Below, piece by piece: positions 1 to 64,000 of a stretch of DNA of 64,000 nt. Below the pieces are notes generated by a model. The model made no database searches, had not been told where the DNA came from, and was given only the letters and a program-made list of their open reading frames with translations. Every line of letters begins with the position of its first letter. Positions within the stretch are counted from its first letter, which is position 1. The stretch is from Pseudodesulfovibrio sediminis. Its GTDB lineage: Bacteria > Desulfobacterota > Desulfovibrionia > Desulfovibrionales > Desulfovibrionaceae. Location: the NCBI RefSeq assembly GCF_020886695.1, contig NZ_AP024485.1, positions 3,415,001-3,479,000 of the forward strand. The letters are read 5' to 3'. Made by a program: the position numbers and the translations under genes.

Positions 1-1443
1 GTAGGCGTTCTCTTGCCAGCCAGCGCGGGCGGAACCATCGCCAACATGGCTCTGCTTATGTGCGGAAAGACTGTGGTCAATCTCAACTATACGGTCGGCC
101 CTGATTCCTTGCAGAAGGCTTTGGCTCGAGCAGGGATTCAGACGGTCGTGACTTCGGAAAAGTTTGTCACCCGGTTGAAGGCCAAGGGATTCGACCTGAA
201 GGGAATATTGATGGGTTTAACTGTGTTTCACATGGAAACCCTTAAGGACAATATTTCCAAGGCGGGATTCCTCCGCACTATGGCAATGGTTCAGGTGCTT
301 CCTACAAGTCTGTTGCGCCTTTTGTTCTTCCGCAAAGTTCCGTTGGACAGCACCGCAGCAATCCTTTTCAGTTCCGGGTCCGAGGGTACGCCGAAGGGCG
401 TCATGCTGACGCACGAAAACATCGTGGGCAATGTGAAGCAGGTTTCCAGCCTGTTCAATGCTAAGGACGATGATGTGTTTTTGGGTGCATTGCCCCTGTT
501 TCATGCCTTTGGACTGACGGCGACGACGTTCATGCCCTTGATAGAAGGCATCCCGCTTGTATGTCATCCCGATCCGACGGACGCTCGAAAGATCGGCCAG
601 GTTGTTGCGAAGTTCAAAGCGACATTTTTGTGTGCAACCCCGACGTTTTTGGGGCTTTATGCCCGCAATCGCCGATTGCATCCACTCATGTTCTCTTCCT
701 TGCGTCTTGTCGTGGCCGGGGCCGAGAAGCTCAACGAGGAAATCCGAAACGCCTTCAAAGCAAAGTTCGGGCTGGAAGTCTATGAAGGATATGGCACGAC
801 CGAGACCACTCCCGTGGCCAGCGTCAACACACCGGACGTTATCAATTTGAGCGATTTCACCGTACAGGTCGGCTCCAAGGCCGGGACTGTAGGGCTGCCC
901 CTCCCTGGAAGCGCCTTCCGAATCGTTGATCCCCAGACCCTTGAGGACCTCCCTGAAGGGGAGGCTGGCCTCATACTCATTGGTGGAACCCAGATTATGA
1001 AGGGATATCTTGATGATGAGCAGAAGACTGCCGAAGTTATCGTGGAGCAGGATGGTGTCCGTTGGTACAAGAGCGGCGATAAAGGCCGTGTCGATCCCGA
1101 CGGCTTCCTGGTCATCATGGACCGATACTCGCGCTTCGCAAAGATCGGCGGAGAGATGGTGAGCCTGACCGCCGTGGAAGAATCCCTGTTTAAAGTCGCA
1201 CCTGGGGAAATCGATACTGCCGCTGTTGCCATCCCGGACGCCAAGAAAGGCGAGCGCATTGTTGCTCTGGTTCAGGGGATGGAAGATCCCTCCACCTTGA
1301 AAGGCGCAATGCTTGAAGCTGGCGTCGATTCGTTGTCCGTCCCGTCTCAGTTCTACAGCGTTGCCGAAATTCCGAAGCTGGGGACCGGAAAGAAGGATTT
1401 GGCCGGGGCCAAGAAGCTCGCTTTGGAATTCGCAAATGCTTAA
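1..1443 (+). CDS. Acyl-ACP/acyl-CoA synthetase (AMP-forming), 5' end outside window
   Basis: This is the C-terminal 480 codons of an adenylate-forming fatty-acyl ligase; the reading frame is open from base 1, so the start lies outside the window. It should activate fatty acids with ATP for transfer to ACP or CoA. The phosphate-binding loop SSGSEGTPKG lies near bases 370-400, the YGTTET motif near 789-806 and the C-terminal lysine motif GTGKKDL near 1382-1402. The family resembles the synthetase half of Aas. It overlaps the next gene, an acyltransferase, by 8 bases, so the two activities that Aas fuses appear here as separate adjacent proteins. The acyl carrier (ACP or CoA) cannot be told from sequence. 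Confidence 0.88.
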   Translation, partial: VGVLLPASAGGTIANMALLMCGKTVVNLNYTVGPDSLQKALARAGIQTVVTSEKFVTRLKAKGFDLKGILMGLTVFHMETLKDNISKAGFLRTMAMVQVLPTSLLRLLFFRKVPLDSTAAILFSSGSEGTPKGVMLTHENIVGNVKQVSSLFNAKDDDVFLGALPLFHAFGLTATTFMPLIEGIPLVCHPDPTDARKIGQVVAKFKATFLCATPTFLGLYARNRRLHPLMFSSLRLVVAGAEKLNEEIRNAFKAKFGLEVYEGYGTTETTPVASVNTPDVINLSDFTVQVGSKAGTVGLPLPGSAFRIVDPQTLEDLPEGEAGLILIGGTQIMKGYLDDEQKTAEVIVEQDGVRWYKSGDKGRVDPDGFLVIMDRYSRFAKIGGEMVSLTAVEESLFKVAPGEIDTAAVAIPDAKKGERIVALVQGMEDPSTLKGAMLEAGVDSLSVPSQFYSVAEIPKLGTGKKDLAGAKKLALEFANA

Positions 1444-2626
1444 GCGGACAATGCAATGGGCAAGGAACCGACTTTTCAGGACGTACTTCCGAGATATCCG
1501 GGTCCAAGGGATTGCCGACGTGCCCGGTTCCGGCGTGGTGCTGTATGCCTGCGTCCATCGAAATGGGGCGGTTGATGGCCTCGTTATGGAATCCGTTCTC
1601 GACAATACGCTTGGAATCGCCGGTAAAAACCTTACCCGGTCTGCCTATTTGCGGATGTTCCTCGGGGATTGCGTGTCCATATACCGACATCCGGCGACAA
1701 CTGCCGAGAACAAGGAGAATCTGCGGCAATTGAAAACAGCAGCGGTGGCTGCTGTCAATGGCAGACGAGTCATGATGTTCCCGGAAGGAACGAGCAAGCT
1801 TGGCCCTAAACTGTTGCCTGTGAAAAAGGGAATGGCATACCTCGCGAAGTTGACGGTCAAGGAAGCGGACGGCATACCTGTGCATATCGTCCCAGTCGGA
1901 CTTCATTACGAAAGGGGTTTTGAGTTTCGCAGTGTTGTGGAGATCTACTTTGGCCGGCACATCATTGTCGACAGTCAGGATACAAAGGATCTCGAGAAAC
2001 TTACTGAACGCATTTCGGAAGCCATGGCTTCAGTGGCCGTTCAGTTTGACGATGCGGAAAGTCAGCGCAGGGGCGAATTGTTCGCCGACGTTGTCGTGAG
2101 CATGGACGAGACAATATCTCACAGGCAGGCATGCCTTGATTATGGGGCGGGGAGCGTCCCTCAACATGTTCGAGCCGTTTTTGACGACGCCATAAAAGGG
2201 CGTGACCGTCATTCTCTCGTACCGGTAGTGCCTATTGGGGGCATAGCGGGAGTGGCGCTTGAACTACTGCTGCTCACACCTTTTGTTGCAGGGGCATTCA
2301 TCGTTAACGCCTTGCCCGTCCTGGGGGGAAGCGTCGCGGCGAGGCTGCTGGCCGATGACGATAACGTAATCACCCTCTGGCGGATTCTTGTTGGTACTCC
2401 CCTTTTGTTTCTTCAGACCACAGCCTATTTCCTGTTGGCATTGTTCAATCCCGCATGGGCGGTGTTTGGCTTAGTCGGATATTCGGCGATGACTGCGACT
2501 GGGATAGCCGTCTATTGGAGATGGAAAAAAGTGTTGGCCCAAGTCTTCAATATGTTGGCTGGTGGACGAAAGGAAATCAGGCACAGCAACGTATTGGCGA
2601 AGGAGTGGCTCGAATGCGGACGATGA
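1436..2626 (+). CDS. PlsC-like acyltransferase with C-terminal membrane region
   Basis: The product is a 396-residue glycerolipid-type acyltransferase. The catalytic motif is HRNGAVDG (near residue 41), a spaced HxNxxxD form like that of some eukaryote-type glycerol-phosphate acyltransferases rather than strict Hx4D, and the acyl-acceptor motif FPEGTS lies near residue 115. The last 140 residues hold two or three hydrophobic segments (for example around GVALELLLLTPFVAGAF), so the enzyme is membrane-bound. ATG 1436 was chosen because it overlaps the upstream stop and precedes the first conserved residues; ATG 1451 is possible. It probably uses the acyl donor made by the upstream ligase. The acceptor lipid is unknown. 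Confidence 0.82.
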   Translation: MLKRTMQWARNRLFRTYFRDIRVQGIADVPGSGVVLYACVHRNGAVDGLVMESVLDNTLGIAGKNLTRSAYLRMFLGDCVSIYRHPATTAENKENLRQLKTAAVAAVNGRRVMMFPEGTSKLGPKLLPVKKGMAYLAKLTVKEADGIPVHIVPVGLHYERGFEFRSVVEIYFGRHIIVDSQDTKDLEKLTERISEAMASVAVQFDDAESQRRGELFADVVVSMDETISHRQACLDYGAGSVPQHVRAVFDDAIKGRDRHSLVPVVPIGGIAGVALELLLLTPFVAGAFIVNALPVLGGSVAARLLADDDNVITLWRILVGTPLLFLQTTAYFLLALFNPAWAVFGLVGYSAMTATGIAVYWRWKKVLAQVFNMLAGGRKEIRHSNVLAKEWLECGR

Positions 2627-3513
2627 ACGGTGATATGCAGTCTTTTTCAAATATCTTCGCCCATGAGATCTGCATGATCCTCATGCTGGGGCAGATTCTG
2701 ATACGGCTCGCTCTATCGTCACACGCCTATGGCTGGATGTCCGCTTACGTTTTCGTCTTGGCCGTATATGGCGTTCTCATGTTTTTTGGCCGGAAATATC
2801 TTGGCCCGCTTACGAATCGATTCCGGCTTCTCTGGAATGTCGTTGTGATGAATTTTGCATTCACCAGCATCAAGTACGTCGTTCCCGCTCTTGGCCTCAC
2901 AGCCCGCGATGCGAGTCTGGCCGCGATCGATGTGTCTCTCGTCGGCGGAGATTTGAGCGTATGGGCCCAGCAGTTTTATTCCAAGCCTATGACGGAAATA
3001 ATGAGCCTTGGATATATGCTGTTCATCGTATTTCTTTTCTTCAGTTTTTTTTATTACGGGATCAAGGCTGACCTGCCCAAGCTGTTATCTTTTTGTTCAG
3101 GGCTGTTCGTTCTCTATGCTTTCGGGATAACCGGTTACACGCTGGTGCCCGCCCAAGGGCCATATGCGTATTATGCCCACATGTTGACCACGCCGGTTGA
3201 AGGATTCGTCTTTACCTGGCTCAACGGCATGATGGTGGCAGCAGGGTCGTCCGGGTATGACGTTTTTCCCAGTCTCCACGTGGGGGTTGGCCTGTATATG
3301 CTCCTTTTCTTTGCACGGTTCGACCGCGCCTTGTGGCGAGTCTATGTCGTTCCGTTTATCCTTCTCGTCATCTCGACTATCTATCTGAGATATCATTACT
3401 TCATCGACCTAGTCTGCGGGGCATCGCTTTCCCTTGTCTGCTTTTATTCCTGTTTGGGTTTTGCGTTTCGCAACGCATCAAAGAAGCAGGCCGCCTTTTC
3501 AAAGATCAAATAA
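2623..3513 (+). CDS. PAP2-superfamily integral membrane protein (inositol-phosphorylceramide-synthase-like)
   Basis: The product is a 296-residue polytopic membrane protein. It carries the last two blocks of the PAP2 active site: FPSLHVG with the catalytic histidine, and RYHYFIDLVCG with the second histidine and aspartate. Such enzymes remove or transfer a phosphate-linked head group on membrane lipids; the arrangement with hydrophobic segments before the motifs recalls the PAP2_3 group, which includes phospho-head-group transferases. ATG 2623 overlaps the acyltransferase stop (ATGA), which implies translational coupling. With the neighbours it points to lipid assembly at the inner membrane. 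Whether it is a phosphatase or a transferase is not visible from the sequence. Confidence 0.78.
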   Translation: MNGDMQSFSNIFAHEICMILMLGQILIRLALSSHAYGWMSAYVFVLAVYGVLMFFGRKYLGPLTNRFRLLWNVVVMNFAFTSIKYVVPALGLTARDASLAAIDVSLVGGDLSVWAQQFYSKPMTEIMSLGYMLFIVFLFFSFFYYGIKADLPKLLSFCSGLFVLYAFGITGYTLVPAQGPYAYYAHMLTTPVEGFVFTWLNGMMVAAGSSGYDVFPSLHVGVGLYMLLFFARFDRALWRVYVVPFILLVISTIYLRYHYFIDLVCGASLSLVCFYSCLGFAFRNASKKQAAFSKIK

Positions 3514-3523
3514 CGGAGGCAAC

Positions 3524-5971
3524 ATGAGCATCACTGATTTCACCGTACAAAGCGGCGTTGAAGAGGCTGGAGGCAAGGGTCACAATCTCAAGCGTCTGAC
3601 ATCCATGGGGTTCCATGTTCCTGGCGGCATCGTCGTGGGAGCGTCTTTTTACCATGATAATTACCCGGCTCCTCCTGCCTTCGATCTCAATGACGAATCC
3701 GTGCTTGAGGAGCAATGCCAAGCTATGCGGAAGCGGGTCATGTCTCTTGAACTGCCCGAAGGGGTGGAAGAAAAGATGGCCTTAATGCTTGATAGTTTTT
3801 CCGCTTCGACACGATTTGCCGTCAGGTCATCTTCTACTTTCGAGGACCTTTCTTCCGCAGCCTTTGCCGGACAGCACGATACATTTTTGAATACGTCTCG
3901 TGAGGATGTGGTTGAAGCGGTGAAAAAGTGCTTCGCTTCATTGTGGAGTCCCCATGCCGTTCGCTACAGGACTCATAACGGCTTTGCCCAGGAGGACGCT
4001 TCCATGGCCGTGGTCATCCAGGAGATGCTTTCCCCCGACAGTTCGGGGGTGGTCTTTTCCGTGGACCCGGTCGGGGGAGAGCTGAAGCATGTGCTTATCG
4101 AAGGCAACTTTGGTGTAGGCGAGTCTGTTGTCGGGGGCGAGGCTGTGACGGACTCGTGGCTGGTCGATCCGGCGGCGTCATCCATAGTGGAGCGCCGGGT
4201 CAACACCAAGGAACATCAAATTGTCTTGTCGGACAAAGGAGTGGTTGAACAGGCCATCCCCAAGAATTTGAAGGATGCTCCGTGTCTGTCCGATGAAGAG
4301 ATCCAGGAGATCGCGGCTACAGCCAAACGGATCGAGCAGGCTTACGGATCGCCGCAGGATATCGAATGGGCGCTGGTGAAAGGGGAACTGTTCATACTGC
4401 AATCTCGTCCGTTGACCAAAATACCTCCCCGCTACACGCGGGATGAGTCTGCAGAACGTTTCCCCGAGCCACTTACGCCCTTGACCTGGAGCTATGTGGA
4501 GGAGGCGTTTAACCAATCTCTTGAGCATTCGCTTGATCTCATGGGGATCAGCCTGCCGACGCGTCCATGGTTCACACGGATCGACTCCTACATCTATGGC
4601 AACCAGAATGCCGTCGAATTGCTGGCGCTTAACCGTCCGATCGACATGCGTAGTTTTGACCGACTCAGGGAACAGGTGCCCCTTTTGCGGGAGCGTTTTC
4701 AATGGGTTGTCGACCTGCCCAATGATTGGGCGTCCGACCTGGACACCTTCCTCATGAGCGTGGGACGGCTTGGAACCATCGACTTCAATTCGTTTACGTC
4801 CACGGTTCAATATCATGAGTACTTTCAAGAACTCTTCAATGCTTCCTGCGAGTACTTCAAGCCCAATATCGCCATCTCAATGACTCAATCTTTCTTGGTG
4901 AGAACCCTGTTCGAGTATTTGATGCTCACAACGGGAGATCAGCTTGAAGCCCAAGGCATACTCAAAGGTTTGATAGCTGATTGTGGCGCGAAAACGGGAC
5001 AGGTCAACAAAGGTATCGCCACATTGGCGGGGATTGCCCGCAAGGAGCAATCGCTTCTTGATTTGCTCGGCAAGGGTGGCGAGACAGCACTGTCCGAAAT
5101 AAACAGCCATGAGGAATTCAATGACCGCTTCCAGCGCTTTCTCAGCCAGTATGGTCATCGGGAGACGACTTTCGACTACCATGTGCCGACTTGGGGCGAA
5201 GCGCCCCATGTTGTGCTTGACCTCGTGAATGTCGTTGCCACTTCAGGGCAGGAAGCTTCCGACACAAGGGAAGGGGAACTGGTCGAGCGAAGGGTTGCCT
5301 GCATTATGCAAGTAATGGAACGAACTCCTGAGGATCTGCGCCCTTTTGCCGACGAGCTGATTCGGCTGGCACGTCAGTTCTCCTGGCTCGATGACATGGA
5401 ACATTTCCAGACGACGCGTATCAACCCGCTTGTTAGAAAGGTTATAGGGGCCTTTGGCCTTCATCTTGGATTGGAGAATCCTTATGACCTCTTTTTTCTC
5501 AGTAAGCCGGAGATAGAATCCATTCATTCTGAGAGTATGCCTGAGGAACTGCTTGCGACTATCCATGAGAGAAAAGAGCTGCATCTAAAAGCGTTCGAAA
5601 CGGAGCCTGTGTGGGCGATCGGTGTTTCCGACGAAATGGAAATAGCCGATGAAGGTGTTTTCAAGGGGGTTCCAGGTAGCCCAGGAACAGCGGAAGGAGA
5701 AGCGTATCTCGTCCACGGCGTTGAGGATTTTCCGCATATGCCGGAAGGCGCTATTCTGGTGGCCAAGACGACGAATCCGTCATGGACGCCGCTTTTTTAC
5801 AAGTGTTCAGCTCTCGTCACAGAATCCGGCGGCCCGCTTTCTCACGGTGCGGTCACGGCGCGTGAGCTTGGCATTCCAGCGGTCATGTTTATCCGGGGAG
5901 CACTCAAAAAGTTCCGTAACGGGGAACAGTTGCGCGTTGACGGGCAACTCGGGATCGTTCAGCGAGTGTAG
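3524..5971 (+). CDS. PEP-synthase-like dikinase with rifampin-phosphotransferase domain order
   Basis: The 815-residue product has an N-terminal ATP-grasp domain (about 1-310; SSSTFEDL, GGEAVTDSW), a long middle region of roughly 400 residues and a C-terminal swivelling phosphohistidine domain with GGPLSHGAVTAREL (His774). True PEP synthase ends in a PEP-binding barrel after the histidine domain; here the histidine domain is the C terminus, as in rifampin phosphotransferase. It should therefore transfer the beta-phosphate of ATP through His774 to an acceptor bound by the middle region, releasing AMP and phosphate. GGAGG lies 5 bases before ATG 3524. It is 10 bases after the PAP2 gene, so a lipid-linked acceptor is plausible but unproven. 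Confidence 0.85.
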   Translation: MSITDFTVQSGVEEAGGKGHNLKRLTSMGFHVPGGIVVGASFYHDNYPAPPAFDLNDESVLEEQCQAMRKRVMSLELPEGVEEKMALMLDSFSASTRFAVRSSSTFEDLSSAAFAGQHDTFLNTSREDVVEAVKKCFASLWSPHAVRYRTHNGFAQEDASMAVVIQEMLSPDSSGVVFSVDPVGGELKHVLIEGNFGVGESVVGGEAVTDSWLVDPAASSIVERRVNTKEHQIVLSDKGVVEQAIPKNLKDAPCLSDEEIQEIAATAKRIEQAYGSPQDIEWALVKGELFILQSRPLTKIPPRYTRDESAERFPEPLTPLTWSYVEEAFNQSLEHSLDLMGISLPTRPWFTRIDSYIYGNQNAVELLALNRPIDMRSFDRLREQVPLLRERFQWVVDLPNDWASDLDTFLMSVGRLGTIDFNSFTSTVQYHEYFQELFNASCEYFKPNIAISMTQSFLVRTLFEYLMLTTGDQLEAQGILKGLIADCGAKTGQVNKGIATLAGIARKEQSLLDLLGKGGETALSEINSHEEFNDRFQRFLSQYGHRETTFDYHVPTWGEAPHVVLDLVNVVATSGQEASDTREGELVERRVACIMQVMERTPEDLRPFADELIRLARQFSWLDDMEHFQTTRINPLVRKVIGAFGLHLGLENPYDLFFLSKPEIESIHSESMPEELLATIHERKELHLKAFETEPVWAIGVSDEMEIADEGVFKGVPGSPGTAEGEAYLVHGVEDFPHMPEGAILVAKTTNPSWTPLFYKCSALVTESGGPLSHGAVTARELGIPAVMFIRGALKKFRNGEQLRVDGQLGIVQRV

Positions 5972-6639
5972 ATTGTTGGCGCACTGGGACGGTGGCCGGG
6001 ATCACGTTCTTGTTTATGGCACAGGTGTTCTGGTCGAAGATGGCCGCACAGCGTCAGAGCACCGTGCGTTACTATGCTTCCGACAGAAGCCGAGTTAGGA
6101 CGTCTGCCTGGATGCCCATCTCGACACTGCCAGGCAAAGTCTCTTCCGGCGTCTAAAGCGACGCTCCTAGCGATCTCATCCTTATCAACTGTTTTATTGA
6201 TTGGATGGATTTTAGAAGTTCCTCTGTGGAGGTAGTGCAGTCCGTGGCAGATGGCGAATGTTTCTTCGTCCTCGAAGTCGTGACAGGCTGCTGCATGATG
6301 GCCGTCATGCCGATCATAGTCTGGAATTTCAGCTCATTCGTATTCATGTTTGGATATCCTGGCATCTCGCTAAAAGTGCGGAGCGATCGCTGCATAAATT
6401 TGAGCCTGCGCATACTCATCTTTGGTGTCCGAAGCTTGCGTGAAAGTCCCCCAGCACTGTTGAAGAAGAATTATGAAATTAACAGTGTTCTCGTGCTACA
6501 GCCTCTTTTGGGAAAATACATTTTTGGATAGGATTTGGCTTGGAGAGATATACACCCCCTGGCCCCTATAGATACTAAAATAAGAATGCCTTATGAGCTT
6601 TGTGTGTACAAAATGCGTATAATCCATTGTTTCGGCCAA
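5972..6639. other. Intergenic stretch without convincing gene
   Basis: These 670 bases lie between the dikinase stop and the tRNA terminator. Short open frames exist on both strands (for example 88 codons on the minus strand at 6153-6419), but none has a good ribosome-binding site or a recognisable domain. It may hold decayed coding sequence. No repeat or RNA gene was recognised. Confidence 0.5.
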
Positions 6640-6680
6640 AAAGGAAAAGCCCCACAACGACATAAGTCGTTGTGGGGCCT
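6640..6680 (-). terminator. Original tRNA-Thr terminator, displaced by the prophage
   Basis: There is a perfect 13-bp stem at 6649-6661/6666-6678 with a 4-base loop. Read on the minus strand it is followed by CTTTTCCTTTTT. It lies just beyond attL, in the position expected for the terminator of the minus-strand tRNA before the prophage split the locus. Confidence 0.8.
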
Positions 6681-6685
6681 TACTA

Positions 6686-6736
6686 TTCCTTGGAGCCAGG
6701 AATCGGAGTTGAACCGACGACCTACTGATTACGAAT
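6686..6736 (-). repeat. attL: 51-bp duplicate of tRNA-Thr 3' end
   Basis: The 51 bases are identical to 43160-43210 in the tRNA-Thr gene, including the CCA, T arm and part of the anticodon stem and loop. Identity breaks at 6685 and 6737. This is the fragment left at the far end when the phage attP restored the tRNA at the other end. Confidence 0.95.
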
Positions 6737-7280
6737 AGGTCGCGGGATGGCGTAAATAAAGGGTTTCCGGGGGAGATGGACTAAATATGGACTTTGGGAG
6801 TCTGGCAAGGTCGATTTTGTGCAACGCCGACTTCATCCACCTTTGAAGCCTTTAACCCGCATGGATTATAACTAAATCGGCCATTATAAAGCTGCTCTGC
6901 GACAGGACCCTTTCCCCTATTTGAAAAGTCCCTGAGTTTTTAAAAAACCCGGAAACCCGCATGGGCATTGTGACTGACTGATTTCTGGTCAGTAGGTCGG
7001 ACGCTCTTCAAAATGGCGCAGAGCTGCACCGACTTGCAAACATTGCGAAAAGGTTAATTGTTTTAACCGCCTACAGCCACAACGTTTCGGGGGGTGCTTT
7101 GCGTGTCTTTGAACTTGCGCAAAAAACGGACGAAAAAGCGCGAAGGCGGGAGCGGAGGAGTGATTTTTTTCGGTGTTTGTTTTTATTGTGGACCGACGGA
7201 GTGTGAATCTATTTTGATTTGAATGGTTGCAGTTGAATTTGTGATCTTATACCGTTTCTCAAATTAATGGGAGGCATTCA
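6737..7280. other. Prophage left end, non-coding
   Basis: No convincing gene lies in these 544 bases. The segment next to attL holds paired ATGGAC motifs at 6776-6793 that resemble motifs beside the other att site, so part of it probably forms the phage arm of the integrase complex. The last 60 bases should hold the promoter of the pentapeptide-repeat gene. Confidence 0.5.
6776..6793. promoter_or_regulatory. Possible integrase arm-type site (left)
   Basis: ATGGACTAAATATGGACT, 40 bases inside attL, matches 15 of 18 bases of ATGGACCCAATATGGACC at 43030-43047, inside attR. Short direct repeats on both sides of the core are typical of arm-type integrase or excisionase sites. The role is inferred. 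Confidence 0.4.
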
Positions 7281-8606
7281 GTGGGCTGTTGCAAATGCGA
7301 AGAACATGAGTGGGATGATCCGCAACCTGTTGTTTATACGGATTCGGATGACGGCAAGGACTATTGCCTATTCCATGCCCCGGCGGAGCATAAGGGTGTA
7401 TCTGTCGATGGATTCAATGAACAGGTGTCAGAGCGTATACAGGCTACGGTAGATCTCGGGGAAGAGGTACCGCCATGCGATTTGAGTGGAACTATATTTC
7501 CGGGAGATATTTGCTTTGATCGAGATTGCATTTTGCCTTGTATCACATTTCAACATGCTCAGTTTGTAGGACATGCATTTTTTGACTGTGTTACCTTAAG
7601 AGGTCAGGCACTCTTTGATGAAGTTTCCTTCAAGAGGGACGCCTGCTTTCGCAGTGTCACCTTTGATGGTGCAGTCTTTTTCAAAGAGGCTATATTCAGT
7701 GGGAATGCACTTTTTTTGGGAACAAACTTCAATATGGGATTTTTCTCCAAAGCGACTTTTCACGAAGACGTGTTTTTACAGAATTCCACCTTTAATGGGG
7801 CGATAGATTTTATTGAGGCCACCTTTAAGAAAATGGCGTACTTTAATCGGGCCATTTTCGATGGAGACGCAACATTTATCAAGACGACCTTCTGTCAGAA
7901 CGCAGATTACTCAGGAACACAATGCAACACTAAGCTTCTTTTTGGATTAATTAAAATAGATGAAAATACTATTCTCAAATTTGCTAACTGCAGAATCTCC
8001 TCAGAGGCCATTACCTTCCAAAATTGCGATCCCACCTGTCTAGACCTCACCCAACAACGCGACCTAACCAATATCCATTTCATTGATTCCCCTTGGGAAA
8101 AGAATGACCGCATCAAGGCATGCACCGAGGATGACAGGCTTCAGCTCACCCGCGATTTTTACCAGCGTATGAAGGCCAAATACAAAGCCGAGAACAACGA
8201 ATATGAGGCGTCCAGATGGCATGTGGCTGAGAAGGAAGCACAGTTGAAGCTGCTTGGGCAAAGTGAGAATGTGAAGTTCAATTGGTTTATGTTGTGGCTT
8301 TACAAGCAGTCTAGCTTTTTTGGGGAGTGGCCGCGTCGGGCTTTTAAGGTGTTTCTGTTGCTTCTTTTTTTGCCGTTATTGATATTGACGGGCATTGAAG
8401 TATATCAGCATTTTGCGTGGATGCAATTTGATCCTGCAAAAGTGGACCATGTCATTGGCGAGTGGCTTAGGTATATCCCATTGACTAAAGCAGCCTCCGA
8501 TGAACCTTCTAGCGCTTTGCGCGCCTTCATGTTCTTCTGGCAACTCCTCATCACCGTCCAAGCCGCCCTGTTCGCATTCGCTCTGCGGAACAACTTCCGG
8601 CGCTAG
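7281..8606 (+). CDS. Pentapeptide-repeat protein with C-terminal membrane anchor
   Basis: The 441-residue product starts at a GTG with GGGAGG 6 bases upstream. Its N terminus has Cys/His pairs (CCKCEEH, YCLFH) that could bind metal. About residues 65-260 are F-rich pentapeptide repeats of the xxFxxA type, which fold as a right-handed beta helix. A charged linker follows, then two hydrophobic helices (about 355-380 and 415-435) and a basic FALRNNFRR end. The membrane part lacks a visible ion-selectivity motif, unlike the second pentapeptide protein at 35.9 kb. It is a cargo gene at the left prophage edge, probably expressed from its own promoter in the lysogen. Function is unknown; superinfection exclusion is one possibility. 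Confidence 0.8.
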   Translation: MGCCKCEEHEWDDPQPVVYTDSDDGKDYCLFHAPAEHKGVSVDGFNEQVSERIQATVDLGEEVPPCDLSGTIFPGDICFDRDCILPCITFQHAQFVGHAFFDCVTLRGQALFDEVSFKRDACFRSVTFDGAVFFKEAIFSGNALFLGTNFNMGFFSKATFHEDVFLQNSTFNGAIDFIEATFKKMAYFNRAIFDGDATFIKTTFCQNADYSGTQCNTKLLFGLIKIDENTILKFANCRISSEAITFQNCDPTCLDLTQQRDLTNIHFIDSPWEKNDRIKACTEDDRLQLTRDFYQRMKAKYKAENNEYEASRWHVAEKEAQLKLLGQSENVKFNWFMLWLYKQSSFFGEWPRRAFKVFLLLLFLPLLILTGIEVYQHFAWMQFDPAKVDHVIGEWLRYIPLTKAASDEPSSALRAFMFFWQLLITVQAALFAFALRNNFRR

Positions 8607-8626
8607 TACCTCCATCCCCCAAACCC

Positions 8627-8664
8627 AAAAAGCCCCCGGCAGTGTTTTTCTGCCGGGGGCTTCT
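8627..8664. terminator. Bidirectional rho-independent terminator
   Basis: AGCCCCCGGCAG pairs with CTGCCGGGGGCT around a short T-rich loop, flanked by A-run and T-run. It ends the pentapeptide gene on the plus strand and the DUF805 gene on the minus strand. The same hairpin recurs at 9204. Confidence 0.85.
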
Positions 8665-8690
8665 TTTATGCTTCCCTGTTAATTTTGGGC
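8627..8690. repeat. Duplicated gene-tail plus terminator, copy A
   Basis: About 60 bases are nearly identical to 9204-9267. In copy B this segment contains the last codons of the small helical-protein gene (encoding PRKIDREA and stop). In copy A the same frame reads PPKINREA and stop, but the gene body has been replaced by DUF805. Copy A is thus the remnant of a second small helical gene. Confidence 0.75.
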
Positions 8691-8696
8691 GGGGGT

Positions 8697-9089
8697 TTAT
8701 GAAGTCACTTGTGCCCTACCTTTTGGATCTTGTCCGTAAAGGTTCGCACCATGGACTCCATCCAAAAAGCCAAGTTGAATAAATACAATAATATTAGCCA
8801 GTGGAATAAAAGAGAACAAAACATACCCGCCAGCGTGACCTCGGTCGTGAAATCTCTTAACGCTAACTGCTAACTCTATCCAAATACCTAGAATGACAAT
8901 AGGAACAAAAACAAGAGTATCCATCCCCTCCGGCCAAGATGGCTGTGGTAGTGTAAAAGCCAAAATAAATAAAATCTTCCCTATAATAAACCCTTTCAAC
9001 CAAAAATCTAAACGAGTGCAACGACCTTCAAAACTGAAGAGCGTGTGAAGAATTGAACCATTATATGCGGGAGTCGTAGAATACGTCAT
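8697..9089 (-). CDS. DUF805 inner-membrane protein
   Basis: The 130-residue product has the DUF805 signature: an N-terminal F-GRCTRLDFW block, three to four hydrophobic segments, the motif KRFHDRGHAGG and a C-terminal NLYGQDPKG. The family is found in bacterial inner membranes and its function is not established. ATG 9089 was preferred over an upstream ATG at 9125 because GAGA precedes it and the family N terminus fits. The gene sits between two copies of a 60-bp gene-tail/terminator repeat, which suggests it arrived as an inserted cassette. It is AT-richer than the structural genes. Confidence 0.8.
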   Translation of the reverse strand: MTYSTTPAYNGSILHTLFSFEGRCTRLDFWLKGFIIGKILFILAFTLPQPSWPEGMDTLVFVPIVILGIWIELAVSVKRFHDRGHAGGYVLFSFIPLANIIVFIQLGFLDGVHGANLYGQDPKGRAQVTS

Positions 9090-9203
9090 ATTAGTCTCTT
9101 TTTTCTCAATGTTAAAAATTAACATTTGCAGTATACAGAATGTCTATATATGTCCACTACGGAATTAGGAGGGGGGGCTAGTTTTTAGTCCCCCAAAATA
9201 ACT

Positions 9204-9241
9204 AAAAAGCCCCCGGCAGTGTTTTTCTGCCGGGGGCTTGT
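9204..9241. terminator. Bidirectional rho-independent terminator (second copy)
   Basis: The hairpin has the same 12-bp stem and loop as the terminator at 8627. On the minus strand it ends the small helical-protein operon controlled by the C4-like RNA. Confidence 0.85.
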
Positions 9242-9267
9242 TTTATGCTTCCCTGTCTATTTTGCGC
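9204..9267. repeat. Duplicated gene-tail plus terminator, copy B
   Basis: This is the partner of 8627-8690. Here the repeat is still joined to its gene, the 74-codon helical protein read leftward. Confidence 0.75.
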
Positions 9268-9467
9268 GGGGCGTGTTTGTGGACGAGCGGCTGGACCGCC
9301 GTTGTGGATTCTTCGATGATTTGGGACAGCACGTAGAGGGTGCTGGTCAGGTCCTTGGCCGTGGCTGTCTCGGAGAGGATGGAAAGTTCCTCCAGGGCGT
9401 AGCCGATGCTTTGGAGGCGGCAGAGCGCCTTGCGCGGGGTCAGTCTGGGGGCGTCTTTTGCGGTCAT
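9243..9467 (-). CDS. Small helical protein A (74 aa), C4-RNA-linked
   Basis: The product is a small, mostly helical cytoplasmic protein with no recognised domain. Its core (RKALCRLQSIGYALEEL, then a turn and YVLSQIIEES) resembles in length and hydrophobic pattern the products at 33244 and 34765. The ATG at 9467 overlaps the stop of a 26-codon leader frame, so translation is probably coupled to it. The pair lies directly downstream of the C4-like RNA at 9551-9800, which can pair with the leader's ribosome-binding site. By position it corresponds to the antirepressor or Icd-like gene of phage P1-type c4 operons, but there is no sequence evidence for that function. Confidence 0.6.
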   Translation of the reverse strand: MTAKDAPRLTPRKALCRLQSIGYALEELSILSETATAKDLTSTLYVLSQIIEESTTAVQPLVHKHAPRKIDREA

Positions 9468-9544
9468 AATACCGCCCCTTTGTTGGGGTGGTTCCGTAGC
9501 GCGTCTACAGTAGTAGGGGCGTGAGGGTGGGGCGTGTGTGCCAT
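9464..9544 (-). CDS. 26-codon leader peptide under C4-like RNA
   Basis: The peptide starts MAHTPHPHAPTTV and is preceded by AAGGAG 7 bases before the ATG. Its stop overlaps the start of the 74-aa helical protein. The equivalent frame in the second locus starts MAQTITPSPVED, so the M-A-x-T start is shared. It probably acts as the regulated entry point for ribosomes. Coding status is inferred from these two features. Confidence 0.5.
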   Translation of the reverse strand: MAHTPHPHAPTTVDALRNHPNKGAVL

Positions 9545-9550
9545 GGGGCA

Positions 9551-9800
9551 TCTCCTTGAGTTGTGACTAAGACATCTTGCGAAATGCAAAATGCCGGGTG
9601 GTTAGTCACAGCTCAAGGAACTGTTGGCTTATTCCCCCGAAGGGTATTGTATTAGGCCACCACCCGGCATAATAAATTATGCACTTTTGCCCCCTCCGTC
9701 GGGCGCAAAAAAACCACTACTCACGGGTGTGGCTGCCGCCTTGAATGGTGTGACTAAACACCGTTAAGGCAGTAGGCCATACCATGCAGGGCTGTGTCAA
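9551..9800 (-). ncRNA. C4-like antisense/switch RNA, copy 1
   Basis: On the minus strand a 12-bp stem (9659-9670 with 9591-9602, ATGCCGGGTGGT/ACCACCCGGCAT) encloses a conserved loop of 46 bases identical in copy 2, including a CCCTTCGGGG hairpin. Within the loop lies an antisense segment (9602-9618) that can pair with the leader's ribosome-binding region (9554-9570; 16 of 17 bases), or with an upstream segment (9739-9757). This is the logic of phage C4 antisense RNA. TTGACA at 9795-9800 is a likely -35 box, conserved in copy 2. The RNA probably blocks translation of the leader and small-protein genes. Membership of the C4 family is from memory of its architecture, not from a search. Confidence 0.7.
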
Positions 9801-9804
9801 GTAG

Positions 9805-10542
9805 CTATTCCCAGTTAATACCCTTAGTAGGAATACCGAGATGTTCGTGTATAAACTTTCGTTTTCCAATAGTGCCGTCTTTGCAGCGAATATAGGTATT
9901 AACCCATCGCAAGGATTTATACCTGGACCCTTCATCTGTCTTAAACCAAAAATAAGGATGCTTGTGCTCTGAGATCATTACCCTTGTTAAGGTCCCCTTT
10001 TGGGAGTCGAATTCAATGTCCATACTTCCTTCCCAGGCACATTTTGCAAATCTCGAAAGCAAATCCTTGTCACGTTTTTCTCTAAGCTGTTGAACATTTG
10101 GATGGATACTAAAAGGGAGTTCCAGGACTTCTTTAAATAGCGCATCCATTTTGTATTTTTTGCCACCGTCTACTTTGACCATGGTCGTTATTCTCGACAC
10201 GCGAAAGGTGCGTTCTGCATTTTTCAAATGACAATGTCCCATGAAATAAAATGTGCCGAATCTATTCTGTTCGATAGACTTTACCGTGACTTGCCTACGG
10301 GTTCTGCTGCTGCCGTCAGAGTTCAAGTATGAAAACTCAAACTCTTGGCTGCCAGTCCATATTGGGATTGGCTTGTCATACTGGGGCGCTGCAAGAAAAT
10401 GAGGGGTGTCAACTTCATCAAAGTCGTCTGAAGTCGTGGTTATAGTTGCATGGGATGGGGGATTCTCATCTTTTCCCTTTGTCCGTTTTCCTAACCAAAT
10501 AAATAGTACCACAACAATAACGCAGACAATAATCCAAGTCAT
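9805..10542 (-). CDS. Membrane-anchored WYL-like domain protein
   Basis: The 245-residue product starts with a single transmembrane helix (residues 2-18) followed by a charged linker. Residues about 60-120 resemble a WYL domain: EFEFSYLNSDGSSRTRRQ, then FGTFYFMGHCHL and AERTFRVSRI. WYL domains usually bind nucleotides or nucleic acid and control defence or SOS genes, normally next to a DNA-binding helix-turn-helix; here a membrane anchor takes that place. GGAGAAG precedes the ATG. It is followed 5 bases later by the -35 element of the C4-like RNA. It is cargo outside the tail operon, and its role is unknown. Confidence 0.65.
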   Translation of the reverse strand: MTWIIVCVIVVVLFIWLGKRTKGKDENPPSHATITTTSDDFDEVDTPHFLAAPQYDKPIPIWTGSQEFEFSYLNSDGSSRTRRQVTVKSIEQNRFGTFYFMGHCHLKNAERTFRVSRITTMVKVDGGKKYKMDALFKEVLELPFSIHPNVQQLREKRDKDLLSRFAKCAWEGSMDIEFDSQKGTLTRVMISEHKHPYFWFKTDEGSRYKSLRWVNTYIRCKDGTIGKRKFIHEHLGIPTKGINWE

Positions 10543-10658
10543 ATGCTTCTCCGTATTTTTACATCCGCCGTTAACGCGTGTAGCATATTTGTATTATAGT
10601 AGGAAAACGAGAATTTTTGGTTTTCTGAATGGGTAAAAACTGCTTAATGGTTCAAGTT

Positions 10659-11780
10659 TTAACCACTAATACTTCCAAGCTTCCCCTTCAGCCCACCCAC
10701 CGCGCTGGAATGCCCGGCCACCTCGCTCTGCACATCGCAATTCCCCACGCTGGGGTGAACATGGTCGGCCAGGTCCTGGAGCGCGCAGCGGACTTCCTCC
10801 ATGAATGCGATGAGGGTGGGCAACAGACTGACCCCTCCACCGCCTCGGCCCATGCGTACCGTCGTCGCCACCAGGTTGATGAATTCCGCTTCAATCGTTT
10901 TCGTCGTCGTGACCTGCTCGGTGGACTCGGCTCCGACTGTGCTGGTCGTGCTGCCGCCTACGTCAGCGGTGATGTCCCCGCCGGTTGATTCTATTCTGTC
11001 CCCGCCAACGTCTTCAGTGCGGTTGCCGTTCACCGTCTCCTCGAGGTTGCCCTTGACCAGAGAGGTGTGGTGCCGCCCGGTCACCTCATGGCGATCCTGG
11101 GCAGCCGTCAGGGTGAAGTCCCGCGTCGTGGTCAGGTTGATATTATCCACGGCCACAAGGTTCGCGGATCCACCGGAGCGGAGACGCAGCGCCCCGAGTG
11201 CTTCCAGTATTTTGAACCCACCGACTTCCTCCACGCTGTTCTCGCGGATGGTCCGGTGGTCGCGGGAATATTGCTCTTCATTCTCCACGGCCTCGATGTT
11301 CCGGCGCAGTGATGTGTCGGTTATGGCCATGTCTGTTTTGCGCGTCCAATTTCCGTCCTTGTCCACGTCCTGAAACACCGCCGCCGACTGTTGCCAACGC
11401 TGCTGGCCCATGTCCACGGTGGGCAGGCTCATGCCCTGCGGATAGATCTGGCGCACGATGGGATGATCGGCCCGGCCATAGGCAAAGCCTATCTCGACGA
11501 TGACGCCCGGCTCCGGGAAGCCAAACAGCCCGGCCTCCTGTCCGCAGCCCAAAGGCACGGGCAATTGCACGGCCTCATATATCGGGAAAGATTCGTCCCG
11601 CTCCCCGTTCGGGGTCAGGATCTCAAGGTCCACGGCGTAGCGTGGTCGGAATCGCTCGGACGTGCCGCCATCCTTGGGCGCGTCATTGACGGCCAGTACC
11701 CGCGCAAAGCGTGGAAGGTGCAGCCCTGCATCCAGTTCAGGATAGAGCTTGAGGATTATCTTTTTAACGACTTCTCGCAT
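10659..11780 (-). CDS. Baseplate spike protein (gpV/gp5/VgrG-like)
   Basis: The 373-residue product has an OB-fold-like N-terminal part (RVLAVNDAP ... GVIVEIGFAYGRADHPIVRQIYPQG) followed by about 100 residues of gp5-type repeats (HEVTGRHHTSLVKGNLEETV, then VGGDRIES, TGGDITAD) that build a three-stranded beta helix. It should form the membrane-piercing tip of the contractile tail. The last 70 residues contain HVHPSVGNCDVQ. It overlaps the preceding gpD-like gene by 25 bases and is the last gene of the leftward late operon. In P2 the spike gene V lies before W and J; here it follows the fibre genes. Confidence 0.8.
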   Translation of the reverse strand: MREVVKKIILKLYPELDAGLHLPRFARVLAVNDAPKDGGTSERFRPRYAVDLEILTPNGERDESFPIYEAVQLPVPLGCGQEAGLFGFPEPGVIVEIGFAYGRADHPIVRQIYPQGMSLPTVDMGQQRWQQSAAVFQDVDKDGNWTRKTDMAITDTSLRRNIEAVENEEQYSRDHRTIRENSVEEVGGFKILEALGALRLRSGGSANLVAVDNINLTTTRDFTLTAAQDRHEVTGRHHTSLVKGNLEETVNGNRTEDVGGDRIESTGGDITADVGGSTTSTVGAESTEQVTTTKTIEAEFINLVATTVRMGRGGGGVSLLPTLIAFMEEVRCALQDLADHVHPSVGNCDVQSEVAGHSSAVGGLKGKLGSISG

Positions 11781-12454
11781 TTTGTCACCATTTCATGGCC
11801 CTTGAGTTTGACGCGCACCGCATACCTGCCGTTCAGCAGGACGCCGGGCCGGAGCTGGGGCAACACAGCGGATCGCTTTTCGCCGGAGCCTGTCACTTTG
11901 TTGAATATGCCTTCATCCAGAACAACGGGCCGGGTGGCCCAGCGTGAGTCCTGCCATGAACCGACGAAGACTGAGCCATCGCCTTGCTGTTGCCATATGT
12001 AGTCCTGAATTCCGAAAATCGCGCCCAGAGAATCAACCCCATGAAAGCCGCTGCCAAGGGCATAAAATGCCGGGACACGCTTTTCGGCATAGGGCTTTTC
12101 AGGGACAACGAACCGTAGGCCGGTCCGGTCCGCATACCATTGCGTGACTTCCTGCAAGGTGGGGTGGCGAAGGGCTGCCGGAAGGGGCGCATACAGGGCG
12201 GCGGTCAGCTCCCGGCAACGGATCCGTTGTTGCTGGCCGTCCACGATCTCGCTGGTCCGGATCACGCCGATAAAATAGACCTGGTCCCGGTCCTGGGTGG
12301 AGTAGCCGACCTCCAGCCGGACGATGCCGTGCAGAGGTTCAGGGCTTTGTACTTGAAACACCGCCCGGCCAGGGGAGTAAAGGGAGAGCAGGACGTCTTC
12401 CTCCACCAGCTTGACCGGCGTGTCATTGATGAAAAGGGTTTTGCGTAATTTCAT
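11756..12454 (-). CDS. Tail hub protein, gpD/gp27-like
   Basis: The product is 232 residues. The sequence LFINDTPVKL ... GIVRLEVGYS ... QVYFIGVIRT and later HPTLQEVTQWYADRTGLRFV matches the pattern of hub proteins (P2 gpD, Mu gp44, gp27) that link tail tube and spike. It lies directly upstream of the spike gene and overlaps it, which fits a hub-spike pair. It is shorter than P2 gpD (about 390 residues), so some functions may reside in the neighbouring proteins. The assignment is by pattern and position. Confidence 0.6.
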   Translation of the reverse strand: MKLRKTLFINDTPVKLVEEDVLLSLYSPGRAVFQVQSPEPLHGIVRLEVGYSTQDRDQVYFIGVIRTSEIVDGQQQRIRCRELTAALYAPLPAALRHPTLQEVTQWYADRTGLRFVVPEKPYAEKRVPAFYALGSGFHGVDSLGAIFGIQDYIWQQQGDGSVFVGSWQDSRWATRPVVLDEGIFNKVTGSGEKRSAVLPQLRPGVLLNGRYAVRVKLKGHEMVTKCEKSLKR

Positions 12455-12990
12455 GCCAGGAAATCATCCATGAATTTAAGGATTCGTTCCAGGCCGGTCA
12501 AAGGCTCGGCAATGGCTTCGGCGGTCCCGGCTACTTCCGTTATTTCGTCCGTTGCCTTGCCCTGGCTTGTCTGAACCACGGAGGCCGATTTCGTCTCCCG
12601 CTGCTCAACTCGTTCAGGGTTGGACAGGTACTCCTTCAGAGTGAAAGACACGTCCCAGGCATGCAGCCCGTCTTTTTCCTGCCAACTGAACCCCTCGGCA
12701 AAGCGAACCTGTCGGATGCCTGCCACATTGGCGGTCCGGTTGGTGATGGTGTAGACCTTCCGCGTTCCGTTCTTTTTGGCTTCAGCCACACGGATGAGCT
12801 GTTTCAGGTCCGTCTCATTGGTGAAAGGGATGACGAGGGAAACCGGCAGCTTCTTGGCCTTGGTTCCCTTGTCCACTTCGTCGGTACTGCTCGTCTCGCC
12901 CGAAGCGTCCGAGGCACGGATATCCATGCTTCCGCCTATCTTCAGGCTCTTGCCTGGTACGTCATATTGATCCAGCCGAAGAAAGCTCAT
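12451..12990 (-). CDS. Phage baseplate/tail protein, gpU-like position
   Basis: The 179-residue protein contains PGKSLKIGGSMDIRAS near the N terminus and KLPVSLVIPFTNETDLKQLI. It starts in a 4-base overlap with the gene upstream and ends in a 4-base overlap with the hub gene. Position between fibre cluster and hub suggests a tube-terminator or baseplate part (P2 gpU/gpX role). The C-terminal 60 residues are low in hydrophobics and probably flexible. No domain was recognised with certainty. Confidence 0.5.
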   Translation of the reverse strand: MSFLRLDQYDVPGKSLKIGGSMDIRASDASGETSSTDEVDKGTKAKKLPVSLVIPFTNETDLKQLIRVAEAKKNGTRKVYTITNRTANVAGIRQVRFAEGFSWQEKDGLHAWDVSFTLKEYLSNPERVEQRETKSASVVQTSQGKATDEITEVAGTAEAIAEPLTGLERILKFMDDFLA

Positions 12991-13892
12991 ATGCCTAACA
13001 GCTCCCGGAAAAAGGTCATGTGTTCAGCAGTCCCGATCCATGCACACACGGCGGCCAGCTTGTAGCCCTCGACCGGCGGTCGAAGTTCGACCAGTTGCCG
13101 GTGAATGCTGCCGCTGTTGCCGTTCAGGACAAGTCCCTTGCCTGCGCCGCCCTGAATCACGTCCTGCAATGTGGTCCAGTCTGTTTCCAGCTGTTCAAGG
13201 AGGGCCTTCTTTTTGTCGATGAGCGCGGCCAGCTCGTCTTCTGGTCGCACGGCCTCGATGGCGTATCCTTCGCCTAGGGCAACCTGCGCGCCCAGAGTTG
13301 TGCCCATGTCTTTGGCGCGTTCATGTCGGCGTGGATCCTGCCCACGCCATGCCGGATGTACCGGCCCGGTGGTCTGGATCATTTTGTCTTGTTCAAGGGT
13401 TGCCAGTTGTCCGGCGCGCCGTTCTGCGAGCTGCAGCTCCGAGACGGGGAAAACAGTGTTGAACGCATTCAGTGTCTCCACGAAGTCGGTATGCTCAACG
13501 CCGCGCAACATGAGGAGCACTGCTTGCAGCGTGTCCTCGCCAGGAGAGTCCATAGGGTCAGCGAGCTTGGCCGCCATTCCCTCTGCAGCCTGTTGTGGCG
13601 TCAGATAGGCGTAGTCACCGCGCCGGTCACCCAGCGGGTGGATATACGGATGCACACACACGAATCGGCCACCGGCCTGCAGCAGCCCCTCCATGGACGT
13701 CCGCAGAGCGGCCACGCCGGAAGCTGTTGTCGCAACAGGGTTGGTGGAAATAGCCACGGATCCTTTCACCGCGTTCAGCCGCGCCGTGCTGTTGTCCAGT
13801 TCTCCGGGGGCAACTGCATGGCAATCCTGCAGACCTTCGTGGACGGCCTGCAGGGGTTGTGGAGTTGTAAAAGTAATGTCTGTCCAGGGCAT
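12987..13892 (-). CDS. Uncharacterised phage tail-region protein
   Basis: The 301-residue protein starts MPWTDITFTTPQPLQAV; ATG 13892 lies 3 bases after the stop of the phospholipase-like gene, which fits the tight operon better than ATGs further upstream inside that gene. It has an alpha-helical centre (ELQLAERRAGQLATLEQ) and a coiled-coil stretch near residues 215-245 (ALIDKKKALLEQLETDW). No catalytic motif was seen. By location it belongs to the baseplate, or is an adaptor for the hub. I do not recognise the family. Confidence 0.6.
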   Translation of the reverse strand: MPWTDITFTTPQPLQAVHEGLQDCHAVAPGELDNSTARLNAVKGSVAISTNPVATTASGVAALRTSMEGLLQAGGRFVCVHPYIHPLGDRRGDYAYLTPQQAAEGMAAKLADPMDSPGEDTLQAVLLMLRGVEHTDFVETLNAFNTVFPVSELQLAERRAGQLATLEQDKMIQTTGPVHPAWRGQDPRRHERAKDMGTTLGAQVALGEGYAIEAVRPEDELAALIDKKKALLEQLETDWTTLQDVIQGGAGKGLVLNGNSGSIHRQLVELRPPVEGYKLAAVCAWIGTAEHMTFFRELLGI

Positions 13893-13894
13893 GG

Positions 13895-14113
13895 TTATTC
13901 CTTGTTCCAGAAGCACCACCCGAAGGTGCGGACAGTTGCCCATACTATCCAGGCCACCACCGGCTTGCCCTGATCTTTGATGCATTCGCGTAGTATCCAA
14001 TCGGCGTCTGAGCGGGAATAGCCCAGCGCATAGGCGATATCGTGCTGGTTGCAACAGCCCTCGAAGGACGTCCTCCAGGGAAGGCCAGTGCAGCCGTTGG
14101 TGCTAGGCGACAT
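13895..14113 (-). CDS. Phospholipase-A2-like mini-protein
   Basis: The 72-residue product contains GCCNQHDIAYALG, matching the calcium/catalytic HDxxY helix of phospholipase A2, with His24, Asp25 and Tyr28. Asp36 and Asp38 follow in a second helix and could complete the dyad. Cys8, Cys20, Cys21 and Cys44 could form the conserved disulfides. The C-terminal 20 residues are hydrophobic (VVAWIVWATV). It overlaps the end of the upstream gene and lies in the tail operon. It might attack host phospholipids at entry or lysis. A catalytic role is inferred from the motif only. Confidence 0.65.
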   Translation of the reverse strand: MSPSTNGCTGLPWRTSFEGCCNQHDIAYALGYSRSDADWILRECIKDQGKPVVAWIVWATVRTFGWCFWNKE

Positions 14114-14888
14114 AGGACACCTGCATGCCGTCTATGGCCGCAACCTTCTCGGCGTCGGTCTTGGAGTCATCGTCGCGGATTTTGTCAAGCTCCGCTTGGT
14201 AGTTCCTGCGCTGCCGGGCAACGATGCCGGAGAGGGTGGACCAAGCTACGTCGTTTGCAATGATTTTGGCGGCCAAGGCATTTTTTCCCTCGGCGGTCTC
14301 GGTTGTGGCATCAAGCCAGGGGGTTGTCTCTGTGGAGTTGTGATTTTCATGTGCCTCAGCCTCCTTGAGCTGCTTGGCCCATGATGTCTGTTCGAATGCG
14401 CCGTACTTAATGGCGTGCGGCTCCAGGGCCGCGTCCGAACCGGACACGATCTCGCCCTGCCTGCTTGCGTAGGCGGCATCCAGGTCAATGTTCCACTCCG
14501 ATCCGTTCCAGATGGAGAACTGCTCATGGGGCGGCTCCAAGGGGGTGTAGTTCTCAGGAACATCCGCACCCTCGGAAAAGTATTTCACGGCCAGATTGCC
14601 GGTGTGCCAATGCGGCACCTTGGCAACGGGGTTCGGGTAGCTGATGACCAGCCAACCGTTCGCCTCGGTTTCCATCGGGCTGCCCTGGTCGTGCGTATTG
14701 GGGTCGCCGGAAAACGGCTCGCGCCGCACCGGTATCGTGCCGACCTTTGCCAACCGCGAAAGCCAATCCGCTTCGGGCTCACCGTCCCTGCGGTTCAGGT
14801 AGTTCGCGGGAATGGTCGAACCGTCGAACTCAAAGTCCGAAGCCTGGCCGACATCACCATTGGGAAATCTGATTTTAGTCACGTTCAT
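14103..14888 (-). CDS. Tail fibre assembly/fibre-associated protein
   Basis: The 261-residue protein has an N-terminal part with KIRFPNGDVGQAS and ADWLSRLAKVG, a central FSIWNGSEWNIDLDAA and a long helical C-terminal part (AEGKNALAAKIIANDVAW ... YQAELDKIRDDDS). This arrangement, with a W-x-G-x-x-W block followed by helices, is typical of proteins encoded after tail fibres that help fibre assembly. It follows the glycine-rich fibre gene by 12 bases. No enzymatic motif is seen. Confidence 0.55.
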   Translation of the reverse strand: MNVTKIRFPNGDVGQASDFEFDGSTIPANYLNRRDGEPEADWLSRLAKVGTIPVRREPFSGDPNTHDQGSPMETEANGWLVISYPNPVAKVPHWHTGNLAVKYFSEGADVPENYTPLEPPHEQFSIWNGSEWNIDLDAAYASRQGEIVSGSDAALEPHAIKYGAFEQTSWAKQLKEAEAHENHNSTETTPWLDATTETAEGKNALAAKIIANDVAWSTLSGIVARQRRNYQAELDKIRDDDSKTDAEKVAAIDGMQVSYVA

Positions 14889-14900
14889 GGAGTCCTCGCT

Positions 14901-16079
14901 TTATGCGTCAATGATTTGTTTGAGGCCGAACCCGTCACCTCCTGCCCCTCCAAGGGCCACGGAAGTGCCGCCCGAAATGTCGATGGTGATTGTGTCGGCT
15001 ATTTCGCTGCTCATGAGGATAGTAGCCCCGCCACCAGTGGACCCACCGCCACAGAGCAAACCCTGCGAACGATCTTTGGATCCCCTGCCGCCTAGTGATC
15101 CTTTGGATTCAACTGCACCTGTTCCAAGAATCTTTCTGGCGCAGATAAATATCGGTGCAGCCGTGCCTTCCTCGGCTGCCTCGCCCCCGGCGGCACCGGT
15201 GTATGTGGCTCCGCCGGGGTTGCCAGCGCCAGGACCTCCTGTGGCCACACCACTGGACGGATCGTCGGAACAACCGCCCTGACCGCCATATGGCTGGCCG
15301 TCACCGGGAGGCGTTGAATTGTAGCCGTTGTAATGGCCGCCGCCACCCACTCCGCTGGAGAAACAGGTGGCCGCCGAACCAGCCCCGGATTTAATGGTGC
15401 CGGATATGCCGATGTTCACCGCACCGCCACCGCCGCCGCCCAATCCGCTGGCCGCTGTCTGACCGGGATTGCCTGCACTGGTACTGACAGTGAGCCGGGC
15501 ACCACCCAATCCGCCCACGGGTTGGATGGATACAACTACGCCGTTCCCGAGCACTTCCGGCTGATTTGCCTCGCTGATCACGGCGTCGGTCCCACAGCCC
15601 GACATGTCGGAAAGGCCGGACTCCGTAAACCCCTTGGCAAACCGTGCCCAGGTAGGGCCATTCGGCCCAACGGCGCTGCCGTCGGACGGGGCAACCGGCG
15701 TGTTGCTTGTGATTACGGCATCTGCGGGATTGGCTTTGCATCCACGTGCAGTCATGGACACAGTGCCGTCGATGGTCAAAGTGGCGTCGAACAGGAGCTG
15801 CAATCCCCGGCAGCGATTGGTTGTGGTCAGGGTATACCCAGCGTCGATTTGGCCGTTTACCCCATTGATGATGACCATATCGCCGTCCTCGACGGACGGG
15901 ACCATGGCCACGCTGCCAACGATGGTCCAGCCTGGAATGGGCTGCCATGTGACGCCACCGTCGTACGACTGCTCGGCACCAGCAGACGAAACAATGCGGA
16001 TGTCGCCGTCGCTACGGTCCCCGAACCAGTTCCCATTGCCCTGCCTGGACCTTTGAATTTTTCGGCGCAGCCAAGACAT
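14901..16079 (-). CDS. Glycine-rich tail-tip adhesin
   Basis: The 392-residue product is dominated in its second half by glycine runs (GLGGGGGGAVNIGISG, SSGVGGGGHYNGYNS, PYGGQGGCSD, GAGNPGGATYTGAAGGEAAE). Poly-glycine loops of this kind form polyglycine-II sandwiches at the receptor-binding tip of some phage fibres (for example S16 gp38). The N-terminal 90 residues (DIRIVSSAGAEQSYDGG) probably attach to the fibre. It starts at the stop of the collar fibre gene. It is the best candidate for the host-range determinant. Confidence 0.6.
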   Translation of the reverse strand: MSWLRRKIQRSRQGNGNWFGDRSDGDIRIVSSAGAEQSYDGGVTWQPIPGWTIVGSVAMVPSVEDGDMVIINGVNGQIDAGYTLTTTNRCRGLQLLFDATLTIDGTVSMTARGCKANPADAVITSNTPVAPSDGSAVGPNGPTWARFAKGFTESGLSDMSGCGTDAVISEANQPEVLGNGVVVSIQPVGGLGGARLTVSTSAGNPGQTAASGLGGGGGGAVNIGISGTIKSGAGSAATCFSSGVGGGGHYNGYNSTPPGDGQPYGGQGGCSDDPSSGVATGGPGAGNPGGATYTGAAGGEAAEEGTAAPIFICARKILGTGAVESKGSLGGRGSKDRSQGLLCGGGSTGGGATILMSSEIADTITIDISGGTSVALGGAGGDGFGLKQIIDA

Positions 16080-17353
16080 TAGGCTACCGCCTTGAAATTA
16101 TACTCAACGGATGCCAGGGGCTTGACCGTAGCGTCGTTGGGGGCGGTGAAGGGCGCAATATAAATGCGGTCGATGGCAAGCGGGTCGGCAGTCCCTTCAT
16201 AGGCTGTTTCATCCGCCCACAAGATCACAGCCGGTGTCGCGCACGCCCACCCGCCAGTGGCATCCTGAACCACGGTCAGGTCATAAGACCCGCCGGGCTT
16301 GTAGTTGGAAATGGTGAAACTGGTCACATCCGTGTCCAATAGCAGGACCGCGCTGGGGTTGGCTTCGCAGTCCCACACCACGGCCCCGGCGGTTATTCTC
16401 AGGAGAGTCTGGGCGTACCGCTGGCCTTTGGCGAATTCGTGGGGATCGGAGAGTAAGTCGACAACTTCATCCGTCGTGTGGTCGTGATCTTTTACCGCGT
16501 AGACGTTCCCCAGCTCTCCGTCCGGTGTCATGGGCCGGAAGTCGGTAACGGTCCTGTCTGCAGCGATTTCGGCAATCTTCTGGCCGTAGTGGTTGTCGTT
16601 GGTCCCGTCCACATAGTCGCCGGGATCCGTGTACACAACCTGGACCACGGCTACCCGGTCGGATCCCTGGGGCTGCAGGGCAACGTCCAGGAACACTTCG
16701 GCAGGAAGTGTCGGAGCCAGCTCCTGGGACGCTGCCTGAACAATACGGATCCCCTCAACATAGCCGAGGCCGAGCTGCAGCTTGAAGGTCCCCGCGTCGT
16801 CAATGACCAGAAAACCATCGTCGAAGAAGCAGGCCCCGCCGTAAATATCGAAGTTAGAAAGTCGTTCGCGTTCGTCTATGCCCTTCATCCGCGCCGTGAA
16901 ATCAATCTGCCAGGTGTCCGCATTCACGTTGATCTGTGTCACGTCCTGAATGCCGGAGTATTCCAGCATGAAATTGCGAGTAAGAGCGTTGCCCATGGTC
17001 GGGTGAGCCGTTTTCCACTTGGAAAGGGTAGGGCAATACGTGATAGCTACCACGGCGTCGTCCTCGGATGAGTATAGCCCGATCCAGTTGAAGTCGAAGT
17101 CCCCGATGTCCGAGGTCAACAGCATGGAATAAACCACTTGATTCGGGTTGATGTAGCCTCTGTTTTCTTCCGGGATCGGATACGAATAGACGATATCCCC
17201 GACATTCGGCATTCCCTCGGTCCGGTCTACGGCTGCAGCCGCGTCGAGTCCGTCCACATTGGCGAGGATGAACGTGTCGATGACCAATCCGGTTTCCTGA
17301 TTTTGGTGCAGGGCGATAAGGTTCTCGCCTGCGTTGGTAATGGCACTGCTCAT
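16079..17353 (-). CDS. Tail fibre protein (gpH-like, collar N-terminus)
   Basis: The 424-residue fibre begins with SSAITNAGENLIALHQNQETG, the kind of N-terminal domain used by P2-type fibres to dock on the baseplate (DUF3751-like), followed by a beta-rich shaft region with VNADTWQIDFTARMKGIDE. The C terminus ends SVEYNFKAVA and has no chaperone domain, so the separate adhesin gene that follows may supply the tip. It lies between gpI and the glycine-rich gene, as expected for gpH. Confidence 0.75.
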   Translation of the reverse strand: MSSAITNAGENLIALHQNQETGLVIDTFILANVDGLDAAAAVDRTEGMPNVGDIVYSYPIPEENRGYINPNQVVYSMLLTSDIGDFDFNWIGLYSSEDDAVVAITYCPTLSKWKTAHPTMGNALTRNFMLEYSGIQDVTQINVNADTWQIDFTARMKGIDERERLSNFDIYGGACFFDDGFLVIDDAGTFKLQLGLGYVEGIRIVQAASQELAPTLPAEVFLDVALQPQGSDRVAVVQVVYTDPGDYVDGTNDNHYGQKIAEIAADRTVTDFRPMTPDGELGNVYAVKDHDHTTDEVVDLLSDPHEFAKGQRYAQTLLRITAGAVVWDCEANPSAVLLLDTDVTSFTISNYKPGGSYDLTVVQDATGGWACATPAVILWADETAYEGTADPLAIDRIYIAPFTAPNDATVKPLASVEYNFKAVA

Positions 17354-17362
17354 GGTGGCTCC

Positions 17363-17974
17363 TTACAGCTTGGCGGCAATGACCGCCGAGTCGTTGTTGA
17401 ATTCTTCCAAGCGTGGCCCGATGGTCAAGGGCGGGACGCCTGCGCAAAATGTCTGATAGTCGTTGTCAAATGTCTCCACCCTGACGTTTACAGTCAGTGG
17501 CGAGATGAGGGTCCATTCATATCGTCGGCAGGTTCGGCTATAGTGTTGGATGAGTTCCTGCAGCAGGGCCTGATTGTCCGCCAGTTGGGTGTCGGAGAGT
17601 TGTAGGCCGATGACGTCCCAATCCCGGCCCGGCATCCGTTCCTCTATTTCGAGGTAGTCCACACCCAAACGCTGGAAGATGCGTTTGAACCCGGCCACGC
17701 TCCCGGCGTCTTTCGCATTGACGTAGGCGTACTTCACGCGCAGTCGGTACAGGGCAAGCGGCTCGCCGGAGAAGCGGTCAATGTCCCGTTGCCAGGCTAT
17801 GAGATCCAGGACTGTTTCGGTACAGGTTCCCGGGTTCATCTGCTGGGCAGGCCAGATAGCCCAGGCCATGACCCTGGAGAACCACTTCTGCGCGGCCTTG
17901 GCGAGCTTGCTCAACTCCACCCCGGACATCCAGAAGGGCAGGGTTACTTCGGGCGTTGTCTGTTCGTCTGCCAT
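17363..17974 (-). CDS. Baseplate wedge protein gpI
   Basis: The 203-residue protein matches P2 gpI in size, place (after gpJ, before the fibre) and pattern: an N-terminal amphipathic stretch around LSKLAKAAQKWFSRVMAWAI, then LDLIAWQRDID and RLRVKYAYVNAKDAGSVAGF. It connects the baseplate wedge to the fibre. Its start touches the gpJ stop by one base, so translation is probably coupled. Confidence 0.8.
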   Translation of the reverse strand: MADEQTTPEVTLPFWMSGVELSKLAKAAQKWFSRVMAWAIWPAQQMNPGTCTETVLDLIAWQRDIDRFSGEPLALYRLRVKYAYVNAKDAGSVAGFKRIFQRLGVDYLEIEERMPGRDWDVIGLQLSDTQLADNQALLQELIQHYSRTCRRYEWTLISPLTVNVRVETFDNDYQTFCAGVPPLTIGPRLEEFNNDSAVIAAKL

Positions 17975-19161
17975 TACGCAGCCTCCTCATCCGGCGGTAG
18001 CGCTACGGAGAGTGTACCGAGGACGGGCAGGTCCATTGCCGACACAATGTCCGTTGCCCTGTCGAACTCAACAGAGAGAAGGTCGGTAAGATTTGCATGC
18101 AGCTCCTTGTCCATTTGAGAAAATGAAAAGCGGCTGTACGGCTTGGTCTTGGTCATGTCGAAGTCGGTATTTTCCCTGAATGCACATCGGATTAAGTCGT
18201 CCGCGTCCTGCTGCAGGGCCTCCTCCCGCTCTTCGGAAAGGTTGGGCTTTGGGTAGACGATGACTCCCAGGTCGTAGGCCGTTTCTGGCATGGGGTAACA
18301 AATCATGTCGTCGCCGTGGCCGTGGTTGCCTGAATCACGCACGTAGGTGTTGATGTTGTCCACGAACTCCTGCGGAGGCGCGCCGGTGTCCAGCATAATG
18401 AAACAGTTGGCGGTGCCGGGGCCGCGAGGTCCGTCATGCTCGAAGTACAGGTAGTCGAGCCGGATCCCGGTGTAGCCCCCGATGATGACCTTGTAGGCCG
18501 CGTCATGGTGGAGCTGCCCCACGGCGCTGAATTGATTGCGGCAGCGCAGGCGCAGCTCCTCGTTGCTCTCTTCGTTGGCTCCTGGGGTGGACAGCCAATC
18601 GGCTGCGTTGGTGACGGACGCAACGCCGGGAATGGGCGACTCCAGGATGGAATAGTACCCAGGACCGAGGTTATACGCGGCCCCTACCTGCTCGGCCTCC
18701 ACGGGGGCGGTGAAGGTCAATGAGCCATCCGGGCAGGTGGTGTCCTGGGTGACGAGAACGCGATAGATGTACCCGGCCAGCGTCGGGCTTTCGATGACCG
18801 TTCCGGCGGGAATGGTCAGTTCTCCGGCGGACGTCTCGCGGGTGAAGGTGACGACGCCTAGGGCCTTGGAAGCGGCTTTGCGCTCCAGATCCACGGCCCA
18901 GGCGTAGACGTCGAGCCATGCGCCTTTGGCGTATTTCAGAAAGAGATTCGGCAGGGCCGTCTCGATGAGCAGGTCGACCAGCATCTTGCAGGGAGCGGTA
19001 ACAATGGCCGTGATGAGACGCCAGAAGGGACTCCAACTGGAATCGTTGGTGATGAGGCTGCCTTCGTCCTCGTTGATCTGCTTCCACTGCGCCTCCATCT
19101 CCGCTTCGGTGGTGGGGACGCCTGCTTCGGTCAGCATTTTCTCGAATAATTTCTGGCTCAT
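17974..19161 (-). CDS. Baseplate wedge protein gpJ
   Basis: The 395-residue protein carries the baseplate-J pattern: GVVTFTRETSAGELTIPAGT, later VEAEQVGAAYNLGPG, and LSTPGANEESNEELRLRC. These are the conserved beta-domain blocks of P2 gpJ and T4 gp6. It forms the wedge ring around the hub. It is longer than P2 gpJ (about 300 residues) and closer in length to the HP1/K139 version. It overlaps the DUF2590 gene by 4 bases. Confidence 0.88.
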   Translation of the reverse strand: MSQKLFEKMLTEAGVPTTEAEMEAQWKQINEDEGSLITNDSSWSPFWRLITAIVTAPCKMLVDLLIETALPNLFLKYAKGAWLDVYAWAVDLERKAASKALGVVTFTRETSAGELTIPAGTVIESPTLAGYIYRVLVTQDTTCPDGSLTFTAPVEAEQVGAAYNLGPGYYSILESPIPGVASVTNAADWLSTPGANEESNEELRLRCRNQFSAVGQLHHDAAYKVIIGGYTGIRLDYLYFEHDGPRGPGTANCFIMLDTGAPPQEFVDNINTYVRDSGNHGHGDDMICYPMPETAYDLGVIVYPKPNLSEEREEALQQDADDLIRCAFRENTDFDMTKTKPYSRFSFSQMDKELHANLTDLLSVEFDRATDIVSAMDLPVLGTLSVALPPDEEAA

Positions 19162-19490
19162 GAAATCTCCACGGTTGTGTAGATGGGACCGAACTCGACA
19201 GTTTCGGCCTGCAGGTAGAAAACACCCAAGGACGGTTCAGTGATTGCGCATGTTCCAGGAACAATCCGCTCATCGTTGTCCACATCCATGGTCAGCTTGA
19301 CCACGTTCTCGGCTTTCTTCCGTTCGTCCCGATTGCCCACCAGCTCGACCAGCAGGCCGGTTTCCCGGATCATGTGGACGATGTCCTGGGCGATGGAATC
19401 CCGGTTAGAACACCGCTCCGGGATGCCTCCGGCGTCAAGTGTGATGTCATCGTCTGTGATGAGGAGGTCAAAATACTTTTCTTCAGCCAT
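19158..19490 (-). CDS. DUF2590 baseplate protein (gpW/gp25-like)
   Basis: The 110-residue product (FDLLITDDDITLDAGGIPER ... SIAQDIVHMIRETGLLVEL) has the size and layout of gp25-like baseplate proteins in HP1/K139-type phages. It should sit between sheath base and wedge. It starts 3 bases after the tape-measure stop and overlaps gpJ, consistent with W-J order. Confidence 0.75.
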   Translation of the reverse strand: MAEEKYFDLLITDDDITLDAGGIPERCSNRDSIAQDIVHMIRETGLLVELVGNRDERKKAENVVKLTMDVDNDERIVPGTCAITEPSLGVFYLQAETVEFGPIYTTVEIS

Positions 19491-19493
19491 GGC

Positions 19494-21281
19494 CTAGCCT
19501 TCCATCATAAGTTGTTCTTTCATCGTCATAGTATCCACGCCATGGAAGTGGTTTTCCTGTTTGCCGATGGTGCGGGATTCGCTTCGGTTAGCGTTCACGG
19601 TTTTGGCTATCTGGTTGGCGACACCGCCCGGTGGGACTACAGCCCGTCTGGACGCGTCCAGAGAAGGGGAAGACGTAGGGGCCTCTGATTCGGATCCAAA
19701 CCCCAGAAAAGAAGCGATGGCGCTGAAGTTGTCCACCACGAAGCCAATGGGGTTGATAAGGGCCATCAGTCCATCAAGGACCCAATCAATGACGGACATG
19801 ATTGCCTGACCCCAGGACGTGTCCAGGAATGCGGCCTTCAGGTCATCCCACCAGTAGACGGCAGCAGCCACGGCAGCGATAAGGGCGATGATGGCGAGCG
19901 TGATGAGGACAACGGGGTTTGCGGCCATGGCCGCGTTGACGAGCCACATGACACCCTGGAAAGCCATCATGACGGCTTTGCCGAGTATGCCTTCCTTGGT
20001 AAACAGGGCCATGGCCCACTTGGCCGCGCCGATAGGACCGGCCAGAGAAATCATGGACAGTTTCATCAAACCACTCACCAACGCCAGCGCACCCATGGCG
20101 GCGACCATGGCTGTGACCACGATAATCCCGTAGCCGATCCACCGCGTGAGGTTGGGGTATTTCCCCATCCATTCAACCATGGAAGCGGAAGCGTCGGCAA
20201 AGCCGTTAATAATCGGGTCCAAAGCCGGAGCCAATCCATTGCCCAGAGCGATGGTAATTCCCTTGACTCCTTGTGAGGCCCGTTGCAGCGGGGTGACCAT
20301 GTGCGCGGCCATTTTTTCAGCCTTTTCCATGCCCTTGACCTGGCCGAGTTTGTCCATGGAAACGGCAAGCCCTTTGGTATCTGCCATGAGGAGCTTGATA
20401 AGTGACACGGCTTCATCGGAGCCGAATGCGTCCTTCAGAAGGTCGGATTCATCCACACTCATGCTATCGCCGAATTTTCCTTTGAGCTTACCCAAGATAT
20501 CCAGCATGCCAAGCATGTTGCCGTTGGAATCAACAAAGGAAAGATTGAGCTTGTCCTGGGCCTTGCCTGCGCCGGTCAGAAAAGCCTTGTACTTGGTTCC
20601 AGCCTCGGAGCCGGACATGGTGGCCTGGAGTTTGCCAAGCACGGCCATTTGTTCGGTGATTCCAACCCCTGCGGAGGTGGCGTTAGCCCCTAATGCGGTC
20701 CATCCAGCAGCCCACTTGGAGCCGGTTGTCTTGAACATCTGCACCGCTGTAGCTGTCTGTCCGGCCAACTGTTCGATCCAGTTGCCTTTGCCCATGCGTT
20801 CGGCTTCCTCCTGGAAGATGCCATACATGGTCCCCATGTAGTCAGTGATGGTTCCCCCGTCCGACTTGGTGGCGGTTGCCAGGACGTTGCCTGCATTGGT
20901 GAAGAGGGCAAGTTCGTTGCCTTGCAGCCCATTGATGGCAGACTGGATGTCATAGGAAGAGGACACAAACCCATCGGCGGCACGGCCATACTTGATGGAA
21001 TATTGCAAAGCACTGCTGGAAAGCCCTTTCAGAACAGCCGGGTCAACTTCCAGGGATGCAACTTCGCCCACGGCTTGGCGCATTTCCTCGGCTGGCTGGA
21101 TGAATTTGAGCAAGCCATAGCCTGCAGCCCCCATCCCAGCCGCGCCGGTGCCGACCTGGGAAAAGGCTTTTTGCGAGGCGTCAGCCATGAAATTGAGCTT
21201 CTTCTGGATTTTGCCCACCGGGCCGGACACCCGGTCCAGCAGGTCAATAATAAAGGAGAGCTTTTGCAGCTTCGCGCTCAT
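19494..21281 (-). CDS. Tail tape measure protein
   Basis: The 595-residue protein has helical N-terminal phage tail motifs (DLLDRVSGPVGKIQKKLNFM), the TP901-type core with AEEMRQAVGEVASLEVD and MAVLGKLQATMSGSEAG, and a hydrophobic region at about residues 385-475 (GIIVVTAMVAAMGALALVSG, ANPVVLITLAIIALIAAVAA). It sets tail length and, like other tape measures, may insert its hydrophobic part in the host membrane. It follows the frameshifted chaperone, as in most tailed phages. Confidence 0.9.
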   Translation of the reverse strand: MSAKLQKLSFIIDLLDRVSGPVGKIQKKLNFMADASQKAFSQVGTGAAGMGAAGYGLLKFIQPAEEMRQAVGEVASLEVDPAVLKGLSSSALQYSIKYGRAADGFVSSSYDIQSAINGLQGNELALFTNAGNVLATATKSDGGTITDYMGTMYGIFQEEAERMGKGNWIEQLAGQTATAVQMFKTTGSKWAAGWTALGANATSAGVGITEQMAVLGKLQATMSGSEAGTKYKAFLTGAGKAQDKLNLSFVDSNGNMLGMLDILGKLKGKFGDSMSVDESDLLKDAFGSDEAVSLIKLLMADTKGLAVSMDKLGQVKGMEKAEKMAAHMVTPLQRASQGVKGITIALGNGLAPALDPIINGFADASASMVEWMGKYPNLTRWIGYGIIVVTAMVAAMGALALVSGLMKLSMISLAGPIGAAKWAMALFTKEGILGKAVMMAFQGVMWLVNAAMAANPVVLITLAIIALIAAVAAAVYWWDDLKAAFLDTSWGQAIMSVIDWVLDGLMALINPIGFVVDNFSAIASFLGFGSESEAPTSSPSLDASRRAVVPPGGVANQIAKTVNANRSESRTIGKQENHFHGVDTMTMKEQLMMEG

Positions 21282-21282
21282 C

Positions 21283-21728
21283 TTATCCCTTCATGGCTTT
21301 GGCAATGCCGTTGGTTATGGCAATGCTCATTTTGTCCCAATATTCCTTTTCCAAAAACAGGGCGGTGCCCATGCTTTCCGTGGACGTTTCCTGGCCTGGC
21401 ATCCACTTTTGATGCAAGGCCAGGAGCTGGGCCACGGCGTCGCCGCCTATTCGTTCGGCGACTTTTTCGACTTTCCCACGATGATGGACAGATCAGGGGT
21501 GTATTCACTGACCAGGCTGCCAACGAGTTCGAGAGCCGCGCCAGGCTTCTTGAGCAGATCCTTCAGGTCGTCTTTGGTGTCGTCGGTCACGGTGCGCATG
21601 AGCAGCGAGTGGGCAGGGGCCACTTTGTTGGTGGGCTGCATCTCATTGATGAACTTGTTGTATGCATCCGGGGTCATTTCGAAAGTCAGGTCCGTGCCGT
21701 TGACTTCCAGGGTAATGGTCTTGTTCAT
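21283..21728 (-). CDS. Tail assembly chaperone, short form and -1 frameshift fusion (gpE/gpE+E'-type)
   Basis: The zero-frame product is 93 residues (21447-21728; MNKTITLEVNGTDLTFEMTP ... KSPNE). At codons 85-86 the sequence G-GGA-AAG is the slippery heptamer of lambda gpG/gpGT. A -1 slip there continues for 62 codons to a stop at 21283-21285, giving a 148-residue fusion that ends ITNGIAKAMKG. The extension has no start of its own and is read through KWMPGQE and LFLEKEYWDKM. The two products should act on the tape measure encoded just downstream, as in P2 and lambda. Confidence 0.88.
21471..21477 (-). other. Programmed -1 frameshift site GGGAAAG
   Basis: The heptamer is in the correct phase (G GGA AAG) 8 codons before the zero-frame stop. 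A second shift-prone GAAAAAG lies 9 bases further on. Both lead into the same -1 frame. Confidence 0.85.
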
Positions 21729-21744
21729 AGTTTCCTCCAGTTAC

Positions 21745-21960
21745 TTAGTTTTTCATGATCTCAATCGCCGTGCGGACTCCAATCGCGGCAACAAATGCCA
21801 CGCAGCCCCACACCATGCGTTCAAGGGTCTTTATTTTTACCTGGTTGCTTGCACACTGCCGGGACTCGTTGATCTCTCGGATGTCGGATTGAATGGCTTT
21901 CACCCGTTCATCGATGCGGACAAGCATGTTCTGCAGGTCTTGACTGTCCATTGCGCTCAC
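21745..21960 (-). CDS. Small coiled-coil plus one-TM protein of the lysis module
   Basis: The 71-residue product has a helical N-terminal part (LQNMLVRIDERVKAIQSDIR) and one C-terminal membrane helix (MVWGCVAFVAAIGVRTAIEI). This XhlA-like layout is found in phage lysis cassettes next to holins. It overlaps the 3-TM holin-like gene by 4 bases. It may be a second holin or a holin regulator. Confidence 0.6.
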   Translation of the reverse strand: MSAMDSQDLQNMLVRIDERVKAIQSDIREINESRQCASNQVKIKTLERMVWGCVAFVAAIGVRTAIEIMKN

Positions 21961-22466
21961 TTGCCTCTGGTCTCCATGAACTTGGTGAAGAGCGGCATGA
22001 GGTTTTTCACGGTCCGTTCCCCGAACAGGAAGCCCAGGACAAGAATGTTCAGCACGATGATGAGGATGCCTTCAGCGGTGAATTCGCCGGTGAGCGTGGT
22101 CATGGACACGTCCCAGGAGTTGCTGAATATCTGCCAGTCAACAAACAGGGTGAAGTATCCGAATAACGGGCGCAGGCAGCCCCGTGCGAAAATGATGAAG
22201 CGACCGACAACAGGGAGTGAAGCCAAATCCTTGGCAGTGCCTTCCAGTTCGGCAGCACGGCGGGTCACCTCCTTGTCTGCATCCACGGCCAGAGCCATAA
22301 GGGCTTTTTCCTGCTTATGCTCTGCCTCGCTAATCCGTGCAGCCAGTTCGGCCTTTTCCTTGTCGCTCATGGACGGGGGGAAGTAGGCCTTCACTGTGTC
22401 GGTGATGGTGCCGACCAAGCCCTTTTCTCCAGTGAAGAATCCGGTGACTGCGGAGAGAAAGCTCAT
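21957..22466 (-). CDS. Holin (3-TM family)
   Basis: The 169-residue product resembles 3-TM holins: an amphipathic start (SFLSAVTGFFTGEKGLVG), a helical domain (DKEKAELAARISEAEHKQEK), then hydrophobic segments around VVGRFIIFARGCLRPLFGYF and ILIIVLNILVLGFLFG. It should open the inner membrane for the lytic enzyme at the end of the cycle. It overlaps the DUF5675-type gene by 4 bases. Confidence 0.78.
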   Translation of the reverse strand: MSFLSAVTGFFTGEKGLVGTITDTVKAYFPPSMSDKEKAELAARISEAEHKQEKALMALAVDADKEVTRRAAELEGTAKDLASLPVVGRFIIFARGCLRPLFGYFTLFVDWQIFSNSWDVSMTTLTGEFTAEGILIIVLNILVLGFLFGERTVKNLMPLFTKFMETRGK

Positions 22467-22879
22467 CGCACACCCCCGGAAGCATCTGTAATATGCATCT
22501 GGGCGGACTCGTTGTCGGCCATGGTCTGCAGGAAGCTCTTGAACGTATTGCCGGAACTCAGGACAGCTCGGTTGGGGCCGAGATGCCCGAAATTCCGGCC
22601 CAGAAGGACGCAGCCTTTCGTATCTGTCTCGGTGTTCCCAGGGTGCAACAGGATGTGAGATCGGCCCGGTACGCCAGTGATCTCGAAGGTGTCTCCGTAC
22701 TTGGGCGAGTTGACCCGCTTGACCACATAGTCGCCTTCGGGGATGCAGGACACGTTTTGGGCGTTGCCTCTGTCTTCGGGTTCCAAGGTCACGCAGGAGG
22801 CTTTGCCGTCAATCTTGAGGACTCCGAATGTCCCGGCTTCGCTTTTTTCAACGCGGATGAGTTCTATAGTAGTGATCAT
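22463..22879 (-). CDS. DUF5675-type protein, possible cell-wall lytic enzyme
   Basis: The 138-residue protein lies exactly where an endolysin would be, between a DksA-like gene and the holin, and no lysozyme or amidase gene exists elsewhere in the prophage. It has the block ILLHPGNTETDTKGCVLLG with His79 and Cys90, which resembles the spacing around the catalytic His and Cys of L,D-transpeptidase-like folds. ATG 22879 overlaps the upstream stop (ATGA); an ATG at 22975 lies inside the neighbour and lacks a ribosome-binding site. The enzymatic role is inferred from the motif and position. Confidence 0.6.
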   Translation of the reverse strand: MITTIELIRVEKSEAGTFGVLKIDGKASCVTLEPEDRGNAQNVSCIPEGDYVVKRVNSPKYGDTFEITGVPGRSHILLHPGNTETDTKGCVLLGRNFGHLGPNRAVLSSGNTFKSFLQTMADNESAQMHITDASGGVR

Positions 22880-23079
22880 TCTTCCTCCAGCTCGACCTGG
22901 CACTGTATGCACAGCTCCACGCCGGGGATGGCTTTGCGGCGGGCCTCCGGGATGACGTTGCCGCATTCGGCGCACGTCTCCCGGCTGGGCCTTCCGGTGT
23001 TCTTCAGTCCGGCCTTGGCAAGAGCCGATTTCAGGCCCAGGCGTTCAGCTTCGGATCCCATGTCGCAAAAATCAGCCAT
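22876..23079 (-). CDS. DksA/TraR-type zinc finger protein
   Basis: The 67-residue protein has the C4 finger CAECGNVIPEARRKAIPGV ... CIQC of the TraR/DksA family and an N-terminal helix. These small phage proteins can bind the secondary channel of RNA polymerase. Presence between tail tube and lysis genes is common in P2-like phages. It overlaps the next gene by 4 bases. Confidence 0.85.
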   Translation of the reverse strand: MADFCDMGSEAERLGLKSALAKAGLKNTGRPSRETCAECGNVIPEARRKAIPGVELCIQCQVELEEE

Positions 23080-23089
23080 GCCAAGGCTC

Positions 23090-23542
23090 CTAGATCAGAT
23101 CTTTGGTTTCGGAGGAGGCCAGGTACGGGACGCCATTGATGCGGATAAAATCCGGGCTGGTCACATCAAAGGGCAGTTTCGTCGTGTGCTTTTCACCGCC
23201 CTTTTGGTCGATATCCAACAGGGACTCGATCTTGAAAGCACAGCCAAAGGCCTCCACCTTCATTTCTTCTTCGCTGCCGGAGTTGGCATAAAACAGGCAA
23301 TCAAATGGTTCGAGTTCCCGGAATGAACCGGCAGACTTGGCCGCTTCCGTGATGATGCCCAGGCCGGTGGCGTCCACCTCGATTTCTCCCGAGGCTTCGA
23401 CGTCTCCCAGAAGCCGCCCGTTAGGTATGCCCCGGTCCTTGGCAACGCTGGAATTATCTGTGATGGACAGGGTTGCCTTTTCAACGTGGAGCAGCAGGTC
23501 GCCGATGTTGATGTCAAAAGATTTTCCGCTGATACGGTTCAT
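23090..23542 (-). CDS. Tail tube protein (DUF2597/gpFII-like)
   Basis: The 150-residue protein (ISGKSFDINIGDLLLHVEKA ... GRLLGDVEASGEIEVDATGL) follows the sheath gene and has the beta-rich pattern of contractile-tail tube subunits. It should polymerise inside the sheath. The length fits the HP1/K139 tube better than P2 FII (172 residues). Confidence 0.8.
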   Translation of the reverse strand: MNRISGKSFDINIGDLLLHVEKATLSITDNSSVAKDRGIPNGRLLGDVEASGEIEVDATGLGIITEAAKSAGSFRELEPFDCLFYANSGSEEEMKVEAFGCAFKIESLLDIDQKGGEKHTTKLPFDVTSPDFIRINGVPYLASSETKDLI

Positions 23543-23550
23543 GATGCCTC

Positions 23551-24666
23551 CTATTCAGCGTAGTTGGTCAGGTCCAACAGGATGTTGCAGGTGATGTCCT
23601 TGGGGCAGTTGTAGGGCCGGACAGTCATGTGGATTTTCACCACGGTTTTCGTGACCCATGTGATGACGATGTCGCCGTCCTTGGGTGGCTCGATTTCACC
23701 GGGGAAGGTGATGTTCATGATTTTTACGGATTTGCTCATCTCGCGCAGGGGCCGCATAAAATAGTTTTCATGGTAGGCGGTAGAGGTCGGGGTGGAATTA
23801 AGCTTGCGGTCTCCGATCTTGGCAACGGCCAGCGGGTAGACTTTGCGCATGGCCTTGTGGACAACGCGTAGATATTCGATCACCTGAAAGTCACCGCCCG
23901 GTACGTCCAGGACATTGCCGTCACCGAAATACACGCCGGGGTAGTCGGGATACCATTGCGGTACTGACCAGCGTTCAGCGTCCAGGGCCTTGAGGACCGA
24001 CATGTCAACGGCGCGCCCGTCCTTGTCCTTGGGTTTTTCGGAGCGGATGCCCACCACCGGGCCGGTGTTCACGCGCATGGGCGTGTCGGCAACAGTGACG
24101 GATCGGTTGCAGAGCCGTCCGCAGTAGGCTCCCAGGTCGTCGGGCCATATGGTCGCCACCGGGTTAACCTGGTCGCAGGCCAGATTGTTGAGGATGGCGT
24201 TGCGGTCGGTGGTGAAATCGCTCCACGATTCCGTGTCCTTGATGCCTTCGCATGTGGGGATGAAGATCGCAGGCCGCATATACTGCGCCATGATGTTTTT
24301 GGCCTTGAGCTGGAAGGCCTCGACCTCGGCGGAAGTCTTGACCGGATCGGTGATGGCAATGGCTTCCGCGTTCATGTTTTCCATGGCGTAATCCACTGCC
24401 GCGTCCACGGTGACAATGTCATCCAAAGGCAGGACCGCTGCCGCCCAATTTTGTCCTGCATTGGCCTTGGCCGCTGCAACCTGTGTCTTCAGGTTGGAAG
24501 CGTCCGCGCCCAGAACTTCGTCCAGTTTCGTGTCGGTGTTGACGGTCAGAATGGAACCTTCGTTCGTCCCTGCGCCACGTCCGAGAAACAGGAAGTAGCG
24601 TTCGACGTCCGCGATATCTCCCTGCAGCAGATTGAGTTTGTCTACCTGTACAATGCCCAGCGACAT
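23551..24666 (-). CDS. Tail sheath protein (DUF2586-like)
   Basis: The 371-residue product begins SLGIVQVDKLNLLQGDIADV and contains the nucleotide-fold-like blocks RYFLFLGRGAG and EAIAITDPVKTSAEVEAFQ. The C-terminal half carries GKS-like polymerisation contacts (MRPLREMSKSVKIMNITFPG). It belongs to the sheath group seen in HP1/K139-type phages. It lies upstream of the tube gene. Contraction of this sheath drives DNA entry. Confidence 0.82.
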   Translation of the reverse strand: MSLGIVQVDKLNLLQGDIADVERYFLFLGRGAGTNEGSILTVNTDTKLDEVLGADASNLKTQVAAAKANAGQNWAAAVLPLDDIVTVDAAVDYAMENMNAEAIAITDPVKTSAEVEAFQLKAKNIMAQYMRPAIFIPTCEGIKDTESWSDFTTDRNAILNNLACDQVNPVATIWPDDLGAYCGRLCNRSVTVADTPMRVNTGPVVGIRSEKPKDKDGRAVDMSVLKALDAERWSVPQWYPDYPGVYFGDGNVLDVPGGDFQVIEYLRVVHKAMRKVYPLAVAKIGDRKLNSTPTSTAYHENYFMRPLREMSKSVKIMNITFPGEIEPPKDGDIVITWVTKTVVKIHMTVRPYNCPKDITCNILLDLTNYAE

Positions 24667-24678
24667 GGTGGTCTCCTT

Positions 24679-25380
24679 TTAACGGTTGGTGATCTCGGCC
24701 ATGGTGTCTCTGGCGAGTTCGTTGAGAAATTCTTTTTCTGTTCCGGGTTTCGGTCCGAGGAAGGGGCGCGCAGCCGGTTTGACTTCCCATTGCTGTTTGC
24801 CGCGCTTGGTGCCTGTTCGCATGTCTCGCAGGATGGCCCCGGCCTGACCAACAGACAGGTGGTCCATGATCCATTTGATGGACACGCGCCGGAGTGTGCA
24901 GCCCTTGCCGCGTTTTTTCTGGACGCGCAGCCGGTAGCCTTCGGCCTTCAATGCCTTGGCCTGCGCTCTGGTGGTCGGGGCTTTATAGTCGGGCCGCTTG
25001 TAGATTTTTTGGGCCTTGGCCGTGGTCCATGGTTCCGCGATACCGTATTGATGGCGTCCGGCAAGTCGTGCGGTGTAGTCATTGCCGAAGGTGACTTCCA
25101 CCCGGTCCGTGCCGCGCATGTACGGTTTTATGTGTCGTCCGAATCCGCGCAGCATCTTGCGTTTGTTGCGGGAGTCCTTGCGTGGTTCCATGGACGTTCC
25201 ATGGATGGTTTTTTGCTGGCGAATGTTCGCCTTGGCGGCTTTGGCCACCTTGCGGCCCATGCGCATGGTGATGTTGCGCCGGGTCCGGGGAGACATGGAC
25301 AGGATGTCCAATTGCTCATGCAGTCGGAGCCGTCCACGCGGATCCGTTTTGAGGCGAAGGGGGGCGTTACTCGACGGCAT
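24679..25380 (-). CDS. Tail completion protein gpS-like (virion morphogenesis)
   Basis: The 233-residue basic protein has an N-terminal helical stretch (LHEQLDILSMSPRTRRNITM), followed by RMGRKVAKAAKANIRQQKTI and DYTARLAGRHQYGIAEPWT, as in the P2 gpS/virion morphogenesis family. It is longer than P2 gpS (150 residues). It follows the gpR-like gene with a 14-base overlap, matching the R-S pair of P2. Confidence 0.75.
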   Translation of the reverse strand: MPSSNAPLRLKTDPRGRLRLHEQLDILSMSPRTRRNITMRMGRKVAKAAKANIRQQKTIHGTSMEPRKDSRNKRKMLRGFGRHIKPYMRGTDRVEVTFGNDYTARLAGRHQYGIAEPWTTAKAQKIYKRPDYKAPTTRAQAKALKAEGYRLRVQKKRGKGCTLRRVSIKWIMDHLSVGQAGAILRDMRTGTKRGKQQWEVKPAARPFLGPKPGTEKEFLNELARDTMAEITNR

Positions 25381-25825
25381 CAGCTGCCCCTTCCAAGGTT
25401 TCCAGCGTGTCGGCTACGTCGATGAGAACGTCTGCAATACGCCATTTTTTGCCGTTATAGGTGATAGGGCCGTCTTCGTACGGCACGATCTCCAGGGCTT
25501 CCTCGAACTCTATGGCCATATCAATGTCGGCGGTCCGGTCATCGTTCAATGAAATATCTATGTCGGGATCCTTGAGGCCCATGTTTTCGCGTTCCGGGTC
25601 GTTCTCCTGAAGCCACGCCGTCACAAAGGCTATAAACAACCGGCCATCGTCGCTGTAGTCCTCTATCTGGATCACGCCTTCATACTTGAAGCGTCCGACC
25701 TCGATGCCGTGGCCGAGGTTTTTGCCCGTGGGGATGATGGTCCCTTCGTCGGCAAAGGAATGGATGGCGTTGCCGGTTGCGCCTGCATCCTTCAGAGCTT
25801 CGGTCAGAGCTTGCAACAGCCTCAT
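25367..25825 (-). CDS. Tail completion protein gpR-like
   Basis: The 152-residue acidic protein follows the head-completion gene and precedes gpS-like, the place of P2 gpR. Sequence features are RLLQALTEALKDAG at the start, QIEDYSDDGRLFIAFVTAWL in the middle (the typical gpR W-L block) and a helical acidic end. It should help join head and tail. Confidence 0.7.
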   Translation of the reverse strand: MRLLQALTEALKDAGATGNAIHSFADEGTIIPTGKNLGHGIEVGRFKYEGVIQIEDYSDDGRLFIAFVTAWLQENDPERENMGLKDPDIDISLNDDRTADIDMAIEFEEALEIVPYEDGPITYNGKKWRIADVLIDVADTLETLEGAADAVE

Positions 25826-26322
25826 ATAAGCTCCACGGTGACGGGGCTTTCACCCTTGAAAGAGGCAATGGCATGCTGTGCGTAGGCAAGGAATGTGCTT
25901 TCGGTTTCCTCGTTTTCCCGCGCCTCGTTTCTGGCGGCTTCGCGCCGGTTAACAGTAGAGAATTGTTGCAGCAGGAAGGCCTTGGCGTGGCAATACACGG
26001 CCCGGCGGTAATGGATGAGCTTGACGGATTCGCCACCCAGCGCGTCAGAAGGAACGGCGGCAAGGTTCTCGTAGTCGAATTCGGCCAGCCCCTCGCGCCA
26101 GTGCTTGAGCTGGGTGTTTGCCCAGGCCATGCCGAGCTGCAGCCCATCCACAAGGATCATTTCCTCGTAGTCGAAGGGGAGCCGGTATCGTTTCTCGAAA
26201 TCCGCAACAGAAAGGTCAGGCCACCATCCGTCATTATTCACGGTGGTGGTTGATTCTTTGGTGGTATTGCCTGAAAAGCTCATTGTTGGTCCTTTGTTGG
26301 CTGCCCCCTTCGGCCTGGTCAC
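25822..26322 (-). CDS. Head completion protein gpL
   Basis: The 166-residue product (WWPDLSVADFEKRYRLPFDY ... LQLGMAWANTQLKHWREG) matches the size and pattern of P2 gpL, a connector protein that closes the capsid after packaging. It overlaps gpR-like by 4 bases and follows gpM. Confidence 0.82.
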   Translation of the reverse strand: MTRPKGAANKGPTMSFSGNTTKESTTTVNNDGWWPDLSVADFEKRYRLPFDYEEMILVDGLQLGMAWANTQLKHWREGLAEFDYENLAAVPSDALGGESVKLIHYRRAVYCHAKAFLLQQFSTVNRREAARNEARENEETESTFLAYAQHAIASFKGESPVTVELI

Positions 26323-26368
26323 AGGCTATTGCCCGAGCAGGCCTTGGGGGCAGCAGCGTATGGAGGAG

Positions 26369-27127
26369 CTACTTGTCGGAGTCCTTGGGATCTTCGCCGT
26401 CCGGCTTGGCTTCGGCAGCCGTGACCTTCTCGGCTTCAGCGGCCTTGGAGTCGTCGAGTCGTTTGGTCACTTCTGCCAACTTGGTCTTGACGGATTCGCC
26501 GAGGTCGTAGGCCTTTTGCAGATACTTCTGCGCGGCTTCAAGGTTGCCTGCTTCGTCTTCGAGCAAGCCCCTGAGCTTGTAGATTCGGCGGGAAAGTTTA
26601 TCGGTGATGTCCCATGCGTCCGAGCCGTCCGCGCCGGTCATGGCGTCGAACAGGGTGGAGAAATACGGTTCCACGGAATGGTCGGAATCCAATTGGTTCT
26701 TGGTCCACGTTTCCATGCACCGGGTCATGACGGTTTGGACATCGCTTTTGTACATATCCGTGGGCATGTCGATGTTGTTTTCAATGCAATAGAAGCCTAT
26801 TTTGAGGGCCAGTTCCACGCTGGCGACATCAAAGGACCAAACCATGTAATAGGGCAGCAGGTCGTGCTTCCAGCCCTGATCCATGAGGCGGTGGACATAG
26901 TCGATATACCTGGGGATAAGCGCGTTCAGCTTGTGCTGGGTCTTGGCCTCACGGGAGTTGAAGCCCGAAAGGGTTTTCAGATCTTCGCCCAGGGAAGCGT
27001 CGAGCAGCTTGGAGAGCTGGTCTTTGCCCATGGAAGTCTTTGCGCCGCCGGGTGTGCCGACAACAGATGCGGACGGGGGCGTTTGGCCGTCTTGAAATTT
27101 CTTCTGGTTTTTCTTCATCAAACTCAT
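26369..27127 (-). CDS. Terminase small/endonuclease subunit gpM
   Basis: The 252-residue protein has the P2 gpM layout: a helical centre (NALIPRYIDYVHRLMDQGWK, LLPYYMVWSFDVASVELALK) and a long acidic tail with repeated K/E/A residues ending in DGEDPKDSDK. It works with gpP to cut cos ends. It lies after the capsid gene as in P2. The tail is longer and more charged than in P2. Confidence 0.82.
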   Translation of the reverse strand: MSLMKKNQKKFQDGQTPPSASVVGTPGGAKTSMGKDQLSKLLDASLGEDLKTLSGFNSREAKTQHKLNALIPRYIDYVHRLMDQGWKHDLLPYYMVWSFDVASVELALKIGFYCIENNIDMPTDMYKSDVQTVMTRCMETWTKNQLDSDHSVEPYFSTLFDAMTGADGSDAWDITDKLSRRIYKLRGLLEDEAGNLEAAQKYLQKAYDLGESVKTKLAEVTKRLDDSKAAEAEKVTAAEAKPDGEDPKDSDK

Positions 27128-27200
27128 GGCTCACTCCTCCAGAGGTAAAAGGTGGGTGAGGGGGCAGCAGGGCCACCCCCTCTGTGCAAATCAAGGAAGA

Positions 27201-28238
27201 TTATTCCCAACCGTCGCCAGCGGCGTTCGGCATTTTGACGTTGTTGTCCTTGAATTCCATGCCTGCGAAAGCGCGGGGTTCTTCAACCACGTAGCCTTCA
27301 TTGCGGGAGTTGAAATCTTCCCAACGGTCCTTTTCAGGCTTGTCCTTGAGGTAACGACGCCAGGAGCCGGACTGGTGGTAGATGGAGAGGTTTTGGTAGC
27401 TGGTCACGATCATGGTGCGGTCCGGGATGAAACTCGGAGAGTCCCAGGGCATGCCGCCCATCAAACTCAACGCCTGATCAACACCGGCTTTTTCGGAAGG
27501 GGTGTTGCCCCATTTCTTGTAGAAGGTGCCGGTGCGGGTGCCGATCAATTCTTCGCCGACCAGTACGACAAGATTGTTGCGCAGATAGGTGGGGATTCCC
27601 TGTCGCAGGTCATGGGCTGCATCGTCCAAATTCTCGTAATCGCCGCCGGGACCGATGCGGATTTCTCCGGCGGTCGCGCCTTCTGTCAGGATGTTGCCAG
27701 CCAGCTTTTCACGCATGTACTGGAACCACCCTTTGTTGACGTCCTGCAGGAGTGGGTAAGTCTCAATGTTGGTGTTGGCTGCAGCCTCGACACCGTGCCA
27801 GCCGATCATGACTCGGTCGTTGGCAATCTGTTGCTGGACATACGCGGTATACAACGCGCCGAGGTTGGGGATCTTCTTGGCCCATGCGTCGAGTGTTGCG
27901 TATTCGATGTAGACATCGGAGTTGGTCTTGTGGAGCTGGTATTCCCATTCTTCAAGACCGAGGATGTTGCGGGGCTGCCGTTCGGTGTTGCCGTCCGAAG
28001 TGTTGGTCCGTCCGGACGCAGGGCTGTTGGCAGAACCAAGGACGTTCTTTCCGGCAAGCTCTTCAACGCCAACCACGTTAATCTTGCGGAGGAAATCTTC
28101 CTTTTCAACGATCTTGTCCTGGAATCGCTGTTCCAGCTCCGGGGTCACGCTGAACTGTTTTTCAACGCTTCCCACATTGTAGTTGGTTGCGAGCTGGGTG
28201 AGGAACGCGGCAAACAACTGTTGGGTTGCAAAATTCAT
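27201..28238 (-). CDS. Major capsid protein gpN
   Basis: The 345-residue product follows the scaffold gene and shows the gpN pattern: NFATQQLFAAFLTQLATNYN at the N terminus, EWEYQLHKTNSDVYIEYATL and a C-terminal EDFNSRNEGYVVEEPRAFAG. Residues near the start are probably removed by the gpO protease. It builds the icosahedral head. Confidence 0.9.
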   Translation of the reverse strand: MNFATQQLFAAFLTQLATNYNVGSVEKQFSVTPELEQRFQDKIVEKEDFLRKINVVGVEELAGKNVLGSANSPASGRTNTSDGNTERQPRNILGLEEWEYQLHKTNSDVYIEYATLDAWAKKIPNLGALYTAYVQQQIANDRVMIGWHGVEAAANTNIETYPLLQDVNKGWFQYMREKLAGNILTEGATAGEIRIGPGGDYENLDDAAHDLRQGIPTYLRNNLVVLVGEELIGTRTGTFYKKWGNTPSEKAGVDQALSLMGGMPWDSPSFIPDRTMIVTSYQNLSIYHQSGSWRRYLKDKPEKDRWEDFNSRNEGYVVEEPRAFAGMEFKDNNVKMPNAAGDGWE

Positions 28239-28246
28239 GGCCCCTC

Positions 28247-28570
28247 CTACAGGAAGTCCGCGCCGGGAGTGGCGGGAGCATTGTTTTCAGGGGCATTGGT
28301 GCCGGGGTTGACCTGCTCGAAACGCTTGGTCAGGCCATCGACCTGGGCGGAGAAGTCGGTCTTGAGGGCGTCCAGCTTGTCGCTGAAAGGCTTCATGGCT
28401 GCCGAGATATCGGCGGCGAAGTCCTGTGTGCCTTCGTCGGAGGGCGCACCGTCATCGGTGCCGGGTTCCTCAACGGGCGGCTGCGCGGCGAACTTCTGTT
28501 CAAACGAGTCGAGTCGCTTGTCCTGATCGTCGAGCCTGCCCATGAGCTGGTTGAACTGCTGTTCGTTCAT
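28247..28570 (-). CDS. Possible separate scaffold form from internal start in gpO
   Basis: Codon 189 of gpO is an ATG preceded by GAGG with 5 bases of spacing, a good ribosome-binding site. Starting there gives a 107-residue product that is just the helical scaffold domain (MNEQQFNQLMGRLDDQD). Nested scaffold starts are known in other phages (lambda Nu3). Use of this start is not proven. Confidence 0.45.
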   Translation of the reverse strand: MNEQQFNQLMGRLDDQDKRLDSFEQKFAAQPPVEEPGTDDGAPSDEGTQDFAADISAAMKPFSDKLDALKTDFSAQVDGLTKRFEQVNPGTNAPENNAPATPGADFL

Positions 28571-29134
28571 GGTGTCCTCTTCGGGTTCGGGGGTTGCCCC
28601 CTGGTTGTGGGGAATATTGAGGCCGAATTTCCGCATGGCGTTGGTGAACCATGACGGGGCTTCAGTGTCCGACTGGCCTTCCTGCAGGTCGCCGAGTTCG
28701 ACGCCGTCAACAAAAAGGTCGTCGGGGTTCTGCTTCCGGTGAGAAAAATGGAGTTCCGAGGTGCCGAGACTGGCCGGGATGTCCGTCACGGCCAGGCCGG
28801 TCAGGTAACACTTGCCGGATTTGGCAAAGTCGGGGGTCAGCTCCATGGAGGTGAACAGCTTTTGCTTGTTCTTGTTCTGTGACAGCAACCATTCGTTGGG
28901 CTGCAGCTTGGCGTACAGGCTGACAATGCCGTCCTTTTCTTCGGCTTTCAGCGCGACGACTTTGCCGAAGTTGCCGTAAAATCGGAAATGGTCAATCCAG
29001 ATCACGGCGGTGTATTTCGCGGGATCGTATCCCTCGGCAGCATCAAGCAGCCATTGGCCTTCGATCTCCCGTCCGTCCATGGTTGGACCGGACTGCCCTA
29101 TCTTTTTCCAATCGGTGGTGAATGTATTCGGCAT
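28247..29134 (-). CDS. Capsid scaffold/protease gpO
   Basis: The 295-residue protein joins an N-terminal protease part (WKKIGQSGPTMDGREIEGQW, VIWIDHFRFYGNFGKV; a conserved His and likely Ser/Asp) to a C-terminal coiled scaffold (NQLMGRLDDQDKRLDSFEQK). ATG 29134 starts at the conserved PNTFTTDWKK block; an upstream ATG at 29179 would add a short non-conserved tail. It guides head assembly and cleaves itself, portal and capsid proteins, as P2 gpO does. It is the first gene of the leftward late operon. Confidence 0.82.
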   Translation of the reverse strand: MPNTFTTDWKKIGQSGPTMDGREIEGQWLLDAAEGYDPAKYTAVIWIDHFRFYGNFGKVVALKAEEKDGIVSLYAKLQPNEWLLSQNKNKQKLFTSMELTPDFAKSGKCYLTGLAVTDIPASLGTSELHFSHRKQNPDDLFVDGVELGDLQEGQSDTEAPSWFTNAMRKFGLNIPHNQGATPEPEEDTMNEQQFNQLMGRLDDQDKRLDSFEQKFAAQPPVEEPGTDDGAPSDEGTQDFAADISAAMKPFSDKLDALKTDFSAQVDGLTKRFEQVNPGTNAPENNAPATPGADFL

Positions 29135-29176
29135 GGCGCAAGAGTACGCGTGGTGGAAAAGCAGATGCAATAAAAG

Positions 29177-29205
29177 CAATTCCTATTCATGAAAAAACGG
29201 AATTG
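29177..29205. promoter_or_regulatory. Inverted repeat between divergent late operons
   Basis: CAATTCC and GGAATTG form perfect 7-bp arms 15 bases apart in the only gap between the leftward capsid operon and the rightward terminase operon. It is a candidate binding site for the Ogr-type activator encoded at 32028. No classic -35 box is seen beside it. Confidence 0.4.
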
Positions 29206-29246
29206 AATCAGGCGCATACTCTATAAGGTCAATGTATTGATACTGC

Positions 29247-31007
29247 ATGAATCAGCATGCAGATGAAGTCATACAGGCTGCCAAGTCGCTTTATTTGAAA
29301 GGAAACAAGGTCGGCGAGATTTGCAAGACCTTGTCTGTCCCAAAACGGACGGTGTACCATTGGCGTAACATCGGCCAATGGGATTCCCTTTTTGTCGATG
29401 AGTCGGCAGTGCATTGCGTGGCCCGTCGATACACCGTGCTGGTGGAACGTGAGGACAAGACCTCCGGCGAGCTGAAGGAAATGGATCGGCTCCTGGATCA
29501 CATGCTGCGCTTGCGTGAGATGAAGATCCGGGAGATGGAAGCCGCCAATGAGGAGCGCGACCAGGGCAAGCCGGTCGTGGGTGGCAGGACGCGCCGTCCG
29601 AATAAGAAGCGCGGCAAGGTCATAAAGAACGATGTCTCTCACCTTACGGCCAAAGACTTCAAAGATAAGTTCCACGCCCACTACTATGAATACCAGCATG
29701 AGCTGCGCCGGAATAAACACCACCGAACCCGCAACATTCTGAAGTCCCGCCAGATCGGAGCCACCTGGTACTTTGCCCAGGAGGCCTTCGAGGACGCCAC
29801 GCTTACGGGCGACAATCAGATTTTCCTTTCAGCTACCCGCCGTCAGGCCGACGTGTTCCGCGCCTACATCGTGGCCGTGGCAAAAGAGAAATTCGACATC
29901 GAGCTGAAGGGCAAGGATGAGATTGTCCTGCACACGGCCAAGGGACCTGCCACGCTCTATTTTCTGTCCAATAATTCCAAGTCCGCGCAGTCCTATCATG
30001 GGCATGTGTACATCGATGAATATTTCTGGATCACGAAATTCAACGAGCTGTACAAGGTCGCCACCGGCATGGCCGCGCACAAGAAGTGGCGGCGCACCCT
30101 GTTCTCCACGCCGTCCGCAGTCACCCATGACGCCTATGATCTATGGACCGGTGACCGTTTCAACAAACGATGGAGGCGCAAAAACAAGCGTAAGGAATTT
30201 CCCTCTTTCAAGGAGTGTCAGGCCGGAGCCGTTGGGCCGGATAAAGTATGGCGGTATGTCATCACCCTGAAGGACGCGGAAAATGGCGGCTGTGATCTAT
30301 TCGACAGTGATGAGCTGCGTTTGGAATACAGCCCGGATGAATTCCGCAACCTGTTCATGTGCGAGTTTGTGGATGACACGCAGGCCGTGTTCAAGCTCCA
30401 CGATTTGGAAGCCTGTTATTGTGACATTGACGACTGGACAGACTTTGATCCAGACGCTCTGCGCCCATTCGGCGACATGCCTGTGTGGGGTGGGTATGAC
30501 CCCAGCCGCCACCGGGATGATTCTTCCTTTGTTATTCTTGCGCCGCCACTGAAGCCGGGCGGAAAGTTTCGGATATTGGCCCGGTTTAAATGGGTCAATA
30601 AGTCTTTCTCCTGGCAGGCTGACCAGATTGAGGAACTGACCAAGCGTTTCAATTTCGTCCACATCGGCATCGATGTCACCGGGCCGGGGTATGGCGTGTA
30701 TGAAAACGTGAAGGCGTTTTTCCCGGCAGCCATGCCCATCCATTACAGCCTCACCACCAAAATAGAATTGGTCCTGAAGGGCAAGGACGTCATCGAGAGC
30801 GGACGCCTGGAATGGGACGCCGGACAGTCCGACATTGCCCACGCCTTCCTGACCATCCGGCAGGACACGACCGGCAGCGGTATGGTCACTTATTCGGCAG
30901 GACGGACCGAGGCCACCGGCCATGCGGATGTGGCCTGGGCCATCATGCACGCCCTCTACAACGAACCCCTGAACGTGAAGCATAAACAAAAAGTCGTCAT
31001 TGCCTGA
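29247..31007 (+). CDS. Terminase large subunit gpP
   Basis: The 586-residue protein has an N-terminal helix-turn-helix-like part (EVIQAAKSLYLKGNKVGEIC), an ATPase with KSRQIGAT near residue 170 as the phosphate loop and HVYIDEYFW as Walker B, and a nuclease domain beginning GGYDPSRHRDDSSFVIL and ending with AWAIMHALYNEP. It packages DNA into the head. It is read away from the capsid genes, as in P2 P and Q. The start is the first ATG after the divergent promoter region. Confidence 0.92.
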   Translation: MNQHADEVIQAAKSLYLKGNKVGEICKTLSVPKRTVYHWRNIGQWDSLFVDESAVHCVARRYTVLVEREDKTSGELKEMDRLLDHMLRLREMKIREMEAANEERDQGKPVVGGRTRRPNKKRGKVIKNDVSHLTAKDFKDKFHAHYYEYQHELRRNKHHRTRNILKSRQIGATWYFAQEAFEDATLTGDNQIFLSATRRQADVFRAYIVAVAKEKFDIELKGKDEIVLHTAKGPATLYFLSNNSKSAQSYHGHVYIDEYFWITKFNELYKVATGMAAHKKWRRTLFSTPSAVTHDAYDLWTGDRFNKRWRRKNKRKEFPSFKECQAGAVGPDKVWRYVITLKDAENGGCDLFDSDELRLEYSPDEFRNLFMCEFVDDTQAVFKLHDLEACYCDIDDWTDFDPDALRPFGDMPVWGGYDPSRHRDDSSFVILAPPLKPGGKFRILARFKWVNKSFSWQADQIEELTKRFNFVHIGIDVTGPGYGVYENVKAFFPAAMPIHYSLTTKIELVLKGKDVIESGRLEWDAGQSDIAHAFLTIRQDTTGSGMVTYSAGRTEATGHADVAWAIMHALYNEPLNVKHKQKVVIA

Positions 31008-31025
31008 CAACAATAAGGAGCATCC

Positions 31026-32006
31026 ATGAGCGATTCCCAGATATTTACTTTTGGCGATCCAGAGCCGGTTCTGGATGGTGCCATCTATGACAATCTCGGC
31101 GCGTACCTGTGGGACAATGGGCGATACTATGAAACGCCTGTTCCGCTGACCGGCCTTGCCCGGCTTCTGCGCGCCAACGCCTACCATGGCCCGGCCCTTG
31201 GGTTTAAAACTCAGCAGATCATGCGTGGCTTTCATGCATCCAATGCGGTCAGTCGTAAGGCCATGAAAGCCATGGCAAAGGATTATGTGGTTTTTGAAAA
31301 TGCCTATTTTCAGAAGATTCGTAATTTCATCGGTGAAGTGGTGGAGCTGAAGCACCTCCCGGCAATTAACATGCGTCGCATGAAGGAACCGGACACCTTT
31401 TGCATGCTTCAGATCCACGGCGAGCTGCTCCCGTTTGAACAGGGCGAAGTCCTGCATATCAAGAGCTATGACGTCAGCCAGACCATTTACGGTTTGCCGG
31501 AATATCTGGGCGCGATCCAGTCCATGTTGCTCAATGAAGAGGCCACCCTGTTCAGGCGCAAGTATTATCGGAACGGCGCGCACATGGGCTACGTGTTTAA
31601 TACGACGGGCAACATAGACAAGGACGCTCAGGAACAACTGAAAGAAAAAATCAAAGGCACCAAAGGGCTGGGGAATTTCCGGTCCATGTATGTCCATATC
31701 CCTGACGGGGACAAGGACTCCGTTCGGATTCTGCCAGTGGGTGACTTCTCAACCAAAGACGAATTGGAAAAAATCAAGAATCTGTCTCGGGATGACATTA
31801 TCGCGGCCCACCGCATGCCCCCGGCCCTGGCCTGCCTCATCCCGCAGAATCAAACCGGCTTCGGCGACATCGTCAAGATCGACGCCGTGTATCAGAAAAA
31901 CGAGATCCACCCCATTCAAGATGAACTGGCCGAGGATATCAATGAAGTTCTTGTGCAGCGTGACCGAATCTCGTTTGACCGTGAAACTGACAATCAGGCA
32001 GTGTGA
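31026..32006 (+). CDS. Portal protein gpQ
   Basis: The 326-residue product fits the P2 portal: FTFGDPEPVLDG at the N terminus, VPLTGLARLLRANAYHGPAL, NAYFQKIRNFIGEVVEL, HIKSYDVSQTIYGLPEYLGA and the tunnel-forming C-terminal part with RDDIIAAHRMPPALACLIPQ. It forms the ring through which DNA enters. GGAG lies 5-8 bases before the ATG, 18 bases after gpP. Confidence 0.92.
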   Translation: MSDSQIFTFGDPEPVLDGAIYDNLGAYLWDNGRYYETPVPLTGLARLLRANAYHGPALGFKTQQIMRGFHASNAVSRKAMKAMAKDYVVFENAYFQKIRNFIGEVVELKHLPAINMRRMKEPDTFCMLQIHGELLPFEQGEVLHIKSYDVSQTIYGLPEYLGAIQSMLLNEEATLFRRKYYRNGAHMGYVFNTTGNIDKDAQEQLKEKIKGTKGLGNFRSMYVHIPDGDKDSVRILPVGDFSTKDELEKIKNLSRDDIIAAHRMPPALACLIPQNQTGFGDIVKIDAVYQKNEIHPIQDELAEDINEVLVQRDRISFDRETDNQAV

Positions 32007-32027
32007 TGAATCAACGAGGAAAACACC

Positions 32028-32285
32028 ATGGCATTCAGAGTATATTGTCCCACATGCGGCAAGGTCGCCCGAATCACCAGCTCCAACAATATGAACCGGC
32101 AGTTCAAGCAGGCATATTGCATCTGCTCGAACCCGGCTTGCGGCCACACGTTCGTAATGAATGTCGAGTTTGACCACACCCTCAGTCCCTCGGCCCTGTC
32201 CATCCCGGAGAACCTGCGCAAGCAGATCCGCGAGACAGACCCCGCCCACCAGGCTTCCTTGTTTCAGGACATGGGTATCGGCTGA
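32028..32285 (+). CDS. ogr: Ogr/Delta-type late transcription activator
   Basis: The 85-residue protein has the Ogr zinc finger: Cys7, Cys10, then Cys33 and Cys38 (CPTCGK ... CSNPACGH). In P2-like phages it contacts the alpha subunit of RNA polymerase and turns on late promoters. Here it lies 21 bases after the portal gene, in the same transcript as terminase and portal, not beside the tail gene D as in P2. That would put the activator under its own control. Confidence 0.88.
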   Translation: MAFRVYCPTCGKVARITSSNNMNRQFKQAYCICSNPACGHTFVMNVEFDHTLSPSALSIPENLRKQIRETDPAHQASLFQDMGIG

Positions 32286-32302
32286 ATTTTATACAAAATA
32301 GA

Positions 32303-32341
32303 AAGCCCCGGCAGCGTAAATGCTGTCGGGGCTTTGCTTTT
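32303..32341. terminator. Bidirectional terminator between ogr and membrane gene
   Basis: AAAGCCCCGGCAGC pairs with GCTGTCGGGGCTTT across a short AT-rich loop; A and T runs flank it. It separates convergent genes. Confidence 0.85.
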
Positions 32342-32915
32342 AATCTGACTTAGGATCGTTCAATTCTTGCGGAGATGCGATTTGAATTGTTTGTGTCACG
32401 GTGTCACCTACATGTTCCATCTCGTTGAGGATTCCTCTAAGGAGGTTGGTGAATCCGATATTGAATCCAATCAGGCTTAAGTAAAAAATTCCAATAAGAA
32501 GTGCTGCTAAGAATGTCCCGATAATACTGGAAGTGATGTTTTTCCTCCAACTGCCTTTCAGTCGATCCTTGATTTCTTCTTCCATGACTGCAGTCATTTC
32601 TGTGACGGTATCAGCGCTAACTTCGTTGAAGACTGCCGCCATTTTTTCCGAAGCATCTTGTTTGTATATGTCTACATGTTCACAACAGGTTTCATGGAAT
32701 GCTATGAGTTCTTTATCTGAAGGCCCTCGGTTGTTTGTCTCTTTGAACTGCTTGATGTAAGCTATTTTTTTCTTTTTATAGAGGCCATAAGCGACGAGCC
32801 CGAGGAAATCCTCGGGCCCTTCGACTATTTTTTCGTAAATGAAATTGTAATGGCGTTCTTTATTATCTGATTGTGAGGACTTTTTCGAACGCGGCCCTGA
32901 CTTTTTCTTTGTCAT
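32340..32915 (-). CDS. Membrane protein of unknown function
   Basis: The 191-residue product has a basic N terminus (TKKKSGPRSKKSS), a soluble helical middle (SDKELIAFHETCCEHVDIYK, MTAVMEEEIKDRLKGSW), two membrane helices (NITSSIIGTFLAALLIGIFY and the following stretch) and a short tail. The start at 32915 is chosen as the first ATG compatible with the basic N terminus; a longer form from 32999 is possible. It is AT-rich cargo in the zone where P2 carries tin and old, so an immunity or exclusion role is conceivable. Confidence 0.6.
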   Translation of the reverse strand: MTKKKSGPRSKKSSQSDNKERHYNFIYEKIVEGPEDFLGLVAYGLYKKKKIAYIKQFKETNNRGPSDKELIAFHETCCEHVDIYKQDASEKMAAVFNEVSADTVTEMTAVMEEEIKDRLKGSWRKNITSSIIGTFLAALLIGIFYLSLIGFNIGFTNLLRGILNEMEHVGDTVTQTIQIASPQELNDPKSD

Positions 32916-33036
32916 AAATAAATTCCGGCATCTTAACAGATGACCTGGCTTTGCGCCTAGGTTGAGAAGATTCGCCGGATACAATACGTGTGTTCGCACG
33001 CTTGACGGCTTCCGGTGTTACTTCAATCTTGACCAT
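32863..33036 (-). CDS. Small basic protein overlapping the membrane gene
   Basis: A 57-codon frame (MVKIEVTPEAVKRANTRIVS ... VRAAFEKVLTIR) has GAGG 6 bases before its ATG. It overlaps the next gene by about 50 bases in another frame, which would couple their translation. The size and place resemble an antitoxin or regulator, but no family is recognised. Confidence 0.45.
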   Translation of the reverse strand: MVKIEVTPEAVKRANTRIVSGESSQPRRKARSSVKMPEFIYDKEKVRAAFEKVLTIR

Positions 33037-33213
33037 TGTTTCCTCGCAAAGTGCTAAAATGATGACACTTTTTATTTTTTTCGTTGCAAGATGACAACAT
33101 TCTGCCTTTCATTTTAGAAAAAAACAAGAAATTTGTTTCTTGGCGTGGTTTAAAAAAAATATAAAATGTTTCAATCTTTTAAATAGGCATCCGTGGGCTG
33201 TCACGCAATAGCG

Positions 33214-33244
33214 AAGCCCCGACCTTGATCGGGGCTTTCCTTTT
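33214..33244. terminator. Terminator downstream of helical protein B
   Basis: AGCCCCGA pairs with TCGGGGCT around CCTTGA; a T-run follows on the plus strand and a shorter one on the minus strand. It ends the second C4-linked operon. Confidence 0.7.
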
Positions 33245-33408
33245 TAATTATTTCGAGCCGAGTCCAATGCCTCTAAACAGGCGTCCAGATCGTTGGCTAG
33301 GAGGTTGAGTAGGGCTGCTAGGCCGACTCGCTCCAATTGGTTGGATAAGTAGCGTAGGGAATGGACAACAAGGGAAACTCGGTTGAGGGCTTGGTCCGGT
33401 TCCATCAT
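33244..33408 (-). CDS. Small helical protein B (54 aa)
   Basis: The 54-residue product (DQALNRVSLVVHSLRYLSNQ ... LANDLDACLEALDSARNN) is helical throughout and resembles helical proteins A and C in its pattern of leucines and acidic ends. Its start overlaps the stop of the preceding 54-codon gene (ATGA), so the two are coupled and both depend on the C4-like RNA upstream. Function unknown. Confidence 0.6.
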   Translation of the reverse strand: MMEPDQALNRVSLVVHSLRYLSNQLERVGLAALLNLLANDLDACLEALDSARNN

Positions 33409-33569
33409 ACGGCCTCCCGCGTTTCCAGTTGTTCGGCAATGCCGAATAACTTGCCGGTCAGATAGTCCAAAGTCGTGAATTCATCCGGGATGAGTTCACG
33501 CAGTTGGTTCAAGATGTCCGCTACATCGCGGATGTCCTCAACAGGGGAAGGGGTGATTGTTTGTGCCAT
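33405..33569 (-). CDS. C4-linked first gene (54 aa)
   Basis: The product starts MAQTITPSPVEDIRDVADIL and continues as an acidic helical protein (NQLRELIPDEFTTLDYLTGK). It shares the M-A-x-T start and place with the 26-codon leader of locus 1. GGAG is 6 bases before its ATG and lies inside the target of the antisense segment in the C4-like RNA. Confidence 0.6.
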   Translation of the reverse strand: MAQTITPSPVEDIRDVADILNQLRELIPDEFTTLDYLTGKLFGIAEQLETREAV

Positions 33570-33571
33570 GA

Positions 33572-33815
33572 GAAACTCCAAGTGTAGTTAATGCGGCACT
33601 GCAAAAAGCAAATGCCGGGTGGTAACTACAGCTTGGAGCTGCTGGCTTATTCCCCCGAAGGGTATTGTATTAGGCCACCACCCGGCATGAAGATCATACC
33701 GTATTGCCCTATCTAGAGGGCGCAAAAAAACCACTTCTCTCGGGCGTGGCAACCGCCAAGGTGTAGTTAGCACCAAAGCCAGTAAGCCATAGAGAACGGG
33801 GTGGTGTCAAGAAGC
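33572..33815 (-). ncRNA. C4-like antisense/switch RNA, copy 2
   Basis: The element has the same 12-bp stem (33677-33688 with 33612-33623) and the same 46-base loop as copy 1. The antisense segment in the loop (33623-33638) can pair with the ribosome-binding region of the following gene (33576-33590) or with an upstream segment (33756-33769). At three positions the pairing bases differ from copy 1, and both partners have changed together. TTGACA at 33805-33810 matches the -35 element of copy 1. A 62-codon open frame runs through the element, but it has no support as a gene. Confidence 0.7.
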
Positions 33816-33905
33816 TGTATCGTTTCCCTCAATGACCACAAGTCCATGATCTATCAACGCATCAATAGCATCACTAACTGCGTCTTCCTGTGAATAGATT
33901 CTCAT
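33807..33905 (-). CDS. Possible 32-codon frame
   Basis: MRIYSQEDAVSDAIDALIDH is followed by a short tail and a stop inside the likely promoter of C4-like RNA 2. It begins 12 bases after the exported-protein gene. There is no clear ribosome-binding site, so coding status is doubtful. Confidence 0.25.
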   Translation of the reverse strand: MRIYSQEDAVSDAIDALIDHGLVVIEGNDTAS

Positions 33906-33917
33906 GTTGAATTTCGT

Positions 33918-34643
33918 TTATTGTTGTTTTGACGGAACTGCAGTCAATTCTAAATATGTCTTTCCATCTATTTTCGAGGCGGTCATGGTTATTAAAGCGT
34001 TAGAGTGCTCGGATATTTGTTGAGAGCCAATGTCTTGAACAGCAGCTTTGAGCATGGAGGCCCAGTAAAAGGCAATCTGCATATTCGTGAGGCTTGGATC
34101 TATGCATCCGAAGAAAGCGATCATGGTTTTTGTAGGAACCTCCATTTTCCCTTTTTCAGCTAGGCAACTCATACCGGCTTTGGTCAGCATGCCACCTGTT
34201 TCCGCAATATGAAATTCAACACCAGAAGCTTCATACTGTGACCATGTACTTTTTTTGAATTCAAGCCCAGTTAGCTCTTTGAGCATTGAATCAATGAAAG
34301 CCGTGTATGTAGTGTTAAAAGCAGGAGGCATTGGTGGTGCTTGGCCCGTGACAGCTCTTTCAATGGCAGCTTGGTCTACAGAAGGAGGGGAATGTTGGAT
34401 CCCTGGCGAAAGAGACATAGCTGTGCCATTGCATGCGTATATATGTTTGTCTTTTATCCAATATCCCGCCTCGTTATTAACGAGAATTGCTGACCCCCCG
34501 TAGAGCGGATACACTTTCCAGTTTTCAACATTGTACGGAGTTGTCCAAGTCTTACTGATTTTTTCATAACCGTACATTTCAGGTCCCCACCCTCCCAGTA
34601 AAAGAACTGAGCATAGGATAAGAACCTGTAACAATCTAACCAT
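33918..34643 (-). CDS. Exported protein of unknown function
   Basis: The 241-residue product has a hydrophobic signal segment (VRLLQVLILCSVLLLGGWG) and a mature part with few recognisable motifs: IYACNGTAMSL, FNTTYTAFIDSMLKELTG and MSCLAEKGKMEVPTKTMIAF. Three cysteines in the mature part may form disulfides. GAGG lies before the ATG. It is cargo between C4-like RNA 2 and helical protein C; an envelope role is likely. Confidence 0.6.
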   Translation of the reverse strand: MVRLLQVLILCSVLLLGGWGPEMYGYEKISKTWTTPYNVENWKVYPLYGGSAILVNNEAGYWIKDKHIYACNGTAMSLSPGIQHSPPSVDQAAIERAVTGQAPPMPPAFNTTYTAFIDSMLKELTGLEFKKSTWSQYEASGVEFHIAETGGMLTKAGMSCLAEKGKMEVPTKTMIAFFGCIDPSLTNMQIAFYWASMLKAAVQDIGSQQISEHSNALITMTASKIDGKTYLELTAVPSKQQ

Positions 34644-34725
34644 GATACCTCCTCGTTATGGGGTGTCCTTTATCATTTTTTTTGTTGTCTGTGTAGGGTT
34701 CAATTCTGAGGGGACTTGGGACGTA

Positions 34726-34765
34726 AAAGACCCCGGCAGTATCCACACTGCCGGGGCTTTTCCTT
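34726..34765. terminator. Bidirectional terminator
   Basis: ACCCCGGCAGT pairs with ACTGCCGGGGCT across ATCCAC; A and T runs flank it. The stem sequence (CCCCGGCAG) matches the terminators at 8627, 9204 and 32303. Confidence 0.8.
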
Positions 34766-34938
34766 TATCCTTTCTCCGTATCATCCAACGCCAACAAACA
34801 TTCCATCACATCATCCCCCAGCAGATGGAGAAGTTCGCCTCCGTCTGGCTGATGTTCGGCCAGCCAGTAAAGAGCTTGGGCAATCCGTGAGAGTTTGTTC
34901 AGGGTGTCTTCATATGAGATCGGGTTCTGGTCGAGCAT
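34765..34938 (-). CDS. Small helical protein C (57 aa)
   Basis: The product (YEDTLNKLSRIAQALYWLAE ... LLGDDVMECLLALDDTEKG) has the same length and helix pattern as proteins A and B. GGAG is 9 bases before the ATG and the gene ends in a related terminator. No C4-like RNA lies upstream of this copy. Confidence 0.6.
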   Translation of the reverse strand: MLDQNPISYEDTLNKLSRIAQALYWLAEHQPDGGELLHLLGDDVMECLLALDDTEKG

Positions 34939-34980
34939 GCGTAATCTCCAATCATGAGTGGGTGCCTTCCCTCAAAGGCC

Positions 34981-35139
34981 ATGGTGCGCACAAACGATTG
35001 GCGCGTGGGGAGAAATACGCTGGAATTACGAGTGAAATTGGATCAACTAACTGATTTAATGTGGTTTATGGATAACGGCGAGCAGTGGAAGTGTGGTTTC
35101 CATTCCCTCAATGGGGGAGGGGGCATCGGAAAAGTGTAA
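34981..35139 (+). CDS. Possible small frame at edge of inverted repeat
   Basis: MVRTNDWRVGRNTLELRVKL continues to MDNGEQWKCGFHSLNGGG and stops inside the left arm of the inverted repeat. The residue composition looks protein-like, but the ribosome-binding site is weak. It may be a fragment of a larger gene. Confidence 0.3.
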   Translation: MVRTNDWRVGRNTLELRVKLDQLTDLMWFMDNGEQWKCGFHSLNGGGGIGKV

Positions 35140-35428
35140 CTTTTGTAATCAGCATAGCTGAATCTGCCGCCAACCCGCAGTATGCCTTGATTTCATGAAC
35201 ATGGTCAAAATGTAATTTTACTGTAAATAAGTGTAACCAGAAATGTAATGAGTAATAAAATCAACAGGTTGAAATATTGAGAAATGTAATGGATTGAGTG
35301 TAATTAAATTACATATTTATTACTAAAAAATTACATTTCATGATTCCCTCTTAGCCGTTGGCACTCATAGCTTTCTGAGCTTTTAAAAATTGTGATTACA
35401 AAAATTACACTTTTCCGAACCCCTCCCC
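35113..35428. repeat. 316-bp inverted-repeat region with nested palindromes
   Basis: The arms are 35113-35151 and 35393-35428. Their core TCGGAAAAGTGTAA plus TTTTTGTAATCA is matched with one mismatch, and a G-rich stretch extends the match outward. Between them an AT-rich segment holds many TGTAAT/ATTACA motifs, including the perfect palindrome TGTAATTAAATTACA nested inside GAAATGTAAT...ATTACATTTC. It contains no gene. It may be a replication origin for the nearby primase/helicase, a regulator-binding array or a small inserted element. Confidence 0.6.
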
Positions 35429-35581
35429 TGTTTCCAGAAATTGCCCCTCACGCGTGACGCGCCTGCGCATACGTGCGCGTAAAATACTGGCGCGGATTCT
35501 CACGTATAAGAAAACCGGCACCATGATGACGGAGAATACATAGTCCGGTATGTCCAGCGTGCTGGCCTAGGGTAGATAGAA

Positions 35582-35749
35582 TTATGGCCGGACTTGAAAT
35601 TGTATTTTGATGTGTTCGACTTGCGGTGGGATCTGGACCATGGCACCCGCTTCTAGGACGTCTATGCCGATCATGGCAAAGACAGATCGGCCAGACATGC
35701 GAATAGTGTCAATAGGTACTATTTCATCTTGATCTACCTTTGCTGAGAA
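35582..35749 (-). pseudogene. Possible C-terminal remnant of a retropepsin-like aspartic protease
   Basis: The frame reads MIGIDVLEAGAMVQIPPQ and ends KIQFQVRP before its stop; IGxDxLxxG followed by an F-x-F/V-RP end resembles the last block of small retroviral-type aspartic proteases. An in-frame stop cuts it off upstream and the catalytic DTGA block is absent. The match is short, so this is tentative. Confidence 0.3.
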
Positions 35750-35852
35750 CTACGGTTTACGCGGCCAGTTCGGTTGACATATTCGACAATTCAGGAGCAA
35801 CCTCCTCAAGAATCATATTCTCTATTTCATCTTTATTTTGGAGGCTTTCCTT

Positions 35853-37025
35853 ATGGCGAACCCCGATCATTTGAAAATATTGGAACAAGGCGTTGAGACT
35901 TGGAATAAATGGAGAGAGGACAATCCAGAAGTTGTTCCAGACTTTCAAAACGCGGAACTCAATGGCCTGATCTGTAATGCCCCAGAGCTTGTGGGATTGC
36001 AGTCAGACAATCAGATCTTTCAATGGAAAACAATCCAATGGTTGCACGGCGGAGAGGCAGTGGTAGTAGCTTTTGACCCAATTGAGAAGATGACCATCCA
36101 TGGGATAAATTTTCAGGGGGTGGATTTTCGAGGGGCTCAACTCAAAGGAGCAAAGTTCTTGGGAGCGGATTTTAAAGAAGCAGATCTCCGAGGGGCCAAC
36201 CTCCATATGGCACTCCTTTGGGGGACAATCTTTCACAAGGCAAAACTCAACAATGTAGTTTTTGATTTCGTAGAAGCTTATGGGTCGAGTTTTTATAAAG
36301 CAAAATTTACTGATGCCTTTCTCCAAAGCGTCAAATTTCAGAGAACCAATTGTGTAGAAGTGAGTTTCAAAAGAACGAAGTGTCTTGGTGCCGATTTCTC
36401 CGACTCGGCTATTGAACTTGCTAATTTTCAATCGGCTAAGCTTACTAAGGCTATTTTTCATGGTTCGAGTATTATTGAAGCGAAATTTCAAGGGGCAGAG
36501 TTGTCTTGGGCAAACCTGTCTGACACTCAAGTCGCTGGCGTTGAATTTGACAATAAAATGAATTGTAGGGGAATCTCTGTGACCAACTGCGAAGGCAGTC
36601 AAAGATTTATCCGCCACGTTATGGACTTGGATTACATCGAGGAGACCAAAGAGAAGCATCCCAAATTCTATTGGTGGTGGAAGAACACTTCCGACTGTGG
36701 GCGTTCCTGGGGGCATTGGGCAGTTATCTCTTTTGGCATAGCGATGATCTTTGGTGGTATTATGGATCTTAGTCGTCATTTGTTGACTTGGTTCCCGTGG
36801 ATGGATGCTTTTGTTCCAGCTATGCAGGCCAGCCATTTGCAGGATGGTTGGCTCACTCCATACTATTTCAGCATCGTGACCTTCACCACCCTGGGATTCG
36901 GGGACGTTGTCCCGGTTAATACTGCGGGCCAAGTCCTGTTGATCCTCGAAGTGGTCACCGGCTACTTCATGCTCGGCGGTCTGATAACGCTGTTCGCAAC
37001 CAGAATAGTGCGGCAGAGCGGATAG
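35853..37025 (+). CDS. Pentapeptide-repeat protein fused to two-TM potassium-channel-like domain
   Basis: The 390-residue product has an N-terminal helical part, pentapeptide repeats at about residues 85-230 (GVDFRGAQLKGAKFLGADF and similar), a linker and a C-terminal channel module. That module has one helix (HWAVISFGIAMIFGGIMDLS), a pore loop TFTTLGFGDVVPVN with the TLGFGD form of the potassium filter, and a second helix (LLILEVVTGYFMLGGLITLF). ATG 35853 has GGAGG 8 bases upstream and is preferred over ATG 35838. The beta helix could sense a ligand or phage protein and gate ion flow. It is prophage cargo near the replication module. Confidence 0.82.
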   Translation: MANPDHLKILEQGVETWNKWREDNPEVVPDFQNAELNGLICNAPELVGLQSDNQIFQWKTIQWLHGGEAVVVAFDPIEKMTIHGINFQGVDFRGAQLKGAKFLGADFKEADLRGANLHMALLWGTIFHKAKLNNVVFDFVEAYGSSFYKAKFTDAFLQSVKFQRTNCVEVSFKRTKCLGADFSDSAIELANFQSAKLTKAIFHGSSIIEAKFQGAELSWANLSDTQVAGVEFDNKMNCRGISVTNCEGSQRFIRHVMDLDYIEETKEKHPKFYWWWKNTSDCGRSWGHWAVISFGIAMIFGGIMDLSRHLLTWFPWMDAFVPAMQASHLQDGWLTPYYFSIVTFTTLGFGDVVPVNTAGQVLLILEVVTGYFMLGGLITLFATRIVRQSG

Positions 37026-37054
37026 AGCTGCGGTGCTCATAGCTCTGCATTCTA

Positions 37055-37219
37055 TCAACTCGTCTGCGCCTGGGTGCAGTCTTTAATCATGTCTTCCACA
37101 GCCTCGGCCTGGCTTTTCACCAGGGCCACGCCAGGGTAATATTCATCCAGCCTCTGGATTAGCCGCATGAGCATCTGGATTGATTCCATAGTTGCGTGTT
37201 CTATTTCGATGGTTCCCAT
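37055..37219 (-). CDS. Small hypothetical protein after primase
   Basis: The 54-residue product (MGTIEIEHATMESIQMLMRL ... KSQAEAVEDMIKDC) is helical. AGGAGG sits 5 bases before ATG 37219, 8 bases after the primase stop, so it is the last gene of the early operon. Function unknown. Confidence 0.6.
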   Translation of the reverse strand: MGTIEIEHATMESIQMLMRLIQRLDEYYPGVALVKSQAEAVEDMIKDCTQAQTS

Positions 37220-37227
37220 ACTTCCTC

Positions 37228-39903
37228 CTATTTTTGAAAAATCCAACAGCGGACGGTTTTTCCTAAGTGTCGGCTATTGATGGCCCGGCTGGATTCTATG
37301 AACTTGTGCCGTTTGCCGTGGGGCAGCAGCTTCTTCAGTTGTCTGAGATCGGGCATCTCCTGGCCGTGCCGTTGGCACATCTCGCGGATCTGCTCCAAGT
37401 TGATGGCGAGCTGGTCGCTCTTGTTCGAGTGGTTGAGGAAGTCGTCTTCCTTGGTGGGGTGCTGAGTGTTCAGGTAGTGGTAGCTTTCCCAGAACTGTTC
37501 CAGCATGGGGTGATCGTGGGCAAGGCGTTGTTCTCGAGCTTCGGCCCTTTTCAAAATGTAAGAGGCCAGGGCTTCCTGTCGTTCTGAGGTCATGGCTTTG
37601 GGAAAGAGGACAGACAAAGCATCACCGAACGCGGCTACTTGGGCGTGGTTTTTTACAATTCGTTCATTGCGGATTTTTTCATTTTGTCCGAACAGCCTTT
37701 CATATTTAGGGAATGCTTTTTCATAGACCTGCAGGATCTGCCTTTCATGGCGCAGAGCCTTGCGCATGAACCCGCCAACGGTCTTGCTGCTCTGCCGCTC
37801 GAACCATCTGGCCGTGTCGCGGGAGTCTGGCTTGTGGTGGCGTTTGTCCACATGGACATGGACAACGCGCTGGAGCAGTGCCTCTGAACCATCGACTTCG
37901 GCGTTCTGGCTGATAACCAGGGCGGCTTGGAAAAGGGATTCCTCGACATCGTTATTCCTTCTGGCCACGCCCAAGGTGCCGGTGCCGCGACCATTGAAGA
38001 AGGGCTTGCACAGGTCGAAGTCAAACTGCTTGGCCTTGCCATCTTTGCTGCCGTCGTCTCTGTCTGATTCGATGATGACAACAGGCAAGTTCGACACCTG
38101 GTTAAAGGCTCGGCGGCGTCCTGCCGTGGTGGCCTTCATGACGTCGAAGCCTTCGTAATCGTCCCGGCCAAAGAGCTTCCAGAGGAATTCAAGGACCGTG
38201 GATTTACCCGCGCCTGGTTCTCCTGTGAATTCAAAAAAAGGCCAGCTCTTATGCTTGGTACGGATTTGCTGTGCGAACAGGCTGCCAAGCCAGAAGGCCA
38301 GGAGTGCGAGGCCCTGCCAATGGAATGCGCTGTGAAAGTTTTCTAGCCAGGTCGTGTCGAATTCTCCATCTGTTTCGATTGAGACGCCGTTCAGAGTGGT
38401 CTTGATTCCGGTCTTTCCGACCTGGAAGTAACCATCATTGTTCAGTTTGATTTCTTGCCCGTTGAAGTAGGCCGCATTTTGAAAAACATAGGCACTTGAA
38501 TCGCGGTCATATCCCACAAAAGGGATGGCCGTGACGGTTTTCATTTTTGAATTCAGCCAGCCATCGCGCAGGATTTTCAGTTGTTTGACTTCGCCGTCAA
38601 AGGTGCCGCCTCGGGATTTGTTTAATAGGGACTTGTGGAAGGCATCCGGGCTGGTGATGTTTGTACCCTCCAGGCCGATGATGTCCGAGGGGTTGCCGTT
38701 GGAGTAATTGATCTGGAAGACGTAGCGTTGCTCCTCCATGATCTCGTCACGCTCCATGTAGAGGAAGCGGGGATAGACGTTTGATATCTGGTCTACGTCG
38801 ACATTCCGAATGAATATGTCCCAACCTTGTTTGGAACTCAGTTTGATGGGTTCGGGGTCCGATTCTCCATCCTGTTTTTTCTTGGGGTTCAAGTCCATTT
38901 CCAAAGCGCCGGAGTTGATTTCGATGCCGTATAACGCTGCTTTGAAATCAAGGATGAAGGTTCTGTATGGGTGGCGTTGGTAGAAGAAGTAGGCCTTCTC
39001 CTCCACGCTTTCGGCCATGAAGAGTTTGCCTTTGTAGAGGCCGTTCTCAATGAGGGTTTTGTTCAGTTTGTGTTCCCGGTGGTAGTCGTCCCAATCCTTC
39101 CCATTGTCGGGGAGGATGAGGACTTCTACTTTTTCTCCCATCTTGTTCAGCAGCTTGGCGTCTTTGATTGTGCCTTTGCGCCCGGCCTTGTCACCATCCA
39201 GGGCTAATACCCATGTGATCCCTTTCCCGGCATGCTCTTTGATAAAGGCTTCCGGGAAGTGGTTGCTTGAGATGGTTGCAGCGGCTTTGATGTCGTAGTG
39301 GTAAAGGGCGATGGAATGGAAGATTGCCTCAACAAGAAAACAGCGGTCGCCTTCTTCGAGGGAGACTGTGGGCGGGAGCCATGCGTCCCCCTTGAACAGA
39401 GAGCCATCTGGTTTGCGCTTTCCCCCGATATTGTTTTTTTGCCCATCGGCTTTTGTCTTGTCTATGAGCCTTTCCCAATATCGCGTTTTCTCCTTGTCCA
39501 GGTAGAACCGGACCGTGTGGCACATGGTGGTGGAGCGCGGGAATGTGTACGCGGCTTGCTCATACCACCCCCGGATCTTGGAAAGGTCGAATCCTCTATC
39601 CAGCCCCATGACGGCATCGGCTGTTTGGTTCGGCTTGTTTTCCGTCGGAGCATATTTTTTTGAGAAGTTGGTGAACAGCTCCGGCAGCAGCTCACGCGTG
39701 GAAGCTGTCCAGCCGCACTTCGTTTCTCTGTTGCAGCTCACCCTCCACGGTTCGTCTTTCTTGATCCAGAGTTCATGCTTACCACACGCAGGGCAGATTC
39801 CTTTACGAAGGTGAGTATTGCAGTCAACAAACTGGAGAGAGGAATCCTGCATTAACGACCGGACAATCTCATCGGCTCCAATATCCTGGCGGTAGTTAGT
39901 CAT
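37228..39903 (-). CDS. Primase/helicase, P4-alpha-like
   Basis: The 891-residue protein starts replication. It has an N-terminal zinc finger (Cys37, Cys40, Cys57, Cys63), a Toprim-type primase region with CFLVEAIFHSIAL and LALDGDKAGRKG near residues 195-240, a linker of about 250 residues and a helicase domain with GEPGAGKSTVLEF near residue 560. DNA binding may lie in the last 150 residues. P2 itself uses the rolling-circle protein A; this primase-helicase suggests bidirectional replication from an iteron-type origin, as in satellite P4. It overlaps the gene upstream by 8 bases. Confidence 0.85.
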   Translation of the reverse strand: MTNYRQDIGADEIVRSLMQDSSLQFVDCNTHLRKGICPACGKHELWIKKDEPWRVSCNRETKCGWTASTRELLPELFTNFSKKYAPTENKPNQTADAVMGLDRGFDLSKIRGWYEQAAYTFPRSTTMCHTVRFYLDKEKTRYWERLIDKTKADGQKNNIGGKRKPDGSLFKGDAWLPPTVSLEEGDRCFLVEAIFHSIALYHYDIKAAATISSNHFPEAFIKEHAGKGITWVLALDGDKAGRKGTIKDAKLLNKMGEKVEVLILPDNGKDWDDYHREHKLNKTLIENGLYKGKLFMAESVEEKAYFFYQRHPYRTFILDFKAALYGIEINSGALEMDLNPKKKQDGESDPEPIKLSSKQGWDIFIRNVDVDQISNVYPRFLYMERDEIMEEQRYVFQINYSNGNPSDIIGLEGTNITSPDAFHKSLLNKSRGGTFDGEVKQLKILRDGWLNSKMKTVTAIPFVGYDRDSSAYVFQNAAYFNGQEIKLNNDGYFQVGKTGIKTTLNGVSIETDGEFDTTWLENFHSAFHWQGLALLAFWLGSLFAQQIRTKHKSWPFFEFTGEPGAGKSTVLEFLWKLFGRDDYEGFDVMKATTAGRRRAFNQVSNLPVVIIESDRDDGSKDGKAKQFDFDLCKPFFNGRGTGTLGVARRNNDVEESLFQAALVISQNAEVDGSEALLQRVVHVHVDKRHHKPDSRDTARWFERQSSKTVGGFMRKALRHERQILQVYEKAFPKYERLFGQNEKIRNERIVKNHAQVAAFGDALSVLFPKAMTSERQEALASYILKRAEAREQRLAHDHPMLEQFWESYHYLNTQHPTKEDDFLNHSNKSDQLAINLEQIREMCQRHGQEMPDLRQLKKLLPHGKRHKFIESSRAINSRHLGKTVRCWIFQK

Positions 39904-40342
39904 TGACGCGCATCTCCGGGGCCTGTGTCAGAGAAAAAACAGGGTCGCCCATGGGGGAGAAGTCCGGGATGTTGTCATGCATCTGGTGGAAGTCTCCCAG
40001 GGACATATATGAAGCGCGTCCTTTTGCTTCAGTGTCGGTGGATTTCAGCAAATCGACTAACTCCATGTTGAGTCTGTCGGCAATGAAGGAAAGACCGTTG
40101 GCATCGATGTGTATGCAGGTCCGTTTTCCTCGTCCTTGCCCTTGGCCCTCAATGGTCAATGGAAGGTTTTTCAGGAAGCTATGGAGTTCGCACAGCTTCC
40201 TGAAGCGGAGGGCTGCAGGGAGCATGTAGAAGATTTGCTTGACCAGAACGCGACGGTCGCCGTTGTCCAAGGCCGAGTACATTATTTCTGCCAGGGACTT
40301 TAGCCGCTCCTGTTTGCGGATTGCGATAAATTGTCTGCTCAT
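39896..40342 (-). CDS. Hypothetical early protein
   Basis: The 148-residue protein (SRQFIAIRKQERLKSLAEIM ... RTCIHIDANGLSFIADRLNM) is mainly helical with a basic centre and no recognised domain. It overlaps the CII-like gene by 4 bases and the primase gene by 8, so it belongs to the early operon and could assist replication. Confidence 0.55.
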   Translation of the reverse strand: MSRQFIAIRKQERLKSLAEIMYSALDNGDRRVLVKQIFYMLPAALRFRKLCELHSFLKNLPLTIEGQGQGRGKRTCIHIDANGLSFIADRLNMELVDLLKSTDTEAKGRASYMSLGDFHQMHDNIPDFSPMGDPVFSLTQAPEMRVND

Positions 40343-40839
40343 GCTGAAGCCCCTTTTCCTTCTGCTGCGAGATCCCGCTCGAGGATTCGCAGATCGGCGA
40401 TAAGCTCATAGCCTTCTGTCAGGATGTCCTTTGTCTCGTTTATGAGTGTTCTGACTTCTCCTTGGTCAAGAACTCCGTCCGCGACGGCTTCCTGCCCTTT
40501 GCGTCCGAGGTCGCCAACTTCTCCGAAAATGTTTGCAATACGAAAAGCGAGATTTTCACAGTTCACATCTCGGTCAACCTTTGGGATGCCGTAGGTCATG
40601 ACCTTGGCTTGGAGCCATTGCAGGACCAAGCTGTTGCCGACCACATGGCAGAATCTGGGGAGATATATTATCGACGGGAAAAAGTTTTCTGTGCTGAAAA
40701 CTCGCCGGACATATGATCCGCTCCATTCCATCTCTTTGGCGATGGTCTGAAGGTCCTTTGGTGATTGCTCTATAGCTAATTTGAAAGCATCGATGGCGTC
40801 CAAATCGGCCAGCCCTTGTGTATCCATTCTCTGGTCCAT
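40339..40839 (-). CDS. CII-type phage regulator (CP76-like)
   Basis: The 166-residue protein has a helix-turn-helix region (DLQTIAKEMEWSGSYVRRVF) followed by FFPSIIYLPRFCHVVGNSLV, the layout of the CP76/CII family in P2-like phages. A helical acidic C-terminal part may form oligomers. ATG 40839 has GGAGG 9 bases upstream; an ATG at 40866 lacks one. It lies directly after the Cro-like gene. Confidence 0.65.
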   Translation of the reverse strand: MDQRMDTQGLADLDAIDAFKLAIEQSPKDLQTIAKEMEWSGSYVRRVFSTENFFPSIIYLPRFCHVVGNSLVLQWLQAKVMTYGIPKVDRDVNCENLAFRIANIFGEVGDLGRKGQEAVADGVLDQGEVRTLINETKDILTEGYELIADLRILERDLAAEGKGASA

Positions 40840-40890
40840 GTTGTTGTTCCTCCGTGTTGAACACATGGGTTGCGGGGATTTGTCCCCGTG

Positions 40891-41100
40891 CTAGGACTTA
40901 GTCTCGCCCTTGAATAATTGGGGTTGCAGATCCTCAATGGGGATCTGCAATTTTGCGTAGTAACGGACGACCGAAGCCTCCGGCACAGACGCTGCCTTGC
41001 AGTGCCTCATGACGGTGGATCGGTCGGTCCCGACCATGCGAGCTAGGTCCGCATAACTAAGTCCGTGCCTCTGTCGATATTGTTCAAGTGCGTTTTCCAT
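40891..41100 (-). CDS. Cro/Cox-like helix-turn-helix protein
   Basis: The 69-residue product contains a clear HTH (LSYADLARMVGTDRSTVMRH). It is the first gene of the leftward early operon and divergent from the CI-like gene, with an operator palindrome between them. It should repress the lysogeny promoter when the lytic cycle starts. Confidence 0.75.
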   Translation of the reverse strand: MENALEQYRQRHGLSYADLARMVGTDRSTVMRHCKAASVPEASVVRYYAKLQIPIEDLQPQLFKGETKS

Positions 41101-41107
41101 GGGGCTT

Positions 41108-41127
41108 TTGTTGCATGCCTACAACAA
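41108..41127. promoter_or_regulatory. Operator-like palindrome between divergent regulators
   Basis: TTGTTGCATGCCTACAACAA has 6-bp TTGTTG/CAACAA arms. It lies 8 bases upstream of the Cro-like start. Its TGTT...AACA ends match a second palindrome at 41730. Confidence 0.6.
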
Positions 41128-41171
41128 TAAGGTCAAGCTAAAAAATGAGCGTTGTCTCAGGGGGTGGGTTT

Positions 41172-41684
41172 ATGTCAAAAAACATGGACAGTTATAAAAT
41201 TACACGTAGGGCAATGGAATTGATCCTTGAAGAGGTCGATCGGAGAGTGTCCAATGGTGAGTCTCAGTCGGCTATAAGTCGTTTGGTTGGTTGTGACAGG
41301 GCGACCGTTCATCGTTGGTATACTGAACGCATTGTCCGCGAGAATACCTCATTTCGAGATATGGTTCGGTATCTGGATCGGTTGCGAATTCCTTTGGTGA
41401 AGGTGTTCGGGAGTGGTGATGATTTGCCTCCACCATCTCCTGACCGTGCCATGACGGTACTGGATAAGGCTATCGCTTCAACTCTTGTGGCTGCGGCAAA
41501 GGCCCTGGGTAAAGATTACGATGATGTGTCCAGGGAGCTTGAAAGCTTGGATCTTCCCGATGTTGAGTCATTGTTGAAAGGGCGAGAGCCTATGCGGGCA
41601 AGTGATTTTTCCAAAATGTGTAGAGCCGTGGGAGTCTCTCCGGAGGCTGTCCTAAAGCGGGCTTCAGGTATTACAGAAGAGTAG
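41172..41684 (+). CDS. CI-like lysogeny repressor
   Basis: The 170-residue protein has an HTH (QSAISRLVGCDRATVHRWYT) and a C-terminal helical part with LESLLKG-type repeats but no LexA-type protease Ser/Lys motif, so SOS cleavage is unlikely. ATG 41172 was chosen for the GGGGGTGGG stretch before it; an upstream ATG at 41145 lacks a binding site. It is read toward the excisionase and integrase genes, as the P2 C gene is near int. Confidence 0.7.
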   Translation: MSKNMDSYKITRRAMELILEEVDRRVSNGESQSAISRLVGCDRATVHRWYTERIVRENTSFRDMVRYLDRLRIPLVKVFGSGDDLPPPSPDRAMTVLDKAIASTLVAAAKALGKDYDDVSRELESLDLPDVESLLKGREPMRASDFSKMCRAVGVSPEAVLKRASGITEE

Positions 41685-41729
41685 TTTTCTCTGATTATGT
41701 GACCTAGTTCTCACATCGTGTTGACTTGC

Positions 41730-41749
41730 GTGTTACACATGTGCAACAC
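41730..41749. promoter_or_regulatory. Palindrome before excisionase-integrase genes
   Basis: GTGTTACACATGTGCAACAC is a 20-bp near-perfect palindrome. TTGACT at 41721-41726 is a possible -35 box whose promoter it would cover. It shares TGTT(n)CA(n)AACA features with 41108-41127. Confidence 0.6.
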
Positions 41750-41779
41750 AAGAGCCTTCTTAATTAAGAGGGCTTTTTA

Positions 41780-41992
41780 ATGGAACATTGGTTGAAAATG
41801 GGGGCGGCATGCGAGGCGTGCAACATACACCGTGACACCATGCGCAAATGGTGCCGGGATGGTGTTGTCACAGCCAGACAGATTCCCGCCGGGAAAAGAA
41901 AGGATTGGCGAATCCTTGAAAGCTCCCTCCCCATTCATTCCAACGAACTGGAAAGCAAAGCCCTCACCCTGTTGCAAAGGGCCGGGCTGTGA
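41780..41992 (+). CDS. Excisionase-like helix-turn-helix protein
   Basis: The 70-residue protein begins with a MerR/excisionase-type HTH (MGAACEACNIHRDTMRKWCR DGVV in two blocks) and RQIPAGKRKDWRI. GAGG precedes the ATG. Its stop overlaps the integrase start, so the two are translated together. It probably steers recombination towards excision. Confidence 0.7.
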   Translation: MEHWLKMGAACEACNIHRDTMRKWCRDGVVTARQIPAGKRKDWRILESSLPIHSNELESKALTLLQRAGL

Positions 41993-43023
41993 TGGTGGAC
42001 ATCATGGGTGTGAGCAGGAAGCCGTTCAAGGTGGCCGGTAGAAACGGCTACTATTATAAGATTGACGGCAAGAGATTGACGTTAAGTACCCGTGATTTTG
42101 TTGAAGCCTCCCGGCTTTTGAAAATAATTAGGACCGCATATCTAGAAGGCAAGGTTCGCCGGATCACCGGGGAGTGTTCAAAAAATCTAGGTCAGTTTGC
42201 CGATGAGTTTGAGGTTTGGGCTTTGGATACACAGCCCAGCAAAACATTCAAAGCCAACCGGCTGGCCCTTCGGAAAATCATCGAGATTGAAGGACGTAAC
42301 GTCCGCCTCGACAGGCTTACCCTGAAAACCATGGATGAGCTGAAGCGCAAAAATCGAAAGCTGAAGCCATCCAGCATTAACAATTACCTGCGCCACTCAA
42401 AGGCCGTTATGAATAAGGCCGTGGAGTGGGGATACCTCCAAGCCAATCCCTTCAAGGGTGCCAAGCTCCTACCCCAGAAAAAGCGGGTGGGCTTCATTGA
42501 GCCAAAACAGATTACGAATTTCATTAAGTCCATCGAAGATCTTGGGTTGCGCCGGTTCGTTGTCGCCTGCCTTTCTACTGGTCGCCGCCGGTCGGAGCTG
42601 GTGGAACTGTGCTGGGAAGACATCCTTTGGGAACGGAAAGCCTATTTCATTGCCAAGGAAAAGCGGAGCCTTTGTAAGACATACCCCATGAGCGCGTCTT
42701 TTTTGACTCTCTTGAAATCCATGAAAAAGGGTAGAGGGAAAATCTTCACCCGGTGGAGACACGCCGACACCTACACCCACAAGACCAAGGAAGCTCTGAA
42801 GGCTGGCGGCTTCGGACATCTTACTCTCCACGATCTGCGCCATTCCTTTTCTGTTGCCATGCTCGAAGGTGGTGGCGGAATGAAGGCCCTTCAGAAAGCT
42901 CTTGGCCATTCCGAGTTCCGAGTGACCGCCGATACCTATGCCGACGTCACCGATGATGGCCTACGGGCAGCGGTCAATCTCGTGAAACTTGGGCCTCTCG
43001 ACCTGTTCTCCGATAAAAAGTAA
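41992..43023 (+). CDS. int: Tyrosine integrase
   Basis: The 343-residue recombinase has an arm-binding start (FKVAGRNGYYYKIDGKRLTL), a core-binding SAM-like domain (SINNYLRHSKAVMNKAVEWG) and the catalytic domain with STGRRRSELVELCWED (Arg), HDLRHSF (His-x-x-Arg), LGHS and TYAD (Tyr near residue 316). ATG 41992 overlaps the excisionase stop; the GTG 41989 is an alternative. It lies 137 bases from the attR repeat, as usual for tRNA-specific phage integrases. Confidence 0.93.
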   Translation: MVDIMGVSRKPFKVAGRNGYYYKIDGKRLTLSTRDFVEASRLLKIIRTAYLEGKVRRITGECSKNLGQFADEFEVWALDTQPSKTFKANRLALRKIIEIEGRNVRLDRLTLKTMDELKRKNRKLKPSSINNYLRHSKAVMNKAVEWGYLQANPFKGAKLLPQKKRVGFIEPKQITNFIKSIEDLGLRRFVVACLSTGRRRSELVELCWEDILWERKAYFIAKEKRSLCKTYPMSASFLTLLKSMKKGRGKIFTRWRHADTYTHKTKEALKAGGFGHLTLHDLRHSFSVAMLEGGGGMKALQKALGHSEFRVTADTYADVTDDGLRAAVNLVKLGPLDLFSDKK

Positions 43024-43029
43024 TTTGGG

Positions 43030-43082
43030 ATGGACCCAATATGGACCCCAAAACGCAGAAATGGACCCTTTTATGGGTCCAT
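43030..43082. promoter_or_regulatory. ATGGACC repeats, possible integrase arm sites (right)
   Basis: ATGGACC occurs at 43030, 43041 and 43061, and inverted at 43076-43082; the last pair forms an 8-bp-arm palindrome. The first pair matches 6776-6793 near the other att site. Confidence 0.45.
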
Positions 43083-43112
43083 TTGTCGGTAGTTCTCGTC
43101 AGTTTTCAACAG

Positions 43113-43155
43113 TCAAAAAAAGGGCTGATCCGGCTATAAAGCCGCGTCAGCCCTT
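43113..43155 (-). terminator. Phage-supplied terminator for tRNA-Thr
   Basis: AAGGGCTGA pairs with TCAGCCCTT, with an inner CGGCT/AGCCG stem. On the minus strand it is followed by seven T. It stands where the tRNA transcript now ends. Confidence 0.85.
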
Positions 43156-43159
43156 GATT

Positions 43160-43240
<81 letters not shown>

Positions 43241-43255
43241 GAAACGGGAGTCGAT

Positions 43256-43284
43256 TTTTAAACCAGGGGATGGTGTTGGGTCAA
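43256..43284 (-). promoter_or_regulatory. tRNA-Thr promoter
   Basis: On the minus strand TTGACC (43279-43284) is 17 bases from TTAAAA (43256-43261), and the tRNA starts 16 bases further on. Confidence 0.7.
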
Positions 43285-43383
43285 GTGAAAAAGCGATGGT
43301 TTGTTTTGGACGTATGGTGGGCGATTCCTTGCTTTGGGGGAGGTGTTGGTTGACTGGCGTGGTTTTTGGGAGAGGGGAGGGGA

Positions 43384-45381
43384 TTAGTGTATGTCCAAAA
43401 TGAGGTTGGACCATTCGTCTACCTGAACGGTGACCTGTGGCGGGATGACGATGGTCGAGCTGTATTCTGTGACGATGGCCGGGCCGGTAAAGTTGTTGCC
43501 AGGGGCGAGGGCGTTTCTGTCTATGATGGCGGTTTCGTATTCTTTGCCCGAAAAAATTGTTTGGCCTTTGCCGGTGATAGCTGCTGCCGATAGGTTTCTT
43601 GGCCCCGGTGTCGCGCGGGAGAACGTCAGCGATGGCTGGCGACCAAGGCTTCTGAGACGGACGTTGACCACTTCCACTGGCTTGTCGTTGCGGTGGCCAT
43701 ATTGTTTCTCGTGCAGGGTGTGAAAAGCTTCGATGGGGGCATCACAGAACGGGACCACTATCTCAAAGGATTGGCCGGTGTATCGCATGTCCAGATACCG
43801 TTCGTGGGTGATATCGGATTGGATCAGTCCTTCTGCGGAGAGTTCTGCCTCTCCTCGGGCTTCCAGCTGTGCGAAAGCGTGTTCCATGGCATCAGGGGTG
43901 AAGTCGTCGGCACCGCACATGATCGTGCGGGAGTAGTCCTTGACCACGTCGGCCATGAGCATGCCGGTGGCCGAGAGAATGCCGGGATTGACCGGGATGA
44001 AGACCGTGGGCATGCCGAGCAGTCGGGCCAGTTCTGTGCAGTGCATGCCGCCCGCGCCGCCGAAAGAGAAGAGGGTAAACTCCCGCGGGTCGAAGCCTTT
44101 TTCCACGGAGATGATCCTGATGGCCCGCTCCATATTGGCATTGGCCACGGCCAGTATGCCCTCGGCCAGCTCCACTGGGGACATGTCGAGCTGGTCAGCC
44201 AGCGCTTCAATGGCTGTTCGTGTTTGTGTCTCAGCCAGTTCCATGCCTCCGCCGAGGAAGTGCTCGGGAACGATACGGCCCAGATACAGGTTGGCATCCG
44301 TCACCGTGACCTGATCGCCGCCCTGCGCATAACAAATGGGACCTGGGGTGGCTCCTGCGCTTTCAGGGCCGACCGTCAGGGAGCCGCCCGGGTCAAGGGC
44401 CGCGATGGAGCCGCCGCCCGCACCCACGGTGTGGATGTCGATCATGGGCACTTTCACTGGATAGCCTGAGATGGCCGAGGTCGTTGTCAGCGGGAGGACT
44501 TGATCCATAAGGCTGACATCGGAGCTGGTGCCGCCCATGTCAAAGGTGATGATCTTGTCGAATCCGGCCATTTTTCCCAGCTCCAGCGCACCCACCGCAC
44601 CACCGGCCGGGCCGGACAGGATGGTGCGCACTGATTCCCGCATGGCCGTTGCCGCCGAGATGGAGCCGCCATTGGACTGCATGACGCGCAGAGAGTTGCC
44701 TGACACGGCCTGGTTCAGGGAGGTCAGATAGCGGGTCATGATGGGCGAGACATAGGCGTTGATGACCGTGGTGGAGGTGCGTTCAAATTCGCGGAATTCG
44801 GCCAGGATATCGCTGGAAAGTGAAGCCGGCAGGTCCAGCGCGGTCAGCATGTCGCCTATCTGCCGTTCATGGCTGGGGTCAAGGAAGGAGAAGAGCAGGC
44901 AGACGGCCACGGATTCGGCGCCGCTGTCCTGTATCCGCCGGATGACTGCTCGGGTGGCTTCAGCTTCGAAGTCCTCTATGATGTCTCCTTCTGAAGAAAC
45001 TCGGCCGAGGATGCCAAAGCGCAGTGCTTCGGGGATGATGTGGGGCTGTCGTCGGTAAGCGAGGTCGTAGAGACGGGATCGATTCTGCCGGCCTATTTCG
45101 ATGATGTCGGTGAAGCCTGTATTGGTCACCAATGCCGTGCGCACGCCCTTGCGCTCCAGAATGGCGTTGGTCGCCACGGTGGAGCCGTGGACAATGGACA
45201 TGCCGAGGTCCTGGATGCGGTCATCCAGTCCGAGGGTCTGCACGATATGCTTCAGCCCGTTGATGACGGCCTCGGCAGGGTTGTGCGGGGTGGACAGGGT
45301 CTTGTATGTGCCGGTGGTCTCGCCTGTCACATAGGTGAAATCAGTGAATGTGCCGCCAGTGTCGACGCCGATGGTGATCAT
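43384..45381 (-). CDS. hyuA: Hydantoinase/oxoprolinase subunit A (HyuA-type)
   Basis: The 665-residue enzyme belongs to the ATP-dependent hydantoinase/5-oxoprolinase family. It has the N-terminal GVDTGGTFTDFTYV and the ATPase blocks FDMGGTSSDVSLM and TVGAGGGSIA, then the C-terminal half with SFGGAGGMH. ATG 45381 has GGGAG before it. HyuA usually works with HyuB; no HyuB gene lies next to it in this window. Substrate could be a hydantoin, oxoproline or a related cyclic amide. Confidence 0.88.
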   Translation of the reverse strand: MITIGVDTGGTFTDFTYVTGETTGTYKTLSTPHNPAEAVINGLKHIVQTLGLDDRIQDLGMSIVHGSTVATNAILERKGVRTALVTNTGFTDIIEIGRQNRSRLYDLAYRRQPHIIPEALRFGILGRVSSEGDIIEDFEAEATRAVIRRIQDSGAESVAVCLLFSFLDPSHERQIGDMLTALDLPASLSSDILAEFREFERTSTTVINAYVSPIMTRYLTSLNQAVSGNSLRVMQSNGGSISAATAMRESVRTILSGPAGGAVGALELGKMAGFDKIITFDMGGTSSDVSLMDQVLPLTTTSAISGYPVKVPMIDIHTVGAGGGSIAALDPGGSLTVGPESAGATPGPICYAQGGDQVTVTDANLYLGRIVPEHFLGGGMELAETQTRTAIEALADQLDMSPVELAEGILAVANANMERAIRIISVEKGFDPREFTLFSFGGAGGMHCTELARLLGMPTVFIPVNPGILSATGMLMADVVKDYSRTIMCGADDFTPDAMEHAFAQLEARGEAELSAEGLIQSDITHERYLDMRYTGQSFEIVVPFCDAPIEAFHTLHEKQYGHRNDKPVEVVNVRLRSLGRQPSLTFSRATPGPRNLSAAAITGKGQTIFSGKEYETAIIDRNALAPGNNFTGPAIVTEYSSTIVIPPQVTVQVDEWSNLILDIH

Positions 45382-45489
45382 GCTTGTCTCCCTTGAATGT
45401 CGGGGCGCGATAATACAGTAAAGCGCAACGGACCTCCAGTGGTAAGGCTTGCCTTGCTCCAAGGTGTCTGGAAGCGTATAGGTGAGTGT

Positions 45490-46215
45490 ATGAAAGTAGT
45501 GCTCACGTATATACACCACAATTGTTTTGTCATGAAAACCGACACGCGCACCTTCCTCTTCGATTGTCCGGGGGACGCTCATCTTCCAGTTAACGGAGCG
45601 GACAGTATCGGTCGGGCAGTGGCCGATACCGAGCTGACCGTGTTCATTTCCCATGGACATGAAGATCATCTGAATGAAGATCTTGATTCCCTGACGTCTC
45701 CGGCAAAGAGCGTGCAGTATGTGCTGTCAGAAGACATCGAGGACATGCGGCCCGAGGCGCTCCCGACAAAGGGGGAGGTGCTTATCGTGGAGCCGGATGA
45801 AACTTACGCGTATGACGGGATGCGTATCGAGACGCTCATGAGCAATGATCTTGGCGTAGCTTTTCTGGTCACGGACGGGGCGTTTCGATTCTATTTCGGT
45901 GGAGATCTGGCCAAGTGGATATGGAAAACCGCTTCGGCCAGGGAGCAGGCATTCACCTCGGCCTTTTTTAGACAGGCCATGCAGCGTGTGAGCGACTTCA
46001 AGCCGCATGTGGCATTCTCCAATGTCGATCAGCGGCTGGAGAATCTTGCCGGAGGAGTGGAGGCGTATCATGAAGCTGGCGCTCGTGTCTTCGTGCCCAT
46101 GCATACATTCGGCGAGACAGACTGGTTGCCCCGGTTTGCAGCCTCTCTGGGAGCATCCGGAGACGAGGTCTTTCTCTATGCAAATACCGGAGATCGTGTC
46201 GAGTATGTTTTTTGA
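45490..46215 (+). CDS. Metallo-beta-lactamase-fold hydrolase
   Basis: The 241-residue protein has HNCFVMKTD at the N terminus and the metal motif SHGHEDHLNEDL (HxHxDH-like), with further ligands in YFGGDLAKW and VPMHTFGE. It resembles the small MBL-fold hydrolases related to UlaG/UPF0173. ATG 45490 has AGGTGAG upstream. Substrate unknown. Confidence 0.8.
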   Translation: MKVVLTYIHHNCFVMKTDTRTFLFDCPGDAHLPVNGADSIGRAVADTELTVFISHGHEDHLNEDLDSLTSPAKSVQYVLSEDIEDMRPEALPTKGEVLIVEPDETYAYDGMRIETLMSNDLGVAFLVTDGAFRFYFGGDLAKWIWKTASAREQAFTSAFFRQAMQRVSDFKPHVAFSNVDQRLENLAGGVEAYHEAGARVFVPMHTFGETDWLPRFAASLGASGDEVFLYANTGDRVEYVF

Positions 46216-46289
46216 GTTTACAGTTCTCCCATCATCTTGATATACAAGCTGAATTACACAAATATGACATGTTTACATCTGGGGGCTGC

Positions 46290-48599
46290 ATGTTGAATCG
46301 GGTTTTCATTTTTGCCATGGTCGTGGCGCTGGCGTGTTGTCTATCGGGTGCTCCGAGTGCGCACGCAGCAGCATCGGCCGCAGTCTTGCAGGCAGCGGGC
46401 AGTTCTCATTCCAGTTCGAAATCCGATACGTCTGTGGCCATCCCGTCGGACTCAACGCCCGAACAGATCAGCGCGATCATGGCCGGATTGAGCGATGAGC
46501 AGGTCCGTCGCCTGTTGCTGGAAGAGTTGAAAAAGAACGCTGAGATGGAGAAGAAACCTGCGGCACCCACCGGACTCGAAGGGGTGCTTGCCAGTCTGCG
46601 CTCTGATGCGAACTTTGTCCGTGACCGTTTCCAATATCTTTTTTCGGGCGCGTCAACGGCTCCGAGAGACGTGCCCCGGGCCTTCAGCCATTTTCTGGCC
46701 GGGGATGATAATATGGGGCCGGGCATGCTTCTGCTCGCCCTGGTGGCATTGTCGGTGTTCTGGGTTGGCGGTACGTTCCTTTTCAAGAGACGGACGGTCC
46801 ATTTTCGCAAGGCCATAGCCCGCACGCCCGGAGAGCTGCCCTGGTATGAACAGATGGGACGGCTTTTTCTGCGGGCTGTTCTGGATATTTTCGGCGTTGT
46901 GCTGGTCGGCGGTGTCGCCTTTGCCTGCTATCTCGTTATTTTCGACAAAGGCGCTGGTTCAAAGATCGTCATTATTGCCTGGTTGTTGGCCATGATTTTC
47001 CTGGCCCTGGTCAAGATATCAGCGCGGTTTCTTCTGGCACCGCATGCCCCCTCGCTGCGGTATCTGCCCCTGACCGATGCGACCGCTCAGTATATGTTCA
47101 GGTGGGTGGTGAACATTGCCCGGATTCTCGCCCTGAGCATGCTCGTGAACACCATCCTGCGGCTTCATGGAAGTGGTGAGGCCGTGAACTTGCTGGTCAT
47201 GACCTTTTTCGGGTTTGTCGTCGCCTTTGTGCTGACGCTGCTTGTTCTGTGGAACAAGAAACCCATTGCGGATGCCATACGGCGCAATACCGAGGCCGAC
47301 GGGCTGGTTCATCAGTTTGCCGACTCCTGGCATGCGGCAGCCATGTTGTATATTTTCGGTTCATGGATGCTCTGGGTTTTCGCCATCATGCTGTTTGGTG
47401 CGCAGGCGCGGCTTATCGGAATCATGACATTGCTTCTGGTGCCGGGATATCTGCTTGTGGAGTGGGCCACGCAACGGTTGGTGGACTTTGCCGTGGACAT
47501 GGCCGGGACACGGATGCCGACCGATGAGGAAGAAGGGGATGAGCTTCCACAGGGACTCATTCGTTTTCAGAAGTTCCTGCGGAACGGGTTTCATGTGCTG
47601 GTCCTGGCGGCCACGGTTTTCCTGTTCTTGCGCATATGGGGTATCAATCTTCAATTCGGACGCGAGGTGGTTCGGGCTGCCATATCCATTTTACTGACCT
47701 TGATTCTGGCATATATGTTGTGGGTCTATGTCAATCGGTTTATCGAACGTAAACTCATGGAAAAACAGGAAGAACAAAGTTCAGGGAGCGGTGAAGGCGA
47801 TGGCGGCGGCCCGGGCGGCGACCGTTTTTCGACCCTGCTGCAACTGGTCAAGAAGTTCATCTTCGTGGGTATTGCGGCGGTGACCGTTCTGGTCATGCTG
47901 TCCTCGCTCGGTGTGGATATCGGGCCGCTCATTGCCGGTGCGTCCATATTCGGCATCGCCATTGGTTTTGGCGCGCAGACCCTGGTGAAAGACATCATCT
48001 CCGGTATATTCTTTTTGACCGACGACGCCTTCCGGGTGGGGGATTACATCGAGACCAGCGGTGCCATGGGCACTGTGGAGGAAATTTCGGTTCGCTCGCT
48101 CAAGCTGCGGCACCACCTTGGCTTCCTGTATACCATTCCCTTTGGCTCGATGAAGATGATCAAGAACAACACCCGCGACTGGGCGGTCATGAAGTTGCAG
48201 TATCTGGTGCCGTTTGACACCGATATCGGGCAGGTGAAGAAGATCATCAAGAAAATCAACAAGGAAGTGCGAGCGGTCCCGGAACTCAACGAGGTCATGC
48301 TTGGCGACATCAAGAGCCAGGGCGTCAAGGCCATGGAAGAGTACGGCATGCGTATGCGGGTCAAGTTCATGACCAAACCCGGTGGCCAGTTCACCCTGCG
48401 CAAGCTGGTGCTCGCCAAGATGCGCAAGCATTTTGCCGAGGCCGGGATTGAGTTCGCCAAGCCGCGTGTGGCCGTTCAGATCCCTGATTCCAGCAATATG
48501 ACCGATGAGGATCGTGCGCATGTGGCCGCCGCAGCCGGAAAGACGGTGGAGGACAAGCAAAAGGCGAAGAAAGCCGCCTCACATGATAAATCCAAATAA
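46290..48599 (+). CDS. MscS-family mechanosensitive channel with long N-terminal region
   Basis: The 769-residue protein has a signal peptide ending near AHA-AAS, an N-terminal extracytoplasmic region, about nine to ten membrane helices and the MscS core near residues 540-700: the pore helix region GPLIAGASIFGIAIGFGAQT, followed by LVKDIISGIFFLTDDAFRVG. The C-terminal tail is rich in lysine. It should open on membrane tension. The size class resembles MscK/YbiO-type channels. Confidence 0.9.
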   Translation: MLNRVFIFAMVVALACCLSGAPSAHAAASAAVLQAAGSSHSSSKSDTSVAIPSDSTPEQISAIMAGLSDEQVRRLLLEELKKNAEMEKKPAAPTGLEGVLASLRSDANFVRDRFQYLFSGASTAPRDVPRAFSHFLAGDDNMGPGMLLLALVALSVFWVGGTFLFKRRTVHFRKAIARTPGELPWYEQMGRLFLRAVLDIFGVVLVGGVAFACYLVIFDKGAGSKIVIIAWLLAMIFLALVKISARFLLAPHAPSLRYLPLTDATAQYMFRWVVNIARILALSMLVNTILRLHGSGEAVNLLVMTFFGFVVAFVLTLLVLWNKKPIADAIRRNTEADGLVHQFADSWHAAAMLYIFGSWMLWVFAIMLFGAQARLIGIMTLLLVPGYLLVEWATQRLVDFAVDMAGTRMPTDEEEGDELPQGLIRFQKFLRNGFHVLVLAATVFLFLRIWGINLQFGREVVRAAISILLTLILAYMLWVYVNRFIERKLMEKQEEQSSGSGEGDGGGPGGDRFSTLLQLVKKFIFVGIAAVTVLVMLSSLGVDIGPLIAGASIFGIAIGFGAQTLVKDIISGIFFLTDDAFRVGDYIETSGAMGTVEEISVRSLKLRHHLGFLYTIPFGSMKMIKNNTRDWAVMKLQYLVPFDTDIGQVKKIIKKINKEVRAVPELNEVMLGDIKSQGVKAMEEYGMRMRVKFMTKPGGQFTLRKLVLAKMRKHFAEAGIEFAKPRVAVQIPDSSNMTDEDRAHVAAAAGKTVEDKQKAKKAASHDKSK

Positions 48600-48648
48600 G
48601 AACGGAAGGATGTACGGTTTTTCTATCTGATACCTGGTGGGACTCATT

Positions 48649-49020
48649 ATGGTGTATAGTCGGGAGTATGAACTTGTAGACGATTGGATCCGTATCACGA
48701 CTACTGGACGGATCGACTCGGGTGATGAATTCATCGACAAAGTGCTTGTCGGGGCCGACAAGGTGCTTGAACTCGACGTCAGACTCGTGCTGCTGGACGA
48801 GCTTCAGCTCGAACTGGCGCTCGATAATCTGGACATCAAGCTGGGGGTCGGCAGTCTTGATCACAGCGAGGTGCATACCTTGGGGTTGCGTATCGCCTGC
48901 CTGTTTCCTCCGGCAAACCGGGCGCTCTATACGATGTATGAGACCGTGTACCGGAACAGGTCGATCAATTTTCGTCTTTTTGATGATGAACAGGCTGCTA
49001 TCGCCTGGCTGAAAGAGTAA
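48649..49020 (+). CDS. SpoIIAA/STAS-like small protein
   Basis: The 123-residue product (YSREYELVDDWIRITTTGRI ... NRSINFRLFDDEQAAIAWLK) has the beta-alpha pattern and C-terminal DDEQAAIAWL of SpoIIAA/STAS-like proteins. ATG 48649 is the second of two close starts; GGTGG lies before it. It may bind a lipid or act in stress signalling. Confidence 0.6.
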   Translation: MVYSREYELVDDWIRITTTGRIDSGDEFIDKVLVGADKVLELDVRLVLLDELQLELALDNLDIKLGVGSLDHSEVHTLGLRIACLFPPANRALYTMYETVYRNRSINFRLFDDEQAAIAWLKE

Positions 49021-49101
49021 GTGGAATCCCTTGTTAGCTGACCTGTTTCGGGTTAGGATTTTGCAATCAACGCGCAACCTCTTGACCCTCAGGAGCCTTT
49101 T

Positions 49102-51216
49102 TTGTCAGCTCAGGATTCTCTGCACGCCTTTTTTCATCCCGATACCGTTGCCGTCATCGGCGCCTCTGCTACACCCGGAAAGGTCGGTCATACCATTGTC
49201 TCCAATATGCTGAATGCCGGTTTCAGCGGCAAGCTGTTTCCGGTGAACCCCAAGGGGGGGAGCATTGAAGGGCTGGATGTCATCTCCGATATTGCGGATC
49301 TGCCTCGTGGTCTTGATCTGGGTGTTGTTTCAGTTCCTCCCCAATTCGTGATTCCGTCCATCAAGGCCCTGGCCGAGATCGGGACAAAGTCCGCCATAGT
49401 CATCACTGCCGGGTTCAAGGAAGTGGGTACTGAGGGATACCACATGGAGCAGGAAATCATCGCCCTGTGCGAGGAGCATGATATGGCTCTGCTCGGTCCC
49501 AACTGTCTGGGCATGATGAATACGGCGGCCGGGGTCAATGCCTCTTTTGCCGCAGGCCAGCCCAGCCCCGGCTCCATAGCCTTTTTCTCGCAGAGCGGTG
49601 CGCTCTGCGTAGCCATTCTCGACTGGGCGCTCGGTGCGAATGTCGGCTTCTCCAAGTTTGTCTCTCTGGGCAACAAGGCTGTTCTGGATGAAGCGGATAT
49701 GCTTGACTACCTGAACGAGGATGAGGCCACAAAGGTCATTCTCGGCTATATCGAGAACGTGGAACACGGCGATGCTTTTCTCAAGGCCGCGCACAAGGCC
49801 TGTCTGAACAAGCCGGTCATCATGATCAAGTCCGGCAAGACTGCGGCAGGAGCAAAGGCCGCCTCGTCGCATACCGGCGCCATAGCCGGGTCGGATCAGA
49901 GCTATACCGCCGCATTCCATAAGTCGGGCGTCATCCGGGTAGGGGACGTCGCTTCCTTGTTCAATCTGGCCCAGGCTTTTTCCTGCCAGCCATTGCCCAA
50001 GGGACCGAACCTGGCGGTGGTCACCAACTCCGGTGGTCCTGGCATTCTCGCCGCGGATGCAGCGGACCGCTCCTGTCTGACCATGGCTGCCCTGTCGCAG
50101 AGAACCATCCAGAAACTGCAGGAATTTCTTCCCAGCTATGCCGCCTTTTACAATCCGGTGGATATCATCGGTGACGCGGATGCGGACCGGTACGCCAGAA
50201 CGCTGGATGTCGTGGCGGAGGATCCCATGGTCCATTCCATCATGGTGCTGCTCACGCCCACCGCGTCCGTGGAGATAGAGAAGACCGCGCAGTCGGTCAT
50301 CCGCATTGCGCGAAAGTGCGGCAAACCGGTATTCGCCTGCTTCATGGGTAAGACCCGCGTGGCAAAGGCCAGGGAACTGCTCATGGAAGCGGATATTCCC
50401 TGTTATGCCTTCCCCATAGCCGCAGTGCATGCCATTGAGACAATGTACGAATACTACCTGTGGAAAAGCCGTTCAAAACCTGAGTTCAAGGAGGTCGAGC
50501 GCGACCTTGAAACAGCCCGGGGGCTGATCCGGGAACATGAGCAGCGCAAGCAGGCCGAGATCGTGGAATTCGAGGCGCAGCAGATGTTGCAGGCATATGG
50601 ATTGCCCACGCCGAAGACCGTGTTGGCCCGCTCCTCGGACGAGGCGGTGGCCGCTGCCGAGGAGATCGGCTATCCCGTGGTGCTCAAGATCGCCTCTCCT
50701 GATATTTCTCACAAATCCGATGTCGGTGGCGTCAGGGTGAATCTGGGTAATGCCACAGCGGTCCTGAATGCTTTCAAGCAGATCACGGCCCAGGCGCAGC
50801 GTATGCGTAGGGAGGCGTATATCGCGGGTTGCCTGGTGCAGGAGATGGCTCCTGCCGGGGTCAAGGAAGTGATCATCGGATTCAAGCGGGATGAACAGTT
50901 CGGCCCCATGCTCATGTTCGGTCTCGGAGGTATCTATGTGGAGATCATGAAGGATATCTCGTTCAGACTCGCGCCGCTCTCTCGTCAGGATGCGTTCAAG
51001 ATCGTGCGCGAGATCAAGTCCTACATGCTGCTTAAGGGGCTCAAGGGTGAACAACCCGTGAATTTCACCGCGCTTCAGGATATCATTCTGGCGATGTCGC
51101 AATTGGCTCTTGATCATCCGCAGATACTGGAAGCGGAGTTCAATCCTGTTCTCGTGAATCACGAGCGGGCGCTCGTTGCCGATGTTCGGATGACGCTCCA
51201 ATTGAAAAACGATTAG
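49102..51216 (+). CDS. Acetyl-CoA ligase (ADP-forming)/acyl-CoA synthetase
   Basis: The 704-residue protein fuses the CoA-binding alpha domain (FHPDTVAVIGASATPGKVGH near the start, then FFSQSGALCVAILDWAL) with the C-terminal ATP-grasp beta domain (GLPTPKTVLARSSDEAVAAA, KSDVGGVRVNL). The catalytic His is in SSHTGAIAGSD. It makes acetate or another acid with ATP formation, or the reverse. Start is TTG 49102 with AGGAG 6 bases before it. Confidence 0.9.
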   Translation: MSAQDSLHAFFHPDTVAVIGASATPGKVGHTIVSNMLNAGFSGKLFPVNPKGGSIEGLDVISDIADLPRGLDLGVVSVPPQFVIPSIKALAEIGTKSAIVITAGFKEVGTEGYHMEQEIIALCEEHDMALLGPNCLGMMNTAAGVNASFAAGQPSPGSIAFFSQSGALCVAILDWALGANVGFSKFVSLGNKAVLDEADMLDYLNEDEATKVILGYIENVEHGDAFLKAAHKACLNKPVIMIKSGKTAAGAKAASSHTGAIAGSDQSYTAAFHKSGVIRVGDVASLFNLAQAFSCQPLPKGPNLAVVTNSGGPGILAADAADRSCLTMAALSQRTIQKLQEFLPSYAAFYNPVDIIGDADADRYARTLDVVAEDPMVHSIMVLLTPTASVEIEKTAQSVIRIARKCGKPVFACFMGKTRVAKARELLMEADIPCYAFPIAAVHAIETMYEYYLWKSRSKPEFKEVERDLETARGLIREHEQRKQAEIVEFEAQQMLQAYGLPTPKTVLARSSDEAVAAAEEIGYPVVLKIASPDISHKSDVGGVRVNLGNATAVLNAFKQITAQAQRMRREAYIAGCLVQEMAPAGVKEVIIGFKRDEQFGPMLMFGLGGIYVEIMKDISFRLAPLSRQDAFKIVREIKSYMLLKGLKGEQPVNFTALQDIILAMSQLALDHPQILEAEFNPVLVNHERALVADVRMTLQLKND

Positions 51217-51305
51217 GGCGATTATCGCAGTATCAGAGTGACGGTCGGTTCTGACTGGTGTCCGTCAACGGTATCGCCATGCGTTCTCCTTGGACTCTGG
51301 TGCTG

Positions 51306-52709
51306 TCATGGACACTTGGGAAGGGTTACCGTGATCGTTGTTCCCTCTTCATTGGATGATCGCATGGTAATCGTGCCGTTCATGACTTCGGTCATGATCC
51401 TTGCTGAATACGTTCCGAGTCCCGTGCCGGTGCGTTTGTTGGCCGTGGTGTACTTGTTGAAAAAGCTGTCTTGGATAGCTTCAGGGACAGGCATGGTGTT
51501 GTGAATGGTGAAGGACACATTGGCATCGTCATCATCGATGGCAATAGAGACGGTATCGGATATGTCAGAGGCTTCAATGGCATTCTTTATGAGATTGCCC
51601 AACAGAGAATAGAGCAGAGTCTCTTCTGCCTGAAGAGTCAGGGAATCCGAACTTCCGACAGGCTTTCCGCTTCGCGTGAGTTGCAGCTCCACGTCGTTTG
51701 CTTGCGCTTCTCCGGAGACATTCCTCATCACTCTGCGTGTGATATTGATGACATCTATGTCTTCCGGCACGTATGTGTATTTACCTGTTTCGATTTTATA
51801 TATGTCCAGGCTCCTGTTGATCATGTCCAACCCTGTATCCAGGGCAGAGCGCATATCTTTCAACATGTCTTTTTGGTCATCGGTCACGGGTGTGTAGTTC
51901 GTAAGGTACTGAATGCCGTTGAGTACGCCGATGAGGGGCGCCTTGAGGTCGTGACGGGTGATCAGCTCCACATCTGCCCTGAGTTCTTCGGCTTCCTTTC
52001 CCGATTTAATACGCGCTGACTCCAGGGAGAGCAGGATGATGACAATGCCGAGCAGGAGCGCACAGGTCAGTATGGTCCCATAGGTGGCATAGGTCGTGAA
52101 TCGCTTCAGCTCATTGACGGACTCCGTGGCATTGAAATGAAACTCGAAGGCACCGAGAAAACGCCCGTTTTTCAGTATGGGGACAACGGTTTTGACCACG
52201 GCCAACTCCCTTGTCGCGATGTCGGAGGTCTTTTTGTTTTCCCAGACCAAGTGCGAGGACGTTTCACCCTGAGCGACTGTTTTCTGATAGTAGGGGGCGT
52301 TGTTGGTCGTGCCGATTCTGGTTCTGTCACTGGAGTAGATCACCTTCCCGATCGAGGAGTACACAATGATTCCCAGCATGCCGAACTCATGTTCAAGGCG
52401 GTAGACATCCGCCATGAACATGGGGGAATCAGTGGCCTTGTTCGTCAGGGCAGACTGTTGGACGGACGAGGGGATGGTGTGCCTGGCGAGCCTTTCGGAT
52501 TGGGTCTCGATGGCTTTGACGAGGATGTGCGTATAGGCGGGGTAGATGACCGTGGTGTTGACCAGAGGCAGGGCGACGACGGTGATAACTGCAAGTAGAA
52601 GGATGCCCAGCAGGGGGCGGCTTCGTCTGTACAGAACACGAGGAGAGATGTGAGCTGATGACGCTGCCCTGGAGCCTTTTGCTGGCTGGGTACATTCTCG
52701 CCGGTTCAT
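51306..52709 (-). CDS. Membrane sensor histidine kinase
   Basis: The 467-residue kinase has one N-terminal membrane helix (LLGILLLAVITVVALPLV), an extracytoplasmic sensor of about 140 residues, a second helix (TYGTILTCALLLGIVIILLS), the phosphoacceptor box LITRHDLKAPLIGVLNGIQY (His near residue 254) and an ATPase with NLIKNAIEASD and GTGLGTYSARI. No response regulator is adjacent. The sensor part resembles double-Cache type domains. Confidence 0.88.
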   Translation of the reverse strand: MNRRECTQPAKGSRAASSAHISPRVLYRRSRPLLGILLLAVITVVALPLVNTTVIYPAYTHILVKAIETQSERLARHTIPSSVQQSALTNKATDSPMFMADVYRLEHEFGMLGIIVYSSIGKVIYSSDRTRIGTTNNAPYYQKTVAQGETSSHLVWENKKTSDIATRELAVVKTVVPILKNGRFLGAFEFHFNATESVNELKRFTTYATYGTILTCALLLGIVIILLSLESARIKSGKEAEELRADVELITRHDLKAPLIGVLNGIQYLTNYTPVTDDQKDMLKDMRSALDTGLDMINRSLDIYKIETGKYTYVPEDIDVINITRRVMRNVSGEAQANDVELQLTRSGKPVGSSDSLTLQAEETLLYSLLGNLIKNAIEASDISDTVSIAIDDDDANVSFTIHNTMPVPEAIQDSFFNKYTTANKRTGTGLGTYSARIMTEVMNGTITMRSSNEEGTTITVTLPKCP

Positions 52710-52822
52710 CTCCGCTACGTCCTCCAGGTTGCTTCTCCTCGGAAATCAAGTGAAGCATACCATACGGGCGAAAAGTAGCAAGTCGATACAACTCGCAAGT
52801 GGAACCGTGTGTTGGCGGCGTA

Positions 52823-53629
52823 TCAGGAAGCTGCGGAGCAGGAGAGGATCATGCCGGCAATTTCGCGGAGTATTTTTGCTGCGGTCATGGCGGTGACACC
52901 GTTGATGTCCCGGTCAGGGTTTAGCTCCACGATATCTGCCCCGATGATCGGAGCGTCCAGGGCCTGGATGATATCGAGGATGCTCCGGGTACTCATGCCG
53001 CCAGGTTCGTGGTGGGAGACACCGGGGGCAAAGGCCGGATCAAGGGCGTCCATGTCGACCGAAATATATACTGGAGTGTCGAACGAGAGCGTGGGCCAGG
53101 TTGATTGGTCCTTCATTTCCAGCCACTTGATGCCGAATTGGGCTTTTTGCTCACGCTGATGGCCCGAAGCCGTGCGGATCCCCACTGAGATCAATTCGGT
53201 GCAGAGGGACTCTTCCATGATGCGGGAGAAAGGGCAGGCGTGGGAGTGCGGGTTGCCTTCGAACTCATGATAACAGTCCGGGTGGGCATCGAAGTGGAGG
53301 ATGGTGAATTCCCCCACAGCGCGGTGCATTCCCTTGACCAGCGGGTAGGTGATCGAATGATCGCCGCCAATGAAAATGGGGGTTGTCGCTGCCTCTCCTG
53401 CTTTTCTGGCGGCGTCTGTAATGGTTGAAAAAGCGGTCTCCGCACTTCCCGGATCGATCGTTCCGGCGTGGTCTATGACCCCGGAGAGATCATGGGCGGT
53501 TTCTGTCCACAGATTGGCCGAGTCGCAATGCAGCGCCTCCACCACTGCGAACGGCCCTTTGGCAGGGCCGCGCAGGTAGGATGAATTGTGGTCCAGTGGA
53601 ACGCCGATCAGAGAGATGCGGGGCAACAT
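52823..53629 (-). CDS. Agmatinase/arginase-family ureohydrolase
   Basis: The 268-residue enzyme shows the manganese-binding motifs of the family: GGDHSITYP, HFDAHPDCYHEFEGNPHSHA and SVDMDALDPAFAPGVSHHEP. It hydrolyses a guanidine compound such as agmatine to release urea. It ends close to the kinase gene's upstream region and starts 7 bases from the end of hslU, read the same way. Confidence 0.88.
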   Translation of the reverse strand: MLPRISLIGVPLDHNSSYLRGPAKGPFAVVEALHCDSANLWTETAHDLSGVIDHAGTIDPGSAETAFSTITDAARKAGEAATTPIFIGGDHSITYPLVKGMHRAVGEFTILHFDAHPDCYHEFEGNPHSHACPFSRIMEESLCTELISVGIRTASGHQREQKAQFGIKWLEMKDQSTWPTLSFDTPVYISVDMDALDPAFAPGVSHHEPGGMSTRSILDIIQALDAPIIGADIVELNPDRDINGVTAMTAAKILREIAGMILSCSAAS

Positions 53630-53636
53630 GGTGGTC

Positions 53637-55025
53637 CTAGAGGATGTAGCGGGACAGGTCGCGATCTTCTACAACATGGTCCAGTTGTTCAACGACGTAA
53701 TCCCGGTCGATGACGATCTTCTGGCCGGATTTGTCCGGTGCCTCGAAGGAGAGGTTGGCCAGGATCTTTTCCATGATGGTGTAGAGCCTACGCGCGCCAA
53801 TGTTTTCGGATTCCTCATTGATCTTTTCAGCAGTGGCCGAGATCTCTTCAAGTGCTTCCTTGGTGTATTCGATGGCGACACCCTCGGTTTCGAGCAACGC
53901 CTTGTATTGCACGGTGAGCGCGTTTTTCGGCTCGGTCAGGATGCGGTAGAATTCTTCCTTGTGCAGGGAGGCAAGCTCCTCGCGCAGGGGGAAACGTCCC
54001 TGAAGTTCCGGGATGAGATCGGACGGTTTGGCAAAATGAAAGGCTCCGGCTGCGATGAACAGGATATGATCAGTCTTGATCATGCCGTATTTGGTGTTGA
54101 CCACACTGCCTTCCACGATGGGCAGCAGGTCTCGCTGGACCCCTTCGCGAGAGACATCGGCAGAACCGCCGCCTGTCTGGTCGTGCCGTGAGGCGATCTT
54201 GTCCATTTCATCGACAAACAGAATGCCTTGCTGCTCAACACGTTCACGAGCCAGCTCGTTGACGGCATCGGGATCGATGAGTTTGTCGGCCTCTTCGTCG
54301 ATAAGGGTCTGGTACGCGTCCTTGATCTTCATCTTGCGCGTTTTGCGTTTGCCGGGGAACATATTGGAGAAAGCGCTCTGCAGGTTGGAGCCCATGTCTT
54401 CCATGCCGGGGATGGCCATGATTTCCACCTGTGCGCCGGACTGCACCGTGACACTCATTTCCACTTCCCGTTCGTCGAGCTGACCGGCCCTGAACATCTG
54501 ACGGAATTTTTCGCGCGTGGCACTGTCCTTGGGTTCTTCCTTGACCTCTTCGATTTCGCCGGACTGGTTGCCTGCAAAGAATCCCATGGGGCCGCCTTCC
54601 TGCGGTTTCTTGCCGGGCAGCAGCAGGTCCAGAAGCCGTTCTTCGGCGTTCTTTTCCGCCTTGATTCGAACCTTCTCAGTCTCTTCCTTGCGGACCATGG
54701 ATACGCCGATTTCCATGAGATCACGGATCATGGACTCCACGTCACGGCCCACATAGCCCACCTCGGTAAACTTGGTGGCCTCCACCTTGAAGAAGGGGCA
54801 TTTGGCCAGCCGGGCCAGACGGCGGGCGATTTCGGTCTTGCCCACTCCGGTGGGGCCCATCAGGATGATATTCTTGGGGGCGATCTCATCGCGGAGTTCC
54901 GGGTCGATCTGTTGGCGCCGCCAGCGGTTGCGCATGGCGATGGCCACCATCCGTTTGGCGTCGTTCTGGCCGATGATGTATTTGTCGAGTTCGGATACGA
55001 TTTCTCTGGGAGTCAGATTGCTCAT
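53637..55025 (-). CDS. hslU: ATP-dependent protease ATPase subunit HslU
   Basis: The 462-residue AAA+ unfoldase has the Walker [16 protein letters not shown] (residues 57-71), Walker B in [12 protein letters not shown], the pore loop near GYVGRD and an intermediate domain between. The C terminus DRDLSRYIL is that used to activate HslV. It lies after hslV, read in the same direction, and forms the HslUV protease. Confidence 0.96.
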
Positions 55026-55138
55026 TGCTTCTCCGATATATGCTGTCCTCGGCAGGTTCTTGGCTCCGTTCGAGGATATAACTGTATTATTTTGTGTTGT
55101 ATTACAAGTAATTGCGATTAATCGTTCGCGCCGAAGCG

Positions 55139-55678
55139 TTATTTATTCTGTGCTTCGATCACAATGTTGTTGTTGGTGTAGACACAGATGTCGGCTGCGA
55201 TCTCCATGGCTTTTTTGGCGATGTCTGCGGCAGACAGGCCCGTGTTCTGCTGCAACGCTCTGCCAGCGGCCAGGGCATAGGACCCGCCGGAGCCGATGGC
55301 TGCCACACCGTCGTCCGGTTCGATGACGTCACCGGTGCCGGAGATGATGAGGATGTGTTCGCCGTCCGCAGCCAGCAGCATGGCTTCGAGCTTGCGCAGG
55401 TATTTGTCGGTGCGCCAATCCTTGGCCAGCTCCACAGCGGCCCTGAGCAGGTTGCCGGAGTATGTTTCCAGTTTGGTTTCAAAGCGTTCGGACAGGGTGA
55501 AGGCGTCAGCGGTCGCACCGGCAAAGCCCACGGTTACCTTGTCCTTGTAAATGCGGCGTACTTTTCGGGCGGTATGCTTCATGACCACCGACTGACCAAA
55601 GGTGACCTGACCGTCACCGGCCACGGCAGTTCCCTTGTCATCTTTAACCGCTATTATGGTTGTTCCTCTGAGTTCCAT
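55139..55678 (-). CDS. hslV: ATP-dependent protease peptidase subunit HslV
   Basis: The 179-residue peptidase starts [16 protein letters not shown]; the catalytic threonine is the first of TTI after removal of the leader. AAGGAG lies 6 bases before ATG 55678, and a start at 55723 would add residues not seen in HslV. Conserved [14 protein letters not shown] is present. It assembles with HslU, encoded downstream. Confidence 0.96.
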
Positions 55679-55703
55679 TCTTTCTCCTTGCCCTTGCAGG
55701 TCA

Positions 55704-56249
55704 TTATAGAATGTCGTTGGCAACGTCGATCCATGTTGTGTAGGCCGTGTCGCCGTGAAGGACCATGGTTACTTCGTTGACCAATTCCGCCTCAAGCCCT
55801 TTTTGTATGGTGAGGAGCGCAATACGCGCCGCGTCCTTGACGGGATATCCGTAGACGCCGCAGGAAATGGCCGGGAAGGCTATGGTCTGGATTGCGTGTT
55901 CGTGAGCGAGCCGCAGGCAGTTGCTGTATGCATTCTCAAGCAGTCTGGGCTCGTTGTTTGTTCCGCCGCGCCAGATAGGGCCGACGGTATGGATGATATG
56001 GGCGGACGGCAGGTTGAATCCGGGGGTGATGATGGCTTCGCCCGGCGGCAGAGAGCCGATTGTACGGATGATTTCCTGACAGGCTCCCTGCAGTTCGACA
56101 TATCCGGCTCTGCGGTGAATGGCACCGTCCACACCTCCACCACCGGCCAGACGGGAGTTGGCCGCATTGACGATGGCGTCGAATTTTAACGCGGTGATAT
56201 CGTCTTGGCGGATGATCAGCTGTCCATCGGTGAAGTTCCATATTTGCAT
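55704..56249 (-). CDS. Macro-domain protein (ADP-ribose-binding)
   Basis: The 181-residue protein carries the macro-domain motifs [30 protein letters not shown] and [20 protein letters not shown]. Family members remove ADP-ribose from proteins or from O-acetyl-ADP-ribose. It lies directly upstream of hslV. Confidence 0.92.
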
Positions 56250-56348
56250 ATCAGAACTGAAGATAATCTCTCTGTCGATTTTGGCAAGGGGTGAAAAGGA
56301 GTCATCAAAAGACTTTCAGTGATTGTGTGTACGTGGTAATGTTCCAGA

Positions 56349-57518
56349 ATGGCAGACCGAGAGCGCATACTCATAGTTGATGATCAACCCGAGAATATTT
56401 CCATCATGATCGAGGCCTTGCAGGCATCGTATGACCTGATGGCCGCGACTGATGGCGAAACCGCGTTGGAGCGGGCAAATGGCGAGGCCAAGCCGGATCT
56501 CATTCTGCTTGATGTGCTCATGCCCGGCATGAATGGGCATGATGTCTGCCGATTTCTGAAAGCCGAATCCGCCACCAGGGATATCCCTGTCATTTTTGTT
56601 ACAGCCCTTGATAAGCCTGACGATGAAGCCAAGGGGCTGGAGTTGGGGGCTGTGGATTATATCACCAAGCCCATAAGCCCTCCTGTTGTGGAAGCCCGTG
56701 TGCGGGCCCATCTTCAGGTCACCCAAGCCCGTCGGGTGCTGTTGCATCAGAACGAGACCTTGGAAAACAGGGTACGGGAAAAGGCCGCGGATGTGATCCG
56801 CATGCAGCAGGAGCGGGTGGAAGGACTGAATAATTTTGCCAATGCCGTGGCGCATCAGATTCGAAATCCGGTCATGTCCATAGGCGGTATGGCGGGGCTG
56901 CTGGTCAAGAAGGCCGATGTGGGAACGCCTCTGGCCGAGTATGCTCAGGCTGTGTATGAAAATTCAGTCCGACTGGAGAATCTGGTCAATGTCATCAGCG
57001 AGTACGTTACTCTGACCGTGGATAAGACCGGCGCGGTCTCGATACGCACGGTTGTTGAAGAAGCTGTTGCACAGGTCGAGTCCCTTGCCGGTGAGTGTGC
57101 CTGTACTGTGGCATTTCAGATGCAAATAGCCGACCGTGAGGTCGTGGCGGACCACAACCTGCTGCGCATGGCGCTTGTGGAAATTCTCAAGAATTCCATA
57201 GAGTTTTGTGAAACAGGATCCGTCACGGTTGCCATCGAGGGGGGATTCGGCGTTTGTCAGGAGAACTTGTCGGCAACAGAGCAGTTCTATGCCACCGAGT
57301 GCCGGTTCGGGCTGTGCATCAAGGATGACGGGCCCGGTATTCCTCGGGAGCATCTCCCCTATATCCTTGACCCGTTCTTCACCACCAAGGCGCTGGGGGT
57401 CGGGCTGGGGCTGACCAAGGCCAAGCGCATCCTCTGCGATGAACTGGGCGGTTCAATGGTGGTGGACTCCACTCCGGGAGAGGGGACATCTGTGACCCTG
57501 TCGTTCGCTCAGTGCTAG
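56349..57518 (+). CDS. Receiver-histidine kinase hybrid
   Basis: The 389-residue protein has an N-terminal receiver domain (ILIVDDQPENISIM; LLDVLMPGMNG with the phosphoacceptor Asp; FVTALDKPDDEAKG) followed by a coiled linker and a kinase domain (ANAVAHQIRNPVMSIGGMAG with the His; HNLLRMALVEILKNSI; GLGLTKAKRI). The order receiver-then-kinase is used in cytoplasmic phosphorelay proteins. No DNA-binding domain. Confidence 0.9.
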   Translation: MADRERILIVDDQPENISIMIEALQASYDLMAATDGETALERANGEAKPDLILLDVLMPGMNGHDVCRFLKAESATRDIPVIFVTALDKPDDEAKGLELGAVDYITKPISPPVVEARVRAHLQVTQARRVLLHQNETLENRVREKAADVIRMQQERVEGLNNFANAVAHQIRNPVMSIGGMAGLLVKKADVGTPLAEYAQAVYENSVRLENLVNVISEYVTLTVDKTGAVSIRTVVEEAVAQVESLAGECACTVAFQMQIADREVVADHNLLRMALVEILKNSIEFCETGSVTVAIEGGFGVCQENLSATEQFYATECRFGLCIKDDGPGIPREHLPYILDPFFTTKALGVGLGLTKAKRILCDELGGSMVVDSTPGEGTSVTLSFAQC

Positions 57519-59392
57519 TCGGCCTTGAAGGTCGACTCGATATCCACACCTTTCACTTCGGCAATGGCTTCTGCATATGCCTGGAACACGTCATCGCGGT
57601 TGATGAGACCGATGATGTCCGACGTATTGGTCTGGGCGACGACCGGAATCTGTCCGTAGTCGGTGTTCACGAACCGCAGCAGGGCCTGATAGAGGTCATA
57701 GTCCGGGCGTACATAGACAGGGCGCGACATGAGATCCTTCACCACGACCAGATCGTGCAGCTCTTCCTCGAACATCCAGTTACGGACGTTGTGGATGGAG
57801 ATCATGCCCACATACCAGCCATCTTCGGATCGGCGTACCGGGAAGTATAGCTGGTCCGAATTGGCGATGATGTCGGTCAGCGCCTTGAGCGTGGTGCCTT
57901 CTTCCAGCACGATGACATCATGCGGATCGTAGAAATCGGAGACGTGCATCTGTTCAAGCACGTTGATTGTCGCGTCTTCGGTATGGGCCGGTGAGTCGAA
58001 CTTGTTTTCCACCTGATGCTCGTAGAGCGAGAAATTGCGTCCGAGCACGATGCAGAGGGCTGACGCGAGCATGAGCGGTGCGAGCAGGCCATAGCCCTGG
58101 GTCAATTCCGTGACCATGATGAGCGGGCCGATGGGCGCGTTGGCAACCCCGGCAAAAAACGCGGCCATACCGACAAGGATGTAGGCACCGGGTTGCGTGA
58201 CGATATTCGGGAAATATTCATGGCCGATTTTTCCGACCAGCCCACCGGACATGCCGCCGACAAACAGTGCCGGAGCGAACATGCCGCCGGACATGCCGGA
58301 GCCGATGGTGATGGACGTGGCCACGGTCTTGCCGATAATGATGTAGCACATGCCCAGCGCAGGAATCTGGCCGAGAATGGCCAGCTCCAGCCAGCCGTAC
58401 CCACCGGACAGGATACCTCCGGTGATCAGACCGTCTGTGGCCGTGTACGGGTAGGCGATGCCGAGCAGGCCCATGGCCAGCCCACCGAGTCCCATGGACC
58501 AGATGATGCCGACCTTCTCCCGGACAGGGAAGAAAATGTGGTATTTGATGACATGGAAAGTCTTTATGTACATCCAGCCGACCGCAGCGCAGACAAAGGC
58601 GAGCAGGGCGTAGAAGATGAGTTCGCGGGGGTCATGGAAGGAGAAGCGCGGAATGCCGAAGATCGGCTCCGTGCCGTAGAAGAACGTGAAGATTGAGTAG
58701 GACACAACGGAACTCATGACGGAGGGCAGGATTGCCTCGGCCTCGAAATCCTCGCGGTAGATGACTTCCACGGCTGTCAGTGCGCCGCCTAACGGGGCGC
58801 GGAAAATGGCGCCCAAACCGCCTGCTGCGCCTGCCAGCAGAAGCACGCGGCGCTCTTTGGCGGAAAGATTGAATACCTTGGCCAGCCATGCTCCCAGACC
58901 TGCGCCCATCTGGGTGATAGGGCCTTCCCGACCGGCAGAGCCACCCGAGGCGATGGTCAGCACTGAGCACAGACCGCGAATGATGGCGACCCGTGGTCTG
59001 ATGATGCCGCCCTGGTTGTGAAAGGCGTTGATGGTTGCGTCAGTGCCGTCAGTACCGCCATCAATGGTGTCCGGGATGAAGCGCTGAACAAGCCAGCCGG
59101 TCAGCAGGGCTGTGCCGGTGGTGCACACAGGGATGACCCAGGGGCGAAATGCGCCTGCGTGTCCGTGAAAGATGCCTTCACCTGCCGGTTCCGGGGAAAC
59201 GATGCCTGCCATGTTGTGCTGGATGATGAATTTGCCGAATTCCACCAGCCAGAAAAAACCGGCGGCCACAAGGCCGGAAAAGGTGCCGACAAGAACGCCG
59301 ATGACAAGCCATCTGAAAGCGGTGACGGTGCGGTACGATTTGAGTAGGTCAGCCCAGTAGTTGATGAGACGGGCAATAACTCGGAGGGACAT
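57515..59392 (-). CDS. ClC-family chloride channel/exchanger with CBS pair
   Basis: The 625-residue protein has the ClC selectivity motifs GSAGREGPITQMGAG and GSGMSGGMFAPALFVGG, about ten to twelve membrane helices, and two CBS domains in the last 150 residues (VLEEGTTLKALTDIIANSDQ; DLMSRPVYVRPDYDLYQALL). It overlaps the hybrid kinase at their convergent 3' ends by 4 bases. Confidence 0.92.
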   Translation of the reverse strand: MSLRVIARLINYWADLLKSYRTVTAFRWLVIGVLVGTFSGLVAAGFFWLVEFGKFIIQHNMAGIVSPEPAGEGIFHGHAGAFRPWVIPVCTTGTALLTGWLVQRFIPDTIDGGTDGTDATINAFHNQGGIIRPRVAIIRGLCSVLTIASGGSAGREGPITQMGAGLGAWLAKVFNLSAKERRVLLLAGAAGGLGAIFRAPLGGALTAVEVIYREDFEAEAILPSVMSSVVSYSIFTFFYGTEPIFGIPRFSFHDPRELIFYALLAFVCAAVGWMYIKTFHVIKYHIFFPVREKVGIIWSMGLGGLAMGLLGIAYPYTATDGLITGGILSGGYGWLELAILGQIPALGMCYIIIGKTVATSITIGSGMSGGMFAPALFVGGMSGGLVGKIGHEYFPNIVTQPGAYILVGMAAFFAGVANAPIGPLIMVTELTQGYGLLAPLMLASALCIVLGRNFSLYEHQVENKFDSPAHTEDATINVLEQMHVSDFYDPHDVIVLEEGTTLKALTDIIANSDQLYFPVRRSEDGWYVGMISIHNVRNWMFEEELHDLVVVKDLMSRPVYVRPDYDLYQALLRFVNTDYGQIPVVAQTNTSDIIGLINRDDVFQAYAEAIAEVKGVDIESTFKAD

Positions 59393-59396
59393 GCGA

Positions 59397-60380
59397 TTAT
59401 CCTGCGTCTGGACCAGAGCCCAGATAAGGGCGGGTCAGTTTGATGGCTGCGTCGGGCTGGGAAAGGATCTGACGGCCCAGTTCCACATCCGTGCGGATGC
59501 GTTCTTTCAGTTCGTCGATGCCATTGAATTTCTTTTCGTCACGGATGCGTTGGACAAAGTGAACGCGAATGTCTGTACCGTATAAATCACCGGAAAAATC
59601 GAGGAGATGGGCTTCAACAGACAGGGCGTCATTGCCGAAGGTGGGGTTCTTGCCGATATTGGCGACCCCCATATACGGCTCTCCTTCCACTTCGACCCAG
59701 ATGGCGTACACACCGGGTTTGGGAAAGAGCTCGTCCACCAGTTTGAGGTTGGCTGTGGGGAAACCGAGGAGCTTGCCGCCCCTGTTCATGCCGTGCACCA
59801 CTTCGCCCTTGATCTGATAAAAACGTCCAAGCAGCGGGCGTACAGGCCAGACTTTGCCAGCCTGGACCAGGTCGCGAATGCGGGTGGAGCTGACGATGGC
59901 GTTGTCAATGGACACCGGGTCCAGTCGGTCCACAGTGAATCCGTGTTTTTCCCCGAGCTGGCTCAAGGTCTCGAAGTCTCCTGCGCGTCCCTTGCCGAGG
60001 TGGTAATCGTATCCGATGACCAGCTCTTTCATGTTCAGTCCGTCCACCAGATATTTCATGACGAATTCTTCGGGCGAGAGTCTGGCCATGTCCATGTCGA
60101 ACTTGAGGAGCAGGCAGACCTGGGGGCCGTACTGCGAAATGAGTTCGATTTTCTGTTCTGTCAGGGTGATGAAGGGCGGCGTCTTGTCTGCGCGCAGAAC
60201 CCGGAGTGGGTGGGGATCGAAAGTGACCACCACGCTGACGAGGCCGCGCGCCTTGGCGCGTACGCATGCCATTTCGATCAGTTTCTGGTGCCCTTTATGG
60301 ACTCCATCGAAGTTGCCGATGGTCACGCATGAGCCGGCAATGGAGTGTGCTAAATCCTGTAAAGTGTGTGCGACGATCAT
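59397..60380 (-). CDS. ribF: Bifunctional riboflavin kinase/FAD synthetase
   Basis: The 327-residue enzyme has the nucleotidyl-transferase start VTIGNFDGVHKGHQKLIEMA, the FAD synthetase block GYDYHLGKGRAGDF and SSTRIRDLVQAGKV, and the flavokinase motif GFPTANLKL with the PGVYAIWVEVEG and HLLDFSGDLYG blocks. It makes FMN and FAD from riboflavin. It ends 4 bases after the ClC gene starts. Confidence 0.94.
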   Translation of the reverse strand: MIVAHTLQDLAHSIAGSCVTIGNFDGVHKGHQKLIEMACVRAKARGLVSVVVTFDPHPLRVLRADKTPPFITLTEQKIELISQYGPQVCLLLKFDMDMARLSPEEFVMKYLVDGLNMKELVIGYDYHLGKGRAGDFETLSQLGEKHGFTVDRLDPVSIDNAIVSSTRIRDLVQAGKVWPVRPLLGRFYQIKGEVVHGMNRGGKLLGFPTANLKLVDELFPKPGVYAIWVEVEGEPYMGVANIGKNPTFGNDALSVEAHLLDFSGDLYGTDIRVHFVQRIRDEKKFNGIDELKERIRTDVELGRQILSQPDAAIKLTRPYLGSGPDAG

Positions 60381-60446
60381 TTGATTGGTGTCCCGTTGAG
60401 AAAGAAGAGCAACCTACGCCAAAAAGTTACGGTGTACAAGGCTTGC

Positions 60447-61877
60447 CTATTTCTTGATTTTGGAGCGCATTTTGATCACTTCATCGAGTTCCTTGAGTTC
60501 AGCCTTCTGGTCTTCGGATTGGGCCAGATGTTCTGCCTGCTGGTAATGTCGGCGAGCTTTGCCAAGGTCCATGGAATAGGCTGCGGAATAGGCCAGGTGC
60601 AGGTTTCCACCGAATATGTCCCCTGATTCTCCAAGGATCATGCCCAGTTGATAGTGCACTTCCCAGTCCTCCGGTACGAGCTTGGCAACCTTGCGCATGT
60701 TGGTTGCGGCCTGAACATACTGCTTGGCTTCGGACTGGAGTCGAGCCAGGTAGAAGAGGGCCAGGGCGTCACGCTTGTTCTTGATGACTGCTTTTTGGAG
60801 CAGGCTGAACGCTCTTTTCTGCTCGCCTGTCTTGAAATAGAAAATACCGGCTTCACGGACAATGATCGCATCCTCCCCGTCAAGACTCAGCGCCTTTTGA
60901 AAGGCTTTCAGGGCGTCATCGCTGCGCTTCAGACGCTGCAGGGTAACACCGAGTCCCATATAATCCATGGGCGTGTATTCTGTCTTGGGCTTGTCATTCC
61001 AATAGGCCAGCGCAGTCTCTGCGGGAGACATCTTTGACCGGACAAGCACCTGGATCTTCTTGAGTCGCTCATTGTTGTCCTTGCGGTCCAGCAGCGTCTT
61101 GGGCATGCGCGCGATTCGGTCATTGAGATAGGTGATACGCTCGCTGGTGCCCGGGTGAGTGGAGAGGTAGGACGGCATCTGAGAACTGGTGTCGAACCAT
61201 CTGTTCTTCATCATGATTTCAAATGTCTGGGGCAGGCCTTCGGGGTTGTACCCCGCCTTGACCAGAGAGTTGAGGCCGACATGGTCCGCTTCACGTTCAT
61301 CTTCCTGTGAGTACTGGAGCATCGCCGCAGTCGCCGCGCCCGTGGATCCCATCATGATCGCGGACCCCATCTTGGCGGCGTTTTCACCACCGCCAGCCAC
61401 GCCCAGAAGCAGACCGGCCAGCACTCCTGCCGTGGAAAGGAGTGAAATCTTTTTTTGTTTTTCCAATCGGCTGGCAACATGGCGTTGAGAGACATGGGCG
61501 AGTTCGTGCGCGATGACTCCAGCCAGTTGGGATTCGGTCTTCACAGCCTGTATCAAGCCGGTGAAAACATAGATGAAACCGCCCGGAATAGCGAAGGCGT
61601 TGAGCAGTGGGTTGGACACGACAGCGCTTTTGACGCGAAAGGGCATTGGGCGTTTGCCGGTCATGACGCGTGCCACGACCTCGCCCACATAGTCGGTAAT
61701 ATAGGTATCTCCCACCATGGGCATCTGGCTGCGGAGAATGATGTCGAAGTTGCTGCCCATCTCGTTTTCCTGACGGATAGTCAACTTCTCTGTATCAAAG
61801 GGGTTTGCCAGCGCAGGGGTGATGACAAGGAACAGGGCGGCCAGCAGCGCCGGCAATATGGTGAAAACACGCTTCAT
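60447..61877 (-). CDS. M48 zinc metallopeptidase with TPR repeats (BepA-like)
   Basis: The 476-residue protein has a signal peptide (VFTILPALLAALFLVITPAL), the zinc motif GVIAHELAHVSQRH (HExxH), a third ligand in EREADHVGLN, and TPR repeats in the last 180 residues (AYWNDKPKTEYTPMDYMGLG; ALKAFQKALSLDGEDAIIVR). BepA-type proteins control outer-membrane protein assembly in the periplasm. ATG 61877 is the start that gives the signal peptide. Confidence 0.9.
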   Translation of the reverse strand: MKRVFTILPALLAALFLVITPALANPFDTEKLTIRQENEMGSNFDIILRSQMPMVGDTYITDYVGEVVARVMTGKRPMPFRVKSAVVSNPLLNAFAIPGGFIYVFTGLIQAVKTESQLAGVIAHELAHVSQRHVASRLEKQKKISLLSTAGVLAGLLLGVAGGGENAAKMGSAIMMGSTGAATAAMLQYSQEDEREADHVGLNSLVKAGYNPEGLPQTFEIMMKNRWFDTSSQMPSYLSTHPGTSERITYLNDRIARMPKTLLDRKDNNERLKKIQVLVRSKMSPAETALAYWNDKPKTEYTPMDYMGLGVTLQRLKRSDDALKAFQKALSLDGEDAIIVREAGIFYFKTGEQKRAFSLLQKAVIKNKRDALALFYLARLQSEAKQYVQAATNMRKVAKLVPEDWEVHYQLGMILGESGDIFGGNLHLAYSAAYSMDLGKARRHYQQAEHLAQSEDQKAELKELDEVIKMRSKIKK

Positions 61878-61954
61878 GGTGGTATTCCTGTTGGAGTGAT
61901 TCACTCGTATTGTAATCATTTGGGCATGCATGGCAACCATGGGAAGAAAGCGGC

Positions 61955-61996
61955 ACAAAAAAAGAGGGCAGGACCAGTCTGATCCTGCCCTCTTTG
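61955..61996 (-). terminator. Terminator of rho
   Basis: AAAGAGGGCAGGA pairs with TCCTGCCCTCTTT over a 9-base loop; a T-run follows on the minus strand. Confidence 0.9.
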
Positions 61997-62011
61997 TCAG
62001 TATGAGTGAGG

Positions 62012-63442
62012 CTACCGTGCCATGGAATCCAGGAATTCACGGTTGTTCTTGGTGCCTTTCATCTTGCCGCGCAGGAATTCCATGGAGTCGATGGAGTTCA
62101 TGGGGGAGAGGAGCTTGCGCAGAATCCAGACGCGGTTCAGCACGTCTTCTTCAAGCAGCAGCTCTTCCTTGCGGGTGCCGGAGCGGTTGATGTCAATGGC
62201 CGGGTACACGCGCTTGTCGGACAAGTGGCGATCCAGATAAATCTCCATGTTGCCGGTTCCCTTGAACTCTTCGAAAATGACTTCGTCCATGCGGGAGCCG
62301 GTGTCGATGAGAGCTGTGGAGATAATGGTCAGGGAGCCGCCTTCCTCGATGTTGCGAGCCGCGCCAAAGAAACGCTTGGGGCGTTGCAGGGCGTTGGCGT
62401 CAATACCACCGGAGAGCACGCGACCGCTTGACGGGGTCACGGCGTTGTATGCGCGGCCCAGCCGGGTGATGGAATCGAGCAGGATGACGACGTCACGCTT
62501 ACGTTCCACCAAACGCTTGGCTTTTTCAATGACCATGTCCGCTACCTGCACGTGGCGCTGCGGAGGCTCGTCAAAGGTGGAGGAGACGACCTCGGCCTTG
62601 ACTGTGCGCTGCATATCCGTCACTTCCTCGGGCCGCTCATCAATGAGCAGTACGATGAGGTCCACCTCGGGGTGGTTGGCGTTGATGGAGTTGGCGATGG
62701 TCTGGAGCATGATTGTCTTACCGGTGCGGGGCGGGGCCACGATGACACCGCGCTGGCCTTTACCGATGGGAGACAACAGGTCGATGATGCGAGCGGAATA
62801 ATTCTTGTCACCATTCTCAAGCCGAAGCTGTTCTTCGGGGTAGAGCGGAGTCAGGTTGTCAAAGAGCACTAGATTCTTGGAGTGCTTGGGGTCTTCGAAG
62901 CCGATTTCGGAGACACGAAGCAATGCGAAATACCGTTCACCTTCCTTGGGAGGGCGAATCTGGCCAGAAACGACGTCACCCTTGCGGAGGCCGAAGCGGC
63001 GAATCTGGGAAGGGGAAACATAGATGTCATCCGGTCCGGCCATGTAGCTGTACATGGGGGAGCGCAGGAATCCGAATCCGTCAGGCAGGATTTCGAGAAC
63101 GCCTTCGCCAAATATCTGGCCGTCCTGAGAGGCGCATTCCTGCAGCAGTGAAAAGATGAGCTCCTGCTTGCGCATGGTGGAGGGGTTTTCCACCCCGTAC
63201 TCCATGGACAAATCAGTGAGGTCCTGCATGGACTTGAGTTTGAGTTCGGTTAGGTTCAGGCTGCCGCCATTCCCGTTACCGTTGCTGGAAGGGACTTTGT
63301 TGTGGGGTTTGCTCTTGGGCTTTGCGCCGCCTTTGGGAGCGACGTTGCCTTTTTTGGGAGCTTTACTTTTAGGCGCGACATTGCCTTTATTAGGCGCGCC
63401 TTTTGTTCCTTTGCTGTCGTTGCCAGTTTTTTTAATGGCCAT
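62012..63442 (-). CDS. rho: Transcription termination factor Rho
   Basis: The 476-residue ATPase has the RNA-binding cold-shock-like part ([34 protein letters not shown]), Walker [18 protein letters not shown], Walker [16 protein letters not shown] and the Q-loop/secondary channel blocks to the end. The first 60 residues are an extra lysine-, proline- and glycine-rich stretch ([20 protein letters not shown]) with direct repeats. Such N-terminal inserts are seen in several bacterial Rho proteins. Confidence 0.97.
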
Positions 63443-63730
63443 AGGTGAAATTTGGGTTTGAGGTTGGGTGATGAAAAGAAAGGTGTATTTATAGTATATG
63501 TATGATCTCAGAAAATCCTGAGAATTATGGCTGGTATAAAATAAAAAGGGCGGAGTAGGCTTGTTCGATCGATCAGTCAGGTCGTGATATGAAAAAGCAT
63601 GCCATTTTTCAAGTTGCGCAAACAGCCTTAAGGGTCATCAAAAAAATAAATGGTAGTGGGAAATATAATCAAACCGCGAAGCGGCATCAAGAATGGAGTT
63701 ATCGTAAAAGAGGGATTTTGACAAGCCCTG
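63443..63730. other. Intergenic region between rho and carD-like gene
   Basis: AT-rich stretch without a convincing gene. Both neighbours are read leftward, so the rho promoter should lie here. Confidence 0.5.
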
Positions 63731-64000
63731 CTAGTCTTTTTTCTCCTGAGCTTCAATGACATCTGCGAACATTTCGTTAATGGCGTCTTTAATCTGCTCC
63801 TGAGTGCGGTCAACAGAGTATGCCAGTTCCATGGAAACCAGGCCCATTGCTTGTTCGAGCAGACGGCGTTCACCAAAGGACAGTTCTTTGTCCTTGCCTA
63901 TGAGGAACAGCTCTTTGAGCACATACGCCACGTCTGACAGATCGCCGCTTTTGAGCTTCTCAGAGTATTCGCGGTAACGACGGTTCCAGTTTTGACCCGT
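63731..64000 (-). CDS. CarD-family transcription regulator, N-terminal part outside window
   Basis: The last 89 residues of the protein are present: NWNRRYREYSEKLKSGDLSD, VAYVLKELFLIGKDKELSFG and ERRLLEQAMGLVSMELAYSV, the helical C-terminal DNA-binding part of CarD/CdnL proteins. The N-terminal polymerase-binding Tudor-like domain lies outside the window. CarD proteins bind RNA polymerase at promoters. Confidence 0.85.
   Translation of the reverse strand, partial: TGQNWNRRYREYSEKLKSGDLSDVAYVLKELFLIGKDKELSFGERRLLEQAMGLVSMELAYSVDRTQEQIKDAINEMFADVIEAQEKKD

Follow-up and report, generated by a model that had tools for sequence, protein, structure and literature searches.

Candidate C4-type antisense repressors on an sRNA-Xcc1 (RF02221) scaffold in a Pseudodesulfovibrio prophage

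Two small operons of Pseudodesulfovibrio sediminis are each preceded by short segments that recur in direct and in inverted orientation. This raises the question of whether the segments belong to antisense RNAs and, if so, whether each RNA acts on its own operon only. An earlier note on this DNA had proposed two C4-like RNAs with distinct targets. The window, that is, the whole stretch of 64,000 nucleotides analysed here, covers positions 3415001-3479000 of a 3.76 Mb single-contig genome. Within it, 51 nt recur in direct orientation (6686-6736 and 43160-43210), the second copy lying in the 3' part of a tRNA-Thr gene. These repeats are the attachment sites bounding a 36.5 kb Pseudodesulfovibrio prophage, read as P2-like, which carries portal, terminase, capsid, tail and baseplate genes and an integrase adjoining the tRNA. 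Both loci lie within this prophage on the minus strand, locus 1 at 9.2-9.8 kb and locus 2 at 33.2-33.8 kb, and a whole-genome search (E up to 0.001) gave no RF02221 match besides these two. On the evidence of their sequences, it is very likely that both are C4-type antisense repressors built on the RF02221 (sRNA-Xcc1) scaffold and acting as self-contained switches.

Anatomy and pairing of the two loci

The loci share a common order of elements, comprising a sigma-70-like promoter, an upstream target copy (a1/b1), a U-rich hairpin, the RNA, a second target copy (a2/b2) with the Shine-Dalgarno sequence, ORF1, ORF2 and a terminator. The RNA is complementary to both target copies, and b2 overlaps the ribosome-binding site of ORF1 at both loci.

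In locus 1, a -35-like TTGACA (9795-9800) is separated by 18 nt from CCTACT (9776-9771), both assigned by eye. The upstream copy (9739-9757) consists of a1, TTAGTCACA (9757-9749), and b1, CAAGG, and is followed by a terminator-like hairpin with a U7 tract (9707-9732). The antisense RNA, of 78 nt (9592-9669), corresponds to an RF02221 match at 9584-9669, which at 56.1 bits exceeds the gathering cut-off of 53 and places the RNA in that family. Its antisense blocks (9602-9619), assigned from sequence and duplex prediction, are b', TCCTTGAG (9619-9612), and a', TGTGACTAA (9610-9602). The target (9553-9570), assigned in the same way, comprises a2, TTAGTCACA (9570-9562), and b2 with the Shine-Dalgarno sequence, CTCAAGGA (9560-9553). 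ORF1 is a leader ORF of 26 aa (9464-9544) and ORF2, of 74 aa (9243-9467), overlaps it by ATGA; an alternative in-frame start at 9551 would extend ORF2 to 102 aa. A strong hairpin terminator lies 3' of ORF2 (9207-9239). A homologue search with ORF2 returned seven proteins including itself, the three named ones being Pseudodesulfovibrio hypothetical proteins.

In locus 2, the -35-like TTGACA (33805-33810) precedes CTTACT (33786-33781), again by eye and with 18 nt spacing. A consensus promoter scan, which requires the second hexamer (CTTACT at locus 2) to have A as its second base, found no promoter at the assigned -35/-10 of either RNA. The upstream copy (33756-33769) holds a1, TAACTACA (33769-33762), and b1, CCTTGG, and the terminator-like hairpin with its U7 tract follows at 33724-33749. 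The antisense RNA is 75 nt long, counted from P1 strand to P1 strand (33613-33687), and its RF02221 match (33605-33687) scores 52.7 bits, which falls 0.3 under the cut-off of 53 and so formally short of membership. The anti-Shine-Dalgarno block b', CTCCAAG (33632-33638), assigned from sequence and duplex, lies in the P3 loop region, and a', TGTAGTTA (33623-33630), lies mostly in the linker between P3 and P1. The target (33576-33590), supported by pairing statistics as well as sequence, consists of a2, TAACTACA (33590-33583), and b2 with the Shine-Dalgarno sequence, CTTGGAG (33582-33576). ORF1 (33405-33569) and ORF2 (33244-33408) are both 54 aa long and overlap by ATGA, and a strong hairpin terminator follows ORF2 (33213-33238).

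The two RNA scaffolds are identical over the first 45 nt and the last 11 nt, and the sole difference between the RNAs is the insert between these parts, of 22 nt in locus 1 and 19 nt in locus 2. By minimum free energy, the locus 1 RNA folds into three stems, and the fold of the locus 2 RNA lacks the outer P2. An alifold consensus retains 12 pairs, namely eight in P1, a 3-bp P2 and one more, with P3 and part of P2 being weak. At both loci block a', mostly in the linker, pairs with a2, and block b', in the hairpin-loop region, pairs with the Shine-Dalgarno sequence. The two blocks are split by one base of a conserved GCUG half-stem, which is mismatched in locus 1 and bulges out in locus 2.

This complementarity is unlikely to be fortuitous. 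TTAGTCACA and its complement TGTGACTAA give three matches in the window versus 0.19 expected. The RNA-leader duplexes have predicted energies of -27.4 kcal/mol at locus 1 and -23.6 kcal/mol at locus 2, values reached by 0 of 2000 and 15 of 2000 dinucleotide-shuffled leaders, respectively, and crossed RNA-leader pairs between the loci reach -9.0 and -11.5 kcal/mol. When matched against 187 leaders of the family, the locus 1 RNA pairs best with its own, by a margin of 6 kcal/mol. Counting against the pairing evidence, the locus 2 RNA has slightly lower duplex energies with two unrelated foreign leaders (-24.3 and -23.7 kcal/mol) than with its own.

Orthologues of locus 2 ORF1, 76 and 72% identical, are found in two genomes of the same genus (L218 and L217), and there the a1/b1 copy, the RNA and the a2/b2 copy have changed in step: TAACTACA with TTGG in the window (L002) corresponds to TAAACACA with TTGG in L218 and to TAAACACA with TAGG in L217. 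In a 4 x 4 matrix of the two window loci and the two orthologous loci, every RNA binds its own leader best.

The earlier note had held that the differences between the loci are mirrored in all three partners of each, and this is borne out, also in the two orthologues. The pairing evidence that it cited is real, and indeed stronger than claimed, as the second block, b' against the Shine-Dalgarno sequence, had been overlooked. Its three complementary segments per locus stand for the 9-mer of locus 1, which has three partners, but not for that of locus 2: the 9-mer TTAACTACA occurs once, and the string common to all three partners is the 8-mer TAACTACA/TGTAGTTA. The segment that it labelled loop antisense lies mostly in the P3-P1 linker, the loop region being occupied by the anti-Shine-Dalgarno block. 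As for the proposal that each RNA should act on its own operon only, the predicted duplex energies between the two loci support it.

Pairing across the RF02221 family

Of 199 genomes from the family to which this one belongs, 64 contain RF02221, as do 10 of 395 genomes of the phylum, both counts including this genome, and some single genomes of the family are rich in it (13 copies in G493, nine in G405). It was also found in 26 of 369 genomes of the class of Zhongshania antarctica (Gammaproteobacteria) and in 25 of 210 genomes of one order reached from that class. A model built from 44 copies gave 111, 74 and 86 matches in three locus sets. Within this total of 271 (E up to 0.01) some loci overlap, and a few of the lowest-scoring matches are probably spurious. 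Of the 271, 15 were removed because the P1 stem was poor or because fewer than 200 nt followed downstream, as were 58 near-duplicates and 11 copies without a usable start call, so that 187 non-redundant copies remained.

In a test anchored on the start codon, and designed after the results of two looser tests and inspection of sequences, the own pairing of 133 of these 187 copies scores higher than the 95th percentile of swapped RNA-leader pairs, and that of 79 of them higher than the 99th; the other 54 do not exceed the 95th. The own leader ranks first among the 187 for 67 copies and within the top five for 120. The upstream a1/b1 copy exceeds the 95th percentile in 130 of 182 cases, and a decoy segment taken from within the ORF at that locus does so in 3 of 186. 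Copies that pass have their b target at median positions -15 to -8 relative to the start codon, and their a target at -25 to -19. As to the earlier and looser tests, with a single ungapped block sought in 180 nt downstream, 21 of 198 copies exceeded the 99th percentile (17 at rank 1), and with two blocks but no start-codon call, 101 of 198 exceeded the 95th (30 at rank 1). In a separate set of 27 loci outside the 187, in which close relatives share leaders and two loci have no ORF call, 11 of 25 RNAs paired best with their own leader.

To allow for relatedness, pairs of copies with related target proteins and different antisense were compared, with one locus set included that is absent from the 187-copy test. 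Among 228 such pairs, the own pairing is more stable in 216, equal in 10 and less stable in two; counted by cluster, 18 of 25 are positive, six zero and one negative. Restricting the comparison to the 24 pairs with a protein 4-mer Jaccard index of at least 0.5 leaves 15 positive, nine zero and none negative. The zero pairs inspected are mostly tandem RNAs facing one and the same ORF.

The anatomy, the two-block complementarity, its excess over swapped pairs and the three-way covariation are thus established at the level of sequence, and most of the RF02221 copies tested look like a phage-style off-switch for the adjacent gene. The 133 cognate pairs among 187 also form a data set on how specificity is kept on a constant scaffold while the antisense changes.

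Proposed mechanism, RNA release and alternative explanations

It is proposed that a promoter upstream of a1/b1 would give rise to one transcript spanning a1/b1, the RNA and the leader of the two-gene operon. The RNA would be released from it as a discrete molecule, its 3' end in the window probably lying at P1 and the following U tract; in the gammaproteobacterial relatives, release would probably occur by RNase P-type processing. Pairing of b' in the loop and a' in the linker with the Shine-Dalgarno sequence and the sequence just before it would then block translation of ORF1, and ORF2, coupled to ORF1 through the ATGA overlap, would be expected to fall with it. Since the antisense is an exchangeable insert of 19-22 nt on a constant scaffold, the two prophage copies should not cross-regulate.

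The position of the promoter in this scheme is consistent with the wider family. In 181 loci, 110 of 143 occurrences of TTGAC[AT] fall in a peak 100-175 nt ahead of the RNA, that is, before a1/b1, which is also where the annotated P1c4 promoter stands in phage P1. Among non-redundant copies, 117 of 213 have a run of at least five T at 25-80 nt before the RNA, compared with 29 of 212 further upstream, and the full CCCG..AG..T-run hairpin motif is present upstream in 107 of 213. A model of the upstream element, R2, was built from 45 loci that had been picked by the CCCG..AG..T-run pattern, so that conservation of this part is by construction. It matches locus 1 at 9700-9775, locus 1 being part of its training set, and locus 2, which lies outside that set, at 33717-33787; in a scan of 50 other hand-picked loci, none of them used for training, the a1/b1 element was found in 36. 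Candidate roles for a1/b1 and the U7 hairpin are self-attenuation or service as a decoy for the RNA.

The sequence that follows P1 differs between groups of relatives. At both window loci it is a U tract, without RCC. Among the Desulfovibrio-type copies (L126-L248, a group that includes loci from other families of the phylum), at least five T occur in the 9 nt after P1 in 85 of 108 and RCC in two. In a mostly viral group, which includes three genome contigs, RCC directly follows P1 in 43 of 77 copies and a T-rich sequence in five. RCC after a stem resembles tRNA and is the signal that an RNase P substrate would be expected to carry. C4 itself is described as processed by RNase P (PMC5320573). 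Given this division between U tract and RCC, the manner of RNA release may differ between the groups.

These ends bear on the main rival explanation, which would dispense with a free RNA altogether. In such a cis-only attenuator the antisense arm would sequester the Shine-Dalgarno sequence of its own transcript, and the whole-leader fold does predict that the antisense pairs with the downstream target in cis on the long transcript. The succession of a1/b1 and a terminator-like U7 hairpin likewise resembles attenuation. A P1 stem followed by a U tract or by RCC is, however, what would be expected of a released RNA, and the founding member of the family, sRNA-Xcc1, is reported as a discrete RNA, measured at 88 nt by RACE and at about 100 nt on Northern blots (PMC2996969); the RF02221 model, with 87 positions, is close to the RACE product in length. 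The cis-only explanation is accordingly considered unlikely. Action of the RNA in cis and action in trans are not mutually exclusive.

A second rival, that the RNA acts in trans with its main targets elsewhere, in host genes or other phages, and that the match to the adjacent gene is secondary, appears quite improbable. sRNA-Xcc1 is indeed called trans-acting, and HrpG/HrpX-regulated, by Chen et al. 2011 in their title (cited in PMC12444791), and 212 targets have been predicted for the Xylella copies (PMC12189769). Some loci (L033, L036, L077) also contain tandem RF02221 copies that face the same downstream ORF, so that some copies are without a target of their own; the extra ones may be orphans, decoys or trans-acting. 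Yet in 120 of 187 cases the own leader ranks within the best five, and in the 228-pair comparison the antisense follows the adjacent leader among relatives. Finally, a set of three operator-like or recombination sites with no RNA function would look alike in its inverted and direct copies, but the placing of the b block on the Shine-Dalgarno sequence at a narrow distance from the start codon, the fact that the complementary segments fall in a conserved RNA's loop and linker, and the near absence of signal inside the ORF (3/186) make such DNA-level repeats extremely improbable.

Relation to known systems and target genes

The reading of the two loci as C4-type repressors invites comparison with phage P1, the record of which has the same order of elements as the window loci: a1, b1, c4 (77 nt), a2, b2, icd and ant1. 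In P1, ant1 starts inside the end of icd, much as ORF2 overlaps ORF1 by ATGA in the window. The loop and linker antisense blocks and the position of b2 at the ribosome-binding site are shared with C4 of P1 and P7 (immI operon, c4-icd-ant), and RCC after the P1 stem is shared by many of the gammaproteobacterial and viral RF02221 relatives. When R2 was searched against 45 kb of phage P1, the only match at E up to 1 was the annotated a1/b1, a weak one (E 0.044) under a rough calibration.

The differences lie in the RNA body and in the targets. Unlike C4, the window RNAs have the body of RF02221 (AAUACAAU...GAAUAA in P2), and P1 c4 scores only 7.8 bits with the RNA-body model R1. Also unlike P1 C4, the window targets are small uncharacterised ORFs, and the P1 stem is followed by a U tract rather than RCC. 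The C4 family, RF01695, had no match in the window at the gathering threshold, nor in 33100-35200 at E up to 10. Membership of the window RNAs in RF01695 was rejected for want of a match, locus 1 having been searched at gathering only. The P1-like order combined with a different RNA body suggests RNAs that work like C4 and are not members of RF01695. The description 'C4-like' in the earlier note is therefore upheld by the P1 order, the weak R2 match to P1 a1/b1 and the antisense-target covariation in the family and the orthologues, but assignment to the C4 family is not, as it is RF02221 that scores these RNAs.

The two families have no common Rfam clan; the present analysis would join them in one functional class. 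The c4 and c4-a1b1 elements appear as motifs in Weinberg et al. 2010 (PMC2864571), and of the papers listed in a literature search only PMC12189769 names both sRNA-Xcc1 and C4, as separate table rows. The search, mostly of open-access papers, found no link between sRNA-Xcc1 and C4-type RNAs, which is not proof of absence. In Neisseria weixii (L004, 4600-5650), RF01695 and RF02221 copies alternate in tandem, four copies in all, with antirepressor-like genes or their remnants, judged by eye, after the first and last. The Group 1 sRNAs of Acinetobacter baumannii likewise have a C4-type scaffold with a variable a' (PMC5320573). They have been assigned to C4 and are described with two further RNAs antisense to them and without established targets; the name sRNA-Xcc1 is absent from the main text of that paper.

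Antirepressor operons, the targets of many relatives, were not recognised in the window among the three ORFs scanned (locus 1 ORF2 and both ORFs of locus 2). For these ORFs, Pfam gave nothing above cut-off, one match to RPAP1_C (E 0.099) scoring 13 bits versus a cut-off of 27; a PHROG search found no family at the thresholds used, and PADLOC returned none for the three submitted. After the viral and gammaproteobacterial copies, 85 non-redundant next proteins of at least 50 aa include matches to Bro-N (19), P22_AR_N (11), Phage_pRha (10), KilA-N (8), AntA (5) and SymE (4), where one protein may have multiple matches. Another set of 92 next proteins has Phage_pRha (12), Bro-N (8), Phage_CI_repr (6), P22_AR_N (1) and AntA (1), and many of its remaining proteins are short, as in the window. 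On a Pseudomonas aeruginosa plasmid, an RF02221 copy lies before a BRO-family gene, near mer genes and a Tn3-family transposase.

Copies of the same covariance model as the window RNAs, RF02221 or sRNA-Xcc1, also occur before SymE-like ORFs. Eight lie directly upstream, and the antisense fits the leader, by eye and by duplex energy, although less well in two (-28.0, -25.5, -23.8, -23.5, -21.8, -20.1, -18.1 and -18.1 kcal/mol). Four of the eight ORFs are confirmed as SymE by Pfam and the other four by sequence similarity. In the SymE/SymR type I toxin-antitoxin system of E. coli, an antisense RNA is likewise directed against the SymE gene, and SymR lies opposite symE. Unlike SymR, the RF02221 RNA lies upstream of its target and in the same direction, with a copied antisense. 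SymR is described as a cis-encoded RNA in a 2025 integron paper (PMC12444791), which places sRNA-Xcc1 upstream of symE in Xanthomonas integron cassettes and there suggests only 'a divergent regulatory mechanism'.

Taken more widely, it is moderately likely that RF02221 is a reprogrammable antisense platform carried on phages, integrons, plasmids and transposons, which silences antirepressors, SymE toxins and small phage ORFs; sRNA-Xcc1 would then be primarily an antitoxin-like repressor of the adjacent symE. A family hitherto described as trans-acting and virulence-linked would thereby gain a testable mechanism and a candidate target at most of the loci examined, and C4-type control would extend to the prophages of Desulfovibrionaceae and to SymE.

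Some further features of the prophage may be recorded. A 57 aa ORF at 34765-34938 (minus strand) resembles the ORF2 genes in length and style, by eye, and is followed by a hairpin and a T run; a covariance-model search of the window found no RF02221 match in front of it. A 36-nt inverted repeat (35116-35151 and 35393-35428; 86% complementary, 241 nt apart) sits in an AT-rich stretch with repeated TGTAAT-like words. Pentapeptide-like, repeat-rich ORFs lie near both ends of the late operon, at 7281-8606 and 35838-37025, and the C-terminus of the latter is, by eye, ion-channel-like.
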